NCBI GenBank assembly: GCA_900466575.1
Contig: UBMP01000004.1
Location: 186,001 to 250,000, forward strand
Reading direction: 5' to 3'
DNA from: Hyphomicrobiales bacterium
GTDB taxonomy: Bacteria > Pseudomonadota > Alphaproteobacteria > Rhizobiales > Rhizobiaceae
DNA: 64,000 nt
Shown here: positions 1 to 64,000 of the stretch, piece by piece
Numbering within the stretch: position 1 is the stretch's first letter
Layout: the number at the start of each line of letters is the position of its first letter
Made by a program: the position numbers and the translations under genes
Notes under the pieces: generated by a model
Databases searched by the model: none
What the model was told of the DNA's origin: nothing
What the model saw: only the letters and a program-made list of their open reading frames with translations

Positions 1-120
1 GACGCCATAGCGCGTGGCGGCAAGATCGTAAGCCGAAAAGGGCGCGATGGCGCGCGGCGCGACAAAGGTCAGGCCCCAGAGCGCACAGGTCGTCAGGCCC
101 GCGAGAATGCCGAGATACAT
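1..120 (-). CDS. DMT (EamA) family transporter, N-terminal fragment cut by the window edge
   Basis: The first 40 codons of an inner-membrane protein are visible; the rest lies left of the window. The ATG at 118-120 on the minus strand is preceded by a TGGAG ribosome binding site about 6 bases away. The peptide opens with a hydrophobic helix containing a CALWGLTFV motif, typical of the first helix of EamA/DMT-superfamily exporters, followed by a loop and the RYG typical of the start of helix 2. This is a family-level call from one helix. The substrate cannot be inferred. The gene is divergent from the PACE-like efflux gene that starts 181 bases away. Confidence 0.6.
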   Translation of the reverse strand, partial: MYLGILAGLTTCALWGLTFVAPRAIAPFSAYDLAATRYGV

Positions 121-301
121 GATGGCTCCAGAAGGAGGAAAACGGCGCAACGCCCGTTGGTGCAAGGCCTCTATAATCCGCCTTGCCGGATATTGCTATT
201 CCATTTGCGCCGCAGCGAGAAATCCGCGCCGCTCTCCTTTCTTGTGCAGGCGCGCTCATGTAGAGAGGGTCTGTCGAAAGAGAGCGGAGCAGGGTGGGTT
301 C

Positions 302-721
302 ATGAGACCGAAGGTAAGACGTGTAGTCTACGTTGCCTCCTATGAGTTCTTCGCCATCCTGTCGGTCGGCTTTGCGCTTTCGGTTCTCCTGGGCAAGCCG
401 TTCTTCGACACGGGCAGCTTCGCCATGATGACCTCACTGATTGCGGTCGGCTGGAACTATGTCTACACAAGCGGCTTCGAATGGTGGGAAGCGCGTCAGC
501 CCGTGAAGGGCCGCTCCCAGCGTCGCCGCGCGGCCCATGCCATCGGCTTCGAGGCCGGCCTTCTGGCTCTCTTCATTCCCTTCATGAGCTGGTGGCTCGC
601 CATTCCGCTCGCCGAGGCGCTCGTCTACCAGATTTCCTTCGCGCTCTACTTCCTCTGCTATACCTATATCTTCAATCTTGCCTTCGACACGATCTTCGGC
701 CTGCCGCAATCGGCACAGTGA
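302..721 (+). CDS. PACE-family (chlorhexidine-type) efflux transporter
   Basis: 139-residue inner-membrane protein made of two bacterial transmembrane pair (BTP) repeats, four helices in all at about residues 13-30, 40-57, 80-100 and 105-127. Proteins of this family (AceI type) export cationic biocides and polyamines by proton antiport. Residue 15 is a glutamate inside helix 1 (YEFFAI), matching the functionally essential Glu15 of AceI, and WNYVYTSGFEW after helix 2 fits the family motif. The open frame runs further upstream, but the ATG at 302 gives the expected length and the conserved N-terminus. It stands alone, with no regulator beside it inside the window. Confidence 0.85.
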   Translation: MRPKVRRVVYVASYEFFAILSVGFALSVLLGKPFFDTGSFAMMTSLIAVGWNYVYTSGFEWWEARQPVKGRSQRRRAAHAIGFEAGLLALFIPFMSWWLAIPLAEALVYQISFALYFLCYTYIFNLAFDTIFGLPQSAQ

Positions 722-1004
722 ACCGATAGTCTGCGCGAGATTCAGCCGAAGCCACTGTCGCATCCGCGCATCACTGCGAGGCGCCGCCTGCGGCTCATCC
801 ATCGCATCGTTGATCACGATCAACTATCTCTTTCGCATATCTGCGAGAATGGTGACTGCCTGCGGTGATGTCCACCGATGCGGCGCCGCCTCCGTCGCCC
901 TCGATCCCCAAGTCGCAGACAGAAAAAGAGAATGCTTTCAAAGCTTAAGGCGGCCCTCCGAGGCGATTTGCGCCTAACGCCGCCAGAGAAGAAGGAATGT
1001 TCCC
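722..1004. other. Intergenic region upstream of the semialdehyde dehydrogenase
   Basis: No supported gene. It holds a short inverted repeat at 809-824 (6-base arms GTTGAT and ATCAAC around a 4-base centre), a possible operator half-site pair, and the dehydrogenase ribosome binding site GAAGGA at about 990. No convincing sigma70 promoter was recognised. Confidence 0.5.
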
Positions 1005-2396
1005 ATGGCCTACGCCACGACTAATCCCTATACGGGCGAACTTCTGAAGACCTTTCCCGATGCGACTGACGCGGACGTGATCACCGCCATCGATCAGGCC
1101 CATGCGGCCTTCCTCAAGTGGCGTCTTATGCCGATCGCCGCGCGGGCGAAGGTCATGCATGCGGCAGCCAATATCCTTCGCCGTGACATCGATGAATACG
1201 CCCGCTTTCTCACGCTTGAGATGGGCAAGCTCTATTCGGAAGCCAAGGCCGAAGTGACGCTCTCCGCGGATATCTTCGACTATTACTATCACAATGCCGA
1301 GCGTCTTCTGGAGCCCGAAAAGCTGCCCGTGGCGAGCCCTGACGAGGGCGAAGCCATGCTCGTCTGCGAGCCGCTGGGCGTTCTTCTGGCCATCGAGCCG
1401 TGGAACTTCCCCTATTACCAGATTGCCCGCATCATCGCCCCGCAGCTTTGCGCCGGCAACACGATGCTCTTGAAGCATGCGTCGAACGTCCCGCAATCGG
1501 CGGCGATGTTCGAACGGTTGATGACGGAAGCGGGCCTCCCGCGGGGCGCGTTCAAGAACCTCTATGCCACCCGCTCGCAGATCGAACTCATCATCAACGA
1601 CCCGCGCGTGCATGGCGTTGCGCTGACGGGATCGGAAGGGGCGGGTGCGACGGTGGCCTCCGCCGCCGGCAATGCGCTCAAGAAGTCGACCATGGAGCTC
1701 GGCGGTGCCGATGCCTTCGTCGTGCTCAACGATGCGGAGCTTGAGAAGACGGTGAAGTGGGCCGTGTTTGGCCGCCACTGGAATGGCGGTCAGGTCTGCG
1801 TGTCGTCCAAGCGCATGATCATCGAGGACGGGATTTATGATCGTTTCTTCGATCAGTACAAGCAGGGCGTTGCAGGTTTGCGCGCAGGCGACCCCTTCGA
1901 TCCCTCGACCACCCTCGCTCCGCTGTCGTCGCAAGGCGCGGCCGATGAGGTGAAGGACAAGATCCGTCAGGCAGTGGAACATGGTGCGGTCGCCCTGGAG
2001 GTCGGTCCGCCGGTTCCCAACCAGGGCGCCTTTGTGCAGCCGACGATCCTCACCCAGGTCGGCAAGGACAATCCGGCCCGCTATTGGGAGTTTTTCGGCC
2101 CGGTCTCCATGCTTTTCCGCGCCCGTGACGAGCAGGAAGCAATCGAGATCGCCAACGACTCACCCTTCGGCCTCGGCGGCTCTGTCTTCACCAGCGACCG
2201 CAAGCGCGGTGAGGCGGTGGCCCGCCAGATTTCGACAGGCATGGTCTTCGTCAACCATCCGACCATGGTGAAGGCCGATCTGCCCTTCGGCGGTATCCGC
2301 CGCTCCGGCTATGGTCGCGAACTCGTCGGGCTGGGCATCAAGGAGTTCGTCAATCATAAACTCGTTTGCGTCGTCGATATCGACGCACCGTTCTGA
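1005..2396 (+). CDS. NAD(P)-dependent succinate-semialdehyde dehydrogenase, Sad-like
   Basis: 463-residue cytosolic aldehyde dehydrogenase. The catalytic cysteine is C265 (GGQVCVSS) and the general base E231 (STMELGG); the substrate and cofactor loop carries PWNFPYYQ. Length and motifs fit the shorter E. coli Sad/YneI group, which oxidises succinate semialdehyde to succinate in 4-aminobutyrate and related catabolism; GabD proteins are about 20 residues longer. The ATG has a GAAGGA site 8 bases upstream. It is monocistronic, ending in a strong hairpin. The exact aldehyde substrate is an inference from family membership. Confidence 0.85.
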   Translation: MAYATTNPYTGELLKTFPDATDADVITAIDQAHAAFLKWRLMPIAARAKVMHAAANILRRDIDEYARFLTLEMGKLYSEAKAEVTLSADIFDYYYHNAERLLEPEKLPVASPDEGEAMLVCEPLGVLLAIEPWNFPYYQIARIIAPQLCAGNTMLLKHASNVPQSAAMFERLMTEAGLPRGAFKNLYATRSQIELIINDPRVHGVALTGSEGAGATVASAAGNALKKSTMELGGADAFVVLNDAELEKTVKWAVFGRHWNGGQVCVSSKRMIIEDGIYDRFFDQYKQGVAGLRAGDPFDPSTTLAPLSSQGAADEVKDKIRQAVEHGAVALEVGPPVPNQGAFVQPTILTQVGKDNPARYWEFFGPVSMLFRARDEQEAIEIANDSPFGLGGSVFTSDRKRGEAVARQISTGMVFVNHPTMVKADLPFGGIRRSGYGRELVGLGIKEFVNHKLVCVVDIDAPF

Positions 2397-2402
2397 AAAC
2401 GC

Positions 2403-2428
2403 AGAAGGAGGCCGAAAGGCCTCCTTCT
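2403..2428 (+). terminator. Intrinsic terminator-like hairpin after the dehydrogenase gene
   Basis: Perfect 11-bp stem (2403-2413 with 2418-2428) closed by a GAAA tetraloop, starting 7 bases after the dehydrogenase stop codon. The trailing T tract is weak. Confidence 0.7.
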
Positions 2429-2445
2429 CATCTCCAAGGGTTATC

Positions 2446-2543
2446 AGAGCAATTCCAGCGAAGCGGAAACCGGTTTCGCGTGCGGAAATGCGCAAAAACT
2501 AAGAGCGAGTGCAGTTGCGCGTTTTACTGAAACGCGCAACTGC
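2446..2543. repeat. Rhizobial intergenic palindromic repeat, copy 1, plus hairpin
   Basis: The block beginning GCAATTCCAGCGAA and continuing AGCGG-AA-CCGGTTTCGCGT recurs almost unchanged at 22039-22085. It is followed by a perfect 14-bp hairpin (2511-2524 with 2530-2543, loop TACTG) that ends 9 bases from the stop of the convergent cfa gene and may terminate it. Repeats of this kind are scattered between genes in Rhizobium and Agrobacterium genomes. Confidence 0.7.
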
Positions 2544-2552
2544 CCTGGCGGA

Positions 2553-3809
2553 TTACTCGGCCGCCAGCTTCATATCGGTCTGTTCCGAAGCGATCAGCGA
2601 CCGCTCGGTGTCAACCATGTAATCGCGTGTCATCGGCAGCGCATCGCGCTGCTTGACCAGCTGGAACTGGAACACGTTGAGGTCGAGGAAGCGGAAGGCC
2701 GCCTCGGACGAAGCGAGATAGAACTCCCACATCCGGCAGAACTCTTCGTCATAGAGCTTGGCTGCATCCTCCCAGTGGCCCATGAAGCGCGCACGCCAGT
2801 GTTTCAGCGTCTCGGCGTAATGGTAGCGCAGGACTTCGACATCGGTCAGCATCAGGCCCGACCGCTCGATCGCCGGCAGCACTTCCGACATGGACGGAAT
2901 ATAGCCGCCGGGGAAGATGTATTTTTCGATGAACGGGTTCGTCGCCGACGGTGGCGAGGCCTGACCGATCGTATGCATCAGCATGACGCCATCGTCATTG
3001 AGAAGGGCTGCCGCCTTTTCGAAATATTCGTTGAAGCCCTTCTTGCCGACATGCTCGAACATGCCGACAGAGACGATGCGGTCGAACTTGCGGTCGAGAT
3101 GGCGATAGTCCTTGAGCAGGAATTCGGCGCGTCCCGAAAGCCCGTTTGCCGCGGCCCGCTTGTTGGCAATCGCCAGCTGCTCGTCCGAGAGCGTGACGCC
3201 CGTCACTTTCGCACCAAAGGTACTGGCAAGGTAAAGCCCCATGCCACCCCAGCCACAGCCGATGTCGAGCGTCGACAGATCGGGACGGTTGAAGTTGAGC
3301 TTGGAAGCAATATGCCGCTTCTTGGCGAACTGCGCTTCGTCCAGCGTCGTTTCAGGTGTCGGAAAATACGCGCAGGAATATTGCCGGTCATCATCCAGGA
3401 ACAGATCATAGAGTGCGCCCGACAGATCGTAATGGTGCTGCACGTTCTTCCGCGCGCGCATGAAATTGTTGCCGCGGCTCACCAGAGCGCCGAAATTGCG
3501 CATGGAAAGCGCCAGCTTCGCAAACGAGTTTTTCGTCTCGACGCTGCCTGGCATATTGGTGAGGGTCACTTTCAGGAAGTCGTAGATCGATCCTTCCACC
3601 ATGGTGAGCGAGCCCTGCATGTAACATTCGCCCAGCTTCAGAGCCGGATCGAGCATCAGCAGGTTTTCGGTCGCCGCGTCCGTCAGCCGGGCATGCACCG
3701 GATCGCCGGTGCCATCTCCGTAACTATAGGTCTTGCCGTCGGATGCGGTAATGGAAAGATTGCCCTTGAGAATGGCACGAGAAAGAAATCGGTCGAGAAA
3801 TCGGTACAT
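2553..3809 (-). CDS. cfa: Cyclopropane-fatty-acyl-phospholipid synthase
   Basis: 418-residue peripheral membrane methyltransferase that adds a methylene bridge from S-adenosylmethionine to unsaturated acyl chains of membrane phospholipids, usually in stationary phase or under acid stress. An N-terminal lipid-binding region (about 1-115) precedes the catalytic domain, which shows HHYDLSGALYDLFL near residues 125-137, YSCAYF at 144-149 and the SAM-binding LDIGCGWGG at 181-189. The length is slightly above the roughly 380 residues of E. coli Cfa. Rhizobia often carry more than one cfa paralogue, so the numbering among paralogues is not determined. It is convergent with the dehydrogenase gene. 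Confidence 0.93.
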   Translation of the reverse strand: MYRFLDRFLSRAILKGNLSITASDGKTYSYGDGTGDPVHARLTDAATENLLMLDPALKLGECYMQGSLTMVEGSIYDFLKVTLTNMPGSVETKNSFAKLALSMRNFGALVSRGNNFMRARKNVQHHYDLSGALYDLFLDDDRQYSCAYFPTPETTLDEAQFAKKRHIASKLNFNRPDLSTLDIGCGWGGMGLYLASTFGAKVTGVTLSDEQLAIANKRAAANGLSGRAEFLLKDYRHLDRKFDRIVSVGMFEHVGKKGFNEYFEKAAALLNDDGVMLMHTIGQASPPSATNPFIEKYIFPGGYIPSMSEVLPAIERSGLMLTDVEVLRYHYAETLKHWRARFMGHWEDAAKLYDEEFCRMWEFYLASSEAAFRFLDLNVFQFQLVKQRDALPMTRDYMVDTERSLIASEQTDMKLAAE

Positions 3810-4186
3810 GCTTGCCTCTCCGCGCGTGAACGGGCTGGCGAAGGGGTACGGGGGTTCGCTGCAGTCCGTTCAGATAACCATGGTTCTTGGCTCACCGGTC
3901 GCTGTGAAACGGCCGCAATACCGGGGCGCGTACGCCTGGTCCTTTTGCAGCGGTCTCGGCCGCTGTAGCGCTTGAGGGGAGTAGTCTGCCGGACGGCAGA
4001 CGCCTGACCGAAGAGCGGGGGACGCTCTCACCAGCGCGGATCAGAATTACGCAATCCAAAAATATTCACCGGTATTGATACTAAGGATTACAAACTTTTT
4101 AAGATGAATCAACAGGATTTCTTACCAAATGATTAAATTTGCGCCGGGCCTTCCCATTGCCCAAAAGGTCGCCGCTGGAGTGGGTA
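3810..4186. other. AT-rich intergenic region between cfa and rplI
   Basis: No gene is supported. The stretch 4040-4140 is clearly richer in A and T than its surroundings and lies upstream of cfa on the minus strand, so it probably holds the cfa promoter, but no clear -35/-10 pair could be assigned. Confidence 0.5.
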
Positions 4187-4194
4187 TCAGAACG

Positions 4195-4228
4195 AAAGAA
4201 GGCCCGGATGGTTCCATCCGGGCCTTCG
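4195..4228 (-). terminator. Intrinsic terminator of the rpsF-rpsR-rplI operon
   Basis: On the minus strand a GC-rich stem of about 12 bp (arms GAAGGCCCGGAT and ATCCGGGCCTTC) is followed by TTTCGTT, 26 bases after the rplI stop codon. Confidence 0.85.
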
Positions 4229-4253
4229 ACAATCCGAAATAATCGGAAAACGC

Positions 4254-4835
4254 TTATGCGTTTTCGTCTTCGTCTTCGTATTCAGCTTCCGGGTTGAAGA
4301 AGTCTTCCGGACGCAGCGCGTCTTCGTCAACGCCATAGATGGCTTCAGCCGAGGTAAGGTCTTCACCCTTGGCCTGGCGCTCGGCTTCTTCAGCCGAACG
4401 GGCAACGTTCAGCTCGATCGAAACGGCGACTTCGGCATGCAGGTGCAGCTCGACCTTATGCAGGCCGATGGCCTTGATCGGGTTGTTCAGCTCAACCTGG
4501 TTGCGGGCGATCGTGAAGCCTTCGTTGCCGAGGATTTCAACGATGTCACGGGCCGCGACCGAGCCGTACATCTGGCCGGTTTCGCCAGCGGAGCGAACGA
4601 CGATGAAGGACTTGCCGTCGAGCGATTCCGCGATCTTCTGGGCTTCCGACTTGCGCTCGAGGTTGCGAGCTTCGAGCGTTGCGCGCTCGGATTCGAAACG
4701 GGCCTTGTTGGCAGCGTTGGCGCGCAGCGCCTTGCCGAGCGGCAGCAGGTAGTTACGGGCGTAGCCGTCGCGAACCTTTACCGTTTCGCCCATCTGGCCG
4801 AGCTTGGAGATGCGCTCAAGAAGAATGACTTCCAT
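4254..4835 (-). CDS. rplI: 50S ribosomal protein L9
   Basis: 193-residue large-subunit protein. The N-terminal domain starts [17 protein letters not shown] and contains the usual glycine-rich rRNA-binding segment, then the long connecting helix (about 45-75) and the C-terminal domain with the conserved QMYGSV. The start at 4835 was chosen because it begins the conserved L9 N-terminus and has AAAGGAA upstream; the frame stays open 26 codons further. It is about 45 residues longer than E. coli L9 owing to an acidic C-terminal tail rich in Glu and Asp, as in other rhizobial L9 proteins. Last gene of the ribosomal operon. Confidence 0.96.
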
Positions 4836-4848
4836 CGTGATGTTCCTT

Positions 4849-5847
4849 TCAGGTGTTCGAGGTGTCTGTTGTGTTCTTGTCTGTGGGTTTGCCGGCCACG
4901 GGCGTGAGTGCAATGGCGCGGCGGGTATCGAGCAGACCGACGATCAGGAAGACGATGCCGGTCAGCGAAATGGTGAGATAGGCGAGAATGAGTGCCGGCA
5001 TCCGCCAGGACTTGCCGCGGCTCTTCAGGTGGAAGGCAGCGAGACCCGCGAGCAGGAAGCCGCCGCCAAAGGCACCCGAGATCGAGGAGCCGACGATCGT
5101 CAGCACATTGTTATGTGTGATCATCCCGGCAATCAGCAGCGTCAGGCCGACGCCAAGTACATAGATGCTGTCGCGGTTCATGCGCAGCGCAGACGGCATG
5201 TCCTCGCGCGGGCGCAGCGCCGTGGTGGTCGTGCGCACGATGATCGCCGAGAAATAGTAGGCCGCGAAGATCGTGATGACCGACATGACCGCCTGATTGA
5301 GCGGCAGGAGATAATAATAGAAAGCCGTCACCTGGGCGAGAACGGCGGCGTCCATGCTGAAGGTCGGGTCCTGCGCGCTCAGCGCCTTGATCGCGGCGCC
5401 GATGATGTCCGTCGCTGTGCCACGGCTATAGCCAGTCGCCAGCAGGGTCAGCGCGACGGCGACAGCGACCAGCGCGCAAAGCCGCATCATCATGTCGGCC
5501 AGCGGGTACCAGGCCATGACATGGGCGGGACCGCCGAGCTCTTCGGCCGGGCGCGCGAAATTCGCAAGCCGCGACATCCAGGCCGCCGGAAGCTGCGGCA
5601 GCAGAAGGATCGAAACGGCAAACAGGGGAGAAACGGAGATCGCGAGTACGACGAAGCTGGCGGCGAGCGCCGAACCGGCGGCAACAATGCCGAAGCCGAG
5701 GCCTGCGATGAAGACCGGCATGCCCGCAAGAATGAGGAAAACGATGGAGGCGGACAAATGCGACGTCGCGGCCAGCACCAGCAGCGCTGACGTCAATCCG
5801 GCGAGTGCGCCGATCGCGATCGATTTAAAGTCCGGGTTCATCTTCAT
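4849..5847 (-). CDS. DUF2232 multi-span membrane protein
   Basis: 332-residue integral membrane protein with about eight predicted hydrophobic segments and a polar C-terminal tail rich in Thr and Asn. It belongs to the DUF2232 (YybS-like) family, whose function is unknown. It sits between rpsR and rplI with only 13 bases to rplI, an order common in Rhizobiales, so it is co-transcribed with ribosomal protein genes. The first ATG (5847) has AGGA seven bases upstream; a second ATG two codons later is an alternative. An energy-coupling (ECF S-component-like) role has been discussed for YybS relatives, but nothing here proves it. Confidence 0.82.
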
Positions 5848-6003
5848 CTCGCTGTCCTGCCGTTGGGTTTCCGCTGGCAGTTAGGGACGTGGCTCGCGCC
5901 ATTCAATCCCAACTTGGGTTTTGATTGGTTCCGATCCGCGCCCATCGCGGAAGGGGTGGGCGGAGGCTCTTGCGAAGCCTCCGCCGGTATTCAGACGTTC
6001 GGC

Positions 6004-6249
6004 TTAGGCCAGAACGTAGGGCAGCAGGCCGAGGAAGCGGGCGCGCTTGATGGCCTTGGCCAGCTCGCGCTGCTTCTTCTGCGAAACAGCCGTGATGCGG
6101 GACGGAACGATCTTGCCGCGCTCGGAAATGTAGCGCTGCAGGAGGCGAACGTCCTTGTAGTCGATCTTCGGAGCGTTGGCGCCGGAGAAGGGGCACGTCT
6201 TGCGACGGCGGTGGAACGGGCGACGTGCCGGGGAAGATGCATCAGCCAT
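6004..6249 (-). CDS. rpsR: 30S ribosomal protein S18
   Basis: 81-residue small-subunit protein that pairs with S6 on the platform. It carries the S18 signature [12 protein letters not shown] near the N-terminus and [13 protein letters not shown] in the middle. Two in-frame ATGs exist; AAGGAG lies only two bases from the first but eight from the second, so the second (6249) is preferred, giving MADAS as N-terminus. It lies 12 bases downstream of rpsF and is followed by the DUF2232 gene and rplI. Confidence 0.96.
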
Positions 6250-6261
6250 GGTCATATCTCC

Positions 6262-6708
6262 TTATGCACGGTCTTCGCGCGGACGGCGCGGACGGTCGTC
6301 GCGGTCACCGCGATCGCGGTTGAAGCCGCCTTCGCGCGGGCCACGGTCCGGACGGTCGCCATCGCGACGCGGACGGTCGTCACGGTCGCGCTTCTGCATC
6401 ATGGCCGACGGGCCTTCTTCGTGTGCTTCGACCGAAACGGTCATGTAACGAAGAACGTCTTCCGAGATGCGCATCTGGCGTTCCATTTCCTGGATCGCTG
6501 CTGCCGGAGCCGTAATGTCCATCAGGACGTAGTGAGCCTTGCGGTTCTTCTTGATGCGGTAGGTGAGGGACTTGAGGCCCCAGTTCTCGACCCGGCCGAC
6601 CTTGCCACCGTTTGCTTCGATCACGCCCTTGTAGTTTTCTACAAGGCCTTCGACCTGCTGCGGGGTCACGTCCTGGCGGGCAAGGAATACATGTTCGTAA
6701 AGTGCCAT
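6262..6708 (-). CDS. rpsF: 30S ribosomal protein S6
   Basis: 148-residue small-subunit protein. The core (1-95) has the S6 fold, with [14 protein letters not shown] at the start, [18 protein letters not shown] in the middle and [13 protein letters not shown] at the end of the core. From about residue 105 to the end the protein is a tail of Arg, Asp, Gly and Pro in near-repeats such as [17 protein letters not shown]. The start at 6708 begins the conserved N-terminus; the frame stays open ten codons upstream. First gene of the rpsF-rpsR-DUF2232-rplI operon, with a leader of about 220 bases. Confidence 0.96.
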
Positions 6709-7211
6709 TGTATTTTGCCTTTCTTGCGTTTCGATCAAAACCCGGGCATGGCGCCAAGCCTCAACGACTGTTCAATTGCCCTCTTTGACAAAGGCGGCAA
6801 GAAAAGCGTTTTGTCTCATACGGTCGAGAGCGGAGACACGGGAGGCCGGAAAGCTTTTGCTTCCATGTCGGACCATGAGGTCCGGACCCTCCGTTCAGCC
6901 ACCAGCCATAAGACCGGGTTAAACGATCAAGCGCGGCTTATACGCATTTCGGCGCGAATTGCAAGGGCTGCAGGAAATCCGATGGAAAAACTGCGGTTTC
7001 CGGTTTGGATTTGCGGTAAAGCAAAGAAAAAATAAAGTCCTTAGCGAAACTCTGTCTTGGAAAGCCCGCGCTCCCGGGAAATTGTGCGCGAGCTGTGGTG
7101 CAGGGTCGGCGGTACTTAAGTATAGGGCGATGGATTAATGTATTTTTCATGCCGCCTCTATACGTTTTTATGTCAATCGGGTCTCGTGGGGGGATCCCGG
7201 GCAAAGGCGCT
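6709..7211. other. Divergent intergenic region between rpsF and the GGDEF/EAL gene
   Basis: About 500 bases with no supported gene. The left half is the rpsF leader and its candidate promoter. The right half (about 7030-7211) is the presumed upstream region of the diguanylate cyclase/phosphodiesterase gene; it stays open in that frame from 7095, but the codons there look non-conserved. Confidence 0.5.
6937..6964 (-). promoter_or_regulatory. Candidate sigma70 promoter of the rpsF operon
   Basis: Read on the minus strand: TTGCAA (-35), a 16-base spacer, then TATAAG (-10). Transcription would start near 6930, about 220 bases before rpsF. The leader contains an imperfect hairpin at about 6867-6886 built from GTCCGGACC and GGTCCGAC. 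Confidence 0.5.
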
Positions 7212-9365
7212 ATGTCGCGCTTGGGGATAATTTTGAAACTGGCTCCTGAAGAGTATGTTCGGGACTGGCGGAACTGGATTGCCCCGGCGGCGATCGCAGG
7301 AACGCTGATCGTCTCTCTTTTTCTTGCTGTCATTGTCGTCCTGATCCTTGAGGCCATGGGCGACAAGGCCAACGAGATTGACGATTCACGCGCGATGAGC
7401 GCGGCCCAGACGGCAGTCATGTCCATCCGGCGGCGGCTGTCCGGCACGCTGGAGGACAATGCTGTCTGGCATGAGGCCGTCGTCGCGCTACAGTCGGACA
7501 ATCGCAAGGAATGGATGTGGGCCAATTGGGGATCAACGTCGGCTGATTACCAGCTCTATGACGGGGTGGTGGTTACGGATCAGGACGGTCGGCTGTTGGG
7601 GGGCTACCTCAAGGGTCAGGAGTTCGACGCAGTCGCCGCGCTGGGGGATGCCTTTGTCAAACAGGTGCTCTCCGCCACCGTCCCGAACCAGCCCGCAATC
7701 ATCAACGTCTTTCGCCTCCATGACGGCATCGCCATCGCGGGATCGCGTGCCCTTCAGCCGGAACGCAACGTGCCCTCGGATGGTCGCTTCAATGTCCTGA
7801 CGATGATCAAGCTCGTCACGCCTGAGATGATCGATTCAGTCGCATCGAACTATTTTCTACCTGATCTGCGTCTGGCCCCCGTCAAGCCCACGGATCAACT
7901 GAGCCTTCCTTTGACCGCAAGTGATGGCCAGCCCCTGGCTTACCTGACCTGGCCAGGGCGAAACCTCGGCACCCGACTTTACAACGAGGTCCGTCCGGCG
8001 CTGACGGGGGCTCTGGTCGCCCTAGGCATCCTGCTTGCGACTGCGGCCTTTGCAGGTTACGCGGAGCTTCTGTCGCTCAGGCGGTTCGCCACGGCCGCAG
8101 ATCGGGAGGCAACGCGAGACCCGCTGAGTGGCCTGCTCAATCGGAAGGGCATGATCCGGGCGCTACAGGCCCGTCTCGATCAGGACGATGGCGGAACCGG
8201 CCTGACACTTCATCTGATCGACCTCGACGGATTCAAGGCCATCAACGACACATGGGGCCATCTGGTTGGCGACGAGCTGATTGGCGCGGTTGCTGACAGG
8301 CTGGTGGCATGCCATCCTCGGCTGGAATTCGCGGCGCGGTTCGGGGGCGATGAGTTTGCGTTCGCCAGCAAGCCCGGCACCGATCCAAACGAGGTCGCGA
8401 CCGCGGCGCTTCGGGCTCTCAAGGCGCCGTTCAACGTGGCAGGTCACACATGTGAGGTCGGTGCGAGTATCGGCTATGCCACCCATGTCCGGAACATGGA
8501 CACATTCGAGTTGATCCGCCGAGCCGATATGGCACTTTATGGCGCCAAAGCGGCTGGGCGCGGGCGTAGCCTCGCCTATTCGTCCGATATGGACCGGGAT
8601 CGCGAGGCGACGGCGGAGCTGGAGGAGCAGCTACGCGAGGCGCTGGATCACGATGGGCTCACAGTCGCCTTTCAGCCTGTCGTCTCCGCCGGGGATGGTT
8701 CCGTCGTCAGCGTCGAGGCGCTGGCGCGCTGGAACATGTCGCATGGGCCGGTGTCGCCGGATGTCTTCATTCCGCTCGCCGAGAAGTCGGGGCTCATCTT
8801 CCAGCTTGGCGATATGGTCCTGGAAAGATCCATCCGCTTTGCCGAGAACCGTGCCGGCATTGATGTTGCCGTCAACGTCTCTCCCTTGCAGCTCTGCGCG
8901 CCCGATTTCGCCGATGGCGTTGCCGCCCTGCTGGAACGCGAGAAATTTGATCCGCGCCGGCTGATCCTCGAAGTCACGGAGGGCGTGCTTTTCGAAAGCC
9001 CCGTGCAGGCGCGCCGCGCGATCGACGCTTTGCGGGCGATCGGCATCCGCTTTGCACTTGATGATTTCGGCGCTGGCTATGCCAGTATCGGCACGCTCAG
9101 ACACTTCACCTTCGACCGTCTCAAGCTCGATCGTTCGCTGGTGCAGGCGCTTGAAAGCGAGAGGGGCAGGGCGGTGCTCAATGCAACCGTGTCGCTGGCC
9201 GAAGCACTCGGCATTCCCGTGATTGCGGAAGGAGTCGAGACGGCGGAACAGGTTGCTAATCTGCGGCAGATGGGCTGCCAGTTCATGCAGGGCTATTATT
9301 TTGGCAAGCCGGTAGCCGCTGCAGATTTTGACAGCCTGCCCGGGCGTATGGCCAGGGCAGGCTGA
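7212..9365 (+). CDS. Membrane-bound CHASE4-type sensor with GGDEF and EAL domains
   Basis: 717-residue protein that would make or break cyclic di-GMP. Helix 1 (about 15-40), a periplasmic CHASE4-like sensor (about 45-270, with DNAVWHEAVVAL), helix 2 (about 275-300), then GGDEF and EAL domains. The GGDEF motif is intact at 378-382 (RFGGDEF). No RxxD inhibitory site lies five residues before it. All phosphodiesterase residues are recognisable: EAL at 502-504, NVSP, LEVTEG, DDFGAGY, KLDRS, AEGVET and QGYYFGKP. Both activities are therefore possible. The ATG at 7212 is preferred (AAAGG five bases upstream); earlier in-frame starts at 7095 and 7170 lack a clear site. It is convergent with the RND permease gene. 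Confidence 0.88.
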   Translation: MSRLGIILKLAPEEYVRDWRNWIAPAAIAGTLIVSLFLAVIVVLILEAMGDKANEIDDSRAMSAAQTAVMSIRRRLSGTLEDNAVWHEAVVALQSDNRKEWMWANWGSTSADYQLYDGVVVTDQDGRLLGGYLKGQEFDAVAALGDAFVKQVLSATVPNQPAIINVFRLHDGIAIAGSRALQPERNVPSDGRFNVLTMIKLVTPEMIDSVASNYFLPDLRLAPVKPTDQLSLPLTASDGQPLAYLTWPGRNLGTRLYNEVRPALTGALVALGILLATAAFAGYAELLSLRRFATAADREATRDPLSGLLNRKGMIRALQARLDQDDGGTGLTLHLIDLDGFKAINDTWGHLVGDELIGAVADRLVACHPRLEFAARFGGDEFAFASKPGTDPNEVATAALRALKAPFNVAGHTCEVGASIGYATHVRNMDTFELIRRADMALYGAKAAGRGRSLAYSSDMDRDREATAELEEQLREALDHDGLTVAFQPVVSAGDGSVVSVEALARWNMSHGPVSPDVFIPLAEKSGLIFQLGDMVLERSIRFAENRAGIDVAVNVSPLQLCAPDFADGVAALLEREKFDPRRLILEVTEGVLFESPVQARRAIDALRAIGIRFALDDFGAGYASIGTLRHFTFDRLKLDRSLVQALESERGRAVLNATVSLAEALGIPVIAEGVETAEQVANLRQMGCQFMQGYYFGKPVAAADFDSLPGRMARAG

Positions 9366-9372
9366 AGAACAT

Positions 9373-9391
9373 GCGCGGGGTGCGCCCGCGA
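9373..9391. terminator. Short GC hairpin between convergent genes
   Basis: A 6-bp stem (CGCGGG, 9374-9379, with CCCGCG, 9385-9390) fills the 27 bases between the GGDEF/EAL gene and the RND permease gene. There is no U tract, so a terminator role is only likely from position. Confidence 0.35.
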
Positions 9392-9392
9392 C

Positions 9393-12300
9393 TTATTCTG
9401 CCGCGACGGGTGCTGCCTCGCGGTGCTTGCCAGGCCGAATCTTGCGCGAGATCCACTCCACCTGCGTGAAGATCACCGGGGTGATGAACAGCGTCAGCAC
9501 CTGCGAGATCAGGAGGCCGCCGACCACGGCAACGCCGAGCGGCTGACGCAGTTCCGAGCCGGGACCGGTGCCGAGCGCCACGGGGACAGCGGCCAGCAGC
9601 GCGCAGAACGTCGTCATCATGATCGGACGGAAACGGCGGACGGCGGCGATATGCATCGCCTCGCCGGGCTCCATGTTGTCCTCTCGCATGAGCGTTAGCG
9701 CCACGTCGATCATCATGATCGCGTTCTTCTTCACGATACCGATCAGCATCAGAAGGCCGATCAGTGCCACGATGGAGAAGTCCAGCCCCCAGAGTTTCAG
9801 CGCCAGAAGCGCGCCCAGAGCTGCCGATGGCAGACCCGACAGAATCGTCAGCGGATGCGCGAAGCTCTCATAGAGCACGCCGAGAACCACATAGATCGTC
9901 AGGATGGCGGTCGCGATCAGGAGCCCCGTATTGCCGGTCGATTGCGCGAAAATCTGCGCCGTACCGGCCAGTTCCGTCGTCACCGTCGCGGGCATGCCGA
10001 TTTCCTGGCGAAGCTCATTCAGCCGGTCGGTCGAGACACCAAGCGAGACGCCCTGCGGCAGGTTGAATGACAGCGTGACCGCTGTCAGCTGGCCCGTCTG
10101 GTTGACGGTCACCGGCCCGGCAGTCCGGCTGATGGTCGCGATGCTGGAAAGCGGGACCTGTGAGCCCGACGCAGTCGGGATCAGCAGCGAGCCAAGGTCG
10201 GTTTCATCCCATTGCCGGTCCTGATTGAGTTCCAGGATGACGTTGTAATTGTTGCCGGTCGTCTGGATCTGCGTCACGTCCAGCGTGCCGAAGGCGGCTT
10301 CCAGAATGTTGCGGATCGAGGACGACGTGATTCCGAGCGCATTCGCGCGGTCATTGTCGATCTTGATATTCGCCTGAAGAGCATTGTTCTGCAGGTCGGA
10401 AGCAACGTCGATGTAGTGGGCGCTGTCTGCGAGCATGGCAGCCTGCAGCTTGCTCGACCATTGCCGCGTGTCCTCAGCGTTCAGCGATTTCAGCACGACC
10501 TGATACTGGCTTTGCGTACTGCGGCCACCGAAGCGAAGGCTCTGCACCGGCACGATGAACGTCTTCAGACCCGCGACCTCGCTCAGCGCACGCCGCATCT
10601 GTCCCAGCGTCACGTCAAGCGGCGGGCGCTGGTCGCGATCTTTCAGCTGGACGAACATGGAGCCGGAGTTGAACGTCGCCCCGCTCGGACCCGACCCAAG
10701 CGAAGAGGTCACGTGCAAGGCTGCCGGGTTCGCCGCCATGACGGCCGCGGCCTGTGCCTGCAAGTCCCTCATTGCGGGATAGGAAATATCCTGCCGGGCC
10801 TGTGTCGAGACGGTCAGCAGCCCGTTGTCTTCGCTCGGGAAGAAGCTGCGCGGCAGCGTGGCGAACAGGTAGGCCGAGCCTGCGAAGGACAGAAGGAAGA
10901 TAACGGTGATGATGCCCTTGTGGTGAAGGCACCAGCCGACCGAACGGTCGTAACCGTCGTTGACCCGGTCAAACAGGCTCTTCTTCCCCGAGTCGTGATG
11001 GGCTGCATTGGGGAGGCGTGCTGTCAGCATCGGGGTGACCGTCAGCGAGACGACCGCCGAAGCCATGATCGACAGCGAAACCACAACGCCAAATTCGTTC
11101 AGCACGCGTCCGACCACGCCGCCCATGAGCAGGATGGGCAGGAAGACCGCGACCAGCGATAGCGACATCGAAATGATTGTCGCGGTCACTTCGCTACTGC
11201 CCTTGATCGCGGCTTCGAAGGGGTTCATTCCCTCTTCGACATAGCGCACGATGTTTTCGAGCATCACGATCGCGTCGTCGACAACGAGGCCCACGGCGAG
11301 CGTCAGGCCAAGCAGCGAGATATTGTCGATCGAAAGGTTGAACCAATACATGAAGCCGAACGTGGCGACGATGGAAAGGGGCACGGCAAGTGCCGGGATC
11401 ATGGTCGCCCAGAACCGGCGCAGGAAGAGATAGATCACGAGCACGACGAGACCGATCGTAATGGCCAGCGTCTTTTGAACGTCCCACACCGCTTCGCGGA
11501 TCGAGTTCGAGGCGTCGTTGACGACCTTCAGATGCATGCCCGCCGGCAAATCCGCTTCGAGCTGCGGAATTTGCGCATTCACCAGATCCACAACGTTCAC
11601 GGTGTTGGCATCGGGCTGACGATAGACGGCGACGGCGATGGTCGGCTTGCCGTCCAGCCAGCTCCCTTGTGTCGTGTTTTCGATGCTGTCCTTCACATCG
11701 GCGACATCGCTAAGCCGCACCGCGCGTCCACCGGGGGTCGCGATGATCAAGGTCTTGAATTCGTCTGCATTGGTACGCTGCGTGTCGGCGTTGAGCGCGA
11801 GCGCCTGCGACTTGTTCATCAGCGTGCCGAGCGGGGTCTGGTCGTTGGCAGCCTTCAGCGCATTGGCGACCTGTGTCAGGCTCATTCCGCGCGCAGCCAG
11901 TTTGTTGGGATCGGCCTCGACGCGGACGGCGTAGGTCTTGGAGCCGAAGACCTGCGCCTGCGCCACGCCTTCAATCGTGGAAAGCGCCGGGGACAGGACG
12001 TTCTGCGCGATGTCGTCCATCTGCGTGAGGAGCGCCGTATCGCTGGTCAGCGCCAGAAAGATGATGGGGCTGTCGGCGGGGTTGACCTTTCGGTAACTCG
12101 GCGTGCTGGTCAGGTTGTCGGGCAGGGCGCGCTGCGCATTCGCGATTGCAGCCTGAACGTCTGCCGCCGCCGCATCAATGTTGCGGCTGAGGTCGAACTG
12201 CAGCGTGATGCGCGTGTTGCCGAGCGAAGAACTCGCCGTGATCGAATCAATCCCCGCAATGGTCTGGAACTGCTTGATCAGGGGTGTTGCGACGGCAGAG

Positions 12301-12479
12301 GCCATGGTGTCCGGCGAGGCACCGGCGAGCTGGGCCGAGACGCTGATCGTCGGGAAGTCGGCCTGCGGCAGGGCTGCCACGGGCAATTGCCGAAAGGCGC
12401 CGATGCCGGCCATGAGAACACCAACGATCAAAAGGATCGTCGCGACGGGGCGGCGGATGAAAACTTCTGAAATGTTCAC
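9393..12479 (-). CDS. RND efflux pump permease (MdtB/MdtC/AcrB family)
   Basis: 1028-residue inner-membrane pump of the hydrophobe/amphiphile efflux family: 12 helices and two large periplasmic loops. It uses the proton gradient to move drugs or other amphiphiles from the periplasm to an outer-membrane channel. The proton-relay aspartate pair D401-D402 is intact (GLVVDDAIVM). The N-terminus MNISEVFIRRPVA is typical of MdtB/MdtC-like permeases. The start codon is GTG, two bases after the adaptor stop codon, with AAGGCGG upstream, so translation is coupled. No TolC-type gene or regulator is adjacent; the channel must be encoded elsewhere. Confidence 0.93.
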   Translation of the reverse strand: MNISEVFIRRPVATILLIVGVLMAGIGAFRQLPVAALPQADFPTISVSAQLAGASPDTMASAVATPLIKQFQTIAGIDSITASSSLGNTRITLQFDLSRNIDAAAADVQAAIANAQRALPDNLTSTPSYRKVNPADSPIIFLALTSDTALLTQMDDIAQNVLSPALSTIEGVAQAQVFGSKTYAVRVEADPNKLAARGMSLTQVANALKAANDQTPLGTLMNKSQALALNADTQRTNADEFKTLIIATPGGRAVRLSDVADVKDSIENTTQGSWLDGKPTIAVAVYRQPDANTVNVVDLVNAQIPQLEADLPAGMHLKVVNDASNSIREAVWDVQKTLAITIGLVVLVIYLFLRRFWATMIPALAVPLSIVATFGFMYWFNLSIDNISLLGLTLAVGLVVDDAIVMLENIVRYVEEGMNPFEAAIKGSSEVTATIISMSLSLVAVFLPILLMGGVVGRVLNEFGVVVSLSIMASAVVSLTVTPMLTARLPNAAHHDSGKKSLFDRVNDGYDRSVGWCLHHKGIITVIFLLSFAGSAYLFATLPRSFFPSEDNGLLTVSTQARQDISYPAMRDLQAQAAAVMAANPAALHVTSSLGSGPSGATFNSGSMFVQLKDRDQRPPLDVTLGQMRRALSEVAGLKTFIVPVQSLRFGGRSTQSQYQVVLKSLNAEDTRQWSSKLQAAMLADSAHYIDVASDLQNNALQANIKIDNDRANALGITSSSIRNILEAAFGTLDVTQIQTTGNNYNVILELNQDRQWDETDLGSLLIPTASGSQVPLSSIATISRTAGPVTVNQTGQLTAVTLSFNLPQGVSLGVSTDRLNELRQEIGMPATVTTELAGTAQIFAQSTGNTGLLIATAILTIYVVLGVLYESFAHPLTILSGLPSAALGALLALKLWGLDFSIVALIGLLMLIGIVKKNAIMMIDVALTLMREDNMEPGEAMHIAAVRRFRPIMMTTFCALLAAVPVALGTGPGSELRQPLGVAVVGGLLISQVLTLFITPVIFTQVEWISRKIRPGKHREAAPVAAE

Positions 12480-12481
12480 GA

Positions 12482-13807
12482 TCAGTCCGCCTTCTGGTTC
12501 GCGTGCGACTGATCGCCGGCCGATGCACTCTTGTCAGCGGCGCTGGACTGTTTGCCATCGGTCTTGTCGCTCGCACCCTTGGCGTTGCTGCCGGCGGCGG
12601 GCTTGGTGGTCCCGTTATCGATCTTGACGACGGATCCGGCTGTGAGCGATTGCTGCCCTTCGACGACGACTTTCTCTCCGGGCTTGAGCCCGTCCGTAAT
12701 GCCGGCCATTCCATTGGAGCGGAAGGCAACCTTGACGACCCGGTTCTGCGCCTTGTTATCGTCACCGACGACGAACACCGCCGGGCCGTTCTGCTGAGGT
12801 GCTACCGCGACGTTCGGAACCAGCATCAGATTGTGGGCAATGCCGATCGTGGCGGTCGCGTTGATCGACTCGCCCGGCCAGAACACCTTGGCCGAGTTGT
12901 CAAACGCCGCCCAAAGTCGGAAGGTGCCGGAACTCTGATCAACCGAATTGTCGATAAAGGAAACCGGAATGTTGAAGTTCTGAGTACCGTCAGATGCGTT
13001 TGTCGGCTGAATATTGACGCTCAACTCCTTCTTGTTGAGAGCGTCGCGGGCAATCATCAGATCGGCTTCCGAAAGGGTGAAGACGGCGTAGACGTTCTTG
13101 TTGTCGACGATCGTACCAACGGCTGTGCCGGCTGCCACATAAGCGCCCTTGGAAACCGAAATCACGCCAATCTTGCCGTCATAAGGCGCCACGATCTGCG
13201 CGTTGGAGAGTGCAACCTGGTCAGCCTCGATCTGAGCGCGGTCGAGCGCAAGGGCAGCCTCCGCCTGTTGCAGGGCGGCCTTGGCGTTGTCGGTCGTCTG
13301 CTGCGTCGAGGCACCCTTTTCGCCGAGGTTCATCGCGCGGTCGAGCGTGATCTTGGCGTTGTCGTAGATCGACTGGTCCTTGGCGAGCGATGCCTGGTCC
13401 TTGGCCAGCGTCGCTTCCAGCGACCGGGTATCATAGGTAACGAGCACATCGCCGGCCTTCACTTCGGCGCCATTCTGCGCCCTCACATCCGTCACGACGC
13501 CGGCAATGGGGCTTGCCAGCGAAGTCGTGTCTCGGGCAACGATGTAGCCGAAGCTGTCCCGCAGCATCGGGAGGTCGCCGGCCTTGACCTCTATGACCTT
13601 GACCGCCGTCGTGCCGCCGCCCCGCTTTCCGGACTGGGCCTTGGCGGCATCTGAAGATGTCCCGGCTGCGGCAGCCTGTTCGGATTTCACCGGCTGAAGA
13701 TATGCCGCTACCTGCGTGGGCAGGTAGGGAACTAGGTCGGCGCGATAGTAATAGGCCGCTCCACCCAAGCAACACAGGATAAGCAGGAATGTCCAAAAGT
13801 TGCGCAT
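12482..13807 (-). CDS. RND efflux periplasmic adaptor (MdtA-like membrane fusion protein)
   Basis: 441-residue membrane fusion protein joining the permease to an outer-membrane channel. An N-terminal anchor helix (5-22, containing CC) is followed by a linker, the lipoyl-like domain (ASPIAGVVTDVRAQNG, about 98-125), a helical hairpin rich in Ala, Gln and Asp (about 130-190), the beta-barrel and membrane-proximal domains, and a low-complexity tail (about 405-441) of Lys, Ala, Ser and Asp. First gene of the two-gene pump operon, with a candidate promoter 40-65 bases upstream. The tail is longer than in E. coli MdtA. Confidence 0.92.
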   Translation of the reverse strand: MRNFWTFLLILCCLGGAAYYYRADLVPYLPTQVAAYLQPVKSEQAAAAGTSSDAAKAQSGKRGGGTTAVKVIEVKAGDLPMLRDSFGYIVARDTTSLASPIAGVVTDVRAQNGAEVKAGDVLVTYDTRSLEATLAKDQASLAKDQSIYDNAKITLDRAMNLGEKGASTQQTTDNAKAALQQAEAALALDRAQIEADQVALSNAQIVAPYDGKIGVISVSKGAYVAAGTAVGTIVDNKNVYAVFTLSEADLMIARDALNKKELSVNIQPTNASDGTQNFNIPVSFIDNSVDQSSGTFRLWAAFDNSAKVFWPGESINATATIGIAHNLMLVPNVAVAPQQNGPAVFVVGDDNKAQNRVVKVAFRSNGMAGITDGLKPGEKVVVEGQQSLTAGSVVKIDNGTTKPAAGSNAKGASDKTDGKQSSAADKSASAGDQSHANQKAD

Positions 13808-13833
13808 CAGAAAACCGCCTCGTGGGAAAATCG

Positions 13834-13872
13834 TTTGACTTTGTCATATAATGTGGGTGTGCCGACTGTCAC
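13834..13872 (-). promoter_or_regulatory. Candidate promoter and small operator of the RND pump operon
   Basis: On the minus strand GTGACA (13867-13872), a 16-base spacer and TATATG (13845-13850) form a plausible sigma70 promoter, with transcription starting about 30 bases before the adaptor gene. An inverted repeat TGAC-TTT-GTCA at 13836-13846 overlaps the -10 edge and the expected start site, where a repressor would act. Confidence 0.42.
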
Positions 13873-13916
13873 CTAACAATGATGTAATAATAACGGCATC
13901 GGACGAAAAAATGGCT

Positions 13917-15008
13917 TTAGAGTCCCATGATCGTCAGCATTGCAAAGGTGGCGAACAGCACGAAATGCGTCATTCCCTCGATGGCATTTGTTTCGCCGTC
14001 GGAGAAGTTGATGGCCGCGACGACGATGGTGATCGCCACCATGACGGTCTGCGGCGTCGTCATCGCCATCTCGAAAGGGCGACCTGTGTAAAGGGCCAGC
14101 GCCTCCATGACCGGAACCGTCAGGATGACAGTCGAAAGCGATGCGCCCATGGCGATGTTGACGACGACCTGCATGCGATTGCCGAGTGCCGCACGGAGCG
14201 CGGTGAGGATTTCCGGCGCGGCGGAGATGGCGGCAACCGTGACAGCAACAAGCCCAACCGGGGCTCCGGATTGCTTCAGTCCGGCGCTCATGAAGGGATT
14301 CATGATCTCTGCCAGCAGGCCGATCAGGACCACGCCGCCCGCAACGATGAGCGCCGAGACAAGGATGGAGCCGCCTTCGTCCTCGGCTTCATGCGCGCCC
14401 GCGCGTCCGGTACGCGGATAGGTATAGGAAAAGAAGTAACTGTGACGCCCGACCTGCATCCGCAGGAAGAGCGTGTAGAGCACCGCCATGACGCCAATGG
14501 TAAAGACCGAATAGACCATGCGCTTGTCGGCCGGAATGAACTCCGGAACGATCATCGAAATTCCCATGGCCGTCAGGATCATGACCGCATAGGTGCGCCC
14601 CGAATCGTCGTTGTAGGATTGTTCGCCGTGCCTGAGGCCGCCAAGCAGGGCTGCAAGGCCAATCAGTCCGTTGATGTCGAGCATTACCGCGGAGTAGATC
14701 GTGTCGCGCACCAAAGTAGGGGAGGCGTCTTCCGCCTGCATGACGATGCCGAGGATGACCACCTCGACCAGGACGGCCGAGAGCGTCAGCACCATCGAGC
14801 CGTAGGGATCGCGCACCTTGCCGGCGATCACCTCTGCATGGTGGGCGACGCGGGTGGAGACGAGAACGATAAGAACGACAATTGCCGCCGTGAGCGCAAG
14901 GGCGAGCGTCTGCCCCTGTGCAAGCAGTTCGTGCTCGCCCATAAGCAGCACGATGAGGCCCGCAATCGCCAGCCCGATCCGCCATTCGCCCCGCAATATT
15001 CCAACCAC
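13917..15008 (-). CDS. ChaA-family calcium (sodium)/proton antiporter
   Basis: 363-residue inner-membrane cation exchanger of the CaCA superfamily with about 11 helices in two halves. Conserved acidic helices are visible: GEHELLAQ near the N-terminus, LSAVLVEVVILGIVMQ in the first alpha repeat and AISAAPEILTALRAAL in the second. Cytosolic Ca2+ or Na+ would be exported for protons. A GTG at 15008 has GGGGAA six bases upstream and is preferred; a TTG at 15038 would add ten residues. It lies upstream of the RND pump operon in the same direction but 109 bases away, so probably separate. Confidence 0.82.
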   Translation of the reverse strand: MVGILRGEWRIGLAIAGLIVLLMGEHELLAQGQTLALALTAAIVVLIVLVSTRVAHHAEVIAGKVRDPYGSMVLTLSAVLVEVVILGIVMQAEDASPTLVRDTIYSAVMLDINGLIGLAALLGGLRHGEQSYNDDSGRTYAVMILTAMGISMIVPEFIPADKRMVYSVFTIGVMAVLYTLFLRMQVGRHSYFFSYTYPRTGRAGAHEAEDEGGSILVSALIVAGGVVLIGLLAEIMNPFMSAGLKQSGAPVGLVAVTVAAISAAPEILTALRAALGNRMQVVVNIAMGASLSTVILTVPVMEALALYTGRPFEMAMTTPQTVMVAITIVVAAINFSDGETNAIEGMTHFVLFATFAMLTIMGL

Positions 15009-15191
15009 GCTGATTCCCCATTCGTCGCCGCGACCCAATCGATAACATGCATGCCGCCGGGCGACAAAAGAGGTCCGGTTAAGTCAATCATTCAACGGCC
15101 GAAAGTGTTAACAGTTCCTGATGACAATGAAACCGCAAGCTGTTATTCATTTTTTCCAATGCATCGACCAACTCACGGGGGAGAGTTTCTG

Positions 15192-15539
15192 ATGGGTCTT
15201 TTCGACGGCCTCGGATCGGTCATAGGCGATGTGCTGAGCGGCAAGTCCGTCAACCTGATGGCGGTGGCCGAACAGGTTTTCAACAATGCCGGCGGCGTCA
15301 ATGGAATCCTGTCGCAACTGCAGGCCGCAGGCCTTGGCGATCAGGTCGCATCGTGGATCGGAACCGGCTCGAACCTTCCTGTTTCTGCCGAACAGATCAA
15401 GTCGGCGCTGTCTTCCGAACAAATGGCATCGCTTGCCAATGCTCTCGGTATCGACATCGGAAATCTGCCGCAATTGCTTGCTGAACATCTTCCCAAGGCG
15501 GTCGATCAGGCAAGCCCGAACGGAGTTCTGCCGTCCTGA
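15192..15539 (+). CDS. YidB-family (DUF937) protein
   Basis: 115-residue soluble protein matching the YidB/DUF937 family, whose function is unknown. The N-terminus MGLFDGLGSVIGDVL and the block AGLGDQVASWIGTGSN followed by SAEQIKSAL are the family hallmarks. The frame is open far upstream, but the ATG at 15192 is preceded by GGGGAGA and starts the conserved region. It is followed after 62 bases by the secreted cysteine-motif protein and may share its transcript. Confidence 0.85.
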   Translation: MGLFDGLGSVIGDVLSGKSVNLMAVAEQVFNNAGGVNGILSQLQAAGLGDQVASWIGTGSNLPVSAEQIKSALSSEQMASLANALGIDIGNLPQLLAEHLPKAVDQASPNGVLPS

Positions 15540-15601
15540 TATTGAAAAGATACAGGGCAGCGGGTGGAAGACCTCTCAATCAAACAGTGGAACAGGCGAT
15601 C

Positions 15602-16060
15602 ATGTCTTACAAACTTATTATCACTGCTGCAGGCGCACTTCTCGCAGGCGTCGCATTCTGTTCGCCGGCCAGCGCGCTGAGCATGAAGGAATGCAGCGTC
15701 AAGTATCAGGCTGCCAAGGCCGACGGCTCCGCCAAGGACATGAAGTGGAATGATTTCCGCACCAAGTTCTGTGGCGCCGACGCTGCCGCCGAAGACAAGA
15801 AGGACGATGAAGCTGTCGCCAAGACCACGGCCGACAAGGAGCCGGAAGCCCCGACGACCAAGGCGCCGAAGGGCGTGAAGTTCCCGGCTGCCGTCGACAA
15901 GAAGTATGCGTCTGAAACCCCCGGCAAGCAGCGTCTCCACACCTGCGCCGACAGCTACCACGCCAACAAGGATGCCGGCACGCTTGGCGACCTGAAGTGG
16001 ATCCAGAAGGGCGGCGGTTTCTGGAGCCTGTGCAACACGGCTCTGAAGGGCAAGGGCTGA
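15602..16060 (+). CDS. Secreted protein with duplicated Cys-Trp motif
   Basis: 152-residue protein of unknown function with a clear signal peptide (about 1-25, ending PASALS). The mature part carries two related modules, at about 28-57 and 117-149. Each starts with Cys, then Tyr, Ala, Lys and Gly at similar spacing, then a DxKW motif, then Phe, and ends with Cys. A Lys/Glu/Ala/Thr-rich linker (about 60-95) joins them. The two cysteines of each module probably form a disulphide. Some resemblance to PsiF-type repeats exists but is not strong enough to name it. The ATG at 15602 is chosen for the signal peptide. Confidence 0.75.
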   Translation: MSYKLIITAAGALLAGVAFCSPASALSMKECSVKYQAAKADGSAKDMKWNDFRTKFCGADAAAEDKKDDEAVAKTTADKEPEAPTTKAPKGVKFPAAVDKKYASETPGKQRLHTCADSYHANKDAGTLGDLKWIQKGGGFWSLCNTALKGKG

Positions 16061-16086
16061 TCTTCAGCTTAAGGTTACCTGTTTGG

Positions 16087-16120
16087 AAAGGCGGTCCGCA
16101 AGGGCCGCCTTTTTCGTTTT
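16087..16120 (+). terminator. Intrinsic terminator after the Cys-Trp motif protein
   Basis: An 11-bp stem with one G-U pair (16087-16097 with 16102-16112), loop GCAA, is followed by TTCGTTTT, 26 bases after the stop codon. Confidence 0.85.
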
Positions 16121-16260
16121 CCGACATGACCTGCCTTGAAGCGGCCTGGGCGTGCTCGTTCGAGACATATGCACGCAATCTTCTTCATCGACAACCGTTT
16201 GCAGGCCGGTATCCTGCTTGACGAAAGTCAGATGGCGGCGACGCCCGACAGCCAGGGAGC

Positions 16261-17085
16261 ATGATGGGAATGAATGAGGTTGCCACCTTTGTCGGGACCG
16301 TGCCGGACTTTTACGAGCGTTTCCTGGGTCCTGTCATGTTTCGCGGTCCAGCCGCGCGGATGGCGCAGAAGGTCTCCGCATTAAAGCCGGGCAAGGTGCT
16401 GGAGACAGCGGCGGGGACCGGCATCGTCACGCGCGCCATGCTCGACCAGCTGCCAGAGGATGTTCTCGTTGCGGCAACCGATCTCAGCCAGGACATGCTT
16501 GACTGCGCGGCCCGGCAAATCGGCAGCGATCGCCATGTCTCGTTTCAGCAGGCCGATGCACAGTCCCTGCCTGTACCGGACGGTGAATTCGACTGCGTGG
16601 TCTGCCAGTTCGGCGTCATGTTCTTTCCCGACAAGGACGCAGGCTTTCGCGAAGCGCTTCGCGTGCTGAAGCCGGGCGGCCGCTATCTCTTCAGTTTCTG
16701 GGATGCCCTCGAATACAATCCCTTCGCGCGCGTCCGCACCGCCTACCTGAAGGCCGCCCTTGGCGACGCGTTGCCGGCGCATATCTTCGCACCGTTCAGC
16801 TACACGTTCGATGCGGCGAAAGGCGGGCTCGTGGCGGCCGGTTTCGAAGATATCGAGGCGTCCGTTCTGCGCCTTGAGGCCCAAATTCCCGACCCCGAGC
16901 AGTTTGCCCGGGGGCATATCGAGGGAACATCGGCCACAAAGGTTCTTCAGGACATGGGCTACGACAAGGAAAAAGCCACGCGCGATCTCGCCGCGACCTT
17001 TCGTCGGGAACTCGGCGAGGCCCCTTGCCGCACGACGCTGCAAGCCATTTTCATCTCCGCGCGCAAGCCGGTTGACGCGCGCTGA
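16261..17085 (+). CDS. Class I SAM-dependent methyltransferase, UbiE/COQ5-like
   Basis: 274-residue cytosolic protein with a Rossmann methyltransferase fold. The SAM motif is LETAAGTGIVT (about 47-57), followed by the acidic end of strand 2 (ATDLSQDML), ADAQSLPVPDGEFD and LRVLKPGGRYLFSFWD. This arrangement is that of Methyltransf_11/UbiE-like enzymes. The substrate is unknown; it lacks the full MenG/UbiE signatures, so a quinone substrate should not be assumed. ATGs at 16261, 16264 and 16270 compete, with AGGGAG just upstream; the first is listed. It is convergent with the Tas-like reductase gene. Confidence 0.8.
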   Translation: MMGMNEVATFVGTVPDFYERFLGPVMFRGPAARMAQKVSALKPGKVLETAAGTGIVTRAMLDQLPEDVLVAATDLSQDMLDCAARQIGSDRHVSFQQADAQSLPVPDGEFDCVVCQFGVMFFPDKDAGFREALRVLKPGGRYLFSFWDALEYNPFARVRTAYLKAALGDALPAHIFAPFSYTFDAAKGGLVAAGFEDIEASVLRLEAQIPDPEQFARGHIEGTSATKVLQDMGYDKEKATRDLAATFRRELGEAPCRTTLQAIFISARKPVDAR

Positions 17086-17130
17086 GCGCACGCGGCAGCC
17101 TTGCACCGGCATTTCGGCCAGCGCCCACCC

Positions 17131-18174
17131 TCAGATCGGCAGCGTCCAGGTCCGGTGAATGTGCTGGATACCCTTCATGACGTCGTCCGAAAGCGTCACG
17201 TCCTTCGAGCCGATATCCGTTTTCAGCTGTTCCATCGTGGTCGCGCCGATGATGACCGAGGCCATGAAGGGCCGCGTCAGGCAGAAGGCGAGTGCCATGG
17301 CGGACGGGTCGAGACCGTTCTTGCGGGCAAGTTCGACATAGGCGCGAATGGCTGGGTCTTCATAGCCGCCGAAACGACCGCCGAGGTCGGTATTGATCGT
17401 GCCGCGCGTGCCGGAGGGACGTGCCCCGTCGAGATACTTGCCGCTGAGCAGGCCCGCTGCAAGCGGTGAATAGGCCATCAGGCCGACCTTCTCATGATGG
17501 CAGACCTCGGCCAGATCCGTATCGAACTTGCGGTCGAGCAGATTGTATTCGTTCTGGATCGAGACCATGCGCGGCAGGCCGTGCTGGTCAGCCAACTGCT
17601 GATACTTCATCACGCCCCAGGATGTTTCGTTGGAGACGCCCCAGTAACGGATCTTGCCGGCCTTCTTCGCACGGTCCAGTGCTTCCAGTGCCTCAAGCAG
17701 TTCTGCATTTGCCTGCGCCGTGTCCTGCGTAGAGGGCGTGAAGGACCAGTTGGCGCGGAAACTATAGGTACCGCGGTTCGGCCAGTGGAGCTGGTAGAGG
17801 TCGACATGATCGGTGCCAAGGCGCTTTAGGCTGAGGTCCAGCGCCTTCTCGATTTCAGCCGCGCTGATGGGCGCGCCGCCACGGATATAGGACCGGCCGC
17901 GCCCGGAAATCTTGGTGGCAAGGATGATCTTGTCGCGTTTCCCGCTTTTCTTGAACCACGAGCCGATGAACTTCTCCGTGTCGCCCTGCGTTTCTGCACC
18001 CACCGGCGTCGTGGGATAAAGCTCGGCGGTATCGAAGAAGTTCACGCCCTGCTCGAAGGCATAGTCCATCTGCTCATGCGCATCCGCTTCCGTGTTCTGC
18101 GTTCCCCAGGTCATGGTGCCGAGGCAGATTTCCGAAACGTTGAGGTCGCTAGCGCCGAGTTGGTTGTATTTCAT
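17131..18174 (-). CDS. Aldo/keto reductase, Tas-like
   Basis: 347-residue NADPH-dependent oxidoreductase with a TIM-barrel fold. The N-terminus MKYNQLGASDLNVSEICLG and the segment ending EADAHEQMDYA closely follow E. coli Tas (346 residues), including the TQGDTE segment. The catalytic tetrad is represented by Asp and Tyr in FFDTAELYP, Lys in LATKIS and His in YQLHWP. The start at 18174 begins the family N-terminus; the frame remains open 24 codons upstream. It is divergent from fabD. The physiological substrate is unknown. Confidence 0.87.
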   Translation of the reverse strand: MKYNQLGASDLNVSEICLGTMTWGTQNTEADAHEQMDYAFEQGVNFFDTAELYPTTPVGAETQGDTEKFIGSWFKKSGKRDKIILATKISGRGRSYIRGGAPISAAEIEKALDLSLKRLGTDHVDLYQLHWPNRGTYSFRANWSFTPSTQDTAQANAELLEALEALDRAKKAGKIRYWGVSNETSWGVMKYQQLADQHGLPRMVSIQNEYNLLDRKFDTDLAEVCHHEKVGLMAYSPLAAGLLSGKYLDGARPSGTRGTINTDLGGRFGGYEDPAIRAYVELARKNGLDPSAMALAFCLTRPFMASVIIGATTMEQLKTDIGSKDVTLSDDVMKGIQHIHRTWTLPI

Positions 18175-18369
18175 GGGGGAAATTCCTTTTGGCCGGCGGG
18201 GAGGGAGGAGCTTGCCGGGGTGAAGACGGCGCGAAAGAAATCGCAATTTCGGCTAAATTTCAATGCCAATCGCACATATTAGAATGTGTGCGTTTTTGCC
18301 GAACACTTGACTCCCAGCTTCAGAATGTGAATGGAGAAGCCAGAAAACAAGGAATTCAGGGAAACATCC

Positions 18370-19314
18370 ATGGCACTCGCATTCACCTTTCCGGGGCAGG
18401 GCAGCCAGGCCGTCGGCATGGGCAAGGACCTCGCTGACGCCTTTCCCGAGGCCCGTGCAGTCTTCCAGGAAGTCGATGACGCGCTCGGCGAAAAGCTTTC
18501 CGACATCATGTGGAACGGTCCGGAAGAAACGCTGACTCTGACGGCAAACGCCCAGCCGGCGCTGATGGCCGTGTCCATGGCCGCGATCCGCGTCATGGAA
18601 GCCCGCGGCCTTGTGCTCAAGGATAAGGTGGCTTTCGTGGCCGGTCATTCGCTCGGCGAATATTCCGCCCTCTGCGCTGCCGGCATGTTCTCGATCGCCG
18701 ATACCGCAAGGCTCCTGCGCATCCGCGGCAATGCCATGCAGGCCGCCGTTCCCGCCGGTAAGGGCGCGATGGCTGCCATCATCGGCCTCGAGCACAGCGA
18801 TGTCGAAGCCACCTGCGCCGAGGCTTCCGCCATCGGCCCGGTTCAGATCGCCAACGACAATGGCGGCGGCCAGCTCGTAATCTCGGGTGAGAAGGCCGCG
18901 GTTGAAAAGGCCGCCGAGATCGCGACCGCCAAGGGCGCCAAGCGCGCGCTGATGCTCTCCGTCTCCGCGCCCTTCCACTCCGCGCTGATGACGCCGGCGG
19001 CAGACGCCATGCGCGAGGCGCTCGCCAAGGTCGAGAAGCACAATCCGAACATTCCGCTCATCGCCAATGTGCGCGCCGCTCCGGTGGCCGATGCCGGCAT
19101 CATCGCCGACCTTCTGGTCGAGCAGGTGACAGGCCAGGTCCGCTGGCGCGAGACGGTCGAGTGGTTCGGCAAGAACGACGTGATGACGCTTTATGAAATC
19201 GGCTCCGGCAAGGTGCTGACGGGACTTGCCCGCCGCATCGACAAGGCCGTGACCGGCATCGCTGTCAACACGCCCGAAGATATCGAAAAGACGCTGGAAG
19301 CGCTGTCGGCGTAA
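18370..19314 (+). CDS. fabD: Malonyl-CoA:ACP transacylase
   Basis: 314-residue cytosolic enzyme that moves malonyl groups from CoA to acyl carrier protein, the entry step of chain extension. FTFPGQGSQ near the N-terminus forms the oxyanion region, S94 lies in the nucleophile elbow GHSLGEYSA, and the histidine in SAPFHSALM completes the pair. The ATG at 18370 has AGGGA seven bases upstream; the frame is open 13 codons further. First gene of the fatty acid cluster, 28 bases before fabG. A CTTGAC hexamer at 18306-18311 could be part of its promoter, but no matching -10 is evident. Confidence 0.96.
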   Translation: MALAFTFPGQGSQAVGMGKDLADAFPEARAVFQEVDDALGEKLSDIMWNGPEETLTLTANAQPALMAVSMAAIRVMEARGLVLKDKVAFVAGHSLGEYSALCAAGMFSIADTARLLRIRGNAMQAAVPAGKGAMAAIIGLEHSDVEATCAEASAIGPVQIANDNGGGQLVISGEKAAVEKAAEIATAKGAKRALMLSVSAPFHSALMTPAADAMREALAKVEKHNPNIPLIANVRAAPVADAGIIADLLVEQVTGQVRWRETVEWFGKNDVMTLYEIGSGKVLTGLARRIDKAVTGIAVNTPEDIEKTLEALSA

Positions 19315-19342
19315 GCGCCGAGTTCAAATGGGGTTTATACAC

Positions 19343-20080
19343 ATGTTCGATCTGTCTGGACGCAAGGCCCTCGTCACCGGGGCCTCCGGTGGCATTGGCG
19401 AGGAAATCGCGCGTATCCTGCACAAGCAGGGCGCCATTGTCGGCCTGCACGGCACGCGCGCCGAAAAGCTGGAAGAACTCGCCCATGAGCTTGGCGAGCG
19501 CACGTTCGTGTTCCCGGCGAACCTTTCGGACCGCGACGCCGTCAAGGCGCTGGGCGAAAAGGCTGAAGCCGATCTCGGTGGCGTCGATATCCTGGTCAAC
19601 AATGCCGGCATCACCAAGGATGGCCTCTTCGTGCGTATGAGTGACGACGACTGGGACAGCGTTCTGGAAGTGAACCTGACATCCGTCTTCCGCCTGACGC
19701 GCGAGCTGACCCATCCGATGATGCGCCGCCGCTTCGGCCGCATCATCAACATCACCTCCGTCGTTGGCGTGACCGGCAACCCGGGCCAGGCCAATTATTG
19801 CGCCTCCAAGGCTGGTATGATCGGCTTCTCGAAGTCGCTGGCGCAGGAGATTGCCACCCGCAACGTCACCGTCAACTGCGTGGCGCCGGGCTTCATCGAA
19901 AGCGCGATGACACACAAGCTCAACGACAAGCAGAAGGACGCCATCATGGGTGCGATCCCGATGCGGCGCATGGGAACGGGCATGGAAGTCGCGTCTGCCG
20001 TGGCGTACCTCGCCTCCAACGAGGCCGGCTATGTTACGGGCCAGACGATCCATGTGAATGGCGGCATGGCGATGATCTGA
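19343..20080 (+). CDS. fabG: 3-oxoacyl-ACP reductase
   Basis: 245-residue NADPH-dependent short-chain dehydrogenase that reduces 3-oxoacyl-ACP in each elongation cycle. The cofactor motif is TGASGGIGEE, then NNAG, and the catalytic set is Ser in NITSVVG, Y152 and K156 in YCASKAG. The N-terminus MFDLSGRKALVTGA is the usual one, so the ATG at 19343 is preferred to one five codons earlier. It lies between fabD and acpP, the canonical order. Confidence 0.96.
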   Translation: MFDLSGRKALVTGASGGIGEEIARILHKQGAIVGLHGTRAEKLEELAHELGERTFVFPANLSDRDAVKALGEKAEADLGGVDILVNNAGITKDGLFVRMSDDDWDSVLEVNLTSVFRLTRELTHPMMRRRFGRIINITSVVGVTGNPGQANYCASKAGMIGFSKSLAQEIATRNVTVNCVAPGFIESAMTHKLNDKQKDAIMGAIPMRRMGTGMEVASAVAYLASNEAGYVTGQTIHVNGGMAMI

Positions 20081-20340
20081 GGCGTGAGCCTCGAAATGCA
20101 GGTTCGGCCGCTCCGGCTTTTGATGTTGAGAGCGTCGAAGGAGAACTTTTATGGCTTTGCGGCGGACTTAAACCGTGTTAAGCGGGCCATGACTGAACGC
20201 AATTGGTCAGCTTCACGCAACCTTCTGAGCGTGGGCAGAGCAATCATCAGATGCCTTGGCAGCATAAGCTGCACTGGGTTGAACAGGGTAGGGCGGCCGG
20301 AAGGCTTCCTTGTAAGAGACAATAGGGTCGAGGTACCGAC
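20081..20340. other. fabG-acpP spacer with a mini-ORF
   Basis: 260 bases that must contain acpP 5' signals. A six-codon open frame (20151-20171, M-A-L-R-R-T) follows AAGGAG at good spacing, and a small inverted repeat GCAG-CATAAG-CTGC lies at about 20260-20273. No clear promoter was identified. Confidence 0.4.
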
Positions 20341-20577
20341 ATGAGCGATATCGCAGAACGCGTGAAGAAAATTGTTGTTGATCATCTTGGCGTTGACGCC
20401 GACAAGGTTGTTGAAGGCGCAAGCTTCATCGACGATCTCGGCGCGGACTCCCTCGACACGGTCGAGCTGGTCATGGCTTTCGAAGAAGAATTCGGCATTG
20501 AAATCCCGGATGATGCTGCTGACTCGATCCTGACGGTCGGTGATGCTGTCAAGTTCATCGAAAAGGCTCAGGGCTGA
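20341..20577 (+). CDS. acpP: Acyl carrier protein
   Basis: 78-residue acidic four-helix protein that carries growing acyl chains on 4'-phosphopantetheine. The attachment serine is S37 in GADSLDTVE. The sequence begins [18 protein letters not shown], as in the fatty-acid-synthesis ACP rather than the specialised rhizobial ACPs (NodF, AcpXL, RkpF). It has its own long 5' region after fabG and ends in a strong terminator, consistent with very high separate expression. Confidence 0.98.
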
Positions 20578-20603
20578 TTTCAGTCTCTGACAAGTGACAT
20601 GGG

Positions 20604-20650
20604 GCGGGCTTGCCGGCCCGCTTCAGGTCCGGTTTTTCCGGACCTTTTTT
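20604..20650 (+). terminator. Intrinsic terminator of acpP
   Basis: A first GC stem (GCGGGC / GCCCGC, about 20604-20622) is followed by a textbook terminator: 8-bp stem AGGTCCGG/CCGGACCT (20625-20632 with 20638-20645), T-rich loop and a run of T. Confidence 0.92.
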
Positions 20651-20778
20651 AATGAAAAACAGTGATCCCGGTCATTGCGATGAGCTGAAGCCGCAAGGCA
20701 GAGCCGGCAATGATGCCGGGTGGTAGGCGTGGCGCAGCCAGGGGGCCGCCGCAGCCGATCATGGGGAGCATGCGGGCG

Positions 20779-22038
20779 ATGAGACGAGTTGTAATCACCG
20801 GTCTTGGCATGGTGACGCCGCTGGGCTGTGGCGTTGACGAGACCTGGAAGAACCTGCTGGCCGGCAAGAGCGGCGCCCGCAAGGTGACAGAATTCGAGGT
20901 CGAGGATCTGCCCGCCAAGATCGCCTGCCGCCTGCCTTTCGGCGACGGCACGAACGGCACTTACAATGCCGACGACTGGATGGAGCCGAAGGAACAGCGC
21001 AAGGTCGATCCCTTCATCGTCTACGCGGTCGCTGCCGCCGACATGGCGCTTGCCGATGCCGACTGGCATCCGCAAAGCGATGACGATCAATGTGCCACCG
21101 GCGTTCTCATCGGCTCCGGCATCGGCGGCATCGAGGGCATCGTGGAAGCTGGCCATACGCTGCGAGACAAGGGCCCCCGCCGTATTTCGCCCTTCTTCAT
21201 TCCCGGCCGCCTGATCAACCTGGCCTCGGGTCACGTCTCCATCAAGCACAAGCTGCGCGGTCCCAACCACGCCGTTGTCACCGCCTGCTCGACCGGCGCG
21301 CACGCCATCGGCGATGCCTCGCGCCTGATCGCGCTTGGAGATGCGGACGTCATGGTGGCAGGCGGCACGGAAAGCCCGGTCAGCCGCATTTCGCTTGCCG
21401 GCTTTGCAGCCTGCAAGGCGCTGTCCACGCAGCATAATGACAATCCGGAGAAGGCCTCCCGGCCTTATGACCGCGACCGTGACGGCTTCGTCATGGGCGA
21501 AGGTGCCGGCGTCGTCGTTCTGGAAGAACTGGAACATGCCAAGGCGCGCGGCGCCAAGATCTATGCCGAAGTCGTCGGCTACGGTCTTTCGGGCGATGCC
21601 TTCCACATCACGGCACCGTCGGAAGACGGCGAGGGCGCATTCCGCTGCATGACCATGGCGCTGAAGCGCGCCGGCCTGACGCCCTCCGATATCGACTATA
21701 TCAATGCGCATGGCACGTCGACCATGGCCGACACGATCGAACTGGGCGCTGTCGAGCGTCTGCTGGGCGATCACGCGTCGAACGTCTCGATGTCCTCGAC
21801 CAAGTCGGCGACCGGCCACCTTCTGGGTGCGGCAGGCGCGATCGAGGCCATCTTCGCGACGCTTGCCATCCGCGACAACATCGTCCCGCCGACGTTGAAC
21901 CTGGACAACCCGGACGTGGAAACGCCGGTGGATCTGGTGCCGCATAAGGCGCGCGCCCGCAAGGTGGACGTCGCGTTGTCGAACTCCTTCGGTTTCGGCG
22001 GCACGAACGCTTCGCTGATCCTGAAGCGTTACGCCTAA
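20779..22038 (+). CDS. fabF: 3-oxoacyl-ACP synthase II
   Basis: 419-residue condensing enzyme that extends acyl-ACP with malonyl-ACP, including the temperature-sensitive elongation of palmitoleate. The nucleophile C170 is in TACSTGAHA, and the two catalytic histidines are in NAHGTST and TGHLLGAAG. The conserved N-terminus MRRVVITGLGMVTPLG fixes the ATG at 20779, though in-frame ATGs exist upstream and the nearest purine-rich site, GGGGAG, is ten bases away. It follows acpP after its terminator, so it probably has its own promoter. Confidence 0.96.
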   Translation: MRRVVITGLGMVTPLGCGVDETWKNLLAGKSGARKVTEFEVEDLPAKIACRLPFGDGTNGTYNADDWMEPKEQRKVDPFIVYAVAAADMALADADWHPQSDDDQCATGVLIGSGIGGIEGIVEAGHTLRDKGPRRISPFFIPGRLINLASGHVSIKHKLRGPNHAVVTACSTGAHAIGDASRLIALGDADVMVAGGTESPVSRISLAGFAACKALSTQHNDNPEKASRPYDRDRDGFVMGEGAGVVVLEELEHAKARGAKIYAEVVGYGLSGDAFHITAPSEDGEGAFRCMTMALKRAGLTPSDIDYINAHGTSTMADTIELGAVERLLGDHASNVSMSSTKSATGHLLGAAGAIEAIFATLAIRDNIVPPTLNLDNPDVETPVDLVPHKARARKVDVALSNSFGFGGTNASLILKRYA

Positions 22039-22120
22039 GCAATTCCAGCGAAAGCGGGAGCCGGTTTCGCGTTTGGAATTGCGCAGCAAAGACAGTTGAA
22101 GCGCGAAGCGCTTTAAGACA
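22039..22120. repeat. Rhizobial intergenic palindromic repeat, copy 2
   Basis: It starts at the base after the fabF stop codon: GCAATTCCAGCGAAAGCGG, then GAGCCGGTTTCGCGT, matching the element at 2446-2495 with few differences. The tail contains the inverted repeat GAAGCG-CGAA-GCGCTTT, which may serve as the fabF terminator. Confidence 0.7.
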
Positions 22121-22261
22121 GCGTGCGGCCTGCGCCCCCGTCGGGCCGCTCATCTTCGATAGCGGGAGCTGCAGGTGCGCATCCTTGCCGTACCCAGCTT
22201 TCGCCGCATTGAACGGCCATGAGGACATGATGGTACTCATGACAATATTCGAGGAATGCCC

Positions 22262-23905
22262 GTGAACGACATCGACCCGAAAAGCGAGCGAGAGCCCGGC
22301 GACGAGCAGCGCACGGCTCGTCCGGTTCACGCCGATGCCGGTAGTTCCAATGCGGGCGGGACCCCTGTGGAGCCCAGCCTCCCATCTCCCGCCGAGCGGG
22401 CGGCCACCGAGCCGAGCCATGCCGAGCCGGCGCAGCCCGTGTCTGCGGAGGTGGGCAGGGAGGCGGCCCCGATCGTGCCCAGTCCCGCCGCCATCAATCC
22501 CTCGGAACTCGGCCCCATAGTCGCAACGCCGATCGCGACTGCTGCCTCGGCGAGTGAAGCGCCGGCGCAGGAAACTGCTGCCGCGGAAAGCTCCGCGCAT
22601 CAGGTACCCGCCGTGGAGATCGAGCCGCAGCCGGAAGGCGTTCCTGCGGGTGCGGAGGCTTCTCAGCCTGCGCCGGACGCGTTCGAACAATCCAGCAGCC
22701 TGCCGCCGGTTCCGCCATCGCCGCCGCCGTCAACGCCGTTGTCCTCCCCGCATCCCAGCCAGGGTCCGATCATCATTCCGGTCTCCGCCAAGGAAGCGCT
22801 GCGCCCGACACCCGTGCCCGAACCGCCGCAGAGGCTGAAGAAATCCCGCGGCTCGCGCAGCCAGGTCGTCGTCTTCCTCAATTTCGTGATGACGGTCCTT
22901 GTCTTCCTGACAATCGCGCTGGGCGGGGCCATTTATTACGGCCTGTCGACTTTTTCCGAACAGGGACCCTCGACCGTCAACTCGAACTTCATCGTCAAGC
23001 CCGGCTGGGGCCTTGGTGATATCTCGCGTGGCCTGGAGGCATCGGGCCTCATCTCGGACGCGCGGGTTTTCCAATACGTGACGAAGAGCTTCCTGCGTAA
23101 TCGCACGCTGAAGGCGGGTGAATACGAGATCAAGGCTGGGGCCTCGATGAAGGAAATCGTCGAGCTGATGGAATCCGGCAAGTCGATCCTCTACTCGGTC
23201 ACCCTGCCTGAAGGCCTGACCGTGCAGCAGGTCTTTGATCGTCTGCGTGCAGATACCGTTCTCGAAGGCGACCTCCCGGCCAAGATGCCGGACGAGGGTA
23301 CGCTGCGTCCCGACACCTATAAGTTCACCCGCGGCGCCAAGCGCGGCGAAATCGTCGCCCAGATGAAGGCTGCGCAGGCGAAACTGGTGGAGGATTTGTG
23401 GGCAAAACGGTCGCCGGATCTCTTCATCAAGACGAAGGAGCAGTTCGTCACGCTCGCTTCCATCGTCGAGAAGGAAACCGGCAAGGCTGACGAGCGCACG
23501 CTGGTGGCCTCCGTCTTCCTCAACCGGCTTGAAAAGAAGATGCGCCTGCAATCCGACCCGACCGTGATCTATGGCATCTTCGGTGGTGCGGGCAAACCGT
23601 CCGATCGTCCGATCTATCAGTCGGACCTGAAGAAGATGACGCCTTACAACACCTATGTCGTTGACGGCTTGCCGCCGGGACCGATCTGCAATCCGGGCCG
23701 TGCGGCGCTGGAGGCGGTTGCCAATCCCTCCAAGACCAGCGACCTCTACTTCGTCGCAGACGGCACGGGTGGACATGTCTTCGCCGCGACGCTGGAAGAG
23801 CACAATGCCAACGTGAAGAAGTGGCGTCAGGTCGAGGATCAGCAGACCAATCCGACAGGTACGGATGCGGGTGCAACGGCAACACAGCCGACTCCTCAGC
23901 AATAG
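22262..23905 (+). CDS. mltG: Endolytic murein transglycosylase with long N-terminal extension
   Basis: 547-residue inner-membrane enzyme that cleaves nascent glycan strands and sets their length. A GTG at 22262 lies six bases after GAGGA and is preferred to an ATG at 22256 that touches the site. Residues 1-195 are a low-complexity cytoplasmic region rich in Pro, Ala, Glu and Ser; a helix at about 200-225 crosses the membrane; a LysM-like part and the YceG catalytic domain follow. The catalytic glutamate is E403 (ASIVEKETG), and QSDPTVIYG and NTYVVDGLPPGPI are the usual family blocks. E. coli MltG is 340 residues; the excess is almost all in the N-terminal region. Confidence 0.93.
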   Translation: MNDIDPKSEREPGDEQRTARPVHADAGSSNAGGTPVEPSLPSPAERAATEPSHAEPAQPVSAEVGREAAPIVPSPAAINPSELGPIVATPIATAASASEAPAQETAAAESSAHQVPAVEIEPQPEGVPAGAEASQPAPDAFEQSSSLPPVPPSPPPSTPLSSPHPSQGPIIIPVSAKEALRPTPVPEPPQRLKKSRGSRSQVVVFLNFVMTVLVFLTIALGGAIYYGLSTFSEQGPSTVNSNFIVKPGWGLGDISRGLEASGLISDARVFQYVTKSFLRNRTLKAGEYEIKAGASMKEIVELMESGKSILYSVTLPEGLTVQQVFDRLRADTVLEGDLPAKMPDEGTLRPDTYKFTRGAKRGEIVAQMKAAQAKLVEDLWAKRSPDLFIKTKEQFVTLASIVEKETGKADERTLVASVFLNRLEKKMRLQSDPTVIYGIFGGAGKPSDRPIYQSDLKKMTPYNTYVVDGLPPGPICNPGRAALEAVANPSKTSDLYFVADGTGGHVFAATLEEHNANVKKWRQVEDQQTNPTGTDAGATATQPTPQQ

Positions 23906-24031
23906 GCGCGGCCTTGACCGGCGGGCGTGAGAACAAGACTTGAAGCCTGCCGAGCGAATCTGAAAGATTGGGGCATGGTTTGCACGGCGGGGCGTCGCGC
24001 GGCCTTGCGCGACAAGGGGGGGCATGACCTG

Positions 24032-24919
24032 ATGGCATTGCAATCGATGACCGGCTTCTCCCGTTCGGAAGGCGAGAGCGGCCGCTTTCGCTGGGTTTGG
24101 GAATTGCGCTCCGTCAATGGCAAGGGGCTCGACCTCCGCTTCCGGTTGCCGCAGGGGCTGGAGGCGCTGGAAGCCGACTGCCGCGCGGCTGCAAGCGCTG
24201 TTTTTACACGCGGCAATATCCAGATCGCGCTGAACCTTTCGACGATCGACGAGCGTCTGGAAGCCGTGATCAACGAGGAGGCGCTCCAAGCGCTTCTGGC
24301 GCTGAAGGATCGCCTCGGCGATGCGATTGATACCGCACCGCTGACGCTGTCCGCGCTGCTCGGCATGCGCGGCATTATCGATTTCCGTGAACCGGCGGAA
24401 GCGCCGGAGGCGGCGGAGGCGCGCACGGTAGCCCTGCTTATCAGCTTCCGCGAGGCCGTTGAAGCGTTGCGCATCATGCGCGAGCGCGAGGGCGCGGCCC
24501 TTGCGGATGTGCTGCTCGGCCATGTCGCAAAGATCGGGGATCTGGCGCTGAAGGTAGAGACCGATCCATCGCGTCAGCCGGCGGAAATCGCTAAACGGCT
24601 CGCCAGCCAGATCGAGGCGCTGCTGGGAGCAACGCAGTCGCTCGACCGCGACCGCCTGCACGCTGAAGCGGCCCTCATTGCCACCAAGTCGGATCTGCGC
24701 GAAGAGATCGACCGGCTGAAGGCACATGTGGTCGCCGCCCGCGAACTCATCACCGAAGGTGGCCCGATCGGCCGAAAGCTGGATTTCCTGGCACAGGAAT
24801 TCAATCGCGAAACCAACACCATCTGCTCGAAATCCAATGCTGCGGCTGTGACCGCGCACGGGCTGGAACTGAAGGTCGTCATCGACCAGTTCCGCGAGCA
24901 GGTTCAGAATCTGGAGTGA
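24032..24919 (+). CDS. YicC/YloC-family endoribonuclease
   Basis: 295-residue protein of the YicC family. E. coli YicC is an endoribonuclease reported to act on small RNA. The N-terminus MALQSMTGFSRSEG and SVNGKGLDLRFRLP, and the C-terminal DUF1732 block with EGGPIGRKLDFLAQEFNRE and TICSKS, are diagnostic. The frame is open 35 codons upstream, but the conserved start is at 24032 with a G-rich site eight bases before it. It is three bases upstream of gmk, a conserved and probably co-translated pair. Confidence 0.9.
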   Translation: MALQSMTGFSRSEGESGRFRWVWELRSVNGKGLDLRFRLPQGLEALEADCRAAASAVFTRGNIQIALNLSTIDERLEAVINEEALQALLALKDRLGDAIDTAPLTLSALLGMRGIIDFREPAEAPEAAEARTVALLISFREAVEALRIMREREGAALADVLLGHVAKIGDLALKVETDPSRQPAEIAKRLASQIEALLGATQSLDRDRLHAEAALIATKSDLREEIDRLKAHVVAARELITEGGPIGRKLDFLAQEFNRETNTICSKSNAAAVTAHGLELKVVIDQFREQVQNLE

Positions 24920-24922
24920 GAC

Positions 24923-25573
24923 ATGGCCGACACCGCCGCCAACGCAAGGACCATTGAGAGGCGCGGCCTGATGGTGGTGATTTCCTCGCCCTCCGGTGCA
25001 GGCAAGTCCACCATCTCGCGGAACCTCCTGGAGTCCGACCGCAACCTCTCGCTCTCCGTCTCGGTGACAACGCGCGCCAAGCGCGGCAGCGAGATCGAAG
25101 GGATCCACTACCACTTCAAGAGCCAGCGCGACTTCGAACTGATGCGCGACGGCGACGCATTGCTCGAATGGGCCGCGGTCCACGGCAACTATTACGGCAC
25201 GCCGCGCGCGGAGGTCGAAAAGGCCATGGCTGAAGGCCGCGACATGCTCTTCGATATCGACTGGCAGGGTGCCCAGCAGTTGCAGGACAAGATGCGGGGC
25301 GATGTCGTCTCCATCTTCATCCTGCCCCCTTCCATCGCCGAACTCCGCTCCCGCCTCCACCGCCGCGCCGAAGATAGCGAAGACGTCATCGCCACGCGGC
25401 TCGCCAACGCCAAGGCCGAGATCGAGCACTGGCACGAGTATGACTATGTGGTGGTCAACGATGATCTGGAAAGAGCCTTCGGCTCGGTGAAGGCGATCGT
25501 CGAGGCCGAGCGGCTGCGACGGGATCGGAGACCTGGGCTGTTCGGGTTCGTGTCGGGGCTGCTGGCGGAGTAA
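24923..25573 (+). CDS. gmk: Guanylate kinase
   Basis: 216-residue cytosolic kinase converting GMP to GDP with ATP. The P-loop is [10 protein letters not shown] (about 21-30); the GMP-binding region shows [14 protein letters not shown] and [13 protein letters not shown]; the lid and [10 protein letters not shown] segments follow. It is directly downstream of the yicC homologue and closes the cluster that began with fabD. Only three bases separate the two genes. Confidence 0.96.
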
Positions 25574-25746
25574 GGCGCACCCGGCTTGCACCTTTTGGCA
25601 GCCAAAAAAGACGGGCCGTCCTGTTCATGAACGTGCAGACCCGAATGCGCCGTCAGGGCGACTGGCGGGGTAGACGAAGGTCTTGTTTTAAATCCGTCAT
25701 TCGCAGCGCATAAGCTGACTGTCATATTCTTGGGGACGGCAGACAG

Positions 25747-26442
25747 ATGAGCAGGCTGCACAGTGAAAATCACCTCGTTTCGCGCATAGGCTGGCTGCGT
25801 GCGGCTGTGCTCGGGGCCAATGACGGGATCGTGTCGACGGCGAGCCTGATCATGGGCGTTGCATCCGCTTCCGGAGCGCGATCCGAAATTCTGGTCGCCG
25901 GCGTGGCGGGGCTTGTGGCGGGCGCGATGTCCATGGCTGCCGGGGAGTACGTGTCCGTCAGCTCGCAGTCCGATACCGAGAGCGCCGATCTCGCGCGCGA
26001 ACGCAAGGAACTGGAGACGCAGCCCGCGGCGGAGCTCGAAGAGCTTGCGCAGATTTACGTTGCCCGCGGTCTGACGCCGGATCTGGCGGAGCAGGTTGCC
26101 CGGCAACTGACGGCGCATGATGCGCTGGGGTCGCATGCGCGCGACGAACTCGGCATTGTCGAGCACCTTGCAGCGCGGCCTGTCGAGGCTGCCCTGACGT
26201 CGGCCGCCACCTTTGCCGTCGGGGCAGCCCTGCCGCTCCTGATGGTCTTCATCGCGCCGCAGGCGAGCCTGGTCTATGTCGTTGCGATCGCTTCTCTACT
26301 TTTCCTCGCCGTTCTGGGTGCTGTCGGGGCCAAGGCGGGCGGCGCCGATATCGTCAAGGCGACGGTGCGCGTGACCTTCTGGGGTGCCCTGGCCATGGCG
26401 CTCACGGCGGGCATCGGCAAGCTGGTCGGCGTCGCCGTCTGA
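25747..26442 (+). CDS. VIT1/CCC1-family iron/manganese transporter
   Basis: 231-residue inner-membrane protein of the VIT family with five hydrophobic segments: about 13-33, 45-67, then after a soluble segment 150-172, 178-198 and 205-228. The N-terminal RIGWLRAAVLGANDGIVS and MAAGEYVSVSSQSD are the conserved metal-site helices with Asp, Met and Glu residues. Family members export or sequester Fe2+ or Mn2+. The cytosolic part (about 75-145) is rich in Glu and may be the metal-gathering region. The P1B-type ATPase gene follows after 142 bases in the same direction, suggesting a metal-detoxification pair. Confidence 0.87.
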   Translation: MSRLHSENHLVSRIGWLRAAVLGANDGIVSTASLIMGVASASGARSEILVAGVAGLVAGAMSMAAGEYVSVSSQSDTESADLARERKELETQPAAELEELAQIYVARGLTPDLAEQVARQLTAHDALGSHARDELGIVEHLAARPVEAALTSAATFAVGAALPLLMVFIAPQASLVYVVAIASLLFLAVLGAVGAKAGGADIVKATVRVTFWGALAMALTAGIGKLVGVAV

Positions 26443-26584
26443 TCGCCCGAGCGTGGGCTTCTCCCCTCTTTCCGGGCCAGCCGCGCTTCCCCGCCGCGAT
26501 TGATCCAGAACAAGGCTCCCGGATGCCCGATCGTCAGAGTGGATATGGCCCCTTGCAGCGGGCCGCGCTCTGGGGGGCGACGAC

Positions 26585-28429
26585 ATGGACCATACAAACG
26601 AAGATCGCGTGAAGATCACTCTGCTGACGGTCGCAGCCGCCGGGCTGGTGCTTGGGCTTGTCCTCCATCTTTCGGGCCAGACGGGCTTTGCTCGACTTCT
26701 CTGGACGATTGCGACTGCGCCCGTTCTCCTCGCCCTGCTTGTGCAGATCGTTCGCAGCCTGTTTCGGGGTGAACTGGGCCTCGATATTGTCGCTGCTCTG
26801 TCCATGACAGCTGCACTCGCCTTCGGTGAGGCGCTCGCGGCCGTCATCGTCGCCCTCATGTACACCGGCGGCTCGTTTCTGGAGAGCTTCGCCGAGGGGC
26901 GCGCGCGGCGGGAGATGCATGCGCTCCTCGCACGCGTGCCCAGAATGGCGACGCGCTATGTCGATGGCGGGCTGAAGGAGGTCTCGATTGACGATGTACT
27001 GCCGGGTGATCTGCTGCTGATCCGGCAGGGGGATGTCGTGCCGGTCGATGGCGTCGTTACCTCGCCGCATGCGATGCTGAACATGTCCGCCCTCACGGGC
27101 GAATCCCTCCCGGTCCCTGCGTCCAAGGATGATGCCGTCCTCAGCGGCGCGACCAATGCGGGGGACGCTTTCGACCTTGTCGCCACGCACGAGGCGCGCG
27201 ACAGTACCTATGCCGGCATCGTTCGGCTGGTCGAAAATGCGCAAGCCTCCAAGGCGCCGATGTCGCGGCTTGCCGATCGCTGGTCGGTCGGTTTCCTGTT
27301 CCTCACGCTGTTGATTGCCGGTGCGGCTTGGTGGTTTTCGGGCGACCCGATTCGCGCGGTTGCGGTGCTGGTCGTCGCGACGCCCTGTCCCTTGATCCTT
27401 GCGGTGCCCGTGGCGCTGGTTGCTGGTCTCTCGCGCGCTGCGCATTTCGGCGTGCTCATCAAGGGTGCGCGGCCACTGGAAAACATGGCGCGCATCAGAT
27501 CAATCATTCTCGACAAGACCGGTACGCTGACCGACGGCCGGCCTCAGATCTCGTCCGTTATCTGCGCAGAGGGCGAGAAGGAAGACGAGATCGTCAGGCT
27601 CGCAGGCTCGCTCGATCAGGCTTCCAAGCACCCGATCGCACAGGCGATCGTCGCAGCTGCCGGTGCGCGTAACCTCGACCTCGCGCTTCCCGCGGATGCG
27701 CGGGAGTATCCGGGAGAGGGGGTAAGCGGTGTTGTCGACGGCGTGCCGGTCGTCGTTGGCGGTCACGGCTTCGTCGCCAGACATGCGGAGACGGCGCGCC
27801 TGCCGCTTCCCGAGGCGGAAGCCGGCTCGGTCATCGTCGCCGTTGGCGTGGCTGGCCGGATTGCCGGCTATGTCGTGATGGCCGATCCCGTGCGCGAGGA
27901 GGTGGCCGAGATGCTCATCGGGCTGCGGCACGAGGGCGTTCAACGCATCCTTCTGGCGACCGGCGACCGCGCGGCCGTCGCCGAGCGCATTGCAGGCGGC
28001 CTCGGGTTGGACGCCATCCACTCCGGCCTGACGCCCGACCAGAAGGTGCTCCTCGTGCTCACCGAACGCAAGAACGGTCCGGTCATGATGGTGGGGGACG
28101 GCGTCAACGATGCACCGGCGCTCGCCGCAGCCGATGTCGGCGTGGCCATGGGCGCGCGGGGCGCGGCAGCGTCTGCGGAGACTGCCGATGTGGTTCTTCT
28201 GGTCGACCGCATCGAAAGGCTGCGTTCCGGCATTGAGATCGCCCGGCGCTCGCGTCGCATCGCCATGGAGAGTGTAGTGGTGGGGATCGGGCTCTCTGTC
28301 ATCGCGATGATCGCGGCGGCCCTCGGACACCTGCAACCGGTGGAGGGCGCGCTTCTTCAGGAGGCCATCGATGTCGCGGTCATCCTGAACGCATTGCGGG
28401 CTTTGAGGATCGCACCCACGGTCGACTGA
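26585..28429 (+). CDS. P1B-type heavy-metal ATPase with TPC motif
   Basis: 614-residue membrane ATPase exporting a transition metal. There is no N-terminal metal-binding domain; helices begin at about residue 10. Visible parts: SALTGESLPVP (actuator), the intramembrane TPC motif at 266-268, the phosphorylated D310 in DKTGTLT, HPIAQAI in the nucleotide domain and MVGDGVNDAPALAAADVG. TPC, rather than CPC or SPC, is reported for P1B-5-like ATPases linked to iron, nickel or cobalt; metal assignment from one motif is tentative. The start has a G-rich site and no better alternative. It is co-directional with the VIT-type gene and convergent with rsmA, 12 bases away. Confidence 0.87.
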   Translation: MDHTNEDRVKITLLTVAAAGLVLGLVLHLSGQTGFARLLWTIATAPVLLALLVQIVRSLFRGELGLDIVAALSMTAALAFGEALAAVIVALMYTGGSFLESFAEGRARREMHALLARVPRMATRYVDGGLKEVSIDDVLPGDLLLIRQGDVVPVDGVVTSPHAMLNMSALTGESLPVPASKDDAVLSGATNAGDAFDLVATHEARDSTYAGIVRLVENAQASKAPMSRLADRWSVGFLFLTLLIAGAAWWFSGDPIRAVAVLVVATPCPLILAVPVALVAGLSRAAHFGVLIKGARPLENMARIRSIILDKTGTLTDGRPQISSVICAEGEKEDEIVRLAGSLDQASKHPIAQAIVAAAGARNLDLALPADAREYPGEGVSGVVDGVPVVVGGHGFVARHAETARLPLPEAEAGSVIVAVGVAGRIAGYVVMADPVREEVAEMLIGLRHEGVQRILLATGDRAAVAERIAGGLGLDAIHSGLTPDQKVLLVLTERKNGPVMMVGDGVNDAPALAAADVGVAMGARGAAASAETADVVLLVDRIERLRSGIEIARRSRRIAMESVVVGIGLSVIAMIAAALGHLQPVEGALLQEAIDVAVILNALRALRIAPTVD

Positions 28430-28441
28430 GCACGCGGCAGC

Positions 28442-29272
28442 TTACACCAAATTCGCCAGCCGGCAGAATTCCTCGACCGACAGCGTTTCGGCCCGCCGCT
28501 GCGGGTCGATACCGGCCTGCACCAGCAGGGCCTCGCCACCGAGGCTCTTGAGGCTCTGACGTAACATCTTCCGACGCTGTCCGAAGGCGGCCTCGGTGAC
28601 ACGGCCGAGCTTCTTCGCGTCGCAGTCGATCGGATTTGCACGCGGGGTCAAATGAACGACGGTGGACATGACTTTCGGGGGCGGGGAGAACGCCTGCGGG
28701 GGCACGTCGAAGGCCATGCGCGCCTCCGTGCGCCAGCCCGCGAGCACAGCCAGCCGCCCGTAATGGTCATCATCCGGGTTGGCCGTGATGCGCTCGCCCA
28801 CTTCCTTCTGGAACATGAGCGTCAGCGATTGCCAGAACGGCGGCCATACGGGTGGCAGCAGCCAGTTCAGCAACAGTTGCGTGCCGACATTGTAGGGCAG
28901 ATTGGCAATGATCGCCACCGGACCGTCCTTGGGAGCAAGGCTCGCGAAATCCGTTTTCAGTGCATCGCCGCTGATGACGTCCAGCCTCCCCGGATAGTGG
29001 GCGGCAATCTCGGCCAGCGCCGGAAGGCAGCGCTCGTCGCGCTCAACGGCTATAACCTTCCTGGCGTTGAGCGACAGGATCGCACGGGTCAGGCCACCTG
29101 GCCCGGGGCCGACCTCGAAGACGGTCACGTCCTCGAGCGGACCGGCAGTGCGAGCGATCTTCTGCGTGAGGTTCAGGTCGAAAAGAAAGTTCTGGCCGAG
29201 CGACTTCTTTGCATCCAGCCCATGCGCGGCAATCACGTCGGAGAGTTTCGGCAGTCCGTCGATGGTGGCCAT
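28442..29272 (-). CDS. rsmA: 16S rRNA (adenine1518/1519-N6) dimethyltransferase
   Basis: 276-residue enzyme (KsgA) that dimethylates two adjacent adenines in the helix 45 loop of 16S rRNA late in 30S assembly. The N-terminus has [11 protein letters not shown], the SAM site is [11 protein letters not shown], and [12 protein letters not shown] is the catalytic NLPY loop. The C-terminal domain includes [12 protein letters not shown]. It is the last gene of the lptFGD-surA-pdxA-rsmA run, one base beyond pdxA, an order long known from E. coli (surA-pdxA-ksgA). Confidence 0.96.
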
Positions 29273-29273
29273 C

Positions 29274-30284
29274 TCACGAGGTCCTTGAAGCCATTGCCGC
29301 GGCCATTTTCAGCGCAGCGATCAGGCTGTCTGGCTTGGCCTTGCCGGTGCCGGCGATGCCGAATGCTGTTCCGTGGTCAGGCGAGGTGCGGATGAAGGGG
29401 AGACCCAGCGTCACGTTCACGCCGTCGTCGAAGGCAAGCGTCTTGGCGGGAATGAGTGCCTGGTCGTGATACATGCAGATGGCGACGTCATACGTCGCCC
29501 GCGCCGCCGCATGAAACATCGTATCGGCCGGAAGCGGCCCGAAGGCGTCGATACCATCTGCCCGCAGCCGCTCGACGGCCGGCCGGACGACGGCGTCATC
29601 CTCCTTGCCCAAGGCCCCGCCTTCGCCCGCATGCGGGTTGAGGCCGCTCACAGCGAGGCGCGGCCGGGCAATCCCGAAGCGGTTTGTCAAATCTCGCGCG
29701 GTGATCCGGGCCGTTTCCACGATCAGGTCCTCGGTGAGTTCCTCGGCAATCCGGATCAACGGGATATGGATCGTCACGGGCACGGTTCGAAGCTGCGGGC
29801 TCGCAATCATCATGACCGGGAGAGGGACTTTGCCATCAGGTCCTGCGGCGAGGTCGGCGAGATATTCCGTATGGCCCGGAAAGCGGAAACCTGCGGAATA
29901 AAGCACGGATTTGGCGATCGGGCAGGTCACGACTGCGCTTGTGCGTCCTGCTCTCGTCTCCTCGACCGCCCGGCGGATGGCTTCGATAATCGAACCCGCA
30001 TTGGCGCTATCGGGGGCGCCGGCCGTCACTGATGCAGTCCCGGGGACCGAAAGAACCGGGAGCGCCGTCGCGAAAACGGAGCGCGCCGTATCGGCGGTCG
30101 CTTCCTCGATTGGCACATCAATGCCCAGCATGGTGGCGCGCGCCGCCAGCGCCGAATGATCGCCGATGTAGAGGAAAGGCGGCAAGCCATGCTCACGCCG
30201 CTTCGCCCAGGCCATCAGCGCGATATCAGGGCCAATGCCGGCCGGGTCGCCCTGGCTGAGCGCGAGCGGTTTGAGCGCCGACAT
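29274..30284 (-). CDS. pdxA: 4-hydroxythreonine-4-phosphate dehydrogenase
   Basis: 336-residue metal- and NAD-dependent enzyme of pyridoxal phosphate synthesis; with PdxJ it forms pyridoxine phosphate. Conserved blocks: [12 protein letters not shown] near the N-terminus, [24 protein letters not shown] and [19 protein letters not shown], with metal-binding histidines in the last three. A GTG at 30305 overlaps the preceding stop codon, but the ATG at 30284 has AGGCGA upstream and starts the conserved region, so it is preferred. It sits between the SurA-like gene and rsmA. Confidence 0.95.
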
Positions 30285-30301
30285 CGCTTCGCCTGTCCCG
30301 G

Positions 30302-31261
30302 TCACTTCATGACGACATTGGCTTTGGCGCGAAGCTCTTCCAGATACTTCTTGGCGTTAGGATCCACTTCGTTCTGCTTGCCGGGCTTCTTGAGGTCTTC
30401 CTCACGAAAGACGGCCGCAGCCGCAGCGTCGTCGCTGACTTCACGCTTTGAGCAGATGGCGATGAATTCAACGCCGCGCGGGGTTACCTGGGTCGTCGTT
30501 GTGCCGCCCGCCGGTGCCTTCGTGATCGGCCCCTTCCAGTTGTCCGGAAGCTCGGGCTCAAGGAAGCGGCCAAGATCCTTGACCGAGACGTCGTGCAGGG
30601 TCGCGGCGAAAGCCAGCGCCTGGTCGCAGCCCGGGAAGTTCTTGCGCGAGGCTTCCGCCTCCGCCTTTCGCTTGCCCGTGATACCCTTCTTGTTCTCCGG
30701 TACCACGAAGATGACCTGCTTCAAGATATATTCATTGACCTTCGGCCGGTTTGCACCGCTCTTGGCGATGCGTGCGCCGATGTCGCCAGCCGTCATCTTG
30801 TTGCTGTCGCCAAAACGTGCCTGCACGGCGCGTGGCCAGCTCATCGAAATGGCGATGAAGGACTTGAAGTGGTCGACCGTGACGCCGGACTGCTTCATGA
30901 TGTCGTTGAGTTTTTCCAGCGAAAGCTTGTTGTTGGCGGCAAATCTGGCATAGGCCGCGTCGACTTCATCGCTGCTGACGGAGGTTCCCGTCGACAGGAC
31001 TCCGACGCGCTCGATAGCTTCATCAACGAGTTGCTGCTTCGCAAGGCTGTTGAGATTGCCCTTGGCGCGCTGCAGGCGCAGGAAGGCCACGCGCTTTGCC
31101 ACGTCGCCGCTGGTGATCGGGCTTCCGTTTACCACGGCAACGACACTCGTGCCGCCGCCTGCCGCCTCCGCGATCATGATCTGAGGTGCGATCGCAGGCG
31201 CAATCACGGACATACCAAAGGAGATCGAAAGCGCGGCGATGGCCGTCTTGAAGCTCAACAT
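30302..31261 (-). CDS. SurA-like periplasmic chaperone with degenerate parvulin region
   Basis: 319-residue secreted protein. A signal peptide (about 1-33) is followed by a SurA N-terminal-like region beginning [16 protein letters not shown], which binds unfolded outer-membrane proteins. The part after residue 165 ([16 protein letters not shown]) is where a parvulin isomerase domain would lie, but it is short and lacks the usual histidine and GGDLG-type segment. E. coli SurA is 428 residues with two parvulin domains. Position between lptD and pdxA matches surA elsewhere, so a role in outer-membrane protein assembly is inferred. The start at 31261 has AAGGAA upstream. Confidence 0.85.
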
Positions 31262-31397
31262 TTCAGAATTCCTTCCAGGGCAAGCCAAAACTCACCAATA
31301 ACTTGCCGCTGCATAACATGATGCTGCAAGTCATTCAAACTGCAGGCAGTGGATAGTTTGGATTTTAGGCAAAGTCGCGGCGCGCTCGCGCCGCATC

Positions 31398-33737
31398 TCA
31401 GAAGGACGAACTTGTCGCATCGCCTACACGGACATCCCCCAGCGTGCGGAAGGACAGGCGCGCACCGATGGCCCAGTCGCTGCCGGAATTATTCGTCGTG
31501 TCCCGCGTCGAGGTGAAGCCGATCGCAAAGATCGTGCATTCGTCTTCGTAACTCAGACCGATCGTGCTGGAATTCAGCTGCCGGGCGCGAATGTCGTAGT
31601 TCACCGTGCCGTAGAGCTTCCAATATTGCTGGAACTTGACGCTGTTGGTCAGGATGATCTGTTCACCCCTGTCCGGAGATCCGTATTCAGGCTGTGGCGC
31701 GATGCGCGAATAGGTGGCCGAAACGTTATACGCCTTGGAGGAGTAGCTCAGCGTAGAATCAAGTCGAGCGACCTGGAAATTCTCTTTCTTCAGGCGAAGG
31801 CTTTCGGTGACGCCAAGGCCGTAAGGTGTCTGCACATTGACCATGCCGACATAGTCGGATGCCTTCTTGTCGAGACCCGAATTCCAGCCGGCATAAACCA
31901 GATCCGTCTGCGCGAACGAATTTCGGCCTGCGACCTGGAACGACTCCCCTGCAATCGCGTTGACCGAATAGCCGTTGTCGAACGTGCCCTTGTAGCGAAC
32001 GCCGAGATTGGCGCGCGTGCCCCCTTCGATGCGGTCGTAGCCGGAGAACTTGTCACGATCGAAAAGATTGGTCGCGTCAAAGACGAAGCTCTGCGCATCT
32101 TCATTCGGCAGACGCCCTGCCATCTGCTCGTCTGGTCGGACGAAGATCTGGCCGATCGGTTCGATGATATGCTCGCTGCCGGGCATCGTGATCAGGAACG
32201 GATAGCTGACTTCCGTTCCAGCGGTGATCATGGAGCGAGTCGCCTCTACGCCGGAATAGAAGCTGCCGGCATAGGTGTAGGTGCTGCTCGACGGCGCCTT
32301 CATGCCAAGCTGGAACATGTCCGCCCTGGCCGCCAGAACCGGCGTAACCACGAGACCGCCATCGGTCACGAAACGTCTGCGCCATTGCGCGTCCGCGCTC
32401 AGACGGCTGGTCTCCCCACGAACGCCGGGGAAGCGCGTCGTCGTGCCCTCGGTGTAGGCGGCAAGGCCGCGATGCGTGAGATTGGTGAAGTTGAGATCGT
32501 AGCTGAACTCACCACCTGCAATGGGCTTGTCGAGAACGGCGTTGTAGTCGAGAACCGGGTGGACGAAGGCCTGCTGGTATTCGGCAGTGTTCGTCGGATC
32601 GGCATCCTGAACATCAAAATAATAGGTTCTCACGTCGAAGTAGTTCCGGTTGCCGAGGCCGGTCAGATAAATCTGATTGGTGAAGGTCGAGCCGTTGACT
32701 CCCTTCAGGCTATAGGTTCGCGAGAAGTTGTTATCCGTCTGGGCCATGACATCCCAGCCGAAGGTCCAGCGGGGATTGATCTGGAAGGAACCCGTGCTGC
32801 GAATCATTCCGCGCTGGGTCCGCAATGAGTCGCTTGTTCCGGCGGAGAAGACGGAGCGCTTCTGCTGGATGATTCCCGCCATTTGCAGCGTATGCGATCC
32901 GCTGTCGAATTTCTGCCTGAGTTCACCGGCGAGCAAAGGCCCCTGCGTTGAATAATAGGTCGGGCTGAACGTGAAGTCCGTGCTTGGATTGATCACGTAA
33001 TAATAGGGAATGGTGGCGCCGAAACCTAGGTTCTGCGAGGAACTGTAGGTCGGGAACAGGAAGCCCGATTTGCGCTTGACCGTGTGGTCCGGGACCTCGA
33101 TGAACGGCAGGTAGGCGATCGGCATGCCGAAGAGCTCGAGCCGTGTTGCCTCCAGGCGAACCGTGTGGGTTTCGCCGTTCTCAATCACCTTGCGCGCCTT
33201 GACCTGCCAGAACGGAGCCTTCTCCGGATGGTCGGCGCAGGGTTTGCAGGCCGTATACACGCCGTTCTGCAGGACGAACACGTTGGAATTCACCCGCTGA
33301 CCGCTTTCGGCAGCGATATGCGTGTCGTCTGTCGTCTCGATGCGAAGCGAATTGATGAAGCCCTGGCCGAAATCGTCCGTGACGTCCATCTTGTCGGCAT
33401 AGATCCTGTTGCCGTCGGGCTCGACGACTTCGATCTTGCCGTCCGCAATGAGTCTCCCGGAAGCCTGATCATAGGTCACATTGTCGGCGACGAGCTTGTG
33501 GCCCTTGTAGTTGATCTTCACGGCGCCGGTCGCCGTGACCTTCTTGTGGTCCCGGTCGTAGACCAGCTGATTGGAGGACAGATAGAGCTTTGCATTGTCG
33601 TCGGCCTGCTGCTCGGGCAGGGGCAGGGCCTCCTGAGCAACGGACGAGCCCATGGCCGCAAAAAATGCGCAAGCGGCTACCCCTGCAAGCAAGGCAGTTC
33701 TCACGGTCGAAACGATCGCGCTATTCATTGCAGCCAC
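31398..33737 (-). CDS. lptD: LPS-assembly outer membrane protein LptD
   Basis: 779-residue outer-membrane beta barrel that inserts lipopolysaccharide into the outer leaflet with LptE. It has a signal peptide (to about residue 35), an N-terminal OstA-like jellyroll (KLYLSSNQLVYDRDHKKVTA onward), a CKPC pair near residues 163-166 that may form part of the disulphide system, and a barrel ending in residue F. A GTG start at 33737 has AGGA six bases upstream and overlaps the lptG stop codon by one base; an ATG nine bases later lacks a site. A GC hairpin lies about 20 bases after the stop codon (31377-31394), so the link to the SurA-like gene may be partial. Confidence 0.95.
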   Translation of the reverse strand: MAAMNSAIVSTVRTALLAGVAACAFFAAMGSSVAQEALPLPEQQADDNAKLYLSSNQLVYDRDHKKVTATGAVKINYKGHKLVADNVTYDQASGRLIADGKIEVVEPDGNRIYADKMDVTDDFGQGFINSLRIETTDDTHIAAESGQRVNSNVFVLQNGVYTACKPCADHPEKAPFWQVKARKVIENGETHTVRLEATRLELFGMPIAYLPFIEVPDHTVKRKSGFLFPTYSSSQNLGFGATIPYYYVINPSTDFTFSPTYYSTQGPLLAGELRQKFDSGSHTLQMAGIIQQKRSVFSAGTSDSLRTQRGMIRSTGSFQINPRWTFGWDVMAQTDNNFSRTYSLKGVNGSTFTNQIYLTGLGNRNYFDVRTYYFDVQDADPTNTAEYQQAFVHPVLDYNAVLDKPIAGGEFSYDLNFTNLTHRGLAAYTEGTTTRFPGVRGETSRLSADAQWRRRFVTDGGLVVTPVLAARADMFQLGMKAPSSSTYTYAGSFYSGVEATRSMITAGTEVSYPFLITMPGSEHIIEPIGQIFVRPDEQMAGRLPNEDAQSFVFDATNLFDRDKFSGYDRIEGGTRANLGVRYKGTFDNGYSVNAIAGESFQVAGRNSFAQTDLVYAGWNSGLDKKASDYVGMVNVQTPYGLGVTESLRLKKENFQVARLDSTLSYSSKAYNVSATYSRIAPQPEYGSPDRGEQIILTNSVKFQQYWKLYGTVNYDIRARQLNSSTIGLSYEDECTIFAIGFTSTRDTTNNSGSDWAIGARLSFRTLGDVRVGDATSSSF

Positions 33738-34822
33738 TAACCATCCTCTTGATGGAGCAGGATGGTTGCACCGATAGCCAGAGCCACAATGGCCGGTATC
33801 CAGGCCGCAACGAACGGAGGTACTACACCGCTGCTACCAAATGCTTTCGCAAGCATTGTCACCACATAAAGCATGAAGCCGGAAAGGATTCCACCCAGAA
33901 TCAATCCCGGTGATTGTGAAAGCCGGCTGAATTTCAGCGAGACGGTGCCGGCAATCATCACCATGGCGATCAGGAAGATCGGCATGGATAGAAGCGAGTG
34001 ATACTGCGTCTTGAGCGCATTGGTGGAAATGCCCAACGCCTTGTTTGTCTCGATCTTGCGCGGAAGATCAAAGAAACCAACGCTTTCCGGCTGGGAAAGC
34101 TGCTCCTGGACGAACTCGCGTTTCAAATTGGTTTCCAATTGTATTGACTTGATACGCTTCGGAGGCTCGCCCGGACGCGTTTCCAAAACGTTGTTAAGCT
34201 GCCAGTAACCACGTTCCAAGATCGCCTGGTCGGCGTCTTGCCTCAAAACGATATTTCCCTGTGGATCAAAGTGGAAAATCACTACCCCGGACAGCACGGT
34301 TCCGTTCTCGCCGACGCTTCGCGCACCGATGATGGCATCGTCATTGCGAGTGATTTGCCGCAACCAAGGAACGCTGGCCGACTGTGAAGACGACGTCGCC
34401 CCCACGCGCGCCTCGACGCTGGTCGCCGTCTGCATGCCGATGGCCGCCAGCGGGTTGAGCACTGTCGTCACCAATATGCCCGCGATCATGGCGCCGAAAA
34501 TGAAGGGCGACATGAACTGCCAGACGGAAATTCCGGCTGCGCGGGTTACGACGAGTTCGTATTTCCGGTTCAGCGCGACGAGCGTGATGATGGAGGAGAA
34601 AAGCACCACGAAAGGCGCGGTCTGCTGCAGCAGGAGCGGCAGGCGCAGTGCCGTAAGCCAGAAGGCATCCATCAGATGCGTCTGCGACGAATCGGGAATC
34701 TTGCTCGAGTTCTCGCTGAAATCGACGAGAAAGATGATTGCCGCTACGCCCAGGAAGAACCAGGCCAGCGTCCTCATGTAGCGCCCGAAGAAGTAGCGTC
34801 CGAGGGTCCACGGGATATTCAT
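33737..34822 (-). CDS. lptG: LPS export ABC transporter permease LptG
   Basis: 361-residue inner-membrane permease of the YjgP/YjgQ family. With LptF and the ATPase LptB it extracts lipopolysaccharide from the inner membrane. Six helices flank a periplasmic beta-jellyroll (about 130-260). Typical blocks are LGRYFFGRYMRTLAWFFLG at the start, ELVVTRAAGISVWQ in the coupling region and FSRLSQSPGLILGGILSGF near the end. The ATG at 34822 is five bases beyond the lptF stop codon, with GGAGG upstream; the gene overlaps lptD by one base. Confidence 0.94.
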   Translation of the reverse strand: MNIPWTLGRYFFGRYMRTLAWFFLGVAAIIFLVDFSENSSKIPDSSQTHLMDAFWLTALRLPLLLQQTAPFVVLFSSIITLVALNRKYELVVTRAAGISVWQFMSPFIFGAMIAGILVTTVLNPLAAIGMQTATSVEARVGATSSSQSASVPWLRQITRNDDAIIGARSVGENGTVLSGVVIFHFDPQGNIVLRQDADQAILERGYWQLNNVLETRPGEPPKRIKSIQLETNLKREFVQEQLSQPESVGFFDLPRKIETNKALGISTNALKTQYHSLLSMPIFLIAMVMIAGTVSLKFSRLSQSPGLILGGILSGFMLYVVTMLAKAFGSSGVVPPFVAAWIPAIVALAIGATILLHQEDG

Positions 34823-34826
34823 CACG

Positions 34827-35978
34827 CTAGCGACCTCCACCGGATTTCGTGCCGCCTAACGTCACCCCGGCAAAGCCGCTCGTCATCCAGCGCGGCAGGC
34901 GGAGAGTGCGGGCGCTCAGGATCATCAGAATGGAGATCACCACGATGGCCAGAGGGACTGCATAAAGCAGAATGACAAAGACCGGAGCCTCCGCAATCTG
35001 GTTCGACATATAGTAGGAGAGCCACCGCAGAACGAAGGCAATGCTCAGCGCGGAGATGACGGGATGGAGCCGAATTTCGCGCTGCGTCCGCGCGCGGCCG
35101 GCAATCAGGAAGGCGATCAGGCCGTAGACGAGGGGGAAACTCCATTCCGTCAGGCGACGGTGCAGTTCCGCAGTGTATTCGCCCTTGTTGGCCGCATAGT
35201 CGTGATCATTTTCGTCCGGATGAAACAGGAAGGAGAGGTCACGGTCGATGGCCCTGAGCGTCATCCCGCCGCGCGACTTCGTCAGCTGTGACAGGTCAAA
35301 GGCGTAGGACACGAATTTGACCACCGAGATGTCCCCGTTGGAGGAACGCCGGTCAACCTCGCCGTCATGCATGACCAGTGTGGTGCCCGTGTCGTCGATG
35401 GCACCTTCCTTGGCGTAATAGACCAGTTCCGAATCGGGGTCGCGATAGTCGGCTACGAAGATGCCGCTGAGCGTGCGCCCATGCAGGCGCTTCGAAATCT
35501 GCAGATAGAGCCCGTCGTCGATCTTGCGGAAGGTCTTTTCTTCGATGACCGAGGAGAGAAGGTCGGCATAGACGGCAGCAATCATCTTGCGCGCCTGAAC
35601 CCGAACGACCGGCTCGACAAAGTTGTCGACGGCGAAGGAAAGGGCGCACGCCCCGAGCGCGACGATCAGGACCGGGCGCAGCAACCGGCTGCGCGGCATG
35701 CCTGCCGCATCGATGACCGCAAATTCGGAGTCGGCGTTCATGGCCGAGAAAGTCTGCGCGATGCCGATGACGATGCCAAAGGGAATGACCATCGGAATGA
35801 TGGTGGGAAGGATGAGGCCCGCGAGCTGAAAGAAGGAGGAGATGGACTGACCGCTATCCGTCACGAGATTGACGCGTGCCAGAACCTGCACGATCCAGAT
35901 CACGGCCAGCACCGGCAGGATGGACGCCACCGCCATCTTGACTATGCGCAGCGCTATATAACGTTCAATGAGCGTCAT
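34827..35978 (-). CDS. lptF: LPS export ABC transporter permease LptF
   Basis: 383-residue partner of LptG. It shares the YjgP/YjgQ fold: three helices, a periplasmic domain (about 125-265) and three more helices. MTLIERYIALRIVKMAV opens the protein, and SEFAVIDAAGMPRSRLLRPV is the coupling helix that contacts LptB. A Gly/Ser-rich tail follows the last helix. It is the first gene of the lptFGD-surA-pdxA-rsmA run; its promoter must lie in the 196 bases upstream, where I could not pick a convincing one. Confidence 0.94.
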   Translation of the reverse strand: MTLIERYIALRIVKMAVASILPVLAVIWIVQVLARVNLVTDSGQSISSFFQLAGLILPTIIPMVIPFGIVIGIAQTFSAMNADSEFAVIDAAGMPRSRLLRPVLIVALGACALSFAVDNFVEPVVRVQARKMIAAVYADLLSSVIEEKTFRKIDDGLYLQISKRLHGRTLSGIFVADYRDPDSELVYYAKEGAIDDTGTTLVMHDGEVDRRSSNGDISVVKFVSYAFDLSQLTKSRGGMTLRAIDRDLSFLFHPDENDHDYAANKGEYTAELHRRLTEWSFPLVYGLIAFLIAGRARTQREIRLHPVISALSIAFVLRWLSYYMSNQIAEAPVFVILLYAVPLAIVVISILMILSARTLRLPRWMTSGFAGVTLGGTKSGGGR

Positions 35979-36174
35979 GCATTCTCTAGGCTCTGGGCCG
36001 TCCCGGCCGTGTTTCGGCCAAGTCAGCGGTTGTCGTCAAATAGGTCCCCAAAGCCCTTTCGTACACCCTCGACGACCTCCTTTTGCCTGATCGCGAGTGT
36101 GACAGACTCGCTTTAGCACGACGAGTGCGGCGAAAATAGAGACAAACGAATTGGCTTGCCATAGCGAGAAAGGC

Positions 36175-36912
36175 TTATGCAGTGCTGCTTTTAGCCGACG
36201 TGTCCCGCTCGTTCCATCCGAAGATGGCGGCGAGCAGCTCGAAGACGATCACGGCGGAAAGCCAGGCAAGGATTGCATCGGAGAGAAAGTGCCGTCCAAA
36301 GAAGACGCGCAGCAGCGCCGTGACGACGGATATGGCCAGCACTGGCCAGAATATCCACCGTCGTGCATGGGGCGGGAGGAGCGCGAGCAGGCAGAAGAGC
36401 CACCCGGCACTCGCGGCCTCGCCGGAAATAAAGGAGCAGTTCGATGTGCAGGCGCCGGAGAAACTGCCGGCCGGCACGAAGGGAAGCTGTCCGGAAAAAA
36501 GGGATGTATCGGCCGGGCGGGGGCGGCCGGAATACGCCTTCAGCAGCATGTTGACGATCAGACCGGCGTCGATGATCCAGGCGCCCAGCGCAACGAGCCG
36601 GTTGCGGCGGCTGATCTCCGGCCAATCGAGACGCCGATCCAGCGCCGGAACGACGAGCGAGGCGACAAGAGCAATCGCTGCGACGACCGGCAAATAATAG
36701 AGGACTGTGCGGATCAAGGCGAAAACCGGAATCTCACCCAGCGCAAACATGCCGCACTGCCCGGCCGCGCCGCCCTGAGCGCAGGCCGATGTTGTGTAGA
36801 AAAGCCGTGAAAAGCCGATATCCACGGACGGAAACAGCCTGAAAAACAGGAGGATCACCAGCCAGCCCGCGGTGAGGATCCAGAAGCTTCTAAACGGTCG
36901 ATCCTGTTGCAT
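36175..36912 (-). CDS. PAP2-family phosphatase with a variant motif 2
   Basis: 245-residue membrane phosphatase with about six helices. Motif 1 KAYSGRPRP and motif 3 RVFFGRHFLSD (Arg, His, Asp) are intact. Motif 2, usually PSGH, reads ISGE, so the acid histidine is replaced by glutamate; two cysteines lie just before it (ACTSNC). Relatives dephosphorylate lipid A, phosphatidylglycerol phosphate or undecaprenyl pyrophosphate. The ATG at 36912 has AAAGGAA eight bases upstream. It lies just upstream of the LPS export operon in the same direction, so an LPS or lipid A role is possible but not shown. Confidence 0.83.
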   Translation of the reverse strand: MQQDRPFRSFWILTAGWLVILLFFRLFPSVDIGFSRLFYTTSACAQGGAAGQCGMFALGEIPVFALIRTVLYYLPVVAAIALVASLVVPALDRRLDWPEISRRNRLVALGAWIIDAGLIVNMLLKAYSGRPRPADTSLFSGQLPFVPAGSFSGACTSNCSFISGEAASAGWLFCLLALLPPHARRWIFWPVLAISVVTALLRVFFGRHFLSDAILAWLSAVIVFELLAAIFGWNERDTSAKSSTA

Positions 36913-37046
36913 CGCGGGATTTCCTTTCGCAAGGCCGCTGTCTATCAACGCCCGTTTGACCGATCAAGCGCCTTCGTCTCTTGCAATTGCCCGCCGAACC
37001 GTGATGAAACGGACCATCATCAGCAAGAGACGTCCAGGAGGCGCAT

Positions 37047-38543
37047 GTGGCCGGCGAAATCGAAATCAAGGTGAAGAAGTCCGCGGACGTGAAGGGCGGG
37101 ACGGTCATCGTCCTGAAGGCGAAAGACGCCGCCGCGACCGCCGGTACATCGGAAATCGCGCCCCCTGACGTACTTGCACGCGCCGAGAAGGCGGCGGATT
37201 TCAAGGCTTCGCGCCTGTCCACCTGCACGATCCTTGCTCCGCATGGATCGCCGGCCGACAAGCTGGTGGTGCTCGGCATGGGCGACGTGGCCGGTCTGAC
37301 GGAAAACGACTGGCTCAATGCCGGTGGCGTTGCGGCTGCCGCGTTCGGCAAGGCTGCAGAGATCAGCATTTTCCTCGACATGCCTGAAGCGGCCCCCGAT
37401 GCAGCCATGCTGGCGCAGTTCGTGCTCGGTGTTCGCCTGCGTGCCTATACGTTCGACCACTACAAGGTCGCGACGAAGAAGGGGGAGGATGAAGGTGCCG
37501 ATCCGGCCAAGGTCAAGGTCACGGTGGTGGCCGCTGCCTCTGCTGATGCCAAGAAGCCGCTTGCCGCTGCGGAGGCAGTCGGCGACGGCGTGCTCCTGGC
37601 ACGCGATCTCGTCAATGAGCCGGCCAATGTTCTCGGCCCGCTTGAATTTGCCGAACGTGCTGTCGCGCTCGGCAAGCTGGGAGTTATGGTCGAAGTGCTG
37701 ACCGAGAAGGACATGAAGAAGCTCGGCATGGGCGCACTGCTTGCCGTTGCTCAAGGCTCCGTCCGCCCGCCGCGTCTCGTCGTCATGCAATGGCAGGGCG
37801 GTAAGGCGGGTGATCAGCCGGTCGCCTTCATCGGCAAGGGGGTTGTCTTTGACAGCGGCGGCATTTCCATCAAGCCGGCCGCCGGTATGGACGAGATGAA
37901 GGGTGACATGGGCGGTGCGGCTGCCGTCACCGGCCTTATGCATGCACTTGCGGCGCGAAAGGCCAAGGTCAACGCGATCGGTATCATCGGCCTCGTCGAG
38001 AACATGCCGGACGGTAACGCTTACCGTCCTGGCGACGTCGTGACATCCATGTCCGGCCAGACGATCGAGGTTCTCAACACCGATGCTGAAGGCCGCCTCG
38101 TCCTCTCCGACGCATTGCATTATTGTAATGACCGCTTCAAGCCGAAGCTGATGATCAATCTGGCGACGCTGACCGGTGCGATCGGCGTGGCTCTTGGGCC
38201 ACATCACGCCGGCCTCTTCTGCAACGACGATGCGCTGGCCACAGCCCTGACCGATGCAGGCCTCAAGACGGCCGAAAAGCTGTGGCGCATGCCGCTCGGC
38301 AAGGAATACGACAAGATGATCGACAGCAAGATCGCCGACATGAAGAACACCGGCGGCCGTCAGGCGGGCGCGATCACGGCGGCGCAGTTTCTGAAGCGCT
38401 TTGTCGGGTCGACCCCTTGGGCGCATCTCGACATTGCCTCGACCGCGATGGGTGCGCCGTCGAATGAGGTGAACAGTTCCTGGGGATCCGGATTCGGCGT
38501 TCGCCTCCTCAACACGTTCGTCGCCGACCATCACGAGGGCTGA
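37047..38543 (+). CDS. pepA: Leucyl aminopeptidase
   Basis: 498-residue M17-family metallopeptidase that removes N-terminal residues from peptides using two metal ions. The signature [14 protein letters not shown] is present, with the other metal ligands in [16 protein letters not shown] and the lysine and arginine of the active site around it. The start is a GTG five bases after AGGAGG; an ATG two bases earlier is out of frame. The gene runs directly into holC in the same reading frame after its stop codon. In E. coli PepA also binds DNA; this cannot be judged here. Confidence 0.95.
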
Positions 38544-38546
38544 CCG

Positions 38547-38996
38547 CTGGCGGAAATCCTCTTCTACCATCTGACCGAATCGAAACTGGAGGAGGCGCTG
38601 CCTCCTCTGGTGGAGAAGTCCGTTGCGCGCGGTTGGAAGGTCATCCTGCAGTTCGCCGAAACGCAGCCGCGGGACCAGATGGACGGGCATCTCTGGACAT
38701 GGCGGGAGCAGAGCTTCCTGCCGCATGGGGTCGATGGCGGCGAATTTGATGCTCGCCAGCCTATTCTCCTGACAACGGGTGAGGGGAACCCGAACGGCGC
38801 CAACATTCGCTTCCTGTGTGCCGGTGCCGATTTGGAGGACCTGAGCGGCTACGAACGTGTCGTCGTCATGTTCGATGGTCACGATAACGACCAGCTTCAG
38901 CAGGCCCGGGGCCAGTGGCGCCGTTTTTCAGGACCTGACAACCAGCTGACCTATTGGCAGCAGAACGGCTCCGGCGGCTGGGAACGCAAGGCCTGA
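38547..38996 (+). CDS. holC: DNA polymerase III subunit chi, apparent CTG start
   Basis: 149-residue clamp-loader accessory protein that links the loader to single-strand binding protein. The conserved N-terminus AEILFYHLTESKLEEALP begins right after a CTG at 38547, and no ATG, GTG or TTG lies between it and the in-frame pepA stop at 38541-38543. GAGGG lies about eight bases before the CTG. The first ordinary start, a GTG at 38610, would delete 21 conserved residues. WTWREQSFLPHG, GYERVVVMFDGHD and TYWQQNGSGGWERK are typical chi blocks. The pepA-holC order is common in proteobacteria. Confidence 0.88.
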   Translation: MAEILFYHLTESKLEEALPPLVEKSVARGWKVILQFAETQPRDQMDGHLWTWREQSFLPHGVDGGEFDARQPILLTTGEGNPNGANIRFLCAGADLEDLSGYERVVVMFDGHDNDQLQQARGQWRRFSGPDNQLTYWQQNGSGGWERKA

Positions 38997-39145
38997 AGCC
39001 AAAGCGTCAACGCCACATCTCAAGCGCGATCTCGTTCCTGCGTCATATTGTCGATTGCTCCGTTTCCGGTGTCTGCAACCGTGAAGTTGTCACTAACAAT
39101 GCCCATATAGGGAGAGAGACACTTGACCAGAAAAGGACGCAGATC

Positions 39146-39703
39146 ATGTCTGAGCTCATCGTCATTGGCTACAACACGCAGGAACAGGCCGAAACCGCGC
39201 GCGAGGCGCTTTACAAGCTTGCCAAGGAATACCTGATCGAAGTCGAAGACGCTGTGGTGGCGACGGCGGAGCCTGATGGTCAAATCAAGCTGCACCAGAT
39301 GGTCAATCTCTGGGCCATGGGCGCATCCGGCGGCGCTTTCTGGGGCCTGCTGGCAGGTCTTGTTTTCCTGAATCCGCTTGTCGGCGTGGCCGCGGGCGCG
39401 GGGGCTGGCGCGCTCGCCGGTGCGCTGTCGGATTATGGCATCAACGATGGTTTCATGAAGGAGGTCTCCTCCATCCTGCAGCCGGGGCAGGCTGCTCTCT
39501 TCATCTCGGCCAAGCGCGCCACGTCGGATCGCGTGGTGGAAGAAATGAGCAAGCATGGCGGACGCATCCTGCGCACCAATCTGGACCGCAGCCAGGAACA
39601 GGCGCTGCGCGAGGCATTCGACAAGGCTCGCCAGGAAGTGCTGTCGAAGGACGCGCCTGCCGTTACCGCAGCCAAGCCCGCCGAAGATCCCGCCTGGGAT
39701 TGA
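39146..39703 (+). CDS. DUF1269 membrane-associated protein
   Basis: 185-residue protein of the DUF1269 family, function unknown. A soluble N-terminal half with IVIGYNTQEQAETAREAL (ferredoxin-like pattern) precedes a glycine/alanine-rich hydrophobic stretch (about 57-97) that could be two tight helices, then a second soluble domain LQPGQAALFISAKRATSD and a C-terminal tail. The ATG at 39146 has AAGGA upstream and starts the family N-terminus, although the frame is open 64 codons further. A hairpin terminator follows. Confidence 0.83.
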   Translation: MSELIVIGYNTQEQAETAREALYKLAKEYLIEVEDAVVATAEPDGQIKLHQMVNLWAMGASGGAFWGLLAGLVFLNPLVGVAAGAGAGALAGALSDYGINDGFMKEVSSILQPGQAALFISAKRATSDRVVEEMSKHGGRILRTNLDRSQEQALREAFDKARQEVLSKDAPAVTAAKPAEDPAWD

Positions 39704-39721
39704 CGGATGCCCTTAACTTCC

Positions 39722-39745
39722 GGCGGGCCGCAGTGGCCCGCCTTT
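39722..39745. terminator. Hairpin terminator between convergent genes
   Basis: 8-bp stem GGCGGGCC/GGCCCGCC (39722-39729 with 39735-39742), loop GCAGT, followed by TTT on the plus strand, 18 bases after the DUF1269 gene and just beyond the end of the deacetylase gene. Confidence 0.75.
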
Positions 39746-39757
39746 GAGACGCGTTTC

Positions 39758-40642
39758 TCAGCGGCCCGCCGAGGCGACAAGGCCACCCTGCGGCAGCCTG
39801 CTGCGGCTGTAGCGCAACGTGACGACGCTGTAGCCCTCATCTTCCAGCCGCGCGAGAAGCAGCGGCAGCATCGCAACCGTGCGCGCATGAATGTCGTGCA
39901 TCAGGATGATGCCCTTGCGCTGATGATGGATGACGGCCATCGTCCGCTCCAGCACGGCATTCGGGCTGCTTTTGAAATAATCCTTCGAGTCGATGTTCAC
40001 ATCCATGACGACGGTGCCCCGGCTCGCGAGCGCCGAGCGAATTTTCCGGGTATCGGCCAGATAGGGGAAGCGGAAGAAGCCGACCGGTGCGTCCACCGCG
40101 TCGCTCACCGCATGCTCCCCTTTGTCGATCTCGGCCATGGCCGTCTCGAAGTTGAGAGCTGCCAAATTTTTGTGGCTGAACGTGTGGCTGCCGATGGAGT
40201 GGCCGCGCCGGACGACGTCCCGCGCGATCTCCGGGTGGCTTCGCGCCATCTGGCCGACCATCATGAAGCTCGCCTTGACGCGGAAGCGATCCAGCACGTC
40301 GAGGATCTGCTCTGTCTTGCCAGGCATCGGGCCGTCATCGAAGGTGAGGATCAGTTCCTTGTCCTGTAGCCGGATGTCAGAGATAGATCCAACCGAGATC
40401 GTGCGGCCCGCCAGCCCGCCGCCCGAGAAGATGCTTCGGGAGCGGACAGGCGATTCCGGCTTCATCCACGCTGTTGGTTCCATCTTGACGGGCTCGTTCG
40501 CACCGAGGCGATGATGCTCGCCCGAAGCCGGAGCATAGGAGGATTTCAGGGAGGGCCCACCCTCCTTTTCCGGCTTCGTGGTATTGCAGCCGGCCAGCAT
40601 GAGGCAGGACAGCGCGGCGGCAAGTAAGGGCTTAATCTGCAT
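39758..40642 (-). CDS. Polysaccharide deacetylase lipoprotein
   Basis: 294-residue lipoprotein of carbohydrate esterase family 4. The lipobox LAGC ends at C19. A linker (20-95) leads to a NodB-homology domain with TFDDGP (catalytic and metal Asp at 102-103), GSHTFSH with metal histidines 153 and 157, RFPY and LMHDIH. Such enzymes remove acetyl groups from N-acetylated sugars in peptidoglycan, exopolysaccharide or chitin. The anchor position suggests an envelope substrate, but the exact one is unknown. It is divergent from the LprI-like gene. Confidence 0.88.
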   Translation of the reverse strand: MQIKPLLAAALSCLMLAGCNTTKPEKEGGPSLKSSYAPASGEHHRLGANEPVKMEPTAWMKPESPVRSRSIFSGGGLAGRTISVGSISDIRLQDKELILTFDDGPMPGKTEQILDVLDRFRVKASFMMVGQMARSHPEIARDVVRRGHSIGSHTFSHKNLAALNFETAMAEIDKGEHAVSDAVDAPVGFFRFPYLADTRKIRSALASRGTVVMDVNIDSKDYFKSSPNAVLERTMAVIHHQRKGIILMHDIHARTVAMLPLLLARLEDEGYSVVTLRYSRSRLPQGGLVASAGR

Positions 40643-40768
40643 GAAAGAATCGCTCGGGAAAATCGGAAGGATGTATGTCCGATCATTCTGCGATTATGGT
40701 TAATCATTCGTTGCGGCCGGCACCGGAATGCGGAATATTGCGCGAAATTCGGCACGCACGGAGGGGCC

Positions 40769-41494
40769 ATGATCGCGCGCTTTTTCATCCTCATGCTGGG
40801 GCTTTTGGTGGCACCTGTCTGTTGCGCCGCCAGCTTCGACTGCGCAAAGGCACAAAGCGAGGATGAAGTCGCCATTTGCAGTAATCCGGAGCTCTCCCAC
40901 CGGGACATGATTGCAGATGAAATGTTTCGCAGGGCGGTCGACATCGCCGGAGCAAAGGCCGCGAAGCCTGTGGCACGCAGCGGGCTTGCGGAGCGTGCCG
41001 CCTGTGGCAGTGATCCCGCCTGCATCGCCAAGGCGCAGCAGGGTCTCGTCGATGCTCTCGCTGCGCTGATTGACAGCAGGAGCGGCGGCATGGAGGTGGG
41101 GTCCAAGATCAACTATGGCAGCCGTCTCGGCATGCAGGTAACCGTGAGCAGCATCAGGGGCATTGGAACGAGCCGGGCGGTCATCGAGGTCGAGCACACG
41201 CGTGAAGATGCGACGACCTTCTGCCGGGAATATGTTCAGAAAGTCACTCCGAAATGCATCAAGGACGAGCTTGCGGTGGAGATCGGCGGAGAGTTTTCAG
41301 GAAACTGCCAGTCCGGCGAATTCGAGACGCTGACGAGTGACCAGCTCATCTTCAAGGGCGTCAGCAAAACAGAAGACATGGCGGATTACGAGATCGCCGT
41401 GAAGGACACCGGCGAGCTGCTCGATGGCTCCTCCGCCAGCGGATATCCGGTCGTTCTGGAGCAATTCATGGCGCTCTGCCCCAACCGGCGCTGA
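40769..41494 (+). CDS. Secreted LprI-like (DUF1311) cysteine-rich protein
   Basis: 241-residue secreted protein. A signal peptide (about 1-20) is followed by SFDCAKAQSEDEVAICSNPELSHRD, the N-terminal pattern of the LprI/DUF1311 family, members of which inhibit lysozyme or are of unknown role. The remaining 150 residues (from about 95) form a separate beta-rich domain with about six more cysteines and no family I recognise. Its length, twice that of a minimal LprI domain, argues for a two-domain protein. Alone between the deacetylase and ABC-F genes. Confidence 0.72.
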   Translation: MIARFFILMLGLLVAPVCCAASFDCAKAQSEDEVAICSNPELSHRDMIADEMFRRAVDIAGAKAAKPVARSGLAERAACGSDPACIAKAQQGLVDALAALIDSRSGGMEVGSKINYGSRLGMQVTVSSIRGIGTSRAVIEVEHTREDATTFCREYVQKVTPKCIKDELAVEIGGEFSGNCQSGEFETLTSDQLIFKGVSKTEDMADYEIAVKDTGELLDGSSASGYPVVLEQFMALCPNRR

Positions 41495-43369
41495 TCAGGT
41501 CCCGCCGATCTCTTCCAGTTCGGTCGAGAGTGCCAGCCATTCCTCTTCACTGGCCTCCAGCTTCTTCTGCGCATTCGCCCGTGCGGTCGTCAGGTCCGCC
41601 GCCCGGTTCGGATTCTTGGCATAGATATCGGGGTCGGACAGTTCCGTGTCGATCCCTTGAATCAATCTCTCAATGCGGTCGATCAAGCTCTGGATTTCAT
41701 CGATCTTTTTCTTCAGCGCGATCGGATTGGAACGCTTCTGCGCTGCCGGCTTGTCGGCTGACGGGGCAGGGGCGCTACCGCTCTCCTTCTTCTGCGATGT
41801 TTTGCCGGCGGAAACGACGAGATCGCGATATTCCTCCAGATCGCCCTCGAAGACCTTCACGGTTCCGTCGCGCACTAGCCAGAGCCGGTCCACCGTCGCC
41901 TCGATCAGGTGGCGGTCGTGCGAGATCAGGATGACGGCGCCGGTGTAATCGTTCAACGCCTCGATCAGCGCGCGGCGGCTGTCGATGTCGAGATGGTTCG
42001 TCGGTTCGTCGAGGATGAGCAGGTTCGGCGCATGGAAGGCCGAAAGCCCCATGAGGAGACGCGCCTTCTCGCCGCCTGAGAGGTCCTTGGCGGCCGTATC
42101 CATCTTCTCCGTCGGCAGGCCCATTTGCGCCACGCGCGAGCGCACCTTCGCTTCCGGCTCCAGCGGCATCAGCTTGCGCACGTGGTCGACCGCACTCTGT
42201 TCCGGCACAAGATCGTCCAGCTGATGCTGCGCGAAGAAGCCGATCTTCAGGTTCGGCGCCAGCGTCACCCGCCCGGCCTCCGCCTTCAGGCGGCCGGAGA
42301 TGAACTTGGCGAAGGTCGACTTGCCGTTGCCGTTCGAGCCGAGCAGCGCAATGCGGTCGTCTGTGTCGATGCGCAGGTTCAGGTTCTTCAGGATCGGCTT
42401 GCCGGGCTCGTAGCCCACTGCACCCTTCTCGATATGCACGATGGGCGAGGCGGCTTCCTTCTCCGGATCGGGGAACTTGAAGCCGGCCACATGCTCATGG
42501 ACCACGGCGGCCACCGTGCCCATGCGCTCCAGAGCCTTGACGCGGCTCTGCGCCTGCTTGGCCTTCGTCGCCTTGGCCTTGAACCGGTCGATGAAGCTTT
42601 GCAGATGCTTGCGCGCCGCCTCGTTCTTGGCCCGCGCCTTCATCTGAAGCTCTTCGGCCTCGGCCTTCTGCCGCTCGAACTGGTCGTAGGAGCCGCGATA
42701 GAAGGTCAGCTTCTTCTGGTCGAGATGCACGATCGAGTTGACCGCCGAGTTCAACAGGTCGCGGTCGTGGCTGATGATGATGACCGTGTGCGGATATCGC
42801 TTGATATAATCCTCGAGCCAGAGCGTACCTTCAAGGTCGAGATAGTTGGTCGGTTCGTCCAGCAGCAGCAGATCGGGCTCAGAAAAGAGCACCGCCGCCA
42901 GCGCCACGCGCATCCGCCAGCCGCCGGAAAAGCTCTTCGCCGGCCGCTTCTGCGCCTCATCGTCAAAGCCGAGACCGGCGAGAATGGAGGCCGCGCGCGC
43001 CTCGGCCGAATAGGCGTCGATATCGGCGAGCCTCACCTGGATTTCGGCGATGCGATGCGGATCGGTCGCCGTCTCGGCCTCTTTCATGAGCGCCGCGCGC
43101 TCCTTGTCCGCCGCCATGACGATCTCGATCAGCGCGTCATCCGTCCCCGGCGCTTCCTGCGCCACCTGACCGATCCGCGCGCCCTTGGGATAAGTGACCG
43201 TGCCGGCCTCCGGCGACATGTCGCCCGTGATGATCTTGAACAGCGTCGACTTGCCGGCGCCATTGCGCCCGACAAGGCCCGCCTTGAAACCGGAAGGCAG
43301 GGTGAGCGACGCATCGTCGATAAGAAGGCGCCCGGCAATGCGGGCCGTGAGACCGGAAATCGTGATCAT
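41495..43369 (-). CDS. ABC-F family ATPase (Uup/YheS-type)
   Basis: 624-residue soluble protein with two ABC domains and no membrane segments. Walker A motifs are GRNGAGKST and GSNGNGKST; signature motifs SGGWRMR and SGGEKAR; both domains have DEPTN in Walker B. The interdomain linker (about 225-310) is rich in Lys and Glu, as in ribosome-binding members, and a C-terminal coiled coil (about 560-620) resembles that of Uup/YheS. ABC-F proteins resolve stalled or misfolded states of the ribosome. The ATG at 43369 starts the conserved MITISGLTARIAG; it lacks a good ribosome binding site. The subgroup is not settled. Confidence 0.9.
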   Translation of the reverse strand: MITISGLTARIAGRLLIDDASLTLPSGFKAGLVGRNGAGKSTLFKIITGDMSPEAGTVTYPKGARIGQVAQEAPGTDDALIEIVMAADKERAALMKEAETATDPHRIAEIQVRLADIDAYSAEARAASILAGLGFDDEAQKRPAKSFSGGWRMRVALAAVLFSEPDLLLLDEPTNYLDLEGTLWLEDYIKRYPHTVIIISHDRDLLNSAVNSIVHLDQKKLTFYRGSYDQFERQKAEAEELQMKARAKNEAARKHLQSFIDRFKAKATKAKQAQSRVKALERMGTVAAVVHEHVAGFKFPDPEKEAASPIVHIEKGAVGYEPGKPILKNLNLRIDTDDRIALLGSNGNGKSTFAKFISGRLKAEAGRVTLAPNLKIGFFAQHQLDDLVPEQSAVDHVRKLMPLEPEAKVRSRVAQMGLPTEKMDTAAKDLSGGEKARLLMGLSAFHAPNLLILDEPTNHLDIDSRRALIEALNDYTGAVILISHDRHLIEATVDRLWLVRDGTVKVFEGDLEEYRDLVVSAGKTSQKKESGSAPAPSADKPAAQKRSNPIALKKKIDEIQSLIDRIERLIQGIDTELSDPDIYAKNPNRAADLTTARANAQKKLEASEEEWLALSTELEEIGGT

Positions 43370-43500
43370 GATGGCGGGTTTAATGGCCGAGCTTGGCGGG
43401 GATGGCAAGGGGGATGGCCGTTGCCGAACCGACAAAAGCGGGTAACGTCAGTCCGTAAAGCCGCGAGTCGATCAAGCTTTGCAGGGACAGGGGATTTAAG

Positions 43501-44145
43501 ATGGACATTTACGTGCTGGGAGCGGCCCTCATCGCAGGCTTCGTTTACGGAATAACCCCGGGCCCCGGCGTGCTCGCCGTCTTCGGGATCGGCGCTGATC
43601 AGGGCAGGCGCTCGGCGGCGGCGTTTCTGACCGGGCATCTGGCGGGCGATGTCGTGTGGTCGACGCTGGCGCTGGTCTCGATCGTCGGCGCCACGGTCAT
43701 CGGCTCGGCCTTTTTCGATATTCTGGGGCTGATCAGCGGGGCCTACCTCTTCTGGCTCGGCTGGCGCGCTGTGACTGTCAAGCGCCGGTCGGAGGAGGAC
43801 ATGAGCGCCGCGCGCATCCGCCGCCCCATGCTGCACGGTTTGACCTTCGGTCTCACCAATCCCAAATCCTATCCGGTGGCAGTGGCCACGCTGACCGCGC
43901 TCCTGTCCGCCAAGGCGGGGCTTCTGACCTTCGCCATGCTGCCCGCGCTCGTGGCTGCCACCTTTGTTGGAGGTCTCTTTGCCTATGTCATCCTGATCGG
44001 CATTGTCGGCATGTCTGCCATCCGCCGGCTCTATCGCCGCCACGAACTCTGGGTGACGCGGCTGAGCGGCATCATGTTCATCGGCTTCGCCGTCCATGCG
44101 ATCATGCATGCGGCGCCGGGTCTGATGAATACCCGCAAGGCCTGA
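43501..44145 (+). CDS. LysE/RhtB-family amino acid exporter
   Basis: 214-residue inner-membrane protein with about six helices. The N-terminal GFVYGITPGPGVLAVFGIG is the LysE/RhtB motif, followed by FLTGHLAGDVVW and GLTNPKSYPVA. Family members export basic or neutral amino acids or homoserine lactones by antiport; substrate not determined. A long loop (about 90-110) is rich in Arg. The start has AGGGGA-type sequence upstream. It is divergent from the ABC-F gene. Confidence 0.87.
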   Translation: MDIYVLGAALIAGFVYGITPGPGVLAVFGIGADQGRRSAAAFLTGHLAGDVVWSTLALVSIVGATVIGSAFFDILGLISGAYLFWLGWRAVTVKRRSEEDMSAARIRRPMLHGLTFGLTNPKSYPVAVATLTALLSAKAGLLTFAMLPALVAATFVGGLFAYVILIGIVGMSAIRRLYRRHELWVTRLSGIMFIGFAVHAIMHAAPGLMNTRKA

Positions 44146-44519
44146 AGCTTCCTGGCCTGCGGCGTATGCTGCTCGCGCCGCTACACCGTGAACTCTTCTC
44201 CGGTAAAGTGAGGGAACAAGGGGCGATCCGCGACCAGACGGTGATGGAGTGTGGCCATCAGTGACCGCAAGAATGCGTCCGTCAGGCGATTGAATTCTTC
44301 GCGGGTCAGCTTTGCAGCCTCTGCATAGGGAAACGCGTTTTCCCAGCTGTTGCGTTGTGGGAACTAATTGAAATGTCAAAGCATTCCATTTTTAGCCGGG
44401 GCGGTTGTCTACGCTGCTTCGAAGCGCTGCCAGTGTCATCCCTGCAGCCTGGCGATTGATGATTGGATCATCATCGCCTTTTATTGAAAGAACAAAAGAA
44501 TATCCCCTTGGAGTGAAAC
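44146..44519. other. Intergenic region between the LysE-type and GST genes
   Basis: No intact gene. The left part contains the minus-strand remnant at 44181-44363. The right part (about 44364-44519) is moderately AT-rich and should contain the promoter of the glutathione transferase gene, which has GGAG nine bases before its ATG. Confidence 0.55.
44181..44363 (-). pseudogene. Coding-like remnant without a start codon
   Basis: On the minus strand 60 sense codons end in a TAG (44181-44183). The peptide looks like protein (contains NSWENAFPYAEAAKLTR and DRPLFPHFTGEEFTV) but is preceded immediately by a TAG (44364-44366), and the only in-frame start, an ATG, lies 39 codons in. It may be the 3' remnant of a lost gene. 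I do not recognise the family. Confidence 0.4.
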
Positions 44520-45212
44520 ATGCCCCTGATCCTTTACGGCCTTTGCGGAGAAGACCCGTCCATCCACTTCTCGCCCCATGTGTGGAAGGTCATCATGGCT
44601 CTACACCACAAGGGGCTCGACTACGAATTCCGCCCGGTGCCGTTCACGGAAATCCCGAAACAGGAAGATGGCTTCTCGCCGACCGTGCCGATCTTACGGG
44701 ACGGTGAGAGGCTGGTGCGCGACAGTTTCGATATCGCGCTCTATCTCGAGGACGCCTATGCCGATACGCCGAGCCTGTTCAAGGGCGAGGGCGGTCGCGC
44801 CATGGCCCGGTTCGTGGAAGGCTTCAGCCAGACGGTCGTGCATCCGGCCATCACAAAGATTGCCGTCGCAGACATTCATAACCTGCTCGCGCCGACGGAT
44901 CGCGTCTACTTCCGCAAGACACGCGAGGCACGGCTGAGCCAAACGCTGGAAGAACTCGCGTCCAACCGCTTCAGCGAGGCCGGGGAATTTCCCCGCAAGC
45001 TCGAACCGATCCGCCACACTCTGAAGTTCCAGCCGTGGCTTGGCGGCGAAGGCCCGCTCTTTGCGGACTACATCCTCTTCGGCGCATTCCAATGGGCTCG
45101 AGTCACTGCGTCCGTGGATATTCTCAAGGTCGACGATCCGGTTCGCCACTGGTTCGAGCGGTGCCTTGATCTTCATGGTGCCGTTGGGCGGAGCGTCAGG
45201 GCCGCGGCCTGA
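44520..45212 (+). CDS. Glutathione S-transferase family protein (Ure2p/beta-etherase-like)
   Basis: 230-residue cytosolic protein: a thioredoxin-like N-terminal domain (about 1-80) with [11 protein letters not shown] at the glutathione site and [27 protein letters not shown], the cis-proline and gamma-glutamyl region, then a helical C-terminal domain. The sequence lacks the Tyr of alpha-type enzymes; a Ser or similar near the first helix is the likely catalytic residue. The broad LigE/LigF-like group is suggested, but the substrate is unknown. Followed after 101 bases by ndk. Confidence 0.82.
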
Positions 45213-45313
45213 TTGCCTTTCCTGGTCGGGTGGCGCCTGTGCCCTCTTGTTTTGAGGCCCGAAGGCGGGTATTGAGCGCCCCAAATTCCTATAAAACCCA
45301 AGGACCAAGAGAC

Positions 45314-45736
45314 ATGGCAATTGAACGTACCTTCTCGATGATCAAGCCGGACGCCACCAAGCGCAACCTGACCGGCGCCATCACCAAGATGCTCGAAGAT
45401 GCCGGCCTGCGCGTCGTCGCCTCCAAGCGCGTGTGGATGAGCAAGCGCCAGGCTGAAGGCTTCTATGCCGTTCACAAGGATCGTCCGTTCTTCGGCGAAC
45501 TGGTCGAAGGCATGACGTCGGGCCCGACCGTCGTTCAGGTTCTGGAAGGCGAAAACGCCATCCTGAAGAACCGCGAAGTCATGGGCGCAACCAACCCGGC
45601 CAACGCTGCTGAAGGCACGATCCGCAAGGTGCATGCCCTCTCGATCGGCGAAAACTCGGTCCACGGTTCCGACGCTCCGGAAACCGCTGCCGAAGAAATC
45701 GCCTACTGGTTCTCGGGCACCGAAATCGTCGGCTGA
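45314..45736 (+). CDS. ndk: Nucleoside diphosphate kinase
   Basis: 140-residue enzyme that balances nucleoside triphosphates by phosphate transfer through a histidine. The phospho-histidine is H117 in NSVHGSD, and [17 protein letters not shown], then [14 protein letters not shown] and [11 protein letters not shown], are standard blocks. The ATG at 45314 begins the family N-terminus; the frame is open 28 codons upstream. It is monocistronic with its own terminator. Confidence 0.97.
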
Positions 45737-45765
45737 TTGCCGGATTTCGTAGACTGACTTTCTGG

Positions 45766-45792
45766 AACGCCGCGGCCAGCCCGCGGCGTTTT
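45766..45792 (+). terminator. Terminator after ndk
   Basis: A perfect 10-bp stem AACGCCGCGG/CCGCGGCGTT (45766-45775 with 45781-45790), loop CCAGC, followed by TT. It also lies just downstream of the convergent lipoprotein gene and may serve both. Confidence 0.85.
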
Positions 45793-45797
45793 CGCGT

Positions 45798-46304
45798 TCA
45801 CGCCTTCGGGCAGTCGGTATCCGGGCTGAAGTCCGGGACGCCGCCCTTGACGAAAACCTTCGGGTTCGGGTCATAGGCCGGGCCAACGACGATGGAATTC
45901 TTCGGCAGGATTGTCTCGTCGAGCGATGAGATCACTGTGGTCTCGATTGTCTGGATCTTCTTCTCGTCCGGACCGAAAAGGCTGACGACCACCTTGTAGG
46001 GCTTGTCCTTCACCACGCAGCGCAGCGGCGGGCTTTCCAGCGTCAACTTCTCCCAGAAGGGAAACATCTTCTGCGTGATCTTCAGGGGCTCGCCCCCTGC
46101 CGGGTTTTCAAAGCTTGCTTCCACGTAGCTGCCATCCGGAATCTTGCCTTGGAAACTGAAGGCGAGATTGTAGGTCGCCTTGGAGACTCGATAATTGAAG
46201 ATGAACAGCTTGCCGCTGAGCTTTAACGGCTCCGTCTCGTCACCGCGCTGGCAACCGGTCAGCGCCATGATGGCGGCCAGCGGCAAAATCAGAAGCGTCT
46301 TCAT
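45798..46304 (-). CDS. Putative lipoprotein of unknown family
   Basis: 168-residue lipoprotein. The lipobox LTGC ends at C18, with a short charged region after it. The mature domain has mostly beta-like pattern (KLFIFNYRVSKATYNLAF) and conserved-looking aromatic and proline residues. I do not recognise a family. The start at 46304 gives the signal peptide and overlaps the stop codon of the CGNR gene by four bases (ATGA), so the two form a translationally coupled pair. Confidence 0.78.
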   Translation of the reverse strand: MKTLLILPLAAIMALTGCQRGDETEPLKLSGKLFIFNYRVSKATYNLAFSFQGKIPDGSYVEASFENPAGGEPLKITQKMFPFWEKLTLESPPLRCVVKDKPYKVVVSLFGPDEKKIQTIETTVISSLDETILPKNSIVVGPAYDPNPKVFVKGGVPDFSPDTDCPKA

Positions 46305-46849
46305 GATGCATCCTTCTCCAGTTTCTTTTTCCGATAATGCAGGCGCGCCTTCACGCGGTTGCCGCAGACCGCCATGTCGCACCAGGCGCGGCTCTTGTTC
46401 TTGCTGCGGTCCAGAAACAGCCATTCGCAGTTGGGGCAGATCTTCAGCGCGCCGCCACGCTGCGGCGAGATGAGCCTCAGCGCCGACATCGCTGTCTCGA
46501 AGTCGAGATCGCCTGTCTCGCCAGCCCGAAGCGCTCGCGCAATTTCATCCAGCAGGTCTGCGAGCAGATGCGCCGATGGGCTGCCGAGCGCCTCCGCGCG
46601 GAAATGCCGGTCGATCGCCTCGCGCAGCCGGATCAGTCCTTCGGCGCGTCCGAGCGGCAAGGGTCTGAGATTGCTGTCGGGCCGTTCGGCGCAGAGCCGC
46701 CTCGCAGCCTCCGGAAACGCGTCCAGATTGGCCTTGTCTGCAAATCGGTCGACGGAGTGCGCCGGATCGAAGCGCAGGATCACGCTGTTGGCGACATCCA
46801 GCGCAAGCGCGCCGCCCGAAAAACGGTGAGGGGTCCAGGAGAAGGTCAT
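46301..46849 (-). CDS. CGNR zinc-finger (ABATE-domain) regulator-like protein
   Basis: 182-residue cytosolic protein: an N-terminal ABATE domain (about 8-125) and a C-terminal CGNR zinc finger with Cys138, Cys141, Cys157 and Cys162 (CPNC, then CDMAVCGNR) and a basic end. The family is annotated as putative stress-induced transcription regulators. Its ATG lies 6 bases after a TATAAT box on its own strand, so the mRNA may be leaderless, and a 40-bp perfect palindrome covers that box. It is translated with the lipoprotein gene and divergent from the lone permease gene. Confidence 0.85.
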   Translation of the reverse strand: MTFSWTPHRFSGGALALDVANSVILRFDPAHSVDRFADKANLDAFPEAARRLCAERPDSNLRPLPLGRAEGLIRLREAIDRHFRAEALGSPSAHLLADLLDEIARALRAGETGDLDFETAMSALRLISPQRGGALKICPNCEWLFLDRSKNKSRAWCDMAVCGNRVKARLHYRKKKLEKDAS

Positions 46850-46853
46850 GACG

Positions 46854-46893
46854 ACATTATAACTGGTAAAAACCGTTTTACCAGTTATAATGT
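46854..46893. promoter_or_regulatory. 40-bp palindromic operator with two overlapping divergent promoters
   Basis: Perfect 18-base arms (46854-46871 and 46876-46893) around a 4-base centre, ACCG. Each arm carries a consensus -10 box: TATAAT on the plus strand at 46886-46891 and its mirror on the minus strand at 46856-46861, each with CTGGTA 17 bases upstream as a weak -35. Promoters for the CGNR gene (minus) and the permease gene (plus) therefore overlap inside one palindrome, a strong candidate repressor-binding site. Confidence 0.75.
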
Positions 46894-46907
46894 TGCAGGA
46901 AGGGGAG

Positions 46908-47810
46908 ATGCCTGTGGCCTATATCCTGCAGCAAGCCGTCAACGGCATTCCGCTGGCCGCGCTCTACGCGGTCCTCGCCTTCGCCTATTCCATTGCCTTT
47001 GCCGTGACCCGCCGCGCCGATATCACCATCGGCGCGCTCTTCGCCTTTTCGGGGCAGATCTTCGCATTGTTCTTCTTCATCGCCTGGCAGCGCTATTGGC
47101 TGATTCTGGAACTCTGTCTTGCGATCGGCGCGGTCGCCGCCTTTCTTTACACGGAGGTCGCTGCGACGGTTATTGGCCGGCACGTGCTTCAGCCTCTCGG
47201 TCGCTCCGAGCCGCATGCGGTCATTGTCGGCGGATTTGCGGTAATGATCGTTCTCATGGAAATCGCGCGACTGGCTTCGGAGACGCGTTCGATCTGGCTG
47301 CCGCCGCTTCTGAAGACACCGGTCACGTTTCTCGTCATCGATGGCTTCGCCGTCACGCTGACGCAGATGCAGATACTGAACGTTGCCCTCATGCTGGGCG
47401 CGCTGGCACTGCTTTCCCTTTGGCTCGCGCGCGCAGCGTGGGGACGACGCTGGAAAGCCGTTCGCGACGATCCGCTCGCGGCCGAGCTTTTGGGTGTCGA
47501 TAGCCGCTCCGTCTTCGTTCAGGCCTATGTCGGCGCGGCGCTGATCGCTACCTTCGCAGGCCTCCTGATGACGGCCTATTACGGCACGATGGATTTCGGT
47601 GCGGGGCTCATGTTCGGGCTCAAGGTCGTCATGCTCGGAGCGCTTGGAGGCTATGCCTCACCGTTGAAATCGGCCGCGGGCGGCGCAATCTTTGGCTTTG
47701 CTGAAACGCTGTGGACGGCCTTTGGCCCACTGGCGCTTCGCGACATCGTGATGTTCTCGGCGTTGGTTTACATTCTGGTGATGACGCGGCGCGAGCAATT
47801 GGCGCCCTGA
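46908..47810 (+). CDS. Orphan LivH-type branched-chain amino acid ABC permease
   Basis: 300-residue inner-membrane protein with about eight helices and the LivH pattern: LQQAVNGIPLAALYAVLAFAYS, then KAVRDDPLAAELLGVD, the coupling helix that docks on an ABC ATPase, and KVVMLGALGGYASPL. It would import branched-chain amino acids, urea or similar solutes, but no LivM, LivG, LivF or LivK gene is nearby. The ATG at 46908 follows AGGAAGG; a GTG at 46914 is a second candidate. It is transcribed from the palindromic region shared with the CGNR gene and convergent with ung. Confidence 0.85.
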   Translation: MPVAYILQQAVNGIPLAALYAVLAFAYSIAFAVTRRADITIGALFAFSGQIFALFFFIAWQRYWLILELCLAIGAVAAFLYTEVAATVIGRHVLQPLGRSEPHAVIVGGFAVMIVLMEIARLASETRSIWLPPLLKTPVTFLVIDGFAVTLTQMQILNVALMLGALALLSLWLARAAWGRRWKAVRDDPLAAELLGVDSRSVFVQAYVGAALIATFAGLLMTAYYGTMDFGAGLMFGLKVVMLGALGGYASPLKSAAGGAIFGFAETLWTAFGPLALRDIVMFSALVYILVMTRREQLAP

Positions 47811-47814
47811 TAGG

Positions 47815-48504
47815 TCACACCGTTTCCGGTAGCCGCCAATCGATTTCCTTCATGCCGTGATCGCGCAGGAAGGTATTGGCCTTCGAGAAAGGTCGGCTGC
47901 CAAAGAAGCCGTTATGGGCCGAAAGCGGTGAGGGGTGAGGGGATTTGATGACAAGATGGCGCTTGGCGTCCACGAAGGCCGCTTTCTTCTGTGCGTAAGA
48001 GCCCCAGAGAATGAAGACGACCGGATGCGGCAGCTCGTTGACCTGCCGGATGACGGCGTCGGTGAACTTTTCCCAGCCCTGTCCCTGATGCGAGGCGGCC
48101 TGGCCTCGCTCGACAGTCAGCACGCTGTTGAGCAGGAGCACGCCCTGCTTGGCCCAGCTTTCCAGAAATCCGTGCCGGGGCGGCACGATGCCGAGATCGC
48201 TTTCCATCTCCTTGTAGATGTTGACGAGCGAAGGCGGCGGACGAACGCCCGGCTGCACGGAGAAACACAGCCCGTGAGCCTGCCCGTCACCGTGATAGGG
48301 ATCCTGGCCCAGAATGACGACCTTGACCTTGTCGAGGGGCGTCAGATCCAGCGCGCGGAAATATTCCGAGCCTTTCGGGAAAATCCATTTCCCGGCCTCT
48401 TTCTCGCTTTTCAGGAATTCCTTCAGATGCGCCATGTAGGCGCTGGCGAATTCGCCTGCGAGCGCTGCCTTCCAGCTCTCCTCCAGCCGAATACCCTCAG
48501 TCAT
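47815..48504 (-). CDS. ung: Uracil-DNA glycosylase
   Basis: 229-residue DNA repair enzyme (family 1) that removes uracil arising from cytosine deamination. The water-activating D68 lies in [25 protein letters not shown] carries the catalytic histidine and the Leu/Asn recognition loop, and [10 protein letters not shown] the middle motif. The ATG at 48504 overlaps the moaE stop codon (ATGA), so ung is the last gene of the uvrC-independent pgsA-moaD-moaE-ung run. Confidence 0.95.
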
Positions 48505-48968
48505 TCCCTTACCCACTTGTCGCGCGCCGAATCGTCCTCGTCCTTCGCGGCAACCCAGGCGCCGTGCGAACCGTCCGCGTTGTGTTCCTTCTTCCAGAAG
48601 GGCGCTGCCGTCTTCAGGAAGTCCATGACGTAATTCGCGCCGTCGAAGGCGGCCTGGCGATGCGGCGCGGTGGCGCTGACCAAGACGATCCGCTCGCCGG
48701 GCATGATCTTGCCGTAACGATGGATGACCGAAAGGCCGATGAGAGAAAAGCGGCCGACCGCGTCCTCGGCAATGCGCTGAAGCTCCGCCTCCGCCATGCC
48801 CGGATAATGCTCGAGTTCGAGGGCCGAAAGCCTGCCGCCTTCGTCGCGGCAGAAGCCGGTGAACTGCACCAGCGCACCTACGCCCGGTCGGCCTTCGGTC
48901 AGTCGAACGGCCTCGAAAGCCGGATCAAAATCCTCATGCTGGACGGCGATGTGCAGCGTCAGTGACAT
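48501..48968 (-). CDS. moaE: Molybdopterin synthase catalytic subunit
   Basis: 155-residue subunit that transfers sulfur from thiocarboxylated MoaD to precursor Z to form the dithiolene of molybdopterin. Conserved blocks are [33 protein letters not shown] and the lysine motif PFWKKE. The gene is five bases downstream of moaD. It serves the molybdenum cofactor for enzymes such as the oxidoreductase encoded at 56.7 kb in this window. Confidence 0.95.
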
Positions 48969-48973
48969 GAGGT

Positions 48974-49231
48974 TCAGCCTCCGGTCATTGGTGGGAAAAT
49001 GCCGATCTCACGGACGCCGGCGATCTTCTCGGAATAATGCGCATGTTCCTGGTTCAGCGCGACGCGGATCGCCTCCGGAAACTTCAGCGCCTCGTCATAC
49101 TCCTCGCCGAGCGTCTTCAGATAGGCCAGCAACTCGCCCACGGTCGTAACTTCGGCTGGGAGGTCGATCTCTTCCTCGCCCTTGCCGATCTTTTCGCGCA
49201 CCCAGGCGAAATAGACGAGTTTCACGCTCAT
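48974..49231 (-). CDS. moaD: Molybdopterin synthase sulfur carrier subunit
   Basis: 85-residue ubiquitin-fold protein whose C-terminal Gly-Gly is thiocarboxylated and inserts into MoaE. The sequence ends FPPMTGG with the required GG, and VKLVYFAWVREKIG is the typical start. The ATG overlaps the pgsA stop codon (ATGA). It is followed after five bases by moaE. Confidence 0.95.
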   Translation of the reverse strand: MSVKLVYFAWVREKIGKGEEEIDLPAEVTTVGELLAYLKTLGEEYDEALKFPEAIRVALNQEHAHYSEKIAGVREIGIFPPMTGG

Positions 49232-49815
49232 TCGTCATCCACGATATGTTTTGCCCCGGCACGGAAATAATCGTATCCGGTATAGATGGTAATGAGTGCG
49301 GCAGCCCATAGAAGCACGATGCCGATCAGCGTGGTATGCGGCACATAGAAATCACCGGCCGGCCCCACGATCAGGAAGCCGATAGCGACCATCTGGATTG
49401 TCGTCTTCCACTTCGCGATGCGGGTCACTGGTACCGAAACCTTCAACGCTGCAAGATACTCCCGCAGGCCGGAAACGAGGATTTCGCGGCAGAGAATGAT
49501 GATCGCGGCCCAGAGGGACCACCCGGCAATCGTCCCGTCGGCCGCCATCAGCAGCAGGATGGACGACACGAGCAGCTTGTCGGCAATCGGGTCAAGCATT
49601 CGGCCGATATTGGAGGTCTGCTTCCAGATGCGTGCGAGATAGCCGTCGAAAAAGTCCGTGATCGAGGCCGCGGCAAACAGCCAGAAGGCGGTCCAGCGCG
49701 CAAAGTTCGTTGCATGCAGGTGCCCCTCGATGAAGAAGCACAGCACGATCAACGGGACCGTGATGATCCGGGCGTAGGTGAGGAGATTGGGAATGTTATA
49801 GGCGCGGGATGCCAT
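49228..49815 (-). CDS. pgsA: CDP-diacylglycerol-glycerol-3-phosphate 3-phosphatidyltransferase
   Basis: 195-residue inner-membrane enzyme that makes phosphatidylglycerol phosphate, the first step to phosphatidylglycerol. The CDP-alcohol motif is complete: DFFDGYLARIW followed by GRMLDPIADK (D-G-x2-A-R, then G-x3-D-x3-D). Five to six helices are apparent. NIPNLLTYARI at the N-terminus is typical. It is in an ATGA-coupled run with moaD. A second CDP-alcohol transferase is encoded at 61.7 kb. Confidence 0.94.
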   Translation of the reverse strand: MASRAYNIPNLLTYARIITVPLIVLCFFIEGHLHATNFARWTAFWLFAAASITDFFDGYLARIWKQTSNIGRMLDPIADKLLVSSILLLMAADGTIAGWSLWAAIIILCREILVSGLREYLAALKVSVPVTRIAKWKTTIQMVAIGFLIVGPAGDFYVPHTTLIGIVLLWAAALITIYTGYDYFRAGAKHIVDDE

Positions 49816-49977
49816 TTTCGCGGATTCGCCTGTTCAGTTTATGGGCATAAGAGAAGCTGTCGCGACTCAAAGGTCAACGCCGAGCTTGGGTTATCTCGTG
49901 AAATATTGGTGAAATCCGCGCGTTCAATGGCATGCGCGACAAAAATCCGAAAAGCCGCGCCAATATTGGCGGATCGC

Positions 49978-52011
49978 TCAGCCCGGCCCTTCATGAAAGT
50001 GATTGTAGACGAGCCGGGCAACCGATTCAGAAATGCCTTCAACAGTCATCAGGTCGGAGACCCCCGCGCGCGAAACCGCCTTCGCCGTTCCGAAATGCTG
50101 GAGCAGGGCGCGTTTGCGTTGCGGTCCGATGCCCGCAATCTCGTCCAGCGGGTTCTTGATCATCTCCTTCTTGCGCCGGGCGCGATGCGAGCCGATGGCA
50201 AACCGGTGCGCCTCGTCGCGCAGCCGCTGGATGAAATAGAGAACCGGATCGCGCGGCGGCAATGAGAAGTCCGGCCGGCCTGTTGCGAAGAAGCGCTCAC
50301 GCCCTGCATCGCGGTCGACACCCTTGGCGACGCCTATGGCCGTGACGGCATTCGTGATGCCCAGCTCTTCGAGGATCGCGCGCACTGCCGTCATCTGGCC
50401 CTGCCCACCGTCGATGAGGATGACATCGGGCCAGGCCGGGAAGCCGCGATCCGCCGCATCCGCATCCGCACCGGGCGCCTGCGTCCGGTCCGGAATACCT
50501 TCTTCCTTGATCAGCCGCGAGAAGCGACGCGTCATCACTTCGCGCATCATGCCGAAGTCGTCGCCGGGGGTGATCTCCTCCGACTTGATGTTGAACTTGC
50601 GATACTGGTTCTTCACGAAGCCTTCCGGCCCTGCGACCACCATGCCGCCAACCGCATTCGTGCCCATGATATGCGAGTTGTCGTAGATCTCGATCCGCGT
50701 CGGCACGTAAGGCAGCTGGAACGTCTCGGCAAATCCCTTCAGCAATCGCGCCTGCGACGAGGTCTCGGCGAGCTTGCGCCCATGCGCCTCGCGGGCATTG
50801 GCCAGAACATGATCGATCAGGTCGCGCTTCTCGCCGCGCTTCGGTGCTAGAATCTCGACCTTGCGACCTGTCTTCTCACTGAGCGCTTCGGAGAGAAGCT
50901 CGACTTCTTCGATGTCTTCCGAAAGCAGGATCTGCCGCGGGCACGGCTTGTCGTCATAGAACTGTGCCAGAAAGGCATTGAGAACTTCGGAGCCGGTGAG
51001 TGCCGCGTCGGCGCGCGGGAAATAGGCGCGGTTGCCCCAGTTCTGTCCGGTGCGGAAGAAGAAGACCTGAATACAGGTCAGCCCGCCCTCGTGGTGGATC
51101 GCGAAGGCATCCGCATCTTCGACACTGGCCGGATTGATGCCCTGGTGGCTCTGAACATGCGAAAGACCGGACAGACGGTCGCGCAAGACGGCAGCGCGCT
51201 CGAAGTCGAGGTCTTCCGCCGCCTGCGTCATCGCTGAGGCAATATGATCCTTCACCGCCTTGCTCTTGCCGGAGAGAAAGTCCCGCGCCTCCGAAACCAG
51301 GTCGGCATAATCGGCGGTACTGATTTCGCCTGTGCAAGGGCCGGAACACCGCTTGATCTGGTAGAGAAGACAAGGCCGGGTCCGTCCCTCATAGGCGCTG
51401 TCGGTGCAGGTGCGCAAAAGGAAGGCGCGCTGTAGCGAGTTGATGGTGCTGGCCACTGCGACGGCCGAGGCAAAGGGGCCGAAATAATCGCCCTTGCGGG
51501 CGCGTGCACCGCGATGTTTGTAGATGGCCGGGGCAGGGTGGTCGCCCGTGAGAAGGATATAGGGAAACGACTTGTCGTCGCGCAGCAGAACGTTAAAGCG
51601 CGGACGCAAGCGCTTGATGAGATTCGCTTCGAGCAGAAGCGCCTCGGTCTCCGTCCGCGTGGTGACAAATTCCATGGCGGTCGTGGCCGCCACCATATGG
51701 GTAATGCGGTTCGAATGGCCGCGCCCTTGGGCATAATTGGTCACGCGCTTCTTCAGCGATCGCGCCTTGCCGACATAGAGCACATCGCCCTTGGCGTCGA
51801 ACATGCGGTAGACGCCCGGACTGTTCGGCAACTGCTTGACATATTCGGCAATCAGCTCCGCGCCGGTGAGACCGGTCGCTGCCGCAAGATTTTCCGACCA
51901 CTCGATGGCGGGCGCAGCTGCACCGTCCGTCAGCTCCGGCAGATCGTCTTCATCCTCTCCAGCATCCTCGCCATAAAGAACGCCGCCGTCTTCCTGCTTG
52001 CCGCCTGTCAT
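49978..52011 (-). CDS. uvrC: Excinuclease ABC subunit C
   Basis: 677-residue nuclease of nucleotide excision repair, making the two incisions around UvrB-bound damage. The GIY-YIG domain has [21 protein letters not shown], cysteines of the zinc-like cluster are in [19 protein letters not shown] and KRCSGPCTG, the UVR helix is at about 245-280, [10 protein letters not shown] and the DGGQGQ block belong to the C-terminal nuclease, and two HhH motifs close the protein. The ATG at 52011 lacks a strong site. The first 60 residues are acidic and not part of the usual fold; earlier GTG starts exist (52068). Confidence 0.95.
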
Positions 52012-52090
52012 TACCAATACCGAATCATCATTGCGCCAGAGCCCTCTAGTGTAACGCTCCGCTGGCACGTTTGCGGCACTGGGCTCTCTT

Positions 52091-52130
52091 TATATGGGGA
52101 TCACTCCGCTTATATAGGGATCACTCCGCC
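52091..52130. repeat. 20-bp tandem duplication at the 3' end of the SDR gene
   Basis: Units 52091-52110 and 52111-52130 are identical except for two bases, each ending GATCACTCCGC. The second contains the SDR stop codon. It looks like a slip duplication. Confidence 0.6.
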
Positions 52131-52921
52131 AGTCCTGCCACATCCGGAGTTTCCCAGGCCAGATGTTGTCCCCCATCCAGCGCGATCATCTGCCCTGTGA
52201 CGGAGGTCGCCCCATGGAAATAGGCGATGGTGCGCGCAAATTCGTCGAGGTCGGGGCCCTTGCCGAGAAGCAGCGCGCCCGTCTGCTTCTCGAAATCCTC
52301 TTGCGTCTGGCGAACATTTGGCAGGGTAGGGCCAGGTCCGATCCCATTGACGCGAATGCGCGGCGCGAGCGCCATGGCCATGGTTTTGGTCGCCATCAGC
52401 ATGGCAGCCTTGGAAAGCATGTAGGAATAGTAATTGGGGGTGGGAGCCCATACGCGTTGGTCAATGATGTTCACGATCAGGCCTTTTTCGTCCGCCTCGA
52501 GGAGACGCGCATATTCGCCGGCGAGAATCGAAGGCGCGCGGACGTGAACATCAAAATGGCTATCCCAGGTCGCCCGGTCGAAATCGGTCACCCAGTCCGG
52601 TTGGAAAATCGAGGCATTGTTGACGATGACGCCAAGGCCGCCGAGTTGACGATGCGCCTGCCGAATGAGGCCGAGTGTCTCTTGTTCATCCCTCAGATCG
52701 GCTTTGAGCGCCACGGCCTCGACGCCCGAATCGCGCAGGGAACGCGCGAAGTCCTCCGCCTCTTCAAGGGAAGAATTGGCGTGCACGGCGATTGAGAAGC
52801 CCAATTTCGCCAGCCCGCCACAAATGGCGCGGCCGATGCGCCTGGCTCCGCCGGTCACCAACGCGGACTTCTTGGGCAATACATGGTCAGGCACGCTTGA
52901 CAGCTCCATTTGCGGGTTCAT
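52121..52921 (-). CDS. Short-chain dehydrogenase/reductase, FolM/pteridine-reductase-like
   Basis: 266-residue NADPH-dependent SDR. The cofactor site is TGGARRIGRAI, where Arg-Arg replaces the usual Gly-x-Gly pattern, as in FolM and pteridine reductases. NNASIFQPDWVTDFD and YYSYMLSKAA supply the N and Y-x3-K catalytic residues. The preceding residue pattern DQRVWAPTP also fits FolM (dihydromonapterin/dihydrofolate reductase) rather than FabG. It sits upstream of uvrC in the same direction with a short gap. Assignment as FolM-like is likely but not certain. Confidence 0.75.
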   Translation of the reverse strand: MNPQMELSSVPDHVLPKKSALVTGGARRIGRAICGGLAKLGFSIAVHANSSLEEAEDFARSLRDSGVEAVALKADLRDEQETLGLIRQAHRQLGGLGVIVNNASIFQPDWVTDFDRATWDSHFDVHVRAPSILAGEYARLLEADEKGLIVNIIDQRVWAPTPNYYSYMLSKAAMLMATKTMAMALAPRIRVNGIGPGPTLPNVRQTQEDFEKQTGALLLGKGPDLDEFARTIAYFHGATSVTGQMIALDGGQHLAWETPDVAGLAE

Positions 52922-53266
52922 TCAAGTTACAGTTCAAAAGAGAGCGTGTAAAATCGGGAATGCATCTTAAGGATTTATTAAAGAATTTGGCATCGATTTC
53001 GACATAAACGTAAACATAGTTATAATAGACGAGCATTATTGTGCCAATATAGGGCCTGTTTTTTGGTTATGGTTAACGAATTGCCTGTTGTAAATCGACA
53101 ACATCACCTTTTGGACTTCTTTTTGACACAACAATTTCACAATCTGGCTCTTGGAATTCCTCATTCTGATATCAATTTGAGACTCAACCGGAGAGGGATC
53201 AAACCGGAATTTTCGGACTGCCCAAATGAATGATCACGGGCAGGCCGTAGTGAAAAGGAGAATGTT
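52922..53266. other. AT-rich leader region of the outer membrane protein gene
   Basis: 345 bases with no gene, unusually AT-rich. A candidate promoter sits at 52998-53026. A TTGACA at 53123-53128 lacks a matching -10. The 3' part carries AAAAGGAGA eight to twelve bases before the ATG. The leader of about 230 bases is long, as in highly expressed, post-transcriptionally regulated porin genes. Confidence 0.5.
52998..53026 (+). promoter_or_regulatory. Candidate promoter of the outer membrane protein gene
   Basis: TTCGAC, a 17-base spacer, then a consensus TATAAT at 53021-53026. Transcription would start near 53033. Confidence 0.45.
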
Positions 53267-53902
53267 ATGCGTAAAATGATCATCGCTCTTGTGGCTTCGG
53301 CTGCTTCCATCGCTTCGGTATCGGCCGCTTATGCAGCTGACGCCATCGACTCCGTTCCGCAGGCTCCGTCTGCTCCGGCCGCTGCGCCGGTTGTTGGCAA
53401 CTGGGCTGGCGGTTACATCGGTGCAACCGGTTCCTGGAACTGGGGTCCGATCAAGAACTCGGGCTATGCCAATGCTTTCGGTATCGGCGGCTACGGTGGC
53501 TATAACTTCCAGGACGGTCAGCTCGTATACGGCGTTGAAGGCAACGTGGATTACAACGGTGCACAGCGTTCGACCGGCGGCTACAAGACTGAAACGGGCG
53601 TCAATGGCGCTCTGCGCGGTCGCCTCGGCGTCGATATGAACCCCTTCCTGCTCTACGGTGCAGCTGGTGTTGCTGCTGGCAGCGTCAAGGTTTCCGACAC
53701 TGCAGGCAACTCTGACTCGCGTGGCGTTATCGGCTGGACCGCTGGCGTCGGCGCAGAAACCAAGGTTACCGACAACATCACGGCTCGCGTCGAATACGAC
53801 TACACGTCGTTCGGCAACCGTACCTACGTTCTCGGCGGCACCAACGTTTCGCGTGGCTACGACCAGAACGCTGTCAAGGTCGGTATCGGCTACAAGTTCT
53901 GA
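53267..53902 (+). CDS. Outer membrane beta-barrel protein (Omp25/RopB-like)
   Basis: 211-residue outer-membrane protein. The signal peptide ends near residue 24 (SAAYAAD). A Pro/Ala-rich stretch (about 30-42) leads to an eight-strand barrel starting NWAGGYIGATGSWNWG, with alternating aromatic strands and the terminal NAVKVGIGYKF, the C-terminal phenylalanine read by the BAM machinery. The family includes Brucella Omp25/Omp31 and Rhizobium RopB. Strong ribosome binding site (AAAAGGAGA) and codon choice suggest high expression. A strong terminator follows. Confidence 0.93.
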   Translation: MRKMIIALVASAASIASVSAAYAADAIDSVPQAPSAPAAAPVVGNWAGGYIGATGSWNWGPIKNSGYANAFGIGGYGGYNFQDGQLVYGVEGNVDYNGAQRSTGGYKTETGVNGALRGRLGVDMNPFLLYGAAGVAAGSVKVSDTAGNSDSRGVIGWTAGVGAETKVTDNITARVEYDYTSFGNRTYVLGGTNVSRGYDQNAVKVGIGYKF

Positions 53903-53929
53903 TCCGCTTTATCCAAGCGTATCGAAAAG

Positions 53930-53958
53930 AAAGGCCCGGCTTGCGCCGGGCCTTTTTT
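53930..53958 (+). terminator. Intrinsic terminator of the outer membrane protein gene
   Basis: Perfect 11-bp stem AAAGGCCCGGC/GCCGGGCCTTT (53930-53940 with 53945-53955), loop TTGC, followed by TTT. Confidence 0.92.
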
Positions 53959-54005
53959 CGTTTGCAGGGCGTGTCGGGTCTCGTGCCTCAATGTCGAGGC
54001 TTGCC

Positions 54006-54602
54006 CTAGCCCCTGGATTTGAATTCCGGATAGGCGGGAAAACGTGATTCAAATTCCGCAAGGAAGGCGCCATGCGACGGCCAGAGCGTCTCCCATTGGC
54101 CGGCAAAGCGAAGGTCGAGATAGCCTGCCAGGGCCGCGAGCGCGAAATGTCCGCCTGTCACGCCGTGAACGAACGACACCGGGCTGGTTTGAAGCCAGGT
54201 CAATCCGCGTGCGACCTTCGCCCATTGCTTCTCCAGCCAGGGCTGATGAATTTTCTCCTCCGGACGGAAGCGGCGTTCATAGACATGCGCGAGCAGGCAA
54301 TCCGTGATGCCATCGGCCAACGCCTCCAGAACCTCTGCCTCGGTGCGCGCTTCGGGATTGGCGGGGTAGAGTTTTCCGCCGCTCGCACGATCGAGAAAAT
54401 GTATGATGGCCCGGCTGTCGAAGATCGCCGCGCCGTCATCGCTGATGAGAACCGGAATTTTTCCGAGCGGGTTGTTTTCGATCAGAAGCGCCGGCTCCTC
54501 GTCGGTCTTCACGATTTCACTGTCGACGGCAAGTCCGGCATGGTGCGCAGCCATTCGAACCTTGGCGGAATAGGGCGAGGCGGGGGAGTAGAGAATTTTC
54601 AT
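54006..54602 (-). CDS. Glutathione S-transferase family protein
   Basis: 198-residue cytosolic protein with a thioredoxin-like domain (SPASPYSAKVRMAAHHAGL at the glutathione site, where Ser/Pro/Tyr precede helix 1, then NPLGKIPVLISDD with the cis-Pro and IFDSRAIIHFLD) and a helical C-terminal domain. Close to YibF/GST-omega-like proteins of proteobacteria; substrate unknown. The ATG overlaps the RNase T2 stop codon by one base, so the genes are co-translated. Confidence 0.85.
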   Translation of the reverse strand: MKILYSPASPYSAKVRMAAHHAGLAVDSEIVKTDEEPALLIENNPLGKIPVLISDDGAAIFDSRAIIHFLDRASGGKLYPANPEARTEAEVLEALADGITDCLLAHVYERRFRPEEKIHQPWLEKQWAKVARGLTWLQTSPVSFVHGVTGGHFALAALAGYLDLRFAGQWETLWPSHGAFLAEFESRFPAYPEFKSRG

Positions 54603-55264
54603 CAGCGCACCGGGGGAATGTTGACGGATTTCAGGGGGCAGGCGTCCGCATCGACTTCCTGGCAGTCGCGGAACTGCAGGTCCTTGGTCATGCAGATGCG
54701 GATTTCCTGCAGCATCTTGGACGAACAGGACACCGCAATGCCTTTCGGGCTCATGCCGGGATTGGCTGCCAAAAACGCCTTTTCGATATCACCGGGATTG
54801 GCGCTCTTGCCCTGATCGAGATGGGTGAGCGCCGGCGGGATCGTGATCTTGCCGTATGCATTGCGGATCGTCTGAAGATAGTCCGCCTGCTTCAGGCCCG
54901 AACAAGTGCCGTGCTTGCGCCATTCATGGCCGATCAGACCCATCGAAGGGATGATGTCGAGATAACGTCGGCCCAGATTGTCGGGCACGCGATCCGATTC
55001 GCGGGTGGCGCAGAATTCCGGATAGCCGCTTTCGTTCTGCGGCCACAGTCCGTGCACGATGAAGCCGAAATCCTTGGACGGATCGCATTGCATCGTCTTC
55101 TGCCCCTGCGGATGGGTGGCGCACCACGAGGGTGACCATGACAGCGACAGGACGTAGAAGTCGAAGCTCTGCTTCGGCCGATCTTCTGCGCGGGCCGAAG
55201 GACCCGCGGACAACACGGTCAGGGCAGTCAGCCCGGCGAGAACGGCGGCGCTCTGCGGACGCAT
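54602..55264 (-). CDS. Ribonuclease T2-family periplasmic nuclease
   Basis: 220-residue secreted endoribonuclease. A signal peptide (about 1-27) is followed by the T2 domain with both catalytic sites: FIVHGLWPQ (CAS I) and HEWRKHGTC (CAS II), each with its histidine. Several cysteines would form disulphides. E. coli RNase I is the best-known relative. The ATG at 55264 lies five bases after the stop codon of the preceding secreted protein. A GTG at 55288 is an alternative. It overlaps the downstream GST gene. Confidence 0.92.
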   Translation of the reverse strand: MRPQSAAVLAGLTALTVLSAGPSARAEDRPKQSFDFYVLSLSWSPSWCATHPQGQKTMQCDPSKDFGFIVHGLWPQNESGYPEFCATRESDRVPDNLGRRYLDIIPSMGLIGHEWRKHGTCSGLKQADYLQTIRNAYGKITIPPALTHLDQGKSANPGDIEKAFLAANPGMSPKGIAVSCSSKMLQEIRICMTKDLQFRDCQEVDADACPLKSVNIPPVR

Positions 55265-55269
55265 GGCGG

Positions 55270-55674
55270 TCACCGGACGGATCGGCACTGGCGGCCATCG
55301 ACATGCCAGGGATCAAGCCCGGAAACGCAGAAACGAATCCGCTCGCCAAGACCCGCAAAACCCATGCCGCTCTCGATCATGTACCAGAGGTCACGACGGC
55401 GGCCGTCATTCATGTCCACCTTGGCATGGCAGTAGACGCGCTCGATCGGGTGCGTCTCGTCTCGATAATCGACATGCGTGTTCGAAACCCGATCGAACCC
55501 GACTATGTCGAGATCGGTCTGGAGATAGCGTCTCGCCTTGTAATCGAAGCGGTGGTCGATGAAGGAAAGAACGCCGCCATCGGCGCAATCGCTGGTTCCC
55601 GCATAAGCCGCGCCGCCGGAAAGCAACGCGCCGCCAAGCGCAAGGGTTGCGAAGGCCGTCGAAAGTTTCATCAT
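55270..55674 (-). CDS. Secreted cysteine-containing protein of unknown function
   Basis: 134-residue protein with a signal peptide (about 1-25, ending AAYAGT) and four cysteines in the mature part (near 30, 82, 115 and 130), consistent with two disulphides. Aromatic and basic residues are frequent (RFDYKARRYLQTDL). No family is recognised. It is the first gene of a three-gene run with the RNase T2 and GST genes and has GGGGGA before its ATG. A link to the RNase is suggested only by position. Confidence 0.7.
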   Translation of the reverse strand: MMKLSTAFATLALGGALLSGGAAYAGTSDCADGGVLSFIDHRFDYKARRYLQTDLDIVGFDRVSNTHVDYRDETHPIERVYCHAKVDMNDGRRRDLWYMIESGMGFAGLGERIRFCVSGLDPWHVDGRQCRSVR

Positions 55675-55794
55675 AGGCTTCCCCCAAGGTATGAAGAGTT
55701 CAGGCTTGCGAGAATGGGGAGTTTGGCAAGAGTTTGCAAGTGACGATCCCGCGACACAATGGGGCGTGATCGGAAATCGAAGAGATCGATGTCG

Positions 55795-56646
55795 CTACTC
55801 TTCGCCCCGCAGCCAGATATTGCGCGTGGACGCGAAACGATCCTGCGCCAGCAGTGTTTTCAAGACCGGCAGAACCATCGTCAACTCGTCATGGAGCGTA
55901 TAAGGAGGGTTGACGATGATGAGACCGGAGCCGCTGAGGCCCGTGGTCTCCCGGTCGCTGCGGACCGAAAGCTCGGTGCAGAGCATCTTCGGAATTTCTG
56001 TTTCCTTCAGCGCATTATGGAATTCCTTGATCGGCGCGCCTTTCTTGATCGGATACCAAAGGCAAAAGGTCCCCCCGGGAAACCGACGGTATGCCTTTGC
56101 GAGCCCGTCGACCAAGCGTTCATACTCGCCTTCGATCTCGAATGGTGGGTCGACCAGCACGAGGCCGCGCTTCTCCTTCGGCGGCAGATGCGCGCCGAGC
56201 GAAAGCCAGCCGTCGAGTTCGGTCACGCGGACATGATAATCGCCCGCAAAGAGAGCACGCAGAGTTTCGCAATCTGCCGGGTGAAGCTCCATGGCGGACA
56301 GCCGGTCCTGCTCGCGCATCAGGATGCGGGTCAGCTTTGGTGAGCCCGGATAATGCTTTATGCCGCCTTCCGGATTCAATGCGCGAACCGCATCGAGATA
56401 AGGTGCGAGCCATGCGGCCACATCTACCGGAAGTTCGGCCGCCATCAGCTTGCCGATTCCGTCCTGCCATTCGCCGGTCTTTTGTGCCTCGGTGGATGAG
56501 AGGTCGTAGAGCCCGATCCCGGCATGCGTATCGATAACGCGGAAGGCCTTGTCCTTGAGCTGGAGATAGACGATCAGCCGCGCCAGCACGGCGTGCTTGA
56601 GGACGTCGGCGAAATTCCCCGCGTGGTAGATGTGCCGGTAATTCAT
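55795..56646 (-). CDS. rlmJ: 23S rRNA (adenine2030-N6)-methyltransferase
   Basis: 283-residue rRNA methyltransferase of the RlmJ/YhiR family. MNYRHIYHAGNFADVLKH at the start, THAGIGLYDL at the SAM site and LVDPPFE as the catalytic DPPF-type motif are diagnostic; LCLWYPIK-like sequence also fits. It modifies A2030 in 23S rRNA and in some bacteria is linked with using extracellular DNA. It is a single gene, convergent with no close partner. Length matches E. coli RlmJ (280). Confidence 0.93.
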   Translation of the reverse strand: MNYRHIYHAGNFADVLKHAVLARLIVYLQLKDKAFRVIDTHAGIGLYDLSSTEAQKTGEWQDGIGKLMAAELPVDVAAWLAPYLDAVRALNPEGGIKHYPGSPKLTRILMREQDRLSAMELHPADCETLRALFAGDYHVRVTELDGWLSLGAHLPPKEKRGLVLVDPPFEIEGEYERLVDGLAKAYRRFPGGTFCLWYPIKKGAPIKEFHNALKETEIPKMLCTELSVRSDRETTGLSGSGLIIVNPPYTLHDELTMVLPVLKTLLAQDRFASTRNIWLRGEE

Positions 56647-56734
56647 TCCGCGCCCCGATCGGTCTCATGAAATCACGTCATGGCCGGTTTTTTCTTCTTC
56701 CGGCGCATTTTCGCTTCGCATATACCTGTCGCCC

Positions 56735-58843
56735 ATGAACATTGCGACCCCCGATCTCATCCGTCCGCGCAAAGGCTTCTCGGCCTGCCCGCATGATTGC
56801 CCCTCGACCTGCGCGCTCGAAATCGACATCGGCGCGGATGGACGCATTGGGCGCGTCCATGGTGCCAAGGCCAACGACTATACCGATGGCGTCATCTGCG
56901 CCAAGGTCGCCCGCTATGCCGAACGGCTCTATCACCCCGATCGGCTGCTAAAGCCGATGAAGCGCAAGGGCGCCAAAGGAGCGGGGAGCTGGACGGATAT
57001 TGCCTGGGAAGACGCGCTGGACGAGATCGCCGAGGCCTTCGTCAAGGCTGAAGCGGCGCATGGCTCCGAGGCCGTCTGGCCCTATTTCTATGCCGGCACG
57101 ATGGGCCTCGTGCAGCGCGATTCCATCGAACGGCTGCGCCACGCCAAGCGCTATTCCGGTTTCTTCGGCACGATCTGCGTCAACCCGGCCTGGACCGGTG
57201 TCATGATGGGCCTCGGCCGGCTCTCTGGCGTTGATCCGCGCGAGATGGCGAAATCCGATTGTGTGGTCATCTGGGGCACGAATGCGGTCTCGACGCAGGT
57301 CAATGTGATGACGCACGCGATCAAGGCCCGCAAGGAGCGCGGTGCGAAGATCGTGGCGATCGACGTCTACGACACCCCGACCATGAAGCAGGCCGACGTC
57401 AAGCTGATCCTCAAGCCCGGCACGGATGCGGCACTCGCCTGTGCCGCCATGCATGTCGCCTTCCGCGATGGCTATGCCGACCGCGCCTATCTCGCCAAAT
57501 ACGCCGACGATCCGGCCGGCCTCGAGGCGCATCTCGCCACCCGCACGCCAGAATGGGCAGCCGAGATCACCGGTCTCACAGTTGAGGAGATCGAGGCTTT
57601 TGCCCGTCTCGTCGGCACAACCAGGCGCTCCTTCTTCCGCCTCGGCTACGGCTTCACCCGCAGTCGCAACGGTACGGTCTCGATGCATGCGGCGCTCTCG
57701 TTGCCCACCGTGCTCGGCGCCTGGCAGCACGAAGGCGGTGGCGCTTTCCACACAAACGCCGATATTTTCGGCTTCACGACGGGGACGATCAAGGGCGCGA
57801 GCTATGCCGACCCATCGGTCCGCTCGCTCGACCAGTCGCAGATCGGTCGTGTTCTGACAGGCGACGCCGAAGCTTTGCGCAATGGCCCGCCCGTCACGGC
57901 CATGTTGATCCAGAACACCAACCCGGTGAACATCGCGCCCGAGCAGCGCCTGGTGCGGAATGGCTTCGCCCGCGAGGACCTGTTTGTCGCCGTCCACGAG
58001 CAGTTCCTGACCGAGACGGCCGAAATGGCCGATATCGTGCTCCCGGCCACCATGTTCGTGGAACATGACGATATCTATCGCGGCGGCGGCCAGAGCCATA
58101 TCCTGCTCGGGCCGAAACTGGTCGAGCCGCCGGAAACGGTGCGCACCAATCTCTTCGTCATCGAAGAATTGGCCAAGCGCCTCGGCGTCGCCGACAAGGC
58201 CGGTTTCGGTATGAGCGAGCGAGAGTTGATTGCAACCGTGCTTCGCCCCGGCGAACTGGAGCAGCTGGACGGTGAGAAGTGGATCGACCGGAAGATCCCC
58301 TTCGAGGAAGCGCATTTCCTCCACGGCTTCGGCCATGCAGACGGGAAGTTCCGCTTTCGGCCCGATTGGACGGGACAGGCGGCGAGCACGCGCCCGCCGG
58401 ACAATGTCGGTATTCTCGGCCCGGCGGCACGCCTGCCGGAATTTCCCGATTATTGCGCCGTGATCGAAGAAACGGACGAAGCGCATCCGTTCCGTCTCGC
58501 GACATCGCCGGCGCGCAATTTCCTCAACTCCTCCTTCGCTGAGACGAAGACGTCTCGGGACAAGGAAGGCCGTCCGGAGGTGATGATCAACCCGAAAGAC
58601 GCAGCGCGTCTCCGCATCGAGAACGGTGAAATCGTTCGCCTGGGCAACACGCGTGGTGCGATCAGGATCCACGCGCGCGTCACTGCGGAGGCGCGCAAGG
58701 GCGTGCTGATTGCGGAAGGCCTGTGGCCCAACAAGGCCCATCTCGACGGAGAGGGCATCAATGTGCTGACGGGCGCAGACTGTATCGCACCCTTTGGCGG
58801 CGCAGGGCTGCACGACAACAAGGTATGGCTGGTCAAGGCATGA
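56735..58843 (+). CDS. Molybdopterin-dependent oxidoreductase with N-terminal 4Fe-4S cluster
   Basis: 702-residue enzyme of the DMSO reductase superfamily. The cluster ligands are Cys18, Cys22, Cys26 and Cys55. The next domains bind two pyranopterins; a C-terminal molydopterin dinucleotide-binding domain (about 590-690) carries ATSPARNFLNSSF. There is no twin-arginine signal, so the enzyme is probably cytosolic. It belongs to the YoaE/biotin sulfoxide-like unassigned group: substrate unknown. The Nudix gene starts inside its stop codon (ATGA overlap). Confidence 0.87.
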   Translation: MNIATPDLIRPRKGFSACPHDCPSTCALEIDIGADGRIGRVHGAKANDYTDGVICAKVARYAERLYHPDRLLKPMKRKGAKGAGSWTDIAWEDALDEIAEAFVKAEAAHGSEAVWPYFYAGTMGLVQRDSIERLRHAKRYSGFFGTICVNPAWTGVMMGLGRLSGVDPREMAKSDCVVIWGTNAVSTQVNVMTHAIKARKERGAKIVAIDVYDTPTMKQADVKLILKPGTDAALACAAMHVAFRDGYADRAYLAKYADDPAGLEAHLATRTPEWAAEITGLTVEEIEAFARLVGTTRRSFFRLGYGFTRSRNGTVSMHAALSLPTVLGAWQHEGGGAFHTNADIFGFTTGTIKGASYADPSVRSLDQSQIGRVLTGDAEALRNGPPVTAMLIQNTNPVNIAPEQRLVRNGFAREDLFVAVHEQFLTETAEMADIVLPATMFVEHDDIYRGGGQSHILLGPKLVEPPETVRTNLFVIEELAKRLGVADKAGFGMSERELIATVLRPGELEQLDGEKWIDRKIPFEEAHFLHGFGHADGKFRFRPDWTGQAASTRPPDNVGILGPAARLPEFPDYCAVIEETDEAHPFRLATSPARNFLNSSFAETKTSRDKEGRPEVMINPKDAARLRIENGEIVRLGNTRGAIRIHARVTAEARKGVLIAEGLWPNKAHLDGEGINVLTGADCIAPFGGAGLHDNKVWLVKA

Positions 58844-59439
58844 CATTTTTCAGGAAGGCCGGCGCCCGGCTGGTCGAAAGCACGCAGGCCTACAAGGGCT
58901 GGAATAACCTGTACCGATTGATCATCGACTATACCCGCTCCGATGGCGAGACTGTCCAGCTCCCGCGCGAAGTTATCGACCATGGTTCGGCGGGTGCCAT
59001 TCTGCTCTACGATCCCGCGCGCGATGTTGTCGTGCTGGTCCGGCAGTTCCGCACCGCCACGTTCTATCTCGGGCTCGATCCCTTCGTGCTGGAAGCGGCA
59101 GCGGGTTTGCTGGATGGTGATGATCCGGAAGCCGCCGTCCGCCGCGAGGCGCTGGAAGAAACCGGTTACCGCGTCGGCAAGGTTTTTCCGCTGTTTTCGA
59201 CGTTTGGATCACCCGGCGCTCTGGCTGAAGAGGTTCATCTCTTTGTCGGTCTGGTCGATACGACCGCTCGCGAAGCCGCCGGCGGAGGGCTGCTTGACGA
59301 GCATGAAGACATCGAAGTTGTCGAACTCCCGCTGGACGAGGCCTTCGCGATGATCGGCGAGGCGCGCCTGCCGGACGCCAAGACGATCATCCTTCTGCAA
59401 TGGGCGGTCATGAACAGGACCTTGCTGCAGGCCGTCTGA
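58840..59439 (+). CDS. Nudix hydrolase, NudK-like (GDP-mannose type)
   Basis: 199-residue cytosolic hydrolase. The Nudix box runs from AGLLDGDD through RREALEETGYR and has the slightly shortened spacing found in E. coli NudK, which hydrolyses GDP-mannose and similar sugar nucleotides. The conserved PREVIDHGSAGAILLYD, with FVLEAAAGLLD, and the acidic C-terminal region also fit the NudK/ADP-ribose pyrophosphatase group. The ATG is overlapped by the stop codon of the molybdopterin enzyme (ATGA), so the two are co-translated; a functional link is not evident. Confidence 0.85.
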   Translation: MTFFRKAGARLVESTQAYKGWNNLYRLIIDYTRSDGETVQLPREVIDHGSAGAILLYDPARDVVVLVRQFRTATFYLGLDPFVLEAAAGLLDGDDPEAAVRREALEETGYRVGKVFPLFSTFGSPGALAEEVHLFVGLVDTTAREAAGGGLLDEHEDIEVVELPLDEAFAMIGEARLPDAKTIILLQWAVMNRTLLQAV

Positions 59440-59448
59440 CCGGACTGA

Positions 59449-59733
59449 TCAGTGCTGGCCCATGCGGCCGATCGCGAGCCGGGACACGACGCGCTCGACG
59501 CCCTCCACCGATTGCGCCACCTCGCGGGCCTTGTCGATCTGCCGCTGGTCCGGGGCTGATCCGCTCAGGTGGATGACCCCGCTTTGCGCCGCAACGGAAA
59601 TGTCCAGGGAATGCACGTCGGGCGTTGTCGCGAGTTCACCGGCAACGCGGGTCTCCAGAAGAGCATCCTTCGTCTTCTGGATATGGGTATGTTCCGGCAG
59701 ACCGCCGGAGGTGATCGGAGGCTCGTGTGTCAT
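59449..59733 (-). CDS. BON-domain protein
   Basis: 94-residue protein with one BON domain (about 20-88): TKDALLETRVAG, then ISVAAQSGVIHLSGSAPD and VEGVERVVSRLAIGR. No signal peptide is visible. BON domains bind phospholipid or other ligands in stress-related proteins such as OsmY. The ATG at 59733 has AAGGAG six bases upstream; a start two codons earlier touches that site. It is convergent with the NudK-like gene and 79 bases downstream of purN. Confidence 0.82.
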   Translation of the reverse strand: MTHEPPITSGGLPEHTHIQKTKDALLETRVAGELATTPDVHSLDISVAAQSGVIHLSGSAPDQRQIDKAREVAQSVEGVERVVSRLAIGRMGQH

Positions 59734-59812
59734 GTCCATCTCCTTCCGTTTTCGAACGGAACGAAGGGGGACGACGATTGTTCCTGGACGGATGCGTTGA
59801 CGCAGACCGATT

Positions 59813-60451
59813 TCAGCCGAGCGACAGGACGCTCTGCGCCTCTTCCGTCTTGCCCGGAAGTGTGCCGGACGCGAAACCGGAGAGCACTTCACGGTAGATG
59901 CGATGTTCCTGCTTCAGCACGCGCGCAGCAAGCGTCTCGGCGGTATCGTCCGCCAGAACAGGAACGACGGCCTGTGCGAGAATCGGTCCTTCATCCATAC
60001 CTTCGGTCACGAGATGCACCGTACAGCCGGCGACCTTCATGCCTGCGTCGATCGCGCGCTGATGCGTATGCAGCCCGGCAAAGAGTGGCAGGAGGGACGG
60101 ATGGATGTTCAGGATGCGCCCTTCGTAGGGTCTGATGAAATCGGCGGACAGCAGCCGCATGTAGCCCGCGAGGCAGATGATGTCGGGAGCGAGTTCCGCA
60201 AGCTTGGCGAGGATCGCCCGCTCGTGCGCGCCTTTGCTGTCATGGTCGCGGCGCTGGAACGCGAAGGTCGGAATGCCCATGGCTGCCGCCTTGGCAAGGC
60301 CGCCGGCCTCCGCCTTGTCGGAAATCACAGCGACGATCTCGGCCGGAAAATCCGCCGCGCGCGCCGCTTCCGCCAGCGCGATCATGTTGGAGCCGCCGCC
60401 GGAAATGAAAACGACAACGCGCTTGCGCGGACCCGTGCTAGCGCCCGTCAT
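59813..60451 (-). CDS. purN: Phosphoribosylglycinamide formyltransferase
   Basis: 212-residue enzyme of purine synthesis transferring a formyl group from 10-formyl-THF to GAR. The N-terminus [16 protein letters not shown] binds the phosphate, and the catalytic Asn-His-Asp set lies in [14 protein letters not shown] and [11 protein letters not shown]. The ATG overlaps the stop codon of purM (ATGA), the universal purM-purN order and coupling. Confidence 0.96.
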
Positions 60452-61521
60452 AACGTGAGGGAGCCCTTGTAGACCGTGCCATGCGCGCCCTCCGCGCGGG
60501 CGACCATGCGGCCGAGGCGGAATACCGTTTCGCCCTCGGCCTCAAGCACGGCCGCAACCTGATCGGCCTTGTCCGGCGAAACGACGGCGATCATGCCGAC
60601 GCCGCAATTAAAGGTGCGCAGCATTTCATTCGGTGCCACGCCGCCCGTCTTGGCAAGCCAGGAGAACACGGCGGGAGCCTTGACGGCGGCGAGATCGATC
60701 TCGGCGGCCAGATGCTTCGGCAGAACGCGCGGAATGTTTTCCGGGAAGCCGCCGCCGGTAATGTGGGCCAGCGCCTTGATCGCGCCCGTCTCGCGGATCG
60801 CCTTCAGAAGCGGCTTCACATAGATGCGGGTCGGCGTGAGCAACGCTTCGCCGAGCTTCTTCTCCGGCGCGAAGGGAGCCGGCGCGTCATAGGCAAGGCC
60901 CGAAATCTCGACGATCTTGCGCACCAGCGAGAAACCGTTGGAGTGAACGCCCGAGGAGGAGAGGCCGAGAATGACGTCACCCTCGGCGACTTCTTCCGAC
61001 GGCAGCAGCTGGCCACGTTCGGCCGCGCCCACGGCAAAGCCCGCAAGGTCGTAATCGCCCTTGGAATACATGCCCGGCATTTCCGCCGTCTCGCCGCCAA
61101 TCAGCGCGCAGCCCGACATGACGCAGCCTTCGGCAATGCCCTTGACGATGGCCGCACCCTGATCGGGATCGAGCTTGCCGGTCGCGAAATAGTCGAGGAA
61201 GAAGAGCGGCTCAGCGCCCTGTACCACGAGATCGTTGACGCACATGGCCACCAGGTCGATGCCGACCGTGTCGTGGAAATCCGCGTCGATGGCGATCTTG
61301 AGCTTGGTGCCGACGCCATCGTTGGCGGCGACGAGAACCGGATCCTTGAAGCCGGCGGCCTTGAGGTCGAAGAGGCCGCCAAAGCCGCCGATCTCGCCGT
61401 CCGCACCCGGCCGACGCGTCGAGCGGACGGCGGGCTTGATCTTCTCGACCATCAGGTTGCCGGCGTCGATATCGACGCCCGCATCGCTATAGGTCAGTCC
61501 GTTGCGTCCATCCGCGCTCAT
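60448..61521 (-). CDS. purM: Phosphoribosylaminoimidazole (AIR) synthetase
   Basis: 357-residue ATP-dependent cyclase that turns FGAM into AIR. Recognisable blocks: [15 protein letters not shown] at the start, [11 protein letters not shown] and [10 protein letters not shown] in the first domain, [13 protein letters not shown], and [13 protein letters not shown] in the second. The ATG at 61521 begins the family N-terminus; the frame is open 15 codons upstream. It is divergent from the CDP-alcohol transferase gene and translationally coupled to purN. Confidence 0.96.
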
Positions 61522-61698
61522 GAGCGATCTCCGCTGCGATTTCCGGTATGCGCCCGCCATTCGCATGACATTCCCTCATATGCAAGACGGATCGCGGGTA
61601 AGCGGCCGATTTTCACCAAATAACGCAGGCATCTCCTTGGAATTCGGCCTTCGGCATACGAAGTAGATGCTGAAAAGCCGATGCGCCGGAGCGCGTGC

Positions 61699-62235
61699 AT
61701 GAACATCGCCAATATCATCACCCTCGCGCGGCTGCTGAGTGTCCCTGCCGTGCTTTATTGCCTTCTCCATGGCGACATGCGGCTGGCGTTTTACATCTTT
61801 CTGTTCGCCGGCCTGTCGGATGCAGTAGACGGTGCGATAGCACGTCGGTTCCATCTCCAGACCGAGCTCGGCGCCTGGATGGACCCGATCGCCGACAAGC
61901 TGCTCATGGTGTCTGTCTTCATCATGCTCGCCTGGCTGGATCTGATCCCCGACTGGATTGTCTTCCTGGCGGTGACGCGCGATACCCTGATCGTCGGTGC
62001 CTTCCTGGTGTCCACCCTCATCGGCAATCCGATCAAGGTGGCGCCCCTGATGGTCTCCAAGATCAATACGGTCGCGCAGGTCCTGCTGGTCGTCGCGGTA
62101 CTGAGCCACCAGTCCTTCGGCCTCGGACTGACGACCGTCGTCACAATTTTACTCTATTTGACCGCGCTCTTGACCTTGGCTTCCGGTGCGTCCTATCTCG
62201 TGATCTGGATGCGGCACGTGGCCGGATCGAAATAA
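61699..62235 (+). CDS. CDP-alcohol phosphatidyltransferase family protein
   Basis: 178-residue inner-membrane enzyme with five to six helices. The motif is complete: DAVDGAIARRF then GAWMDPIADK. It transfers a phosphatidyl group from CDP-diacylglycerol to an alcohol. It is a paralogue of the pgsA product encoded here; candidates include cardiolipin or another phospholipid pathway, and the specificity cannot be read from the motif. ATG at 61699, with GGAG seven bases upstream. It is followed by the PerM-like gene after 18 bases, then hdaA, in rhizobial order. Confidence 0.88.
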   Translation: MNIANIITLARLLSVPAVLYCLLHGDMRLAFYIFLFAGLSDAVDGAIARRFHLQTELGAWMDPIADKLLMVSVFIMLAWLDLIPDWIVFLAVTRDTLIVGAFLVSTLIGNPIKVAPLMVSKINTVAQVLLVVAVLSHQSFGLGLTTVVTILLYLTALLTLASGASYLVIWMRHVAGSK

Positions 62236-62253
62236 TCGCCGCGGACGGACCTG

Positions 62254-63393
62254 ATGACCAGACGACTGAGCTCTCATAGCCTCAAACGCCAGCTTGTCTT
62301 CTGGCTGGTCGGGCTCGTGCTGCTGATCATCTTCCTGATGGTGTTCAGCTCGATTCTCCTGCCCTTCGTCGCCGGGATGGCGCTTGCCTATTTCCTCGAT
62401 CCGGTTGCCGACTGGTTCGAGCGTCGCGGCCTGTCACGCCTGATGGCGACCGTTGTGATCCTGATCCTCTTCGTGGTGCTCTTTGCGATTGCGATGATCA
62501 TTCTGATCCCGATCCTCGCGGGACAGGCCAGCCAGTTCCTCAAGGACCTGCCGGGCTATGTCACGTCGCTGCAGCAGCTGATCACCAAGGCGAGGCCGGA
62601 TATGCTGCCTGCCTGGGCGCGCGATCAGATCGGGGCGCTGAAGGACAATTTCTCGACGATCCTGGGCGAGGGGACGAAATTCCTCGCCACGTTGTTCGAG
62701 CAGATCTGGAATTCGGGCAAGGCCATCGTCGATGTCGTCTCGCTGCTGGTCGTGACCCCCGTCGTGGCCTTCTACCTGCTGCTGGACTGGGACCGCATGG
62801 TGGCCTGGATCGACAACCTCGTCCCTCGTGACCACGTGCAGACCGTGCGTGCGCTGGCCTCGGACATGGACTCCACCATTGCCGGTTTCGTGCGCGGACA
62901 GGGCACGCTCTGCCTCGTGCTCGGCGTCTATTACGGCACAGCCCTGGCGTTGACCGGCCTGAACTTCGGTTTGCTCATCGGTCTCTTCGCGGGGGCCATC
63001 AGCTTCATTCCCTATATCGGCTCCACAGTCGGCCTGGTGCTCGCTGTCGGTCTCGCCATAGTGCAGTTCTGGCCCGACTATCTGTGGATCGGTCTCGTGG
63101 CGCTTGTTTTCCTGTCCGGTCAGTTCCTTGAGGGCAACATCCTGCAGCCGCGTCTTGTCGGCCATCGTGTGGGACTGCATCCCGTCTGGCTGATGTTCGC
63201 TCTTTTCGCTTTTGGTCTCCTGTTTGGCTTCGTCGGGCTTCTGGTCGCCGTTCCGGTGTCCGCTGCTATCGGCGTTCTCGTCCGCTTTGCCATATCGCGC
63301 TATCTCGACAGCGATCTCTATTACGGTGACCAGCATCAGCTGCGCGATCTCCACCAGGCGGCGCAGATCAGCAAGGGGAAGACGATCGAGTGA
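62254..63393 (+). CDS. AI-2E/PerM-family membrane protein
   Basis: 379-residue inner-membrane protein with about eight helices and the central PFVAGMALAYFLDP typical of the AI-2E (TqsA/PerM) family. FIPYIGSTVGLVLAV and GNILQPRLVGHRVGLHP are conserved. Roles range from autoinducer export to sodium antiport; for the group next to purM and hdaA (PerM-like) the function is unproved. It lies 18 bases beyond the CDP-alcohol transferase and 26 bases before hdaA. Confidence 0.88.
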   Translation: MTRRLSSHSLKRQLVFWLVGLVLLIIFLMVFSSILLPFVAGMALAYFLDPVADWFERRGLSRLMATVVILILFVVLFAIAMIILIPILAGQASQFLKDLPGYVTSLQQLITKARPDMLPAWARDQIGALKDNFSTILGEGTKFLATLFEQIWNSGKAIVDVVSLLVVTPVVAFYLLLDWDRMVAWIDNLVPRDHVQTVRALASDMDSTIAGFVRGQGTLCLVLGVYYGTALALTGLNFGLLIGLFAGAISFIPYIGSTVGLVLAVGLAIVQFWPDYLWIGLVALVFLSGQFLEGNILQPRLVGHRVGLHPVWLMFALFAFGLLFGFVGLLVAVPVSAAIGVLVRFAISRYLDSDLYYGDQHQLRDLHQAAQISKGKTIE

Positions 63394-63419
63394 TCTCGGT
63401 CGCCAGGAGTAGGTGTGTC

Positions 63420-64000
63420 ATGGCGCGTAATGCCGGCGATCATCAATTGCCGCTGGAATTCCCGTTCGAGGAACAGACCTCGCGCGATGACCTGCGCGTG
63501 GCGGCGCCCCTGCGAGCAGCGGTGCGGATCGTCGATGGCTGGCCGAACTGGCCGTCGCCGGTCGTGATCCTTGTCGGTCCGGTCGGCTGCGGCAAGTCGC
63601 ATCTTGCCAGCATTTGGCGCGAAAATGCTGACGCGGTGAGCATCGATCCCGTCGCGGGTTCCAACGCCGCGCTCCAGGCCGCAGCCCATCCCGTTCTCTT
63701 CGAGGATGTGGACCGCCGTCCATTCGATGACGCCGAACTGTTCCATGTCATCAACTCGGTTCGCGAGAATGGCACATCGCTGCTGATGACGGCTCGCACC
63801 CTGCCATCCGCCTGGGATGTGACGCTTGCTGACCTGAAATCACGCCTGCGCGCCGCCACCGTCGTCGAGATCGGTGAGCCGGATGAGGAATTGCTGGCTG
63901 AGGTGCTGATCAAGCTTTTTTCCGACAGGCAGGTGGCTGTCGAGGACAAGCTGATCGCCTATATCGCCGCGCGGATGGAGCGCTCCACGGAGGCCGCGCG
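63420..64000 (+). CDS. hdaA: DnaA-family regulator HdaA, cut by the window edge
   Basis: At least 193 residues are visible; the rest lies to the right. The N-terminus (QLPLEFPFEEQTSRDDL) is the clamp-binding-type segment, and the AAA+ domain has the Walker A GPVGCGKSH, a following DnaA-like region with FEDVDRR in place of the Walker B Asp-Asp motif, and the arrangement of Hda. Hda promotes ATP hydrolysis by DnaA after initiation. The ATG at 63420 has AGGAG ten bases before it. Position after purM and the PerM-like gene is the usual rhizobial one. Confidence 0.88.
   Translation, partial: MARNAGDHQLPLEFPFEEQTSRDDLRVAAPLRAAVRIVDGWPNWPSPVVILVGPVGCGKSHLASIWRENADAVSIDPVAGSNAALQAAAHPVLFEDVDRRPFDDAELFHVINSVRENGTSLLMTARTLPSAWDVTLADLKSRLRAATVVEIGEPDEELLAEVLIKLFSDRQVAVEDKLIAYIAARMERSTEAA

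Follow-up and report, generated by a model that had tools for sequence, protein, structure and literature searches.

A palindrome between a CGNR zinc-finger gene and a divergent LivH-type permease gene is a probable autoregulatory operator with counterparts across the CGNR family

Within the 64,000-nucleotide window (the whole stretch of DNA that was analysed), a gene on the reverse strand (46301..46849, -) encodes a putative regulator of 182 aa. The protein combines an N-terminal ABATE domain (PF07336, 28.4 bits against a Pfam cut-off of 24.4) with a CGNR zinc finger (PF11706, 60.1 bits against a cut-off of 24). Its stop codon is overlapped by the start of a gene for a small lipoprotein-like protein of 168 aa (45798..46304, -), identified from its translation, for which neither Pfam nor NCBIfam gave a match. 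A LivH-type permease with a BPD_transp_2 domain in Pfam is encoded divergently (46914..47810, +). Translation of livH most likely begins at the GTG at 46914, behind a likely ribosome-binding site (GGAAGGGGAG, 46898..46907, +). In alignments, the livH start of relatives falls on the same codon. The permease resembles E. coli LivH and other branched-chain amino-acid ABC permeases in its domain and in its best NCBIfam match, which is LivH. However, the 89 bits of that match fall far under the LivH equivalog cut-off of 379 bits, and the usual ABC partners are missing from the scanned surroundings: six further neighbours encode LysE, GST, NDK, UDG, MoaE and a CDP-alcohol phosphatidyltransferase. 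None of these is an ABC ATPase, a second permease or a binding protein, in agreement with an earlier note on this DNA that had described the permease as standing alone. The same scan of six neighbours revealed no regulator gene, and PADLOC gave no matches for the CGNR, lipoprotein-like and LivH-type proteins.

A crystal structure led in 2009 to the proposal that CGNR/ABATE proteins regulate transcription (PMC2954205). For the protein concerned, Jann_2411 (PDB 3h0n), a dimer was reported, the finger was considered likely to bind DNA and the ABATE domain possibly to bind a ligand (PMC2954205); the accessible part of that report names no operator or target gene for Jann_2411. The window protein shares both Pfam domains with this family. 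Its treble-clef finger spans aa 135-175 (46325..46447, -) and includes the helix WCDMAVCGNRVK, in which Met159 occupies the position found to covary with base 5 of the proposed operator (see below). Cys138, Cys141, Cys157 and Cys162, together with GNR 163-165, are invariant across 41 aligned orthologues. A monomer model built from these 41 aligned sequences has a mean pLDDT of 83.7, with the zinc finger as its lowest-confidence part (only 51-57 for residues 151-170). Its best PDB match is 3h0n (probability 1.00, E 1.7e-3, TM 0.53), compared with an E of 1.0 for the runner-up, and sequence alone also matched 3h0n, via the finger, at E 0.023. The window protein differs from Jann_2411 in that an operator and a residue/base relation can now be proposed for it.

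The region between the divergent genes contains a 40-bp palindrome (46854..46893, no strand), which reads ACATTATAACTGGTAAAA / ACCG / TTTTACCAGTTATAATGT. As the earlier note had described, two perfect 18-nt arms (46854-46871 and 46876-46893) surround a 4-nt centre, ACCG. The palindrome encloses a putative operator core, TAAC-N20-GTTA (46860..46887, no strand; more fully TAACTGGTAAAA-N4-TTTTACCAGTTA), of a form common to other CGNR genes, and this is the sole TAAC-N20-GTTA in the window. When up to 3 mismatches were allowed, the inner pattern of the palindrome matched once in the 64-kb window and not at all in 100 dinucleotide shuffles of it. With the same tolerance, the window's own genome (5,138,420 bases, ~5.1 Mb) likewise contains a single site, against no match for the reversed control; this copy number is of the kind expected for the site of a local regulator.

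Each arm also carries promoter-like boxes, and here too the description in the earlier note held, with a TATAAT and a CTGGTA 17 bases upstream located on both strands. On the CGNR side the -10 box lies at 46856..46861 (-), 6 nt before the CGNR ATG, and the corresponding -35-like CTGGTA at 46879..46884 (-) falls within the livH-side arm. The livH -10 box, read from the sequence, occupies 46886..46891 (+), with its -35-like CTGGTA at 46863..46868 (+) within the CGNR-side arm, so that two divergent promoter-like sequences overlap inside the palindrome. CTGGTA agrees with TTGACA at 3/6 positions. A generic sigma-70 promoter scan of 46000-48000 called no promoter, and it is because of the -10 boxes and their spacing that we refer to promoters here. 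No Rfam family matched between 45500 and 48000.

The conservation of the palindrome was assessed in the best 80 of 183 relatives which, with the window, make up 81 loci. The palindrome precedes the CGNR ATG in all 80 relatives as well as in the window; the earlier note had regarded absence of the element from orthologous intergenic regions as fatal to its reading. Agreement with the 24 specified bases of the core was complete in 13 loci, with 23 bases in 41, 22 in 18, 21 in 7, and 20 and 19 in one locus each. TAACT and GTTA are invariant, and the central four bases vary freely. The -10 bases on the livH side are well kept, as illustrated by the A at position -3 in 70/81 loci.

The position of the core with respect to the start codon is similarly constrained, with a GTTA-to-ATG distance of 9 nt in 29 loci, 10 in 41, 11 in 10 and 12 in a single locus. 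In the window, the ATG (46849-46847) is separated from the -10 box by 6 bases, too few to accommodate a leader that includes a ribosome-binding site, and the initial A of this codon coincides with the expected +1 position. The CGNR mRNA is thus likely to be leaderless, with transcription predicted to start at the ATG. The earlier note had raised this as a possibility, and the 9-12 nt gap between core and ATG in 81/81 loci lends it support.

The same 81 loci bear on whether the element could simply consist of two back-to-back promoters, recognised by RNA polymerase only and symmetric through their shared consensus. A perfect TATAAT does end each arm, at a 17-nt spacing to CTGGTA. Most of the inner bases (CTGGTAAAA/TTTTACCAG), however, are more constant than the middle -10 bases and do not correspond to promoter consensus, and other CGNR genes keep TAAC-N20/21-GTTA far from the start codon (at -115 in L204 and -90 in L273). 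We regard an element made of promoters alone as very improbable, and instead take the palindrome to be a probable binding site of a regulator.

The palindrome appears attached to the regulator gene in particular. In all 80 relatives, livH is divergent from the CGNR gene and the lipoprotein gene lies downstream of the latter. The distance from the livH start to the CGNR ATG is 48-74 nt in 71 loci and 109-174 nt in the other 9, and in these 9/80 loci with a remoter livH start the palindrome stays at the CGNR gene. The close loci are syntenic, with ndk present in 76/80, moaE in 78/80 and ung in 3/80, so shared gene order does little by itself to indicate a functional module. In view of the ndk and moaE counts, we do not argue that the three genes remain linked amid changing neighbours, a point on which the operator proposal does not depend.

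Across the 199 family genomes, livH was detected at E <= 1e-30 in 67, all of which are among the 69 with a close CGNR match; 7 further family genomes gave distant CGNR matches only. Two genomes have the CGNR match only, and one of them (G095) is truncated by its contig end. In the other (G151, locus L265), a gene for a DctQ-type TRAP permease (730-1362, -) replaces livH in the divergent position, and the site, the CGNR gene and the lipoprotein gene are kept. The site is therefore conserved beside the regulator gene irrespective of its other neighbour, both in this locus and in the 9/80 loci above. In a second, more distant set, all three genes were found in 33/35 loci, the exceptions being L265 and L268, a distant paralogue. 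The lipoprotein-like gene is conserved beside the CGNR gene even where livH is missing. A palindrome match at up to 3 mismatches occurred in 80/199 family genomes, many of these at background level as judged by the reversed control. Among the matches listed, 18 sites have 0-1 mismatches, and for 17 of these a CGNR match follows no more than 50 bp downstream (the exception is G065:C104). The livH-CGNR-lipoprotein locus is also present in Sinorhizobium meliloti. One sequence labelled S. meliloti pSymB, CP090106.1 (L360), is 3.7 Mb long and contains ndk, and looks like a chromosome.

We extended the analysis to the wider CGNR family. PF11706 was found in 33/240 genomes in a class search and in 56/398 in a phylum search, and CGNR genes were gathered from these searches, from stretches of those genomes and the family genomes, and from named plasmids. 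Deduplication yielded 253 genes, of which 2 without a usable start were left out; the remaining 251 were reduced to 106 representatives below 60% identity. For distant genes the start codon was assigned by rule, and may be incorrect in some cases. Exact TAAC-Nk-GTTA sites were counted in the -250..+30 regions of these 106 genes for k = 4-39. Three clear peaks were obtained, at k=20 (36 genes), k=21 (18 genes) and k=10 (11 genes), with every other spacing found in 0-3 genes. Shuffled controls had means of 0.1-0.3 with a maximum of 3, and reversed sequences gave 0-2. Taken together, spacings of 19-21 occur in 50/106 genes as compared with 0.53 expected. We refer to the N20/21 arrangement as the long form and to the N10 arrangement, which is one helical turn shorter, as the short form.

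A matrix of the long form, scored with the tested cluster held out, placed 62/106 genes above the 99% shuffle null and 54/106 above the 99.9% null; the largest held-out cluster contains 84/106 genes and was scored by a matrix trained on the other 22. Gene bodies gave 0/106 at both nulls and 2/106 at 95%. The short-form matrix identified 25/106 genes, and was held out by gene and not by cluster, which makes it a weaker test than that of the long form. By matrix scoring, either form is present in 81/106 genes and neither in 25/106. The spacing class follows the protein tree, requiring 3 changes as compared with a minimum of 11 in 100 shuffles (the two genes with both forms were left out of this test). 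Around the family sites, promoter boxes point towards the CGNR gene in 23/50 cases and away from it in 20/50, and thus give no direction.

At least two exact long sites are present in 15/50 genes, and 10/17 distances between neighbouring sites fall at 40-43.5 bp, approximately four helical turns. Such paired long operators, with centres 40-43.5 bp apart, occur at L165, L167, L205, L207, L211, L214, L217, L219, L220 and L278, in contrast to the single shared palindrome of the window.

Six additional CGNR genes were chosen from a protein search, blind to the DNA upstream of them, and four of these have an exact long site. In the case of the S. meliloti gene, an orthologue, this was expected. The others are from Macrococcoides (Bacillota), where the site overlies the annotated start, Deinococcus (Deinococcota), and Caballeronia, which has two long sites 42 bp apart. 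The remaining 2/6, both actinobacterial, have no exact site. Among the representatives, neither form scored above threshold for 5/7 actinobacterial CGNR genes. Three Streptomyces genes (L319-L321) carry GTCACC...GGTGAC/GGTTAC-like variants of the short form, of which only that of L319 passes the short-form threshold; these variants perhaps represent a further recognition class.

The base that follows TAAC, base 5 of the half-site, was found to vary with the recognition helix. For representatives with a CGNR helix, this base is C or T in both half-sites, and it is G for a few proteins with CGSH/CGTH-like helices. Relatives of one protein with a changed helix were fetched by protein similarity alone, giving 31 loci. 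All 19/19 proteins with changed helices (including the query) have G in both half-sites, the 9 CGNR-helix proteins with exact sites all have C or T, and 3 CGNR-helix proteins have no exact site. When all proteins with an exact TAAC...GTTA site are compiled (89 rows, with one gene counted twice as L307/L337), Met in the WC-x-Met position is paired with C or T in 66 rows, and Asp (13), Glu (8), Asn (1) and Ser (1) are paired with G, with 0 exceptions. Proteins that have CGST or CGVK and keep the Met have C, which points to the Met position, more than to the CGNR letters themselves, as the partner of base 5. On the tree the covariation corresponds to only two evolutionary switches, of which one falls on a long branch (L316). 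A test of independent pairs had too few pairs and returned p = 1. The covariation is thus strong as a pattern but weakly replicated across the phylogeny. On balance we lean towards a single recognition code shared by CGNR proteins, in which each finger of the dimer would read TAAC and a base 5 set by the residue that lies two positions beyond the third zinc cysteine (C or T for Met, G for an acidic residue), and in which clades would differ in having the half-sites N20/21 or N10 apart.

These family-wide patterns bear directly on which protein recognises the palindrome. The earlier note had put forward the adjoining CGNR protein as the obvious candidate, and the occurrence of the same kind of site at dissimilar CGNR members does favour it over an unrelated regulator. 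An operator for another regulator encoded elsewhere, for example of GntR, TetR or MarR type, might be suspected on the grounds that the half-sites AACTGGT/ACCAGTT resemble the operators of some GntR-family proteins. The regulator gene that adjoins the site is nonetheless of the ABATE/CGNR type and not of the GntR/FadR type, the palindrome occurs once in the genome, and related sites are found at dissimilar CGNR genes with other neighbours, including genes for an EamA protein (L347-L349), an alpha/beta hydrolase (L326) and an MFS transporter (L361). Site subtype and spacing, moreover, follow the CGNR protein. Recognition by a regulator from elsewhere thus seems quite improbable to us.

We consider it probable that the palindrome is an autoregulatory operator through which the adjoining CGNR protein represses both its own gene and livH. 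The operator function proposed in the earlier note is in keeping with the presence of the element in 80/80 relatives and of related sites before dissimilar family members. The computations show the site and how it is conserved, its link to CGNR genes, its family-wide form and the helix covariation; from these we infer binding, repression, ligand release and the transcription starts as follows. A CGNR dimer would place one treble-clef finger on each TAACTGGTAAA half-site. Because the 28-bp core spans the distance from one -10 box to the other, the bound dimer would keep RNA polymerase off the two overlapping promoters, and the putatively leaderless CGNR-lipoprotein mRNA and livH would be repressed together, as the earlier note had also proposed. 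A ligand of the ABATE domain may then release the repressor, and could plausibly be related to whatever the permease or the lipoprotein handles.

The direction of control might also be the opposite, with the CGNR protein bound to the palindrome as an activator or as a switch between the two promoters. The promoter-like sequences overlap fully and must exclude each other, the one operator sits midway between the -10 boxes, and some regulators activate when their ligand is bound. The site nevertheless covers both core promoters, where a bound protein usually blocks polymerase. Activation or switching is accordingly rated as unlikely, and repression of both genes by the CGNR protein is the arrangement we prefer.

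Such a circuit would be of a familiar kind. Local one-component repressors of the TetR, MarR and GntR style control divergent autoregulated promoters, and the window shares with them a palindromic element in a short divergent intergenic region that lies over both promoter-like sequences, an adjoining transporter gene and a dimeric regulator, the dimer in our case being suggested by the solved relative. The differences lie in the DNA reader, which would be a treble-clef zinc finger in place of a helix-turn-helix, in the TAAC half-sites of CGNR genes at 20/21 or 10 bases apart, and in the regulator mRNA, which appears leaderless in the clade of the window. A literature search that was thin on subscription papers and preprints returned no published CGNR/ABATE operator or DNA site among the matches listed. 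While the type of circuit is ordinary, the DNA-recognition rule for the CGNR zinc-finger family appears to be new. The observation widens from one palindrome to a putative family operator, and the sequence comparisons support the earlier interpretation. If correct, the proposed recognition code would give a widespread family of zinc-finger regulators its first operator code, with targets that could be read from genomes. A concrete operator, two spacing classes and one residue/base relation make the CGNR family testable and its target genes predictable, and draw attention to the uncharacterised livH-CGNR-lipoprotein locus of Rhizobiaceae.

The genes found beside other CGNR family members vary. 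Relatives with a TAACG site are divergent from a gene for an EamA-family transporter in L347-L349, L351, L352 and L355-L357; in L346, also with TAACG, the divergent gene is annotated as 'multidrug transporter', and L353 is an exception to the EamA pattern. An EamA gene also adjoins the CGNR gene in L364, which is actinobacterial and has no exact site. Genes for an epoxide hydrolase, an alpha/beta hydrolase or MFS transporters lie beside the CGNR gene in L322, L323, L324, L326, L327, L328, L361 and L363, and these hydrolase and MFS neighbours suggest local control of uptake, efflux or hydrolysis.
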